Virus record (IMG/VR): IMGVR_UViG_3300042890_001057
Coordinates: 1 to 22,026 of that record
Strand: one strand, 5' to 3'
Length of the DNA stretch: 22,026 nt
Source: a virus
The notes under the pieces are model-generated. The model worked only from the letters and a program-made list of their open reading frames with translations. It did not search any database and was not told the origin of the DNA. The translations under genes and the position numbers were made by a program. Numbering within the stretch: position 1 is the stretch's first letter; each line of letters opens with the position of its first letter. This document shows, piece by piece, positions 1-22,026 of the stretch.

Positions 1-325
1 TGCCCTTCATACCGCCTTCTTGTCTAGATGTTGGCAATGAGCCGACAACACATAATGTGGAATCACCAGGAGGCCCGACCTTTTTACACAATAATGCCTG
101 TCCAGGAGTTACCACTCCATTAAATTGTGAAGCACCAGCCTGATTAGGTGGCATGACTACGGTAGAAAAACCACAGTCTTCTTTCTTTACATCATTACCA
201 TGTATTTGTGGGCAATATACACGGACTAACCCACATTGATTTGGATCTGGATCACCGTCATGCCCACCAACACAAATGCCAATTAATAAATCATTTTCTG
301 CTGACGGATCTCTTGGTCTACTCAT
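1..325 (-). CDS. 5: gp5-like baseplate hub protein, N-terminal OB domain (partial)
   Basis: An open frame starts at an ATG at 325 and runs without a stop off the left edge of the window, giving 108 residues. It begins MSRPRDPSAENDLLIGICVG and continues with a segment rich in G, V and P (GLVRVYCPQIHG, TPGQALLCKKVGPPGDS). This is the pattern of the OB-fold that opens T4 gp5, the hub protein sitting on gp27 and carrying the spike. The start lies one base after the stop of the gp27-like gene, and gp27 and gp5 are partners in the central hub, so context supports the call. The T4 lysozyme domain and the beta-helix lie outside the window, so it is unknown whether this version carries a lysozyme. Remote homology only. 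Confidence 0.7.
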   Translation of the reverse strand, partial: MSRPRDPSAENDLLIGICVGGHDGDPDPNQCGLVRVYCPQIHGNDVKKEDCGFSTVVMPPNQAGASQFNGVVTPGQALLCKKVGPPGDSTLCVVGSLPTSRQEGGMKG

Positions 326-326
326 A

Positions 327-1613
327 TTATACTATTCCCTGCCCTACTGTTTGTGCCACACATTCCATGGTAGTGGTAGAAAAACCACCACTTTTAATTG
401 TGTGAGTTAAATTAACAATTAAATATCTGCCCGAACCATATAATAAATTATCTGTGCTACCACCGCCTTCAACGCCTTTTCTAGGGAATTCAACGTCAAT
501 CATCTTACCTGCGTGGAGCATTGGATTCCATGGTACTGTGAGAGTTAGAGCTATTTTGTCTTGCTCTAGGAGCGACATTCTGGCCTGTCTTTTTAATAGA
601 TATTTTTCTATTTCCGATGGGCACTGGTCTTGTGCTTTTTCTGTATTATAATTAGTCTTACCGAGGTTCATATTACCACCGCCTAGTCCACACCCAACAG
701 CTTGATTGCCCATTAAACTAAAGAAGCCGCCAAGAACATTACTGAAAATACCCGAGCTAATAAAGCTACCATCCACATCAATACCATTTAGAATATCGGA
801 TAATAAATCGAAATCACATGGGAAATTATAGGATAGAATACTGTACGGATTACCATAGCCAGCAGCCGCACCAGTCTCAGTAAAGACAAATGGTTTTTCT
901 ATCGGTAGATTTTGTTTAGTTAATGAATAAATCGATCTAAAATGGTGTGTGGCACCATTTTCATATGTCATATAATGAACAAATGATGGGTCATTACCAG
1001 CAGCTAGAGCAGCATTGGCCTGTTGTGTTACCACCTGAAATGGATGAATATTCTCGGCAATATAATCGCGCATTGGTGTACAGGATTCTACATCTAAACT
1101 TCTAACACCAGCGCAGCCCTGTAATACTTCGGACACAATATCAGATGGAGCAGTACATCTCCATGACTTACTGACAAGCGATCTGGCATCATTTAATAGG
1201 CTATCATCACAGGCATGAACACGGAATTGCTCATTATTATTATTTAATACTGTTTTACCGTTTTCATCTTTACCACCACCACGATCAGATAATCTGTATA
1301 TTCTTTGTGATACATCCAATGTAGACTGCATATTAAAATCTTTGAGAAGTTCTCTCTCAATTCGAATATCCATTATTTTATTCTTGAAATCATCGAAATT
1401 CTTAGGTGGTCCAACTTCACCTTTATCATCAGGAGAAGCATGGAGGAAGCTATTCAATAATACGGATGTTTGGAGGCCTGGAGTTAATAAGCTTTCTCCC
1501 AGCGTTACCTCACGAACCGAAACTTCTCTGGTATTCTGTTCGTCTACACCATCAAACCCAACAGTTATATTTACTTTCGACTCACCGGCAGTTGGTAGCT
1601 TGACATTGACCAT
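327..1613 (-). CDS. 27: gp27-like baseplate hub protein
   Basis: This 428-residue protein sits between gp53 and the gp5-like OB protein in a tight minus-strand block. T4 gp27 is about 390 residues, forms the trimeric hub and binds the gp5 OB domain. The N-terminal part is beta-rich with a repeated 'VNITVGFDG / REVSVREVTLGESLLTPGLQTSVLL' style. The C-terminal part (about 365-428) again looks like a beta-barrel (ALTLTVPWNPMLHAGKMIDV, LIVNLTHTIKSGG). The middle (about 255-310) is Gly/Phe-rich. This layout fits the two tube-like barrels of gp27-type hubs. The gap to the upstream gp53 gene is three bases and to the downstream gene one base, indicating co-translation. Assignment is by gene order and general fold, not strong sequence identity. 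Confidence 0.6.
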   Translation of the reverse strand: MVNVKLPTAGESKVNITVGFDGVDEQNTREVSVREVTLGESLLTPGLQTSVLLNSFLHASPDDKGEVGPPKNFDDFKNKIMDIRIERELLKDFNMQSTLDVSQRIYRLSDRGGGKDENGKTVLNNNNEQFRVHACDDSLLNDARSLVSKSWRCTAPSDIVSEVLQGCAGVRSLDVESCTPMRDYIAENIHPFQVVTQQANAALAAGNDPSFVHYMTYENGATHHFRSIYSLTKQNLPIEKPFVFTETGAAAGYGNPYSILSYNFPCDFDLLSDILNGIDVDGSFISSGIFSNVLGGFFSLMGNQAVGCGLGGGNMNLGKTNYNTEKAQDQCPSEIEKYLLKRQARMSLLEQDKIALTLTVPWNPMLHAGKMIDVEFPRKGVEGGGSTDNLLYGSGRYLIVNLTHTIKSGGFSTTTMECVAQTVGQGIV

Positions 1614-1616
1614 TTT

Positions 1617-2372
1617 TTATACAACTCTTCTCATAAATATCGGTACATTTTTATTTGTAAGTATACCAAATTCGGTATTCATTTGATTATAATATTCTCT
1701 CTTGATTATTCGAATATTGCGCTTTAGCTCGTTTAATTCATCCTCATAGTCATAATAGGTAACAGCATTACCATATACAGTCTGAATTACTGTCTGACCA
1801 TTTATATCTATAGTTGTTACGTCCTGTACAGCAGCCAATCCGCCTGCGCCTTCGTAATAATCATGCGGTACATCCAGAGAATTATTGGTCAGTTTCGTTC
1901 TATTAATTACATAGCGAGTTTCGGTGGTGGTTCTTTCTACTTGATTTTCATTTTTGACCACCTTCTCATAATGGTGATATGATCCAGGATTGGTGGTATC
2001 CTGAGTCCATGCTACGACCTCATAGTCCTCTAATGTTTCACCACGATCCGCTTCCGCCATGCTGCGATATTTGTCTGCGATATACTTAGGAAATACAGTT
2101 GAGGTCAGCGGCCAGTCATATTGAGCGTCTAACATATCATTGGCATATAATATCATCCAGTGAGCCTGTGGATCACCATATACCTTGGCAGCTAATATTT
2201 CTGGTGTATCGCCATCGCGTATTACATATTTAATATATGATGAGGAATTGGTTAGAGCTTCACGAATAACAGCGGTGCGAAATAAAAGATTCCGAACAGT
2301 CTGGAAGCTTGAATATTTGACACCTGATATCTGATAGCGAATTAATGGAAATTTATCAAAAAAACTGCTCAT
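1617..2372 (-). CDS. 53: Baseplate wedge protein gp53
   Basis: A 251-residue relative of T4 gp53, the wedge subunit that helps join wedges around the hub. Residues 49-82 form a LysM-like unit (YVIRDGDTPEILAAKVYGDP followed by HWMILYANDM), the characteristic gp53 signature in which a degenerate LysM motif is followed by 'QxxWxxLxxNdm'. The remainder is charged and probably helical, ending in a basic tail (KNVPIFMRRVV). The start at 2372 is preceded by AAGGA. It lies two bases downstream of gp48 and three bases upstream of the hub gene. A late promoter upstream of gp48 probably serves the whole block. Confidence 0.85.
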   Translation of the reverse strand: MSSFFDKFPLIRYQISGVKYSSFQTVRNLLFRTAVIREALTNSSSYIKYVIRDGDTPEILAAKVYGDPQAHWMILYANDMLDAQYDWPLTSTVFPKYIADKYRSMAEADRGETLEDYEVVAWTQDTTNPGSYHHYEKVVKNENQVERTTTETRYVINRTKLTNNSLDVPHDYYEGAGGLAAVQDVTTIDINGQTVIQTVYGNAVTYYDYEDELNELKRNIRIIKREYYNQMNTEFGILTNKNVPIFMRRVV

Positions 2373-2374
2373 TC

Positions 2375-3451
2375 TTAGAATCCTTGGAGAACGCGGCGCT
2401 TGTGGACAACTTCAACTTCTCTCATGCCTAAGCTTAGTCTGGCTGCTACTGGATGGCCATTAGAAAATGTAGAATAAACACCTGTTGGTGCGTAGTCTAC
2501 CTCAATACGATCCAGAACGCAGGTATTAATTCTTGGAATATTTGTATTTTCTTTGCCTTTATCATAGAAGGTAATATCAAATTCAGCAGGTGGAATCCAT
2601 GTGAAGCCCGCTGTCGAGTTATCTAGTTCTGGTGCTGAGTGGAATCGGAGTGTACGAATAATGGCTTTCATGCTTTCGGATTCAGCTTCGTTGCGTGGTG
2701 CCATTAAAAATTCAAGGACAAATTGGCGTAGATTTGTTTTAGAGAATAACACCTCAATACGCGGATTAATTGGGTAACCTAGAAGAGTTGATGTTTGGCC
2801 TATAATATTACCAGCAACACCAACTAAATTGCCACCCGCTTGTGCGCCCGCTGATATATTATCTGGATTTCCTGTTCTAGCACCTAAGAATCCACCAACA
2901 AGAGCACCAGCACCAGTTAATATACCGCCAGCTAGGGCAGTCATGCTAACTTCCTGATATTCATTTGTAGTATTGAATATTACTGGATTAGGCATAAACA
3001 TAGCAATCGATTCTTTAATTCGGCGAGTATATCTTGGGATAGATAATGGCTCTCTTTTTAATGGTGAAAATCCTGTAATTGGACTGGTACCACCAACATC
3101 GACCGCATTACCAAATCTAAGTGTGTCCACCTTTGAGAATTCATTAGACATTAAATTTTGACCGAACTGAGCACCACCATATGATGTTCTAGCAGTGGTG
3201 CTATTACGAGCAAATACAGGAACATTTATATTAATTACCACATAATGACCAACATAATCATTGGCTAGATCCGCTGGGAATGTGCGGTATCTAAAATCAT
3301 ATTCGGATTGACCTAGTTGATCATCATCTATATTATAATCAAATAATAAATCAGCAACTCTTGTATCCGCATCAAGAACTACAGATACGGCATTTTCAGC
3401 ACCACCAACCACATCTTGATATAAGTTTTGTATATCGTCTAGAATTCCCAT
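2375..3451 (-). CDS. 48: Baseplate tail-tube cap gp48
   Basis: This 358-residue protein matches T4 gp48 (about 364 residues), which sits on the hub with gp54 and nucleates tail-tube polymerisation. The C-terminal region (about 228-350) reads as the tube fold: PRIEVLFSKTNLRQFVLEFL, then a segment rich in 'W-PPAEFDITFYDKGKENTNIPRI', then a long beta strand with YAPTGVYSTFSNGHPVAARL. A Gly/Ala-rich hydrophobic stretch at about 168-222 (ALAGGILTGAGALVGGFLG) is also seen in the gp48 family. The start has AAGGAC six bases upstream. It is the first gene of the minus-strand baseplate block and is divergent from gp4. Confidence 0.8.
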   Translation of the reverse strand: MGILDDIQNLYQDVVGGAENAVSVVLDADTRVADLLFDYNIDDDQLGQSEYDFRYRTFPADLANDYVGHYVVININVPVFARNSTTARTSYGGAQFGQNLMSNEFSKVDTLRFGNAVDVGGTSPITGFSPLKREPLSIPRYTRRIKESIAMFMPNPVIFNTTNEYQEVSMTALAGGILTGAGALVGGFLGARTGNPDNISAGAQAGGNLVGVAGNIIGQTSTLLGYPINPRIEVLFSKTNLRQFVLEFLMAPRNEAESESMKAIIRTLRFHSAPELDNSTAGFTWIPPAEFDITFYDKGKENTNIPRINTCVLDRIEVDYAPTGVYSTFSNGHPVAARLSLGMREVEVVHKRRVLQGF

Positions 3452-3481
3452 TAAATTGTCCTTGTGGAATTGTTTTCTATA

Positions 3482-3489
3482 TATTTATA
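3482..3489 (-). promoter_or_regulatory. T4-type late promoter for the baseplate block
   Basis: On the minus strand the octamer TATAAATA is present exactly, in the gap between the divergent gp48 and gp4 genes. T4 late promoters consist of this octamer at about -13 to -6, recognised by gp55 with gp33 as coactivator. Transcription would start near 3476, giving a leader of about 25 bases with AAGGAC before the gp48 ATG. The box overlaps the start codon of gp4 on the other strand. Confidence 0.7.
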
Positions 3490-3929
3490 TGAAAACTTAC
3501 AAGGGCAGATATAGCCCAAAGCACCCCGAAAAATATAAAGGTGACCCAACGGGAATCATATACCGTTCTTTATGGGAGCGGAAGCTTATGGTTTATTTGG
3601 ATGAGAATAAATCGATTATTCAGTGGTCATCTGAGGAAATAGCTATACCATATAGATCACCAATAGACAATCGGATTCACAGGTATTTCCCTGACTTCTA
3701 TATAAAGGCTATCGACAAGAATGGTAATATCACGGAACAACTATTGGAAGTAAAACCTAAGAAAGAGACCAGAGAACCAGCCAAGAAAAAGAGAATAACC
3801 AAACAATATATTACCGAAGTTACCACATGGGGCAAGAACCAAGCCAAGTGGAAAGCAGCCGAAGAATATTGTTTGGATAGAGGCTGGCAATTCAAATTAA
3901 TTACGGAAGACCATTTAGGTATTAAATAA
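3489..3929 (+). CDS. 4: Head-completion nuclease gp4 (gp50/gp4-like)
   Basis: A 146-residue protein of the T4 gp4 family, required for head completion and head-tail joining. It has a TnsA-like PD-(D/E)XK nuclease core: 'YRSLWERK' with E30, 'RYFPDF' with D69 and 'LLEVKPKKE' with E87 and K89, in the expected order and spacing. The N-terminal KGRYSPKHPEKYKGDP is also typical of the family. An in-frame upstream ATG at 3456 would add 11 residues (MSLWNCFLYIY) unlike the family, so the start at 3489 is chosen, although neither has a strong ribosome site. It leads a plus-strand run of structural genes, divergent from gp48. Confidence 0.85.
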   Translation: MKTYKGRYSPKHPEKYKGDPTGIIYRSLWERKLMVYLDENKSIIQWSSEEIAIPYRSPIDNRIHRYFPDFYIKAIDKNGNITEQLLEVKPKKETREPAKKKRITKQYITEVTTWGKNQAKWKAAEEYCLDRGWQFKLITEDHLGIK

Positions 3930-3937
3930 ATAACTAT

Positions 3938-4441
3938 ATGGCAAAAAATTATACATCACAAGAAATCGGCGATTGGATGACGGGCAAGGCCAAGAGTGCT
4001 TCCGGCTACCGTAATAAAATCATGTCCAATAATGAGCGCAATAGAGATAGTACCGTAATAGGTAAAATGTACTTTTTCTGGTACGATCCAAAGCACAAAG
4101 ATACCCTCCCCATGTATGATCGATTCCCCTTGGTATTCCCTATAGAACGTTATCCAGATGGCTTTCTAGGCCTCAATCTACATTATCTCTCATTTGGAGA
4201 GCGCAGCGCATTATTAAATACCATGATGAAATTCCGTAATAATAATAAAATGAACGCAACCACCAAGCTCCGTGTCACATATGACTTATTAAACAATACT
4301 GGTAGAATAGCTAGTGCCATGCGCCCATGTATTAAGAGATATTTGTTTAGTCAGGTCAGATCATCATTTGTGGAAGTAACGGCTGACGAATGGGATAAAG
4401 CCATGCAATTACCTGTCGCAGTATGGGTTTCAAAAGGATAA
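3938..4441 (+). CDS. Conserved T4-superfamily protein, function not recognised
   Basis: A 167-residue protein with a memorable central block: 'KMYFFWYDPKHKDTLPMYDRFPLVFPIERYPDGFLGLNLHYL' features at about 46-87 (Pro-, Tyr- and Phe-rich), then 'LRVTYDLLNNTGRIASAMRPCIKRYLFSQVRSSFVEV'. I have the impression that the 'YDRFPLVFPIE...GLNLHYL' signature recurs in T4-like phages with larger structural clusters, but I cannot assign a role. It lies between gp4 and a tail-tube-fold protein, so a virion or assembly role is the natural inference. Eight bases separate it from gp4. No Shine-Dalgarno is visible before its ATG, and AATAAATA ends six bases upstream of the ATG. Confidence 0.8.
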   Translation: MAKNYTSQEIGDWMTGKAKSASGYRNKIMSNNERNRDSTVIGKMYFFWYDPKHKDTLPMYDRFPLVFPIERYPDGFLGLNLHYLSFGERSALLNTMMKFRNNNKMNATTKLRVTYDLLNNTGRIASAMRPCIKRYLFSQVRSSFVEVTADEWDKAMQLPVAVWVSKG

Positions 4442-4446
4442 AATAA

Positions 4447-5094
4447 ATGCCTAGTTTTAAAATAGACAACCAGCCAACATTCCTGAGAATGCAGGACTTC
4501 TATGCTTATTCTTCAGCATTTAGTTCTCTGGCTAAATCATGTCGATTTGCCGTACAGATTATTCCTAGTGGTATTAATTCAACGTTAGGCAGACTAGGCT
4601 ATGGCGATTTTATGAGACAATTTACCTATCTGTGTGAGTCCGCTGAATTCCCTGGTCGTGGCTTTGATATGGCTGATATATCATATTATGGCCCAAGCTT
4701 TAAGGTACCTTACCGTACCAATTACCAAGAAACAGCCATGACATTCCTATGCCGCACGGACTCATATGAAAGACAATTCTTTGATGATTGGATGGAGATA
4801 ATTAATCCAACTAGCACCTACGATTTCTCATATAAAGATAATTACAAGTGCCAAATTAATATGTTTCAATTTGGCGAAGCAGCATTGAATGCTAACCAAT
4901 CAGAACCAGTTGCCACATATGCTTGGACTTTCCATGATGCTTGGCCTATCATTGTTAACCCACAGCCTGTAACATGGGCAGATGATAATTTCCAACGCCT
5001 TGCTATTTCTTTCTCGTATACCAAGTGGACTCGCACCAATAGAGATCCAAAATCAGGAACATTTAAATTAGTGAATGATGCGACATTATTATAA
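4447..5094 (+). CDS. Tail-tube-fold protein, probably tail-tube initiator gp54-like
   Basis: A 215-residue protein with the tail-tube signature shared by T4 gp19, gp54 and gp48: 'CRFAVQIIPSG' near the start, then 'LCESAEFPGRGF', 'TNYQETAMTFLCRTDSYERQFFDDWMEIIN' elements, and a C-terminal 'AWTFHDAWPIIVNPQPVTWADDNFQRLAISFSYTKWTR' pattern. The 'E(F)PGRG' and 'FxxWxExI' features are typical of Hcp/tube-like proteins. It is longer than gp19 (163 residues) and shorter than T4 gp54 (320). Because gp48 is next door, I prefer a gp54-type baseplate tube initiator over the major tube protein. AAAGGATAAAATAA precedes the ATG, five bases after the previous stop. Confidence 0.65.
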   Translation: MPSFKIDNQPTFLRMQDFYAYSSAFSSLAKSCRFAVQIIPSGINSTLGRLGYGDFMRQFTYLCESAEFPGRGFDMADISYYGPSFKVPYRTNYQETAMTFLCRTDSYERQFFDDWMEIINPTSTYDFSYKDNYKCQINMFQFGEAALNANQSEPVATYAWTFHDAWPIIVNPQPVTWADDNFQRLAISFSYTKWTRTNRDPKSGTFKLVNDATLL

Positions 5095-5107
5095 AGGATG
5101 AAAATAT

Positions 5108-5833
5108 ATGACTTTACCTACAATTGATGTGCCAATTTATGATATTACCCTACCATCAAATGGCAAGACAGTTAAAATTAGGCCATTTCTGGTAAAAGAA
5201 GAAAAGCTTTTACTGATGGCAATCGAATCAAAAGACAATGAAAATATCATCAAGACCACCAAGCAAGTAATTAGTAACTGTATTATATCTGGTGATATTG
5301 ATCTAGAGAAAATGCCATTCTTTGATGTGGACTACCTGTTTATTGCCCTGAGAGCCAAGTCAATCGGAGAAAAGATTGAGACTTCATATGTCTGTAATAA
5401 TCTGGTAGATGGCAATAAATGCGGTGGTGTATTTGAGGCTGCTATTGATATATCCAATTGCGTCATAGAAAAGAATGATGATATCACCATGGATATTCAA
5501 TTAAATGGCAATCTGTCTATTAAGATGAAGTACCCGACTTATTCCATTATGAAGATGATTACAGGTAATGAGAGTAATTTCCAGAAGAAAATCAGAGTTA
5601 TTGCCAGTTGTGTCGACCGAATTGTTAATGGCGATAAGATTTACTCAAACAAGGACTTTTCTAAAGAAGAACTGGTAAACTTCATCGAAGGATTGACCAG
5701 TGAACAATATAAGAAACTAGAGACATTTGTAGATAACTTACCATCTTTTGCTATTGAATCGGGTGGTGTATGCCCCAAGTGTAAATTTGAACATAAGGTT
5801 AAATACACGGACTTTACCCGTTTTTTTCAATAA
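5108..5833 (+). CDS. 26: Baseplate hub assembly protein gp26-like (T4_baseplate family)
   Basis: A 241-residue relative of T4 gp26. It opens with 'LPTIDVPIYDITLPSNGKTV' followed by 'IRPFLVKEEKLLLMAIES', a strongly conserved opening of this family in which a short beta segment leads to 'pFlvkEEK.LL.A'. Four cysteines, C96 and C105 plus C222 and C225 (CPKC), could form a zinc site linking the middle and C-terminus. AAGGATGA lies upstream of the ATG. The final codons overlap the next gene by one base (TAATG at 5831-5835), so gp26 and gp51 are coupled as partners in hub assembly. Confidence 0.75.
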   Translation: MTLPTIDVPIYDITLPSNGKTVKIRPFLVKEEKLLLMAIESKDNENIIKTTKQVISNCIISGDIDLEKMPFFDVDYLFIALRAKSIGEKIETSYVCNNLVDGNKCGGVFEAAIDISNCVIEKNDDITMDIQLNGNLSIKMKYPTYSIMKMITGNESNFQKKIRVIASCVDRIVNGDKIYSNKDFSKEELVNFIEGLTSEQYKKLETFVDNLPSFAIESGGVCPKCKFEHKVKYTDFTRFFQ

Positions 5834-6036
5834 TGCTTGGCCATGATAAACTGATGAATCATTATAAGACTAACTTCGCGCTAATGCAGCACCACAAGTA
5901 TAGTCTGACAGAATTAGAAGGAATGATTCCTTGGGAAAGATTTATCTATATCGATCTACTTAAAGAGTATATCGCCGAACAAGACCAGAAGAACCGTGAC
6001 CAGGCAGCAACATTTAAGAAAGCACAGAGAAGATAA
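5833..6036 (+). CDS. 51: Baseplate hub assembly catalyst gp51-like
   Basis: A 67-residue protein following the gp26-like gene with a TAATG overlap. The sequence 'HKYSLTELEGMIPWERFIYIDLLKEYIAEQ' at about 22-51 is the recognisable core of gp51-like proteins: a 'yslteLd.miPwEReiYi.lL..yl' helix pair also seen in tape-measure chaperone-like tail proteins. A charged helical tail follows (DQKNRDQAATFKKAQRR). T4 gp51 is larger and acts catalytically in hub assembly without being in the virion. Gene order (26 then 51) is as expected. The next gene begins immediately at 6037. Confidence 0.65.
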   Translation: MLGHDKLMNHYKTNFALMQHHKYSLTELEGMIPWERFIYIDLLKEYIAEQDQKNRDQAATFKKAQRR

Positions 6037-8259
6037 ATGGCATTTAATCTAGAAAATATGACAGTCGATTATAAGTCCATGTACCGTATGGTACCATCGG
6101 ATCGATTAAAGGTAGCTCAGAGTGGTGCCGCTAGTGATTTGATTTCATCATTAACTCCTGGTCAATTAGCCAATTTATTTCCAAAATATTATCGTGATCA
6201 ATTACCTGATGTTGGTCAATCTGGCGGTGGATCATCTCTTGGCGGTGCTTTATCTGGCGGAACATCATATAGACCAAACCAATCTACCTCATATGGTCCA
6301 ACTCCATCTCCTGTACTTAAGAGACAACTGAGTCCGGAAGAGAAGGCTGTTCAAGAGGCTATAACAGAAGCTGGACTGTTAGGATCAGGTGCCGTGGCTT
6401 CTGGCACTGGTGAATTAAAAGATGGTCGCCAGCAACGTATAAAAATGACTTATGATGCCTTCACTTCCGCTGGCTTTAGTCACAAACAAGCTACAGCTTT
6501 AACAGCCGAAGTTGGTCGTGAAAATGGTTTCCAAGAAAAATTTATGTTTGGCACTCATAGCGATCCTTATAACAATGCCACAAATCTTGGAATGTTATCA
6601 ATGCAAGGGCCAAGATTGACGGCCTTAAAAGAACATCTGGCACAAGAAGGAAGATTTGCGCCAGATGGTGAACTAATGAGTGATCAAGAAACTATGAATT
6701 CAATGGCTCGCTTTTATATGAAAGAAATGAGTAGCACAGAGAATACTAAAAAGACTCAAGAATTTCTTTCAAATCCAGACATTGATCCAGAAAGAGCCGC
6801 ATATCTTTTAGGAACAGGCTATATCAGATGGCGATACAATGATCCTACCTATACACAACATCATGACTACAGAAATCAATTCTATTCGGAAACAGAAAAG
6901 ATCACAAGTCAATTTGAGTTAGCAGCAGATAAAATAAAAGATTTAGAAACTGTTATTAGCCAATTTGAACCTGGTATGCTAGACAAGTTAGATAAGAGAC
7001 TCCAAGATCATTATAAAAAAGCCAGCACACAACAGCAAGGCATGATGGAGAGAGTTATAGAAAATATTGGCGTTGACAAATTCAATGAGATAATGAAAAG
7101 ACAGCCTGTCAATGATGTAACTATTATGTCGGCGCCTGGTTCTCCTATAATGCTTCCTGTCGGTGGTAGTATGGCTGGCAAAAGTATTACATCTGGAGAA
7201 GATGTGCCGTTCTCAGGAGGCGCGCCAGGATCTAGATCATTTGGTGGTCCAAGAGGAACAAATCAACTTCACACTGGTGTAGATATTCCTGGTACACCTG
7301 GTGATCCTGTAATTGCCGTAGATAATGGAACAGTTGTTGGTATGAGAAAAAGTCCATCTGGATATGGTTATATTCTAGACGTTCAATATCCTGACAATAC
7401 AGTACATAGAATGGCTCACTTAGGTGTTAATGGTGGCGGAGAAGAATCCGCTTATGCTGAAGGTCTAAAAGTTGGTGATACTGTATCAGCAGGTCAGCAA
7501 ATAGGTATAATGGGATATTCTGGCAATGCTGGCGCAGAATTCCCACACGTTCATTATGAAGTAATTCAACGGGACTATTATGAAAAAACACAAGGTAGTC
7601 CTCCAGGAAGAATATCTGGTAGAGGCGATGCCGCAGAACAACAACTAGAAGCAGGCAGAATAGATCCTCGCGAATGGTATGCTAAGAGACAGGAAGAGTT
7701 TCTTAAGCAACAGGAACAAGCAATAGCTGCCGGCAATTCTGATCCTGTTACAGCAGCACAGAACAATATGGAAACTGCTACGCCACTTCCTACAGAACAA
7801 CCCGCAGTACCGTCTCCTTCAGAACAGACAGTAGAAGCGCCTCCAGCTGTAATTGCGCCAGGACTATCGATAGGTGGTACTGTACCAATGACTCCCGGAG
7901 AGAATGTTGTTGGTATCAATACAACAACTGGTAAAACTGAGTTTGTAAGTAATGATAGAGAATTATATACAAAAGATGATCAAGGCAATCTCAGAGTTGA
8001 TCCGTCAACTATAAGACAGGAAGATCAGAAAGCTCAAATGGCATCCGCTGAACCAGAAGCCACACAAAAACCACAGCCTGAGCAACCTAAGCAATCTAGA
8101 CCACAACAACCTATGCCTGCTTCTACACCCGATCCAAACTTTTTAAATACAATGACTTCTGGATCAATGGCATCATCGCCATCACAACTGAGAGCGTTGA
8201 ACAGAGCAAAACTTTACAATGAAAATAGTTCTGGTCTAGTCAACGGCCACTTCTCATAA
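6037..8259 (+). CDS. Large virion protein with M23 endopeptidase and possible lysozyme-like domain
   Basis: A 740-residue protein. Residues 1-60 are a T4-like structural N-terminus (SLTPGQLANLFPKYYRDQLP). Residues about 135-290 form a helical domain with 'HKQATALTAEVGRENGF' (E158, E162) and 'YIRWRYNDP', which resembles tail-lysozyme folds but is not secure. Residues about 395-515 are a LytM/M23 metallopeptidase with zinc ligands H412 and D416 (HTGVD) and H504/H506 (HVHYE), all present, so it should be active on peptidoglycan cross-links. The rest (about 560-740) is Pro/Gln-rich low complexity. It follows gp51 with no gap in the structural cluster and ends at a strong terminator. Most likely a hub- or tail-tip-associated cell-wall enzyme used at DNA entry. 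Confidence 0.75.
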   Translation: MAFNLENMTVDYKSMYRMVPSDRLKVAQSGAASDLISSLTPGQLANLFPKYYRDQLPDVGQSGGGSSLGGALSGGTSYRPNQSTSYGPTPSPVLKRQLSPEEKAVQEAITEAGLLGSGAVASGTGELKDGRQQRIKMTYDAFTSAGFSHKQATALTAEVGRENGFQEKFMFGTHSDPYNNATNLGMLSMQGPRLTALKEHLAQEGRFAPDGELMSDQETMNSMARFYMKEMSSTENTKKTQEFLSNPDIDPERAAYLLGTGYIRWRYNDPTYTQHHDYRNQFYSETEKITSQFELAADKIKDLETVISQFEPGMLDKLDKRLQDHYKKASTQQQGMMERVIENIGVDKFNEIMKRQPVNDVTIMSAPGSPIMLPVGGSMAGKSITSGEDVPFSGGAPGSRSFGGPRGTNQLHTGVDIPGTPGDPVIAVDNGTVVGMRKSPSGYGYILDVQYPDNTVHRMAHLGVNGGGEESAYAEGLKVGDTVSAGQQIGIMGYSGNAGAEFPHVHYEVIQRDYYEKTQGSPPGRISGRGDAAEQQLEAGRIDPREWYAKRQEEFLKQQEQAIAAGNSDPVTAAQNNMETATPLPTEQPAVPSPSEQTVEAPPAVIAPGLSIGGTVPMTPGENVVGINTTTGKTEFVSNDRELYTKDDQGNLRVDPSTIRQEDQKAQMASAEPEATQKPQPEQPKQSRPQQPMPASTPDPNFLNTMTSGSMASSPSQLRALNRAKLYNENSSGLVNGHFS

Positions 8260-8263
8260 TAAA

Positions 8264-8289
8264 AAAGGGCAGCCGCGAAGCTGCCCTTT
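8264..8289. terminator. Bidirectional rho-independent terminator
   Basis: A perfect 10-bp stem AAAGGGCAGC / GCTGCCCTTT with loop CGCGAA sits between the converging M23 gene (plus) and gp32 (minus). An A-run on the left (8261-8266) and T's on the right give a U-tract for minus-strand transcripts and a shorter one for plus-strand transcripts. Confidence 0.9.
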
Positions 8290-8306
8290 CCACTCTCACG
8301 TTGCTA

Positions 8307-9230
8307 TCATTCGTCAGCAAGACCCTTGAAGTAGTTAAGGTCTTCGTCCTCAGTATCAAATGGCACATCATCTGCGACCGACTTACGAGCCTTTGCAGCC
8401 TCGAAGTTTGGCCTCTGAGTAACAGAATCGGTGATCTGGTCCTTGACAGGAGCATCAGCCGAACCGAGACTTGCACCAAGAACGTCCTCAAGCTTCCGCT
8501 TGAGTTCGTCGTATGACTTGAAGTTCTTAGGATCCAGAACTTCCTTGAGAGAATGCTCGGACTTCCAAATCTTCTCAAGCTCTGCGTCATCATCAAGCAG
8601 AGGACCAGGAGTGTCAAACGATGAGGTATCGTAGTTGACATAACCAGCAACCATCTTAGAACGGAGCTTGAAGTTAGCACCAGACCAGAAATCGAACGGG
8701 TTGAGAGGCTTGTCGCCTTCATACTCGGGATTCATAGCAGAGGTAAGCTTGTCGAAAATCTTCTTGCCGAACTTGTACAAGAAGACCTTGCCTTCGTTAG
8801 CAGGATTAGAAGGATCCTTCACCACATAGATGTTAGCAACATAGTGGAGACGGCGCTTCTGCTCACGGGCCTGCTTACGCTGCCATGAGTTTTCATCGCT
8901 TGAAGCATTCCAAAGCTGAGAGTTAAATTCGGACACAGGATCCTTCTGTCCGAGAGAGGTAAGCGAGTTCTCAATGAACCACTTACCGGTAGGGCCCTTG
9001 AAGCCATGATCGAAATAGCGAATCCAAGGAAGAGCGTCATCGCCATCTACTGCGGGTGCAGGCAGGAAGCGAAAGACCGCCATGCCGTTGCCGGCCTTAT
9101 CGCGGTTGAGCTTCCAATAGCGATCATCTTCCGCACGGCCTTCGCCCTGAGGTTGATTGATCTTTTCGATTTCCTTGGTAAGACGACCAATATCGGCCGA
9201 AGACTTCTTGAGGGATGCAAAGTTTGACAT
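8307..9230 (-). CDS. 32: Single-stranded DNA-binding protein gp32
   Basis: A 307-residue relative of T4 gp32, which coats ssDNA in replication, recombination and repair. It has the N-terminal LAST-like cooperativity motif (SLKKSS), a core with 'RFLPAPA', 'KRRLHYVANIYVVKDPSNPANEGKVFLYKFGKKIFDKL' features and 'FDFWSGANFKLRSKMVAGYVNYD', and an acidic tail (DTEDEDLNYFKGLADE) for partner proteins. There are no cysteines, so the T4 zinc motif is absent. The start at 9230 has GGAGA upstream; a longer frame from 9314 would read through the promoter and is rejected. It has its own promoter at 9264-9292 and uses more C-ending codons than the structural genes, as expected for high expression. Confidence 0.95.
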   Translation of the reverse strand: MSNFASLKKSSADIGRLTKEIEKINQPQGEGRAEDDRYWKLNRDKAGNGMAVFRFLPAPAVDGDDALPWIRYFDHGFKGPTGKWFIENSLTSLGQKDPVSEFNSQLWNASSDENSWQRKQAREQKRRLHYVANIYVVKDPSNPANEGKVFLYKFGKKIFDKLTSAMNPEYEGDKPLNPFDFWSGANFKLRSKMVAGYVNYDTSSFDTPGPLLDDDAELEKIWKSEHSLKEVLDPKNFKSYDELKRKLEDVLGASLGSADAPVKDQITDSVTQRPNFEAAKARKSVADDVPFDTEDEDLNYFKGLADE

Positions 9231-9263
9231 TGTATGTTCTCCGTATGACAGTGTATGTTGAGT

Positions 9264-9292
9264 ATAATAGCACAGGAATCTCCCTGTGTCAA
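9264..9292 (-). promoter_or_regulatory. Sigma70-like promoter of gp32 with internal palindrome
   Basis: On the minus strand TTGACA (9287-9292) and TATTAT (9264-9269) are separated by exactly 17 bases, with TGC just before the -10 (extended -10). The spacer carries a perfect inverted repeat CACAGG-N6-CCTGTG (9271-9288) that could be an operator. The -35 includes the TGA stop of gp59. The leader is about 30 bases. Confidence 0.85.
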
Positions 9293-9888
9293 GTGTATAT
9301 AGTATCTTCCACATGAGATTTCAAGAGGTCTGCGAACTTTTTTTTGTCTATCTGTGGAAGAATAAACGGCGCAAACTTCTTGGCTTTGAAGCTAATCTTA
9401 GACCAAATGAAATCATCTGGTAGTTTAGCATCAAACTTCGGAACGAACTGGATAAAATAGTTGAGTATCACAAAGGTCTGATAAGATATAGATCCAGACA
9501 TTAGAGTCGGTATAATGTTTGGATATTGACTATCAAACCGTAAGGCGGGTTTGATATCTCCTATCGTCGCCAGTTCGTTCCGAAATACGTAAGACATGGA
9601 TTGATTGGTTTTCATATATGCCTTTGTGTTATCAAAGGCTTCATCATCAAGGAGGTCACCAACCCATGTCTTATCTTTTAGTAAGTTGGCCACTAGGTGA
9701 TCCTGCATGTTATCGCAGTTTCGTGCCAACTTTTCAAACTGAAACCTATCTCTCCTTGAGAGGTAAGTTTCCTTGCTAACGTGCCTTGTCTTACCATTAT
9801 ACTTGAAGTAATCGTAAGAGTCAAGATTAAAATGGTTTTTTAAAGCAAGATAGAGACAGAATGTTTCATATCCACTTAGTCTTGCCAT
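9289..9888 (-). CDS. 59: Helicase loader gp59
   Basis: A 199-residue relative of T4 gp59 (217 residues), which loads the gp41 helicase onto gp32-coated forks. The pattern 'YLALKNHFNLDSYDYFKYNGKTR' then 'SRRDRFQFEKLARNCDN', 'LVANLLKDKTWVGDLLDDEA' and 'ISYQTFVILNYFIQFVPKFD' follows the gp59 order (compare T4 'KYDVIKYNW', 'RRDKYFFQKLSEKY', 'NLVANQDAWIGDI', 'SFETFILLDSFL'). It is encoded immediately upstream of gp32, its binding partner, as in T4 relatives. It overlaps the upstream nucleotidyltransferase-like gene by 13 bases. Its stop codon lies inside the -35 box of the gp32 promoter. Confidence 0.9.
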   Translation of the reverse strand: MARLSGYETFCLYLALKNHFNLDSYDYFKYNGKTRHVSKETYLSRRDRFQFEKLARNCDNMQDHLVANLLKDKTWVGDLLDDEAFDNTKAYMKTNQSMSYVFRNELATIGDIKPALRFDSQYPNIIPTLMSGSISYQTFVILNYFIQFVPKFDAKLPDDFIWSKISFKAKKFAPFILPQIDKKKFADLLKSHVEDTIYT

Positions 9889-10628
9889 TCGTCAATCCAA
9901 GTTGTTGGAACAGCATAACCACCGCCACCACCTTTAGCAACAATCTTAGCATTGTTACTCAAAGCACGGTACAGGATATCACCGAGAGTGGGTGCTTCCT
10001 CTTCTTTGAAGACGCCAGTATAGCCACGATCAATAAACTTATTCACACGCCATTCCTGAACATTCTTACTGTTCTGGACAATAAGGTGCTTCTTGATAAT
10101 CGCATTATAAATCTTGCGAGTGATGTAAAGTTTACCTTCGCTGTATGAAGTCATGCAGTGGACATAATCAAAGTCATTGATCAAGTCCTTGCGCGTCAAG
10201 TGCTTTGTGAAAATAAACTGAACCCAATGGTCTTTTGAAGTCCAAACTTCTTCGACCTTATCGTTGTTACGGACATAATCATCCGTCTTGTTTTGAATAG
10301 AAGGAGTCCAGGCTTTCATCAACTCACGAATAGCAGATTGCTTTCGCTCATGGAGATCAGGATAGGAAGGATCACCAAGCACAAAGATATCAATATCCTT
10401 ATACTTCTCACCTTGAAGCTCAGATGCCCAGCAACCACCAGCAATAACAATATCAGAGTTTCGCTTGATCCAATTTGGGAGCAACATCTCAATAGTTTTC
10501 TTCACGGCCATCAGTTGCCGCGTTTCATCATCATCAAAAACTTCGCTTGTGTGTGTCATAGTTTTTCCATAATCATAATACCAATCTGGCGGCTTTGGTG
10601 TGGTCAGATAACTTTTAGGTATCAGCAT
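9876..10628 (-). CDS. Nucleotidyltransferase-like protein (Pol beta fold)
   Basis: A 250-residue protein with the Pol-beta superfamily signature: 'IVIAGGCWASELQGEKYKDIDIFVLG' features at about 60-85, where G64-G65 form the nucleotide-binding turn and D78/D80 are the paired metal-binding aspartates (DID). The rest has charged helices and no recognised tRNA- or antibiotic-binding domain. It lies between gp33 and gp59, coupled to gp33 by TAATG at 10626-10630 and overlapping gp59 by 13 bases. The substrate cannot be read from sequence; nucleotide transfer to an RNA, a protein or a small molecule are all open. A third catalytic acid is not obvious, so activity is unproven. Confidence 0.7.
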   Translation of the reverse strand: MLIPKSYLTTPKPPDWYYDYGKTMTHTSEVFDDDETRQLMAVKKTIEMLLPNWIKRNSDIVIAGGCWASELQGEKYKDIDIFVLGDPSYPDLHERKQSAIRELMKAWTPSIQNKTDDYVRNNDKVEEVWTSKDHWVQFIFTKHLTRKDLINDFDYVHCMTSYSEGKLYITRKIYNAIIKKHLIVQNSKNVQEWRVNKFIDRGYTGVFKEEEAPTLGDILYRALSNNAKIVAKGGGGGYAVPTTWIDEWQD

Positions 10629-10858
10629 TAGACAGGTAGTTTATATGTGTTCGACTTCGGTAAGAAATGTAACTCTTCGGCTTCAATCTTAATCTTGGAC
10701 TTCAACGCACCAGATATCATCTTGGCAGCAACTTCCACTTCTAATCCAATCTCATCACAATACTCAATCACTGCTTCCATATAACTGATACTCTTGTTCT
10801 TCGCAATCGTTTCAATCTTGAACGAGAAAGTTGTCACTTCATCTTTGGAGGGTGCCAT
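10628..10858 (-). CDS. 33: Late transcription coactivator gp33-like
   Basis: A 76-residue protein matching the compact gp33 of T4-like phages. A helical segment 'NKSISYMEAVIEYCDEIGLEVEVAAKMISGALKSKIKIEAEELHFLP' features (about 18-67) ends in 'KSNTYKLPV'. Gp33 bridges host RNA polymerase and the sliding clamp for transcription from gp55-dependent late promoters. Its presence agrees with the TATAAATA promoters in this window. It starts at the base after the stop of the HtrA-like gene and ends in TAATG shared with the next gene. It is shorter than T4 gp33 (112 residues), as is common outside the T-even group. Confidence 0.8.
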   Translation of the reverse strand: MAPSKDEVTTFSFKIETIAKNKSISYMEAVIEYCDEIGLEVEVAAKMISGALKSKIKIEAEELHFLPKSNTYKLPV

Positions 10859-11911
10859 TTACTTGGCCTTATCCGGTTCATATTCTTTTGAGAGCTTATA
10901 GTTTGTAATCACATCGATCATTTGCTTTTCACCATTTCTTTCGATTAGGACTTTGATCTTTTCATCAGCGCCGCTCATTGTGGCCATTTCGGAAACTAAA
11001 CTGTTAACATCCTTAACTACCAACCCAGCAGGATGATTGTTTGGAGTGTAGATAGCCAGTATCTTATCATCAACTTTGATTCCAGCCTTATCAGCAGCGC
11101 CATTCGCATCAAGTGAGTTTACTATAACAGAGTTGCCGTCATCTGTCAACCCAATACTTACATTCATTGCTCTCCATCTTACTTCACCGAACATTTGGAA
11201 ATCACCAAGGACTTTCTTGAGTAGAACGGATGGAATACAGAATCCATATGAGCCACCTTTTCCTTCAAACATGAGTTCGCTAACACAGATAACTTCACCG
11301 TATTCGTTGAAGACAGGGCCTCCTGAGTTGCCTTGGAAAATCTTAGCGTCCACTTGATCTACATACTTTGGATTTGGTCCTACGCGACGATTTTTGGAAG
11401 ACATGATACCTTCGGAAACTGTCCAAGTGAGTCCCCACGGATGACCGATAACAACTACCTTACTGCCTTCTTCCACTTCACGACTATCACCAATCGGAAG
11501 AATAACTGCTCCCTCATGTTTCTTAAACTCGTCCCACTTCTTTAATTTAAGAATGGCAATATCAACAATAGGATCGGTGCTGATAACCTCAGCATCATAG
11601 CGAGTTTGGTCATGAGCAGACACGACCGTTATTGCGCCATTGCCTTGAATAACATGATCATTTGTAACGATTAGATTCTCACCTATAATGAATCCAGTAC
11701 CGATACCTCCATTTGCGGTATCAAGTTTGTTTTCTATGAGAACGGTACCTTTTTTAACCTCACGAACAAGATGTTCCGTGCTTTTTATGGAACCAAAACC
11801 GCCTGTATACATGACAATAAATGCTGTAATGAACGATATTATGATTATATAAATGATTAGAAGAGAATGTCTTATAAGCGATAGAGAGTTTTGGATAAAA
11901 CAATTTTTCAT
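10859..11911 (-). CDS. Membrane-anchored HtrA/DegP-like serine protease with PDZ domain
   Basis: A 350-residue protein. Residues about 12-36 form one transmembrane anchor (SLLIIYIIIISFITAFIVMY), placing the rest in the periplasm. Residues about 45-240 are a trypsin-like protease with intact triad H86 (TNDHVI), D117 (DPIVDIAIL) and S196 (QGNSGGPV). Residues about 245-340 form one PDZ domain (LDANGAADKAGIKVDDKILAI). This is the layout of DegS: anchor, protease, single PDZ. It is the last membrane gene of an operon with TolQ- and TolR-like proteins and overlaps the two-TM gene by four bases (ATGA). Likely role: periplasmic quality control or cleavage of an envelope target, possibly governed by the channel pair. 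The target is unknown. Confidence 0.85.
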   Translation of the reverse strand: MKNCFIQNSLSLIRHSLLIIYIIIISFITAFIVMYTGGFGSIKSTEHLVREVKKGTVLIENKLDTANGGIGTGFIIGENLIVTNDHVIQGNGAITVVSAHDQTRYDAEVISTDPIVDIAILKLKKWDEFKKHEGAVILPIGDSREVEEGSKVVVIGHPWGLTWTVSEGIMSSKNRRVGPNPKYVDQVDAKIFQGNSGGPVFNEYGEVICVSELMFEGKGGSYGFCIPSVLLKKVLGDFQMFGEVRWRAMNVSIGLTDDGNSVIVNSLDANGAADKAGIKVDDKILAIYTPNNHPAGLVVKDVNSLVSEMATMSGADEKIKVLIERNGEKQMIDVITNYKLSKEYEPDKAK

Positions 11912-12501
11912 GGCTGTTTTCCTTTCGGAGGTGGTGCCCCCTGTTCTACAATTTCCAGATCACCAGGTGTCTTTGGTTTGTAGGTGTCTTTTTGATTAGA
12001 TAATAGTTTATTCATTATGTCATTCATGAGAACACCAATCTCACTCAAATCATCCATGCCTTGTTGACCTTCACCGCTGCCTTCTTTAGGCGGTATGCCA
12101 TTTATACGAACTTCTTTACCTTCAGCCATAGCCTGTTTTGCTTTCTCAAACTGAGCAGCGCGGTTGTTCGAATACTCCACATAGAATGTCTTTGGTGCTA
12201 TGCGTGGATATAAGTATTTATACGATTCGAGTTTTTCAGTCAAAAATATTGATATATAAATGCCGCCTTTGTCTGTAGACGATGGATTAACAATCACAAC
12301 AGAAGCAAGAGTACCTTTGACTTCATTTGGTTCTTCTGCGGGCCATCCTTTTACACCATCAAGTGCGAAATATACACAGTTAGCAAGAACAACAAACAAC
12401 GCAATAGAAGCAAACTTCACAAGAGAGTTATTCCAATACAAGGATATTGCCATCACAGCAACAGCAAATAGTGCGAATACTAATAGAAATGTCTGTGTCA
12501 T
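11908..12501 (-). CDS. Two-TM membrane protein of the TolQR-HtrA operon, unknown function
   Basis: A 197-residue protein with two N-terminal hydrophobic helices (about 4-24, LLVFALFAVAVMAISLYW, and about 28-48, VKFASIALFVVLANCVYFAL), so both ends probably lie on the same side. The soluble part (about 50-197) starts 'GWPAEEPNEVKGTLASVVIVNP', continues with beta-like 'GGIYISIFLTEKLESYKYLYPRIAPKTFYVEY', then a charged helix and a Pro/Gly-rich tail ending PPPKGKQP. I do not recognise the family. It is fused into the operon by four-base overlaps on both sides (11908-11911 and 12498-12501). Strict coupling suggests a stoichiometric partner of the channel or the protease. Confidence 0.8.
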   Translation of the reverse strand: MTQTFLLVFALFAVAVMAISLYWNNSLVKFASIALFVVLANCVYFALDGVKGWPAEEPNEVKGTLASVVIVNPSSTDKGGIYISIFLTEKLESYKYLYPRIAPKTFYVEYSNNRAAQFEKAKQAMAEGKEVRINGIPPKEGSGEGQQGMDDLSEIGVLMNDIMNKLLSNQKDTYKPKTPGDLEIVEQGAPPPKGKQP

Positions 12502-13142
12502 TGTAATCCTCTCTCGCCTCTAACAGAAACGAAATCACTCATAGTGCGAATGATATTCTTTTGATCATCCATTACAAAGCGTATCGCAGTCTTTTCTTGC
12601 CATACAAAATCCATCTTCATGTGTATGGTCTTCTCGACCACAAGACTTGGGTTAATTTTTATCACTTCAACAACTAAAGGAACTTCAATCGGCTCATCAA
12701 CAGGTAGCCCCAAGTTGCTTTGAGCACTCAAGCATGAGTATAGATGTAAGTTCACGACATATTCACCAGGAAATGTACCGCGCAGTGTTATGTACTCTTT
12801 GTTATCTGGATCAATAACAACTTCTTCTCCGTTGATATCGTATACGCTTCTACGCTTACCCATATCATCACGCTCGAAATACATTAGACCAGATTCTGGT
12901 ATTTTGTACGATACGATATTGTTTAATGGATCACGCACCCACAGATCAACATCACAATCAACAGCCTCAGGCCATTCCAATGTGATTATGTAGTCGGCAT
13001 TTTTCTTAATGCCTTCGTTGTTCTTTGTGATTGGTGCTATGAGAAGAGTTGTGAGTATGAACAGGACAACTGTGCCTGTCAATAAATTGATCAGTAGGTC
13101 AATATATGCGGTACGAAAGTCAAACTTCTTATGATTTATCAT
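12498..13142 (-). CDS. TolR/ExbD-like channel partner with beta-rich periplasmic domain
   Basis: A 214-residue protein with a single N-terminal membrane helix (about 14-37) whose opening 'FDFRTAYIDLLINLLTG' resembles ExbD/TolR/MotB stators. These carry an essential Asp just inside the helix, here D15. The periplasmic part (about 48-214) is not a TolR-type domain. It contains 'ITLEWPEAVDCDVDLWVRDPLNNIVSY' features and 'LRGTFPGEYVVNLHLYSC', which suggests a beta-sandwich. The gene overlaps the TolQ-like gene by 14 bases and the next gene by four. The pair is predicted to form a proton- or sodium-driven membrane motor. The novel periplasmic domain would decide what it acts on. Confidence 0.75.
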   Translation of the reverse strand: MINHKKFDFRTAYIDLLINLLTGTVVLFILTTLLIAPITKNNEGIKKNADYIITLEWPEAVDCDVDLWVRDPLNNIVSYKIPESGLMYFERDDMGKRRSVYDINGEEVVIDPDNKEYITLRGTFPGEYVVNLHLYSCLSAQSNLGLPVDEPIEVPLVVEVIKINPSLVVEKTIHMKMDFVWQEKTAIRFVMDDQKNIIRTMSDFVSVRGERGLQ

Positions 13143-13593
13143 CGTAGATCACCACATACAATAATGTCTTGGTGATCAGGCTTGATAGAATACCGACAGC
13201 ATTAGTATATAGCGCGATTCCCAATCCAACAGACATGTTAGCAAGTAACTTGGCCAGACTTGTCGCATCGGTAACTGAGGCCGAGGTGATGCCTGACGAT
13301 AAGAGGTAAATGAAGCCAATAACGGTACCTAACATACCGAGCGCCAACATCTGTTCGGAACCAAACCAAACAGCATCGATCAACTTTTTATTATCTCTTG
13401 TCTTGTTTGTGTATGCGATAAATCCAATCGCAGCAAGGGCTGTAATATACAACACCCCAAGCAAAGATGTGATCAGCGTCACATCATCGTGCCAAATCTT
13501 TTCGGTGATGCCAGCATATGTTGCCCAGTAAAAGGCAGTGGCGGAAGCAAGGACAGATACCCACCAAATGTATAAGGGTCTAACTAATTTCAT
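13129..13593 (-). CDS. TolQ/ExbB/MotA-family ion-channel protein
   Basis: A 154-residue protein with four predicted membrane helices (about 8-27, 38-60, 84-101, 118-149). The family signature is in the last two: 'MLALGMLGTVIGFIYLLSSG' (compare 'LGLLGTV.Gi...F' in TolQ/ExbB) and 'LANMSVGLGIALYTNAVGILSSL' (compare 'ia.AL..T..Gl..aipa'). It lacks the extended cytoplasmic domain of MotA and the long tail of ZorA, so it is a minimal version. AAGGA lies seven bases before the ATG. It is the first gene of a four-gene envelope operon that ends with an HtrA-like protease. Phage-encoded members of this family are not something I know to be common. Confidence 0.8.
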   Translation of the reverse strand: MKLVRPLYIWWVSVLASATAFYWATYAGITEKIWHDDVTLITSLLGVLYITALAAIGFIAYTNKTRDNKKLIDAVWFGSEQMLALGMLGTVIGFIYLLSSGITSASVTDATSLAKLLANMSVGLGIALYTNAVGILSSLITKTLLYVVIYDDKS

Positions 13594-13644
13594 ACGAATA
13601 TCCTTCTAATGATTTAGTATTTAGACATTTGGTGGGTGTTAGGG

Positions 13645-13896
13645 TTAATCGCTCTTTGAAACGAACTCGTTCAACTTCTTTGCCATTTCGATGACCTGTG
13701 CTTCATCAAAGACCGGTACAGAAGGGAACGGAGGAAATTCGGCATCCCGACCCTTGTCGTGTAACATACGAGCCTTTTCACAAGCCATGTTCCAATCATT
13801 TTCAATCTTGATTCGCATATTCATACTCTGCTCGGACAGAATAGACTGTGCCATAGCCAGCAGGTCAAAACGAAGTTCGTAAGGTGTCTTTGTCAT
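13645..13896 (-). CDS. Small conserved phage protein, function unknown
   Basis: An 83-residue soluble, helical protein: 'TPYELRFDLLAMAQSILSEQ' then 'IENDWNMACEKARMLHDKGRDAEFPPFPSVPVFDEAQVIEMAKKLNEFV'. Proteins beginning 'TPYElR.ellklA' occur in many T4-like phages without an assigned function. The leader AATAAACAAAGGAAACACAC is nearly identical to the leader of the gene starting at 19315, with AAAGGAAA as ribosome site. It follows the DUF992 gene by 17 bases and precedes the channel operon by 51 bases. Confidence 0.8.
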   Translation of the reverse strand: MTKTPYELRFDLLAMAQSILSEQSMNMRIKIENDWNMACEKARMLHDKGRDAEFPPFPSVPVFDEAQVIEMAKKLNEFVSKSD

Positions 13897-13913
13897 GTGT
13901 GTGTTTCCTTTGT

Positions 13914-14369
13914 TTATTGCAGAGTTAATGCGGCAACGGCAGCAGCGACATTAAGTCCTGTCTGACCCTGCACACTGAGAGGCTGTAGTGCAATGTTGTT
14001 ATTCAGCCCACCAACGAGAGCGTTAGCTCCCAATCCAGCAACTACGGTTGCTTCGGCATTAACGCCAATATAGGTACCAGAAAGATCAGCACCAGAACCG
14101 GTTGGCGACATTACGATCCATGCGATGACCTTATTGTCAGTATATCCAATATCAACACCAATCTTGGTGATGTTGCCCTTGTACTTGGTCTTCTTTCCAT
14201 TAGAAGCAGTAAATACGCAATCAACCTTCTTGCTTGAGCCAATAACCCAACCCCAGCCAGAATGTACCTTGCATGAAAGAACACCAGTCTTAAGTTCAGC
14301 AGCATTAGCAGATGAGGTTGCAGCGAGTAGACCCAGTGAAATTAGGGCCGCAGTGAAAAACTTCTTCAT
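13914..14369 (-). CDS. DUF992 family periplasmic protein
   Basis: A 151-residue protein with a clear Sec signal peptide (MKKFFTAALISLGLLAATSS, cut after ANA at about 23). The mature part follows the DUF992 pattern: 'AELKTGVLSCKV...GWVIGSSKKVDCVF' with C33 and C51, then 'GTYIGVNAEATVVAGLGANALVGG' and the strongly conserved ending 'IALQPLSVQGQTGLNVAAAVAALTL'. DUF992 proteins are small exported proteins common in Rhizobiales and of unknown function. A copy in a phage is a likely host-derived gene and a host pointer. CGGAGA lies nine bases upstream of the ATG. It is directly downstream of the tmRNA. Confidence 0.9.
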   Translation of the reverse strand: MKKFFTAALISLGLLAATSSANAAELKTGVLSCKVHSGWGWVIGSSKKVDCVFTASNGKKTKYKGNITKIGVDIGYTDNKVIAWIVMSPTGSGADLSGTYIGVNAEATVVAGLGANALVGGLNNNIALQPLSVQGQTGLNVAAAVAALTLQ

Positions 14370-14397
14370 TATTATATTCTCCGTTATGTTAAATGGT

Positions 14398-14728
14398 GGA
14401 GGGATTCTGTTTCCAAGCTCCCTCCGGGCTCATGTTAGGCTGCGAGAGCCATACGAGGTGCAAAATTATCGTTTGCAACTATTGTTTTGCGCTTGAAGTA
14501 GTCGCCTACTATTATCTCCAGTTACCTATTTCACTCTTGTCGATCCTGTTTCGCCCCCATCAGAGATACACCATACTGGTGGTATTAGTATGATTTATTC
14601 CCACATTCACAGCCTTACAAGTCATACAGTAGGTCGTGGTGTATCTTTGGTGGAGGCGCGGGGTACTGCCCCCCGGTCCAAGTAGTCTTTCAGTTTCCTT
14701 CATCGATAATATTTGCGAATGAATAGGG
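14398..14728 (-). ncRNA. ssrA: Circularly permuted two-piece tmRNA (alphaproteobacterial type)
   Basis: Read on the minus strand, the acceptor piece comes first (about 14728 to 14648) and ends GCGCCTCCACCA. It carries a T-arm of stem CGGGG/CCCCG around loop GGCAGTA (14659-14675). A linker (14647-14559) follows, folded by a perfect 10-bp stem AGATACACCA/TGGTGTATCT that brings the two ends together. The coding piece then starts at 14558 with GGGGGCGAAACAGGATCGAC. GGGGGCG pairs with CGCCTCC, leaving the G3-U wobble that marks alanine tRNA identity. CAAGAGT (14533-14539) pairs with ACTACTTG (14679-14686) as the start of P2, with one bulge. PK1 is AGTAG-GCGA-CTACT with loop GCG pairing to CGC (14489-14491). 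The tag frame follows, then a 7-bp hairpin (14398-14425). The outer ends of both pieces are estimates. Confidence 0.93.
14435..14476 (-). other. tmRNA tag reading frame (ANDNFAPRMALAA)
   Basis: The resume codon GCA is at 14474-14476, preceded by CAATAGTT, which matches the conserved upstream context (E. coli AAUAGUCGCAAACGA). The frame reads A-N-D-N-F-A-P-R-M-A-L-A-A and stops at TAA (14435-14437). The AND opening and the ALAA ending are those of standard SsrA degradation tags recognised by ClpX and ClpA. Confidence 0.93.
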
Positions 14729-14816
14729 GCCCAAAGCGATAGCATATGTAAGCCAAACGGTGCTCTTTACGCACAGCCCAATACTTTATATCCCATATCC
14801 AATCAATTGTGTACAT
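14700..14816 (-). CDS. Possible 38-residue basic aromatic protein upstream of the tmRNA
   Basis: An ATG at 14816, eight bases after the stop of the small membrane protein gene, opens a 38-codon frame: MYTIDWIWDIKYWAVRKEHR then a basic aromatic tail ending RKYYR. Its 3' end overlaps the probable 5' part of the tmRNA acceptor piece, so translation and RNA processing would compete. AGAAAG lies upstream but the spacing is long. The frame could be chance; the argument for it is the tight packing and that no other gene explains 14729-14824. Confidence 0.35.
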   Translation of the reverse strand: MYTIDWIWDIKYWAVRKEHRLAYICYRFGPLFIRKYYR

Positions 14817-14824
14817 TATATATC

Positions 14825-15040
14825 TTACTTTCTCTTTCGCGTGGCCTTCTTCACGGGACCATCGTCATAAGGTGTCCAACGCTTTACAGTACCATCATCC
14901 TGAAGTTTGATAAGCCTCTCACGCTCTAAGGCCTGAATCGTTACAGTAGCACCAAGAATAAATCCTGTGCGTCTGCTATAATAAGCACATACACCAAAAG
15001 AAAGTACCAGAAGAGCAATCATCCAAGTTTCAAGGTACAT
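14825..15040 (-). CDS. Small single-TM membrane protein
   Basis: A 71-residue protein with one N-terminal membrane helix (about 5-22, TWMIALLVLSFGVCAYY) and a cytoplasmic basic tail that includes 'LERERLIKLQDDGTVKRW' and ends KKATRKRK. The 'ale.e.LI.i.ddGtikr' segment is the kind of motif found in small membrane proteins of T4-like phages. Function not recognised. Its ATG overlaps the stop of the exonuclease gene (TAATG at 15038-15042). Confidence 0.7.
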   Translation of the reverse strand: MYLETWMIALLVLSFGVCAYYSRRTGFILGATVTIQALERERLIKLQDDGTVKRWTPYDDGPVKKATRKRK

Positions 15041-15711
15041 TATAGTTTTTCCTGTTTATAGAGATGAATCTTTTCCAGTAGACTTTCAATATACTGGTTC
15101 TTATCGCGTATGAAGACTTGTGGGTGTTCCATGAAATCAACAGATACAAGAATAACAATTTGATCTATGGGTTCACCCACAAGTTCTTCATACATTAGAG
15201 CATACGCAGTACATTGCTCAAAGTAATTTTCTATCCACTCTTCCTTCTTTTCTTTTCTGGAAGTTTTGAAGTCGATGATTGAGAGTGTCTTTCCAAACTC
15301 GGCGATAACATCTGTTCTTCCAGCAACGCCAAGCTTCTCACTGTATAGAGGACTCTCAATATAGCGTATATTGTCGATCAAGTCAAGTGTTTCTTTCATA
15401 TCGTTGAAAGATTGTTTCATGTCAGGCATTACACCATCCAAGAATCCATCTTCACCACGAATGTAACTTTCCATCATGTTATGGAATTTAGTTCCGCGCA
15501 GGGACGCGCGTGTAGAAACTCTATCAGCTTCCTCATGACCAACGCGATTGCGCCACTCAATCATAGCCTTCTTTTTGAAATGGCCGAGAACAGTTGTGAC
15601 AGATGGAAGTTTGACACCGTTGGGAGAGATATAAAACCTCTCCCCAGTGCTTTCATCCACCTCAAGCTGTTTAAGCTCGGGCATTCCTTCGACAAAATTA
15701 AATTTCTTCAT
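15040..15711 (-). CDS. PD-(D/E)XK exonuclease, RecB/Cas4-like
   Basis: A 223-residue nuclease with the RecB-family order of motifs: 'RGTKFHNMMESY' (H77), 'GVAGRTDVIAEF' (D134), 'LSIIDFKTS' (D147, K149) and 'QCTAYALMYEE' (Q166, Y170, the QxxxY motif). No iron-sulphur cysteine set is present, so it is not a Cas4 of the FeS type. Phage members are thought to act in recombination, DNA repair or host DNA breakdown. It overlaps phoH by four bases (ATGA at 15708-15711) and the next small gene by one base, forming a phoH-exonuclease-membrane protein operon. Confidence 0.88.
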   Translation of the reverse strand: MKKFNFVEGMPELKQLEVDESTGERFYISPNGVKLPSVTTVLGHFKKKAMIEWRNRVGHEEADRVSTRASLRGTKFHNMMESYIRGEDGFLDGVMPDMKQSFNDMKETLDLIDNIRYIESPLYSEKLGVAGRTDVIAEFGKTLSIIDFKTSRKEKKEEWIENYFEQCTAYALMYEELVGEPIDQIVILVSVDFMEHPQVFIRDKNQYIESLLEKIHLYKQEKL

Positions 15712-16421
15712 AAACCCATTGCGTCTTTCTGTATTATATATGACTTCACCAGACCAGAACGCACAATATCTTCCTTCATGAATTCCACATGCTCAAATGT
15801 ATTGATACGCTTTGTAATGGCCATCAACTGTGTGATGCCTTCCTGTTCGTGTCTCTTTAGTAAGTCTGTCTGTCTAAAGTCACCACACACGATGATACGA
15901 GATTCATCACCCATGCGTGTCATTACTGTGTCTGCTTCTTGGAAAGTCAAGTTCTGGCTTTCGTCCAATATTACAATCGCTTTGTTGAATGTGATACCAC
16001 GCAAGAATGAAGTGGTTGTGAACTGGACAATTCCCTTCATCTTGAGTATATCGTAACCATCACCTCTTCCAAACAAACTATCGCAAATCTCACGATATGG
16101 TTCTTCATAGACAGCAGCCTTTTCTTTCATTGAACCTGGAAGAAATCCCATATCTCTGGAAGGTACAACCGAGCGAACAATGATTATTTTATTATATATT
16201 GAGTTGCCTGTCAAGATTTCATTTAGAGCAAGATACAAAGCACAGAATGTTTTTCCTGTTCCAGCAAAACCATGTAGCATTAGATGATAGCCTTGTCGAT
16301 ATGAACTGAATGCTTTCTCCTGATTTGCTGTGAGAGGCTTGATTGTTCTTAACTCAAAATGAGCAGCCTGCTTCTGTTGTGCTTCTGGTTGTGGTTTCTT
16401 GTTCTTAGGTTTTCTAGACAT
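15708..16421 (-). CDS. phoH: PhoH-like ATPase
   Basis: A 237-residue PhoH-family P-loop ATPase: Walker A GFAGTGKT (about 51-58), Walker B with VILDESQN (about 150-157), and the typical 'KIIIVRSVVPSRDMGFLPG' and 'ESRIIVCGDFRQTDL' segments. The DEsQN box and 'GD.rQtDl' sensor are diagnostic of the family. PhoH is widespread in marine and soil myoviruses, with proposed RNA-related or phosphate-stress roles that remain unsettled. The start at 16421 has AAAGGAGA at ideal spacing. A longer frame from 16505 would translate through the hairpin at 16439-16477 and is rejected. Confidence 0.93.
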   Translation of the reverse strand: MSRKPKNKKPQPEAQQKQAAHFELRTIKPLTANQEKAFSSYRQGYHLMLHGFAGTGKTFCALYLALNEILTGNSIYNKIIIVRSVVPSRDMGFLPGSMKEKAAVYEEPYREICDSLFGRGDGYDILKMKGIVQFTTTSFLRGITFNKAIVILDESQNLTFQEADTVMTRMGDESRIIVCGDFRQTDLLKRHEQEGITQLMAITKRINTFEHVEFMKEDIVRSGLVKSYIIQKDAMGL

Positions 16422-16438
16422 GTTGTCTCCTTTAAAAG

Positions 16439-16477
16439 CAAAGGGGAACGAATCACCTGCGTGACCATTCCCCTTTG
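16439..16477 (-). terminator. Hairpin after the homing endonuclease, before phoH
   Basis: A perfect 10-bp outer stem CAAAGGGGAA / TTCCCCTTTG encloses an inner TCAC-CTGC-GTGA hairpin (16453-16464 as read on the plus strand). On the minus strand a short CTTTT follows. It lies in the 80 bases between the GIY-YIG gene and phoH and could be an attenuator or a processing/stability element rather than a full terminator. Confidence 0.65.
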
Positions 16478-16501
16478 AAACTTGCGACTTTCTTTTTGAC
16501 T

Positions 16502-17032
16502 TCATACTGGTCTAACAGAATAACCTTTGTGACTGTTTCTTTCGCCAGCAGATACCCTATATAAACAACTCGTTGTGAGATTGTTGTTTCTGGCAAAGTT
16601 TGCCAAGTTTTTAATCTTCATCTCTTTACCTGAAGGATCAGTTATAATCCATTCTTGAGATTTGGCATCAATCATGTTCTTAATGTGTCTTGATTTTTGT
16701 TTTTTGCCAAGTTTGGCTTTACGCATTTTTTCGCGTTGAACTTCCGAATAAACGATACCTGTACCGCCATCGCCGCCATCAGTTTTGTTTCTAAGTATGC
16801 CACTATTTTTATCTATACGGCCATACCAAAAAATCATTCTTCTTTCAAGAGCGGCAGCACCGATTTGAGTAAGATTTGATTCAAGAAGCACAATAAGTGA
16901 TTTATTTTTAGGAGTGCTAATACCATGTTTACGATGTTCAACTGAATCCCATGCCCTATATTTTTTACCCTTACCTATATAATAGGGCATTCCATCGGAT
17001 TGACGCAAGTATGCGTAAACATAATATTCCAT
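16502..17032 (-). CDS. GIY-YIG homing endonuclease with NUMOD-like DNA-binding end
   Basis: A 176-residue protein. The N-terminal 75 residues are a GIY-YIG nuclease of the 'YVYAYLR...PYYIGKGKKYRAW' variant, with the expected catalytic Arg R26 and Glu E63 (ALERRMIFWYGR). A linker carries a basic 'REKMRKAKLGKK' segment (NUMOD3-like), and the C-terminus 'EWIITDPSGKEMKIKNLANFARNN' reads as a NUMOD1-like helix-turn-helix. Free-standing endonucleases of this type (Seg-like) cut intronless alleles to spread between phages. The ATG overlaps the stop of the FmdB-like gene. It is inserted just before phoH and is followed by a strong hairpin. Confidence 0.9.
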   Translation of the reverse strand: MEYYVYAYLRQSDGMPYYIGKGKKYRAWDSVEHRKHGISTPKNKSLIVLLESNLTQIGAAALERRMIFWYGRIDKNSGILRNKTDGGDGGTGIVYSEVQREKMRKAKLGKKQKSRHIKNMIDAKSQEWIITDPSGKEMKIKNLANFARNNNLTTSCLYRVSAGERNSHKGYSVRPV

Positions 17033-17292
17033 TAAACTTCCTTAGGTATGTGCCATCTTTTTTCTAATACATCCTTTTTGGCACCAGGAGCAGTTTCCTT
17101 GATGCGACCTAAAACATACTTCTGGAAATCTGATGGAGGTTTTGTGATGCCCATGCCGACAGGATCAGCAATGTTGATGCGAAATGTTTGAACGAGATTT
17201 GGAAAATCCACTAAAAACTCTTGGAGTTGTTCATATGTCAAATCATATACAAACTCTTCGCCCGTCTCTTTGTCTTCGAAACTGTAAATCAT
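17032..17292 (-). CDS. FmdB-like conserved phage protein
   Basis: An 86-residue protein beginning 'MIYSFEDKETGEEFVYDLTYEQLQEFL', like the 'MP.YeF.c..cGe.fe..' opening of FmdB-type proteins but with the cysteines missing. It then has 'ADPVGMGITKPPSDFQKYVLGRIKE', a motif found in T4-like phage homologues ('DP...g..kp...F...l..ik'). Function unknown. TATAAATA lies at the predicted late-promoter position with the start point falling on the ATG itself. AAGGA is present but about 15 bases from the ATG. It is coupled to the homing endonuclease by a TAATG overlap. Confidence 0.8.
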   Translation of the reverse strand: MIYSFEDKETGEEFVYDLTYEQLQEFLVDFPNLVQTFRINIADPVGMGITKPPSDFQKYVLGRIKETAPGAKKDVLEKRWHIPKEV

Positions 17293-17297
17293 AATAC

Positions 17298-17305
17298 TAT
17301 TTATA
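17298..17305 (-). promoter_or_regulatory. T4-type late promoter upstream of the FmdB-like gene
   Basis: The exact octamer TATAAATA lies in the 23-base gap before the ATG at 17292. By T4 spacing (-13 to -6) transcription would begin at 17292, the A of the ATG, implying a leaderless message or a second upstream start. Confidence 0.55.
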
Positions 17306-17315
17306 ATCCTTCATT

Positions 17316-17573
17316 CTAAAAATCGTTATTAGCAGTCACATATTCTTTTATGATAGTGAAAAAGTTACCAAACAAGAATCCAATAGAAATACCCGACCAC
17401 TCTCGTAGTGTATCGGGTAATGGTGTATTGGGATATACTGTTTGGAGATATACAGAAGCAGATACAATAGAAAGTATCAGCAGGACAGATAGAATCCATC
17501 CGCTGATTAGAATGCCTGTGACAAGATTTTTGGTTCTTGAGCTTGGTTTTGTGTTACTTGGTTGTTCTGTCAT
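17316..17573 (-). CDS. Two-TM small membrane protein, possible holin
   Basis: An 85-residue protein: a polar N-terminus, a long membrane helix (about 14-42, NLVTGILISGWILSVLLILS), a polar loop (NTPLPDTLREW), and a second amphipathic helix (about 60-80, ISIGFLFGNFFTIIKEYV) with a short charged end. Size and layout resemble class II holins, but many small phage membrane proteins look the same and no endolysin gene is adjacent. The start is uncertain: the ATG at 17573 lacks a clear ribosome site, while a TTG at 17591 has AAAGG upstream and would add six residues. It is the last gene of the run behind the late promoter at 18748. Confidence 0.6.
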   Translation of the reverse strand: MTEQPSNTKPSSRTKNLVTGILISGWILSVLLILSIVSASVYLQTVYPNTPLPDTLREWSGISIGFLFGNFFTIIKEYVTANNDF

Positions 17574-17594
17574 CTTGTCTGTATTTAGCAAACA

Positions 17595-17801
17595 TCATTT
17601 GCCTTTCAGCGCGGCACAGGCGTTGTCATAGATCGTCACTGGCATGTCGCCGTGTGGCACATAACTCAGCACATCCCGCAGCGCCGCCCGCAGCCGTTCA
17701 ATCTCGGCCTGTTGTTCTACCAATTTTGCCGAAGCTTCTGCCAGTTCTATTTCCATAGAACGACACTGCCATACCTTATGACACTGATCAATCAAATCCA
17801 T
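17595..17801 (-). CDS. Small coiled-coil protein, function unknown
   Basis: A 68-residue protein with a helix-rich 'LAEASAKLVEQQAEIERLRAAL' coiled coil (about 20-42) and a tail 'DNACAALKGK'. Small proteins of this style, a coiled coil followed by a 'A..AL..k' end, are common in temperate and lytic phages. The start at 17801 has GAGG upstream and overlaps the previous gene by ten bases; an alternative ATG at 17825 with AAGGA would add eight residues. It is clearly more GC-rich than its neighbours, which suggests a separate origin. Confidence 0.65.
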   Translation of the reverse strand: MDLIDQCHKVWQCRSMEIELAEASAKLVEQQAEIERLRAALRDVLSYVPHGDMPVTIYDNACAALKGK

Positions 17802-18322
17802 TCGGGCGCCTCGCGTTTTGTCCATTTGTGCATCCTTGCCTTTGCCCCACGATAATAGTTGCGATATGATGCGACAGAATCGTTTGGCACTTTGTATTCG
17901 TCAGGCATTGCTGGTGTTACAGGTGTTAGATAGAACACGCGAATGTTATGAGGTGTTCTCATAAGCCATTCACTCATGCTATCACACTTATGTACCTTGC
18001 CATACCGATGAGTGTATTCGGCCAGCAATCCTAAGAAATGACAATAGAGCCAGTTATAGTTGTTGTTAGATGAGCGGCACCACACAGCCGAAGGATGCGA
18101 CACATGCGTGGCTGAATATAGATGCTGCTCTCGCTCATCAGGCAAACGCCAACGCTTGACATTGCGACCAGTCTTGGTCTTGTCAATATATTGTTCGCCA
18201 TCAAGAACGCGATGAGCGGTGGATAAAAGCTGTGCGGTCTCGAGGATCATCTTGACCACATGCTTGTCCACCATCCACATCGCAGACTGGATTGGATCTT
18301 TATCGATTGCGAATATGTTCAT
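17792..18322 (-). CDS. Widespread phage protein with DKHVVKMILE motif, function unknown
   Basis: A 176-residue soluble protein with motifs I recognise from many phage genomes: 'DKHVVKMILETAQLLSTAHRVLDG' (about 19-42), 'HPSAVWCRSSNNNYNWL' (about 76-92), 'YTHRYGKVHK', and the ending 'YRNYYRGAKARMHKWTKREAPEW'. The conserved His, Lys, Trp and Asn residues suggest an enzyme. Related sequences are sometimes labelled pyrimidine-dimer glycosylase, but I cannot see a DenV-like active site and do not adopt that name. The ATG at 18322 overlaps the stop of the previous gene (ATGA) and is preceded by AAAGAA. Confidence 0.85.
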   Translation of the reverse strand: MNIFAIDKDPIQSAMWMVDKHVVKMILETAQLLSTAHRVLDGEQYIDKTKTGRNVKRWRLPDEREQHLYSATHVSHPSAVWCRSSNNNYNWLYCHFLGLLAEYTHRYGKVHKCDSMSEWLMRTPHNIRVFYLTPVTPAMPDEYKVPNDSVASYRNYYRGAKARMHKWTKREAPEWI

Positions 18323-18498
18323 TGGTTCTTTACGCAAACATAGGCTATTTCCTTTTTGGTACCACTAACAAGAGCACCAAGTTGAGATCCAGCGGCTTCA
18401 CAAACTTCCTGAGAAGCCATCGGCACATTGGTCAATGATACTGAGTCTGTATTACCCCACATACCAACATGTACAAAAACAATCAATACCCATTGCAT
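18319..18498 (-). CDS. 59-residue exported protein with two cysteines
   Basis: A short frame from an ATG at 18498: MQWVLIVFVHVGMWGNTDSV, then 'PMASQEVCEAAGSQLGALV' and 'EIAYVCVKNQ'. Residues 1-15 are hydrophobic enough for a signal sequence or a short anchor, and C33 and C55 could form a disulphide in the periplasm. The stop overlaps the next gene by four bases (ATGA), and the start is three bases after the stop of the other exported protein. Such tight packing at both ends and the Cys pair make a real gene likely. Function unknown. Confidence 0.7.
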   Translation of the reverse strand: MQWVLIVFVHVGMWGNTDSVSLTNVPMASQEVCEAAGSQLGALVSGTKKEIAYVCVKNQ

Positions 18499-18501
18499 AT
18501 T

Positions 18502-18720
18502 TTAATCCTCGATTGCGTCAATACGAAAAACTTGATTGGGTGAAACATTCAGTGTACGATCCAAATCGATACTACCGTCTGGATTCCATGAACGAACACG
18601 GATCTTCTTGACGCCCGCAGGCACCTTCCATGTTGCGTTATTGCGTTGAGTAGCAGCGGTGGCTACAGCAGCAAAAAAAGGCAGGGCTGATAGCCCTGCT
18701 ACAAGGGAGCGTCTAAGCAT
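18502..18720 (-). CDS. Small exported protein with VPAGV beta motif
   Basis: A 72-residue protein with a signal peptide (MLRRSLVAGLSALPFFAAVA, cut after about residue 23). The mature part is 'ATWKVPAGVKKIRVRSWNPDGS', the 'W.vPaGv..irVr.w..dG' motif seen at the beginnings of beta-sandwich domains in phage tail and surface proteins. It ends in a short acidic tail. GAGGAAA lies before the ATG. It is the first gene behind a late promoter at 18748-18755 and is followed by a second small exported protein, which suggests a late envelope role (lysis or exclusion), not virion structure. Confidence 0.7.
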   Translation of the reverse strand: MLRRSLVAGLSALPFFAAVATAATQRNNATWKVPAGVKKIRVRSWNPDGSIDLDRTLNVSPNQVFRIDAIED

Positions 18721-18747
18721 TTGTATTTCCTCATTTTGTTATAGTTA

Positions 18748-18755
18748 TATTTATA
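18748..18755 (-). promoter_or_regulatory. T4-type late promoter for the exported-protein run
   Basis: TATAAATA is exact on the minus strand. The predicted start point is near 18742, giving a leader of about 22 bases that contains GAGGAAA before the ATG at 18720. It lies in the 37-base gap after the winged-helix gene. Confidence 0.7.
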
Positions 18756-18757
18756 CC

Positions 18758-19315
18758 TTACTTGAGGAAGTTGGCCACATCGATACCGTCCATGGAATCC
18801 CAGTCGGGATCAACAGAGTAGGTACCACCAGCATACTCGCCACCATTCTTCATGCCGATTTCAGCCAGCAAGCGGTCAGCCATAGCGTCGGCGTGATCCT
18901 TTAGAGCATTACGGGCTGCCTTCTTGACAGGCGCGCTCGGCGTCTGCTTGGACTGGCGGACCTTGACCGGCTTAGATGCCTTCGACTTTGCAGCCTTTTC
19001 AAAAACGGCTTTGGCATCACGCTTCACTCGCGCACTCTTCATATTAGAGGTCGCAGTCTTATTCTGACCGCGCTTGGCAGGCGGCACCCACTGGTAGTCA
19101 CGGGTAGCGGAATCACCGTCGGAGATAAACTTGTACTCGGTCACGGTACGACCAGTCTTGACAGTCTCAATCTCATAGCCGCGGAGCTTGAGATAGCAGA
19201 CATACTTGGAAGCATAGGCACCTTGGCCTACGTGCTTTTCAATCTGAGCGGGTGTAGCAGAACCCTTCTCTTTAAGGAACGCAAGGGCGCGATCATGGGC
19301 AGCAATCTTAGTCAT
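18758..19315 (-). CDS. Winged-helix-like, Lys/Ala-rich DNA-binding protein
   Basis: A 185-residue protein. Residues about 1-65 look like a winged helix-turn-helix ('ALAFLKEKGSATPAQIEKHV', then 'SKYVCYLKLRGYEIETVKTGRTVTEYKFI' as helix and wing). Residues about 75-145 are rich in Lys, Ala, Ser and Pro, like the tails of histone H1-like and AlgP-like proteins. The C-terminus is acidic (DWDSMDGIDVANFLK). It has a strong promoter with a palindrome of its own at 19353-19381, as expected for an abundant, possibly autoregulated protein. A nucleoid or transcription role is likely. It is GC-rich with C-ending codons, like gp32. Confidence 0.7.
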   Translation of the reverse strand: MTKIAAHDRALAFLKEKGSATPAQIEKHVGQGAYASKYVCYLKLRGYEIETVKTGRTVTEYKFISDGDSATRDYQWVPPAKRGQNKTATSNMKSARVKRDAKAVFEKAAKSKASKPVKVRQSKQTPSAPVKKAARNALKDHADAMADRLLAEIGMKNGGEYAGGTYSVDPDWDSMDGIDVANFLK

Positions 19316-19352
19316 GTGTGTGTTTTCCTGTGTTTATTGAGTTAACTTGGAT

Positions 19353-19381
19353 ATAATAGCAGGTATATCCAGACCTGTCAA
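19353..19381 (-). promoter_or_regulatory. Sigma70-like promoter with internal palindrome
   Basis: On the minus strand TTGACA (19376-19381) and TATTAT (19353-19358) are 17 bases apart, with TGC before the -10. The inverted repeat CAGGT-N8-ACCTG (19360-19377) is centred at the same distance from the -10 as the palindrome in the gp32 promoter. The -35 contains the TGA stop of the upstream gene, again as at gp32. Confidence 0.85.
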
Positions 19382-19569
19382 GCCCAAATGAAGTCTTCAG
19401 GCGTTTCGCGGTGGATTTCTTCCAGAACAGCACGAACATCGGAACGAATAGCGCGAGGTTCGTACATGTAGACATAGGCATAGATGGTGGCCTCGTCGCG
19501 CATTCCACGTTCAACAGCCGTCCAGACCAGTTCTTGGATATCCATGATGAAGTCCTTCATTCGTGCCAT
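19378..19569 (-). CDS. Small conserved protein, last of the TAATG chain
   Basis: A 63-residue acidic helical protein (MARMKDFIMDIQELVWTAVE, then 'RDEATIYAYVYMYEPRAIRSDVRAVLEEI'). No membrane helix or known motif. It begins in a TAATG overlap with the upstream 55-residue gene and its stop codon is part of the -35 box of the next promoter. Function unknown. Confidence 0.7.
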   Translation of the reverse strand: MARMKDFIMDIQELVWTAVERGMRDEATIYAYVYMYEPRAIRSDVRAVLEEIHRETPEDFIWA

Positions 19570-19736
19570 TATCTCTTCTCCCTAAAAGATTCCATCCATT
19601 CGACCAAAAGGTCTGTTGCTTCCTTGCGCGGAATATCAAATACCCGCTGAACATAGGGAGTGGCACCAAACATGTTGGTGATCCCGGAATCACGCAGGGC
19701 GTTTAGGTAATCGAATACCCGTACCTTGTCAGCCAT
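19569..19736 (-). CDS. 55-residue conserved-looking protein
   Basis: A frame from the ATG at 19736: MADKVRVFDYLNALRDSGIT, then 'NMFGATPYVQRVFDIPRKEATDLLVEWMESFREKR'. Both ends are set by TAATG overlaps with neighbours (19734-19738 and 19567-19571), a pattern that chance would rarely give. The closing 'F.i.rkeA..ll..WM..f' is typical of small phage and host accessory proteins. I recognise no function. Confidence 0.8.
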   Translation of the reverse strand: MADKVRVFDYLNALRDSGITNMFGATPYVQRVFDIPRKEATDLLVEWMESFREKR

Positions 19737-20023
19737 TATGCATATCTCCGTCGAGTGGGATCAGTTTCATGGAAGGTGTGCTTCGGTGCTTGCCCCTCAA
19801 CCCAGCGAATACCTGGCTTGGACTTGGTGATCACCTTATCATCAAGATAAGAGTATCCGCAATATCGGCCAGCCGAGAGCAGAGCCGCTTCGAGCAGATC
19901 AATCATACCTGTGCGCCGAGCGACCGAAGCCGGATCATCGCCGCCCTGATAATCGGCCGCGAGATAACCGTTGGCATAATCAAGCAAAGCGTCAACGGGA
20001 ATGGTCTTGCGAAACTTAGCCAT
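19736..20023 (-). CDS. Conserved phage protein with YSYLDDKVITKSKPGIRW motif
   Basis: A 95-residue soluble protein: 'AKFRKTIPVDALLDYANGYLA', 'RTGMIDLLEAALLSAGRYCGYSYLD' and 'SKPGIRWVEGQ' with a charged end. The 'l..v..iLe.aLh.aG.Y.GF.YL......PGir' pattern is one I associate with a common family of unknown function in phages and prophages. It starts in a TAATG overlap with the gene at 20023-20247 and ends in another. Confidence 0.75.
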   Translation of the reverse strand: MAKFRKTIPVDALLDYANGYLAADYQGGDDPASVARRTGMIDLLEAALLSAGRYCGYSYLDDKVITKSKPGIRWVEGQAPKHTFHETDPTRRRYA

Positions 20024-20247
20024 TAGCGAAGATTCCTTTCGGGGTTGCAGAAATCAACATCCTCAGCAAACTTTTGTGCGAGGGAAATGAAAGTCATAAA
20101 ATCGGAAACATCTCCCTTGCGGGCCGCTTGAAAAGCTTCGGCGATATAGTTGGCAGCCAATCGAATATTGGCATTCGGATGATTTACAACCGTAGCGTGA
20201 AACTTTGCTTTTTCGCGGGCAGTCTTGATCGGGCGGTAGGTCTTCAT
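20023..20247 (-). CDS. Small helical protein, first of the TAATG chain
   Basis: A 74-residue protein (MKTYRPIKTAREKAKFHATV...NANIRLAANYIAEAFQAARKGDVSDFMTF). Entirely helical, no recognised family. The start at 20247 is chosen because GAGAGAG lies at good spacing, whereas an upstream ATG at 20268 has no ribosome site and falls at about the transcription start of the promoter at 20271-20303. It leads a four-gene chain with TAATG joints. Confidence 0.7.
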   Translation of the reverse strand: MKTYRPIKTAREKAKFHATVVNHPNANIRLAANYIAEAFQAARKGDVSDFMTFISLAQKFAEDVDFCNPERNLR

Positions 20248-20270
20248 GGATTTCTCTCTCACTGTCATAT

Positions 20271-20303
20271 ACTATAGATGGGGATGGCAAGTCGGTTTTT
20301 CAA
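20271..20303 (-). promoter_or_regulatory. Repeated promoter-like element, copy 1
   Basis: The minus strand carries the 15-mer ATCCCCATCTATAGT (20271-20285), whose TATAGT is a plausible -10, and TTGAA (20299-20303) upstream. The same 15-mer with TTGAA at exactly the same distance occurs at 21112-21144. The TTGAA-to-TATAGT distance is too long for a standard sigma70 -35, so ATCCCC may be the main recognition block. Confidence 0.7.
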
Positions 20304-20350
20304 GAGCGGAATTCATGTTTTTTTGCATGGTAGGTATGCATCCACCGCAT

Positions 20351-20409
20351 GGCTAAGTCATTGATTTCATTGGGATGGGGTTTTCGGCTAAGTGCTTGAT
20401 ATCATTGGG
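20351..20409. repeat. Two imperfect 24-bp direct repeats
   Basis: GGCTAAGTCATTGATTTCAT-TGGG (20351-20374) and GGCTAAGTGCTTGATATCAT-TGGG (20386-20409) differ at three positions and have a 35-base period. They occupy the non-coding stretch 20304-20450 between an operon promoter and the end of the upstream gene. No coding frame spans both. Role unknown. Confidence 0.75.
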
Positions 20410-20416
20410 TCTGATT

Positions 20417-20440
20417 CCAGCCGCGGTAGGAAGCGGCTGG
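20417..20440 (-). terminator. Hairpin downstream of the 20451-21086 gene
   Basis: A perfect 8-bp GC-rich stem CCAGCCGC / GCGGCTGG with an 8-base loop lies 11 bases after the stop of the minus-strand gene. No T-run follows, so it may be a rho-assisted or mRNA-stabilising hairpin. A second GCGGCTGG at 20442-20449 could form an alternative pairing with the same left arm. Confidence 0.6.
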
Positions 20441-20450
20441 AGCGGCTGGC

Positions 20451-21086
20451 TCAGGCCGCGATGGATCGTACCGCCCGCTCCTGAGCCGTCTGGAGGAGAG
20501 CTTGCCTGTCAATCTGCGGGACATCAACCCGCTGGCAGTTACGAGCCCAAACCCAGACAACATCCTGATAGACCTCAACAACCTTACCGTTACGTAAGGG
20601 CTTCTTTACCTTAACGTCAGAGGTGGCGATAGCCAGCTTGTATTCGCTGGAAGAGCGATATCCCATACCGTAGGTTGCAACCATCTGGACTACAACCTTC
20701 CCGACAGTGCCTTTGCCGCTTTTGCCGCGTACAACTTCCGCGATACAACCCTTCTCGATTTGCTGTGCAGCAGTTTCAGCCTTTTCCAGCAGATCCTTAA
20801 ACTCCAGGTTGATCTTCCATTGCTTGTATTTCTCGCGGATTTCGTCGGTCGCATCCACCGTGATCTGGACGGGTTTCCAGTCGGGGCCGTTCATATCATA
20901 TACATTGACAAGGACATGCTTAGGAGAGCTGGTAGCCTCATCCCAAACGATTGCCCAGTCGGCCGAACCCCATACGTCCGACATAATCCGATAGTTCTGG
21001 TCATGTGCAACTTTAAGTACAGCACCTTCCCAATTCGACTGGGAGTCGTAAAAACCCTTGTGTTGTTCGGTCCAAGCGATAGCCAT
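20451..21086 (-). CDS. Unknown protein, single-gene unit with possible KOW/SH3-like segment
   Basis: A 211-residue protein. The first half is aromatic-rich (MAIAWTEQHKGFYDSQSNWE, 'GSADWAIVWDEATSSPKHVLVNVYDMNGPDWKPVQITV'). A helix 'FKDLLEKAETAAQQIEKG' follows, then a beta-rich segment 'CIAEVVRGKSGKGTVGKVVV' that resembles a KOW or SH3-like turn, ending in 'VVWVWARNCQRVDVPQID'. I do not recognise the family. The start at 21086 has CGGAGA upstream, the same strong site as gp32. It has its own promoter copy (21112-21144) and a hairpin downstream, so it is transcribed alone. Codons are GC-rich. Confidence 0.75.
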   Translation of the reverse strand: MAIAWTEQHKGFYDSQSNWEGAVLKVAHDQNYRIMSDVWGSADWAIVWDEATSSPKHVLVNVYDMNGPDWKPVQITVDATDEIREKYKQWKINLEFKDLLEKAETAAQQIEKGCIAEVVRGKSGKGTVGKVVVQMVATYGMGYRSSSEYKLAIATSDVKVKKPLRNGKVVEVYQDVVWVWARNCQRVDVPQIDRQALLQTAQERAVRSIAA

Positions 21087-21111
21087 GCGATAGTCTCCGT
21101 TATTGCGATAC

Positions 21112-21144
21112 ACTATAGATGGGGATTTGACTCGAAAACTTCAA
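21112..21144 (-). promoter_or_regulatory. Repeated promoter-like element, copy 2
   Basis: ATCCCCATCTATAGT (21112-21126) with TTGAA (21140-21144) upstream, identical in sequence and spacing to copy 1 at 20271-20303. It precedes the gene at 21086 with a leader of about 20 bases containing CGGAGA. Confidence 0.7.
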
Positions 21145-21159
21145 TGTTTATAAACGCAT

Positions 21160-21188
21160 AACTGGTATGCTTTGGCTGCATACCAGTT
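21160..21188 (-). terminator. Hairpin between the SprT operon and the next promoter
   Basis: A perfect 11-bp inverted repeat AACTGGTATGC / GCATACCAGTT with a 7-base loop, nine bases after the stop of the acidic small protein. No clear T-run follows on the minus strand. Position, just before the promoter copy at 21112-21144, suits a transcription boundary. Confidence 0.7.
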
Positions 21189-21197
21189 TACGTTACG

Positions 21198-21377
21198 TTA
21201 TCTGTGACTGTTTTTGTTACCGTAAAAATCGTCTATCTCGTCGGCTTCGTCCAAGTGTTCAACGAAAGCTTTTGTCCAATTTCGGATCGGGCGTCTCTTT
21301 TGTCCCTTTCTTAGATCCGCATATTCTTCATCATCATAATCTTCATGAGTACCATAGTGATTCTTTTTGTATTTCAT
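21198..21377 (-). CDS. 59-residue charged protein after the SprT-like gene
   Basis: A frame from an ATG at 21377, one base after the stop of the SprT-like gene: MKYKKNHYGTHEDYDDEEYA, then 'RKGQKRRPIRNWTKAFVEHLDEADEIDDFYGNK'. A basic middle between two acidic, Tyr-rich ends, a composition and pattern ('RR..NW..A...h..d....DDFy') common among small T4-like phage proteins. It ends just before an 11-bp hairpin. Function unknown, but the tight linkage suggests a shared message with the metalloprotease. Confidence 0.8.
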   Translation of the reverse strand: MKYKKNHYGTHEDYDDEEYADLRKGQKRRPIRNWTKAFVEHLDEADEIDDFYGNKNSHR

Positions 21378-21378
21378 G

Positions 21379-21780
21379 TTAATAAGCCCTTACGAGGTTC
21401 AATCCTTTTTTGTTAAATTTGCCACGCCATTTAAAGAACGAAGAACCGTGACCCATATCTTCGTTATAGATGTATTGGTAGTGATGCACCATTTCATGTG
21501 CTAACACTTCAACAAAGAACTTTTTGGATTTGTAACGCTTGTTCATGAGCAGTTTTGAGATGCCATGGCCGGACGCACTGGTATCGTAGTCGTACCATGC
21601 GTGAGCGCCTCTACGCCAGCGTATATCGATTTCATCAATTTTAGGAAGGGAACTATTGAATAGTTCGCGGTTGAGGATGTTGAACCACTTCTGGCAATCC
21701 TCAACCGTTGTTTCGTATATAAGATCACACTTTTCGTCCATAACCTTTTGTAGTTTGGTTCTGTGCTTCTTTCTTGCCAT
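21379..21780 (-). CDS. SprT-like zinc metalloprotease
   Basis: A 133-residue protein with the SprT/Spartan-type layout: an N-terminal helix with 'CQKWFNILNRELFNSSLPKI' features, the strand 'IDIRWRRGAHAWYD', then the active-site helix 'EVLAHEMVHHYQ' with H95, E96 and H99 (HExxH) and a downstream third ligand candidate H111 in 'GHGSSFFKWRGKF'. Spartan proteases cut DNA-protein crosslinks; phage forms are common but their target is unproven. No C-terminal zinc ribbon is present, so it is a minimal SprT domain. GAGAGGAAAA precedes the ATG. Confidence 0.88.
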   Translation of the reverse strand: MARKKHRTKLQKVMDEKCDLIYETTVEDCQKWFNILNRELFNSSLPKIDEIDIRWRRGAHAWYDYDTSASGHGISKLLMNKRYKSKKFFVEVLAHEMVHHYQYIYNEDMGHGSSFFKWRGKFNKKGLNLVRAY

Positions 21781-21815
21781 TTTTCCTCTCTAGAAAACAG
21801 CATAGCGAAATATCA

Positions 21816-22026
21816 TCAAGGCACATCGGGTAATAGTCCTGGGAAAGCTTCTTGTGTCAACTTGTATGTAAGACCCTTCACAGGCAATCTCTTCATAAGC
21901 ATTCCTGCAAATACAGCAGCTTCTTTTTCTTCCAAAGTTTCCAGCATTTGAGCCAGAATCACTTTCTTTCTATCAAGAGTTAGATCGGGCGAAGTTTTAG
22001 GATTATTGGCTTCAAACAAATACACT
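21816..22026 (-). CDS. DUF6433-like T4-superfamily protein (partial, C-terminal part)
   Basis: An open frame runs in from the right edge and ends at 21816. The last 70 residues include 'LDRKKVILAQMLETLEEKEAAVFAGML' and the closing 'LPVKGLTYKLTQEAFPGLLPDVP'. The ending 'yKglT.k.v..AFPgll' is a motif I associate with a small protein conserved across T4-like and cyanophage genomes (DUF6433). A GTG at 22025 is probably an internal codon, with the true start beyond the window. Function unknown. Confidence 0.65.
   Translation of the reverse strand, partial: VYLFEANNPKTSPDLTLDRKKVILAQMLETLEEKEAAVFAGMLMKRLPVKGLTYKLTQEAFPGLLPDVP

Follow-up and report, generated by a model that had tools for sequence, protein, structure and literature searches.

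In phages, a gene of the DUF992 family recurs directly downstream of a tmRNA gene, a pairing that is new here. The window (the whole stretch of 22,026 nucleotides that was analysed) is a 22-kb virus record and a fragment of a T4-like myovirus, with PHROG homologues of tail tube, baseplate tube cap, head closure, PhoH, exonuclease, gp33, gp59 and gp32 proteins. We consider it reasonably probable that a host DUF992 gene was captured beside an older phage tmRNA and was kept there, its product acting as an exported barrel of the envelope. The pair looks like a unit built by viruses rather than a chromosome segment taken over in one piece, because the pairing recurs in about eight viral lineages (judged by identity and context) and was never seen in bacteria.

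The DUF992 gene and the tmRNA of the window

The features to which the argument refers are, by position in the window:

8307-9314 (-): T4 gp32-type single-strand DNA-binding protein (phrog_224)
9289-9888 (-): T4 gp59-type helicase loader (phrog_269)
10628-10858 (-): T4 gp33-type late-transcription coactivator (phrog_254)
10859-11911 (-): HtrA-like trypsin/PDZ protease; lipobox in relatives
11908-12501 (-): 197-aa membrane protein of the MotA-HtrA block
12498-13142 (-): partner gene of the MotA-like one; 214-aa product with a hydrophobic stretch at its N-terminus
13129-13593 (-): MotA/ExbB/ZorA-like membrane protein (weak match)
13645-13896 (-): 83-aa protein of a family found beside phage tmRNAs; downstream of DUF992 here
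13914-14369 (-): DUF992 gene, 151 aa (Pfam match)
14379-14382 (-): Shine-Dalgarno-like GGAG, 9 nt 5' of the DUF992 ATG (from the sequence)
14395-14754 (-): permuted (two-piece) alphaproteobacterial-type tmRNA gene (Rfam RF01849 and RF04321, above gathering score)
14435-14476 (-): tag reading frame of the tmRNA, ANDNFAPRMALAA and stop
14559-14647 (-): 89-nt intervening segment that separates the acceptor piece of the tmRNA from the coding piece
14825-15040 (-): 71-aa protein whose N-terminal part has one hydrophobic stretch (by eye); conserved beside the exonuclease
15040-15711 (-): PD-(D/E)XK exonuclease (phrog_298)
15708-16505 (-): PhoH-like protein (phrog_170)

The assignment of 13914-14369 to DUF992, made in the initial annotation, is confirmed by a full-length Pfam match to PF06186 above the gathering score (159.8 bits against a cut-off of 22.7, E 4.8e-47; profile positions 5-143 of 143). 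The protein begins with a predicted signal-peptide-like N-terminus (MKKFFTAALISLGLLAATSSANA, by eye), keeps Cys33 and Cys51, and has the conserved C-terminal motif LQPxSVQGQTGLN. That the family is small, exported and rhizobial proved broadly right, with export as a prediction: DUF992 is present in 28 of the 385 alphaproteobacterial genomes sampled. In the literature searched, a single paper names DUF992. PADLOC matched no defence model to the DUF992 protein or to the 83-aa protein, and for the latter Pfam and PHROG give no known family; the MotA-like protein weakly matches ZorA in PADLOC. Identification of the 83-aa protein as gp33 was considered and rejected, since it has no match to gp33 of phage Melnitz and the true gp33 lies at 10628-10858.

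The gene does lie directly downstream of a tmRNA on the same strand, as first described, and the tmRNA can now be specified as a permuted, two-piece one. It matches RF04321 (permuted tmRNA) at 14435-14709 with 115 bits against a cut-off of 47 and RF01849 (alpha_tmRNA) at 14395-14754 with 105 bits against 50, all seven base pairs of the acceptor stem joining the two pieces are paired, and the tag ANDNFAPRMALAA ends in hydrophobic residues (ALAA); by these signs the tmRNA looks intact. ARAGORN overlooks it, yet finds a close copy in L004 with the tag ANDNFAPRMALAA, and was therefore rejected as sole detector of phage tmRNAs in favour of Rfam. Only 25 nt separate the end of the tmRNA model (14395) from the DUF992 ATG (14369) and, because this gap leaves no space for a promoter of its own, DUF992 would share a transcript with the tmRNA. 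A scan for T4 late-promoter motifs gave no site beside the tmRNA and counts near chance, and Rfam found no riboswitch family in the window.

Related tmRNA genes show two further peculiarities. In L003 (3938-4372), L009 (1772-2206) and L011 (2683-3111), the segment between the two tmRNA pieces is taken up by an HNH/homing-endonuclease-like open reading frame; the acceptor stem is nonetheless paired 7/7 in L003 and L009, and in L011 the stop codon of the reading frame overlaps the 5' end of the coding piece. Processing of the tRNA type would cut such a gene out of the permuted tmRNA with no need for splicing, and a literature search found no published description of an HNH gene in this position. 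Unusually long tags also occur: one of 25 aa, ANDNFVRNEQIAQSIVVRDRDLVAA, in L164, L165 and L168, and a still longer predicted tag of 29 aa, ANDNALSNVTFVDFSAPVTAVNEDFALAA, in the DUF992-less phages L253, L265 and L296.

Recurrence of the pair in viruses

Ten viral DUF992 loci came from a scan with a single sequence (86-99% identity) and another 20 from a scan with a profile (41-51% identity). Of the 30 loci, 26 have a same-strand tmRNA upstream, detected by cmscan in 24 and by ARAGORN in 2; the contigs of L005 and L166 start within the 3' part of the tmRNA and were counted as paired, and those of L010 and L162 begin too near DUF992 and were left out as uninformative. The tmRNA is thus directly upstream in 28 of 28 informative loci, which argues that the adjacency is not due to chance.

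The paired loci fall into at least three genome contexts. In the first, to which the window belongs, the exonuclease, the 71-aa gene and variable cargo precede the tmRNA, which is followed by the 83-aa gene and DUF992 and then by the MotA-like, 214/215-aa, 197-aa, HtrA-like, gp33, gp59 and gp32 genes; the MotA-HtrA block is absent from L161 and L169. In the second (L164, L168 and L172), the order is a gene for a protein of 1170-1200 aa, tmRNA, a 73-aa gene, DUF992, a PP-loop ATPase and a CAU tRNA, with no small gene listed between tmRNA and DUF992 in L172. In the third (L154), the tmRNA, a 77-aa gene and DUF992 precede T4-like topoisomerase subunits. A conserved protein of about 83 aa is encoded between the tmRNA and DUF992 in most viral loci; its gene follows DUF992 in the group of the window and is absent from L169-L171. 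Across contexts, the constant part is the tmRNA and DUF992, usually with the small gene.

Two of the neighbouring gene sets deserve mention in their own right. The envelope-gene block at 10859-13593 (MotA/ZorA-like, 214-aa, 197-aa and HtrA-like), between the tmRNA cassette and gp33, is conserved in several phages, and a MotA-like gene also lies 5' of the tmRNA in L189 and L206. The TilS-like PP-loop ATPase stands directly before a tRNA with a CAU anticodon in L164 (7375-8072), L168 (6798-7489) and L172 (6417-7116), and is assigned to PF01171 by Pfam in L164; these three phages possibly encode a tRNA-Ile2 with its own lysidine synthetase.

The viral DUF992 genes are under purifying selection: dN/dS is about 0.12 between the window and L011, 0.09 between L159 and L160, and 0.02-0.23 within viral lineages overall; pairs between lineages were saturated and were given no weight.

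tmRNAs are common in aquatic myoviruses, and most of those found here have no DUF992 beside them. A pattern scan of viral contigs, with the pattern taken from the window's own tmRNA, returned at least 120 stretches with an alpha-type tmRNA. Among the 120 matches listed, 75 had T4-like flanks and 65 had gp33 downstream, at a distance from the tmRNA of 72 to 4718 nt (median 788). The 83-aa family occurred within 1 kb downstream in 12 of the listed matches, only one of which has DUF992, and DUF992 occurred in only one of the 120 (L285, the same contig as L161, already in the set). The cultured phage Melnitz likewise has PhoH, exonuclease, tmRNA, gp33 and gp59 in this order and no DUF992. Because DUF992-less phages, including Melnitz, share the site, we take the tmRNA at the T4-like site to be old and common and DUF992 to be a rare addition.

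Origin of the pair

An origin of DUF992 from a host, as initially proposed, is supported. In a tree of 85 rows (careful mode), the phage proteins are nested inside the Hyphomicrobiales DUF992 proteins; the main viral clade (14 rows, support 97/91) has as its sister the DUF992 of the Hyphomicrobiales MAGs L012, L013 and L018 (94/82). The window protein has no match in PHROG, and a protein search of INPHARED found relatives in none of the sequenced phage isolates; in IMG/VR, about 30 contigs carry the gene. Commonness in phages, named initially as an argument against a host origin, thus holds by half. The DUF992 gene thus likely stems from Hyphomicrobiales.

The further proposal, that DUF992 was picked up together with ssrA, fared less well, and joint acquisition is unlikely. 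No tmRNA lies in the flanks, of up to 5 kb on either side, of 80 host DUF992 loci or within about 1.5 kb of 30 additional ones; as a positive control, ARAGORN detected 26 of 29 host tmRNAs from the same genomes, the three missed being matches covered only partly by Rfam. Where ssrA and DUF992 share a host contig, they are at least about 120 kb apart (closest, L039 and its tmRNA). The tmRNA of the window groups with those of DUF992-less phages at the same T4-like site. In a tree of the coding piece only (tag left out, 149 rows, about 150 columns), a single branch (SH-aLRT 97) parts 96 phage from 53 host rows, in samples that are biased in that phage rows were picked by the window-tmRNA pattern and host rows lean to high-scoring Rfam matches. 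A single clade of all DUF992-phage tmRNAs is compatible with the data. Synteny carries more weight than this tree against joint acquisition.

These observations bear on three other histories. That a single event brought both the tmRNA and DUF992 out of one host chromosome is highly improbable in view of the missing host linkage, the tmRNA at the same site in DUF992-less phages and the split between phage and host tmRNAs. Two points speak for it: in this short alignment the AU test does not reject a grouping of the window tmRNA with those of its nearest DUF992 hosts (p 0.178), although this constraint lowers the log-likelihood by 35 units, and the tmRNAs of L012, L013 and L018 bear tags (ANDNFAPVALAA) close to the phage ANDNFAPRMALAA. 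The likeness of tags was nevertheless set aside as proof of a common host origin; it is weak evidence because many DUF992-less phages carry tags of the APMALAA/APLALAA type. We regard as quite improbable, though a little less so, that DUF992 is carried along passively and does nothing for the phage: its absence from all INPHARED isolates searched and from nearly all tmRNA-bearing phages among the matches listed would fit, but the gene is under strong purifying selection, and the signal-peptide-like start (by eye) and cysteines are intact across viral lineages only 40-50% identical.

A more serious contender, although still on the unlikely side, is that the tmRNA flank is a hotspot at which DUF992 was captured repeatedly from different Hyphomicrobiales, so that the link reflects the hotspot and not a joint function. 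The DUF992 proteins of L154 and L169 do stand beside Aminobacter, apart from the main viral clade (98/93, on long branches), and the interval beside the tmRNA holds other cargo, such as a phosphoesterase, a 2OG oxygenase, the MotA-HtrA block and HNH genes. However, a single viral DUF992 clade is not rejected (p-AU 0.276), and the gene keeps its tmRNA neighbour outside the gp33 locus, where a hotspot at a fixed site alone would not hold the pair together. The initial suggestion of one acquisition hotspot is accordingly supported in part, because the interval between tmRNA and gp33 varies in both length (about 70 to 4,700 nt) and cargo.

Under the capture history that we favour, an ancestral phage would already have carried the permuted tmRNA in the order PhoH, exonuclease, tmRNA, gp33, gp59 and gp32. 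A Hyphomicrobiales DUF992 gene would have been captured just 3' of this tmRNA, retained there by purifying selection, and moved with the tmRNA, usually together with the 83-aa gene, into other phage backgrounds.

Proposed role and relation to known systems

The fold of DUF992 offers a lead to its function. In searches with an AlphaFold model of middling quality (pLDDT 69.6, pTM 0.65), the best fold match was EipA of Brucella (5UC0; VIA Z 8.6 over 105 residues), for which Foldseek gave a probability of 1.00 but an E-value of 0.016; the SYLF protein 7rfq scored Z 4.2. An independent sequence-profile search from DUF992 reached 5UC0 at E 4.5e-4. Pfam DUF1134, the family of EipA, did not match the window protein, for which DUF992 was the only hit at E up to 1. 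EipA is periplasmic, serves envelope integrity and is required to withstand envelope stress, and an interaction with lipids has been proposed for it from its likeness to SYLF domains (PMC10787603); BR0708, a DUF992 protein of Brucella, is counted among outer-membrane proteins (PMC6377625). From the match to EipA, the periplasmic role of EipA and the listing of BR0708, we therefore propose that DUF992 is an exported barrel acting on the envelope.

The protein would leave the cytoplasm through its signal peptide and, as a small periplasmic barrel, could contact envelope lipids as proposed for EipA. It might thereby stabilise or alter the host envelope during infection, with less leakage, a changed timing of lysis or exclusion of a second phage as possible outcomes, and the phage tmRNA would free ribosomes from broken transcripts and add a phage-specified tag. 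A bolder and rather doubtful reading is that DUF992 works with the tmRNA and the 83-aa protein as a single functional phage module, which passes as a unit from one phage lineage to another. It would couple trans-translation, tuned by a phage tag, to an exported barrel that binds lipids and remodels the envelope of the host. If true, superinfection exclusion or control of lysis of a new kind could be the result, for example. The strict link across lineages gives the phage tmRNA a concrete partner to test in the form of one envelope gene of host origin, DUF992 gains another context besides the host one and, in EipA, a probable relative by structure, and the uncultured phages that carry the gene are marked as likely visitors of Hyphomicrobiales.

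Compared with known systems, the phage DUF992 proteins resemble those of Hyphomicrobiales in Pfam family (40-54% identity), signal-peptide-like start, cysteine pair and LQPLSVQGQTGLN motif, but the host genes are chromosomal and never beside ssrA in the loci examined, whereas the phage copies lie within a phage operon. EipA (DUF1134/COG5400, 5UC0), with its SYLF likeness, is the top profile and fold match and, like DUF992 by prediction, a small exported alphaproteobacterial barrel, although it shares only about 20% identity and belongs to a separate Pfam family. Melnitz, a phage of Methylophilales, and pelagimyophages also encode a two-piece tmRNA (PMC9004378). That of Melnitz is, as in the window, a permuted alpha-type tmRNA at the exonuclease-tmRNA-gp33-gp59 site; a glutamine riboswitch is reported for Melnitz (PMC9004378), in contrast to the window, and its tmRNA, unlike that of the window, has neither a DUF992 nor an 83-aa gene as its neighbour.
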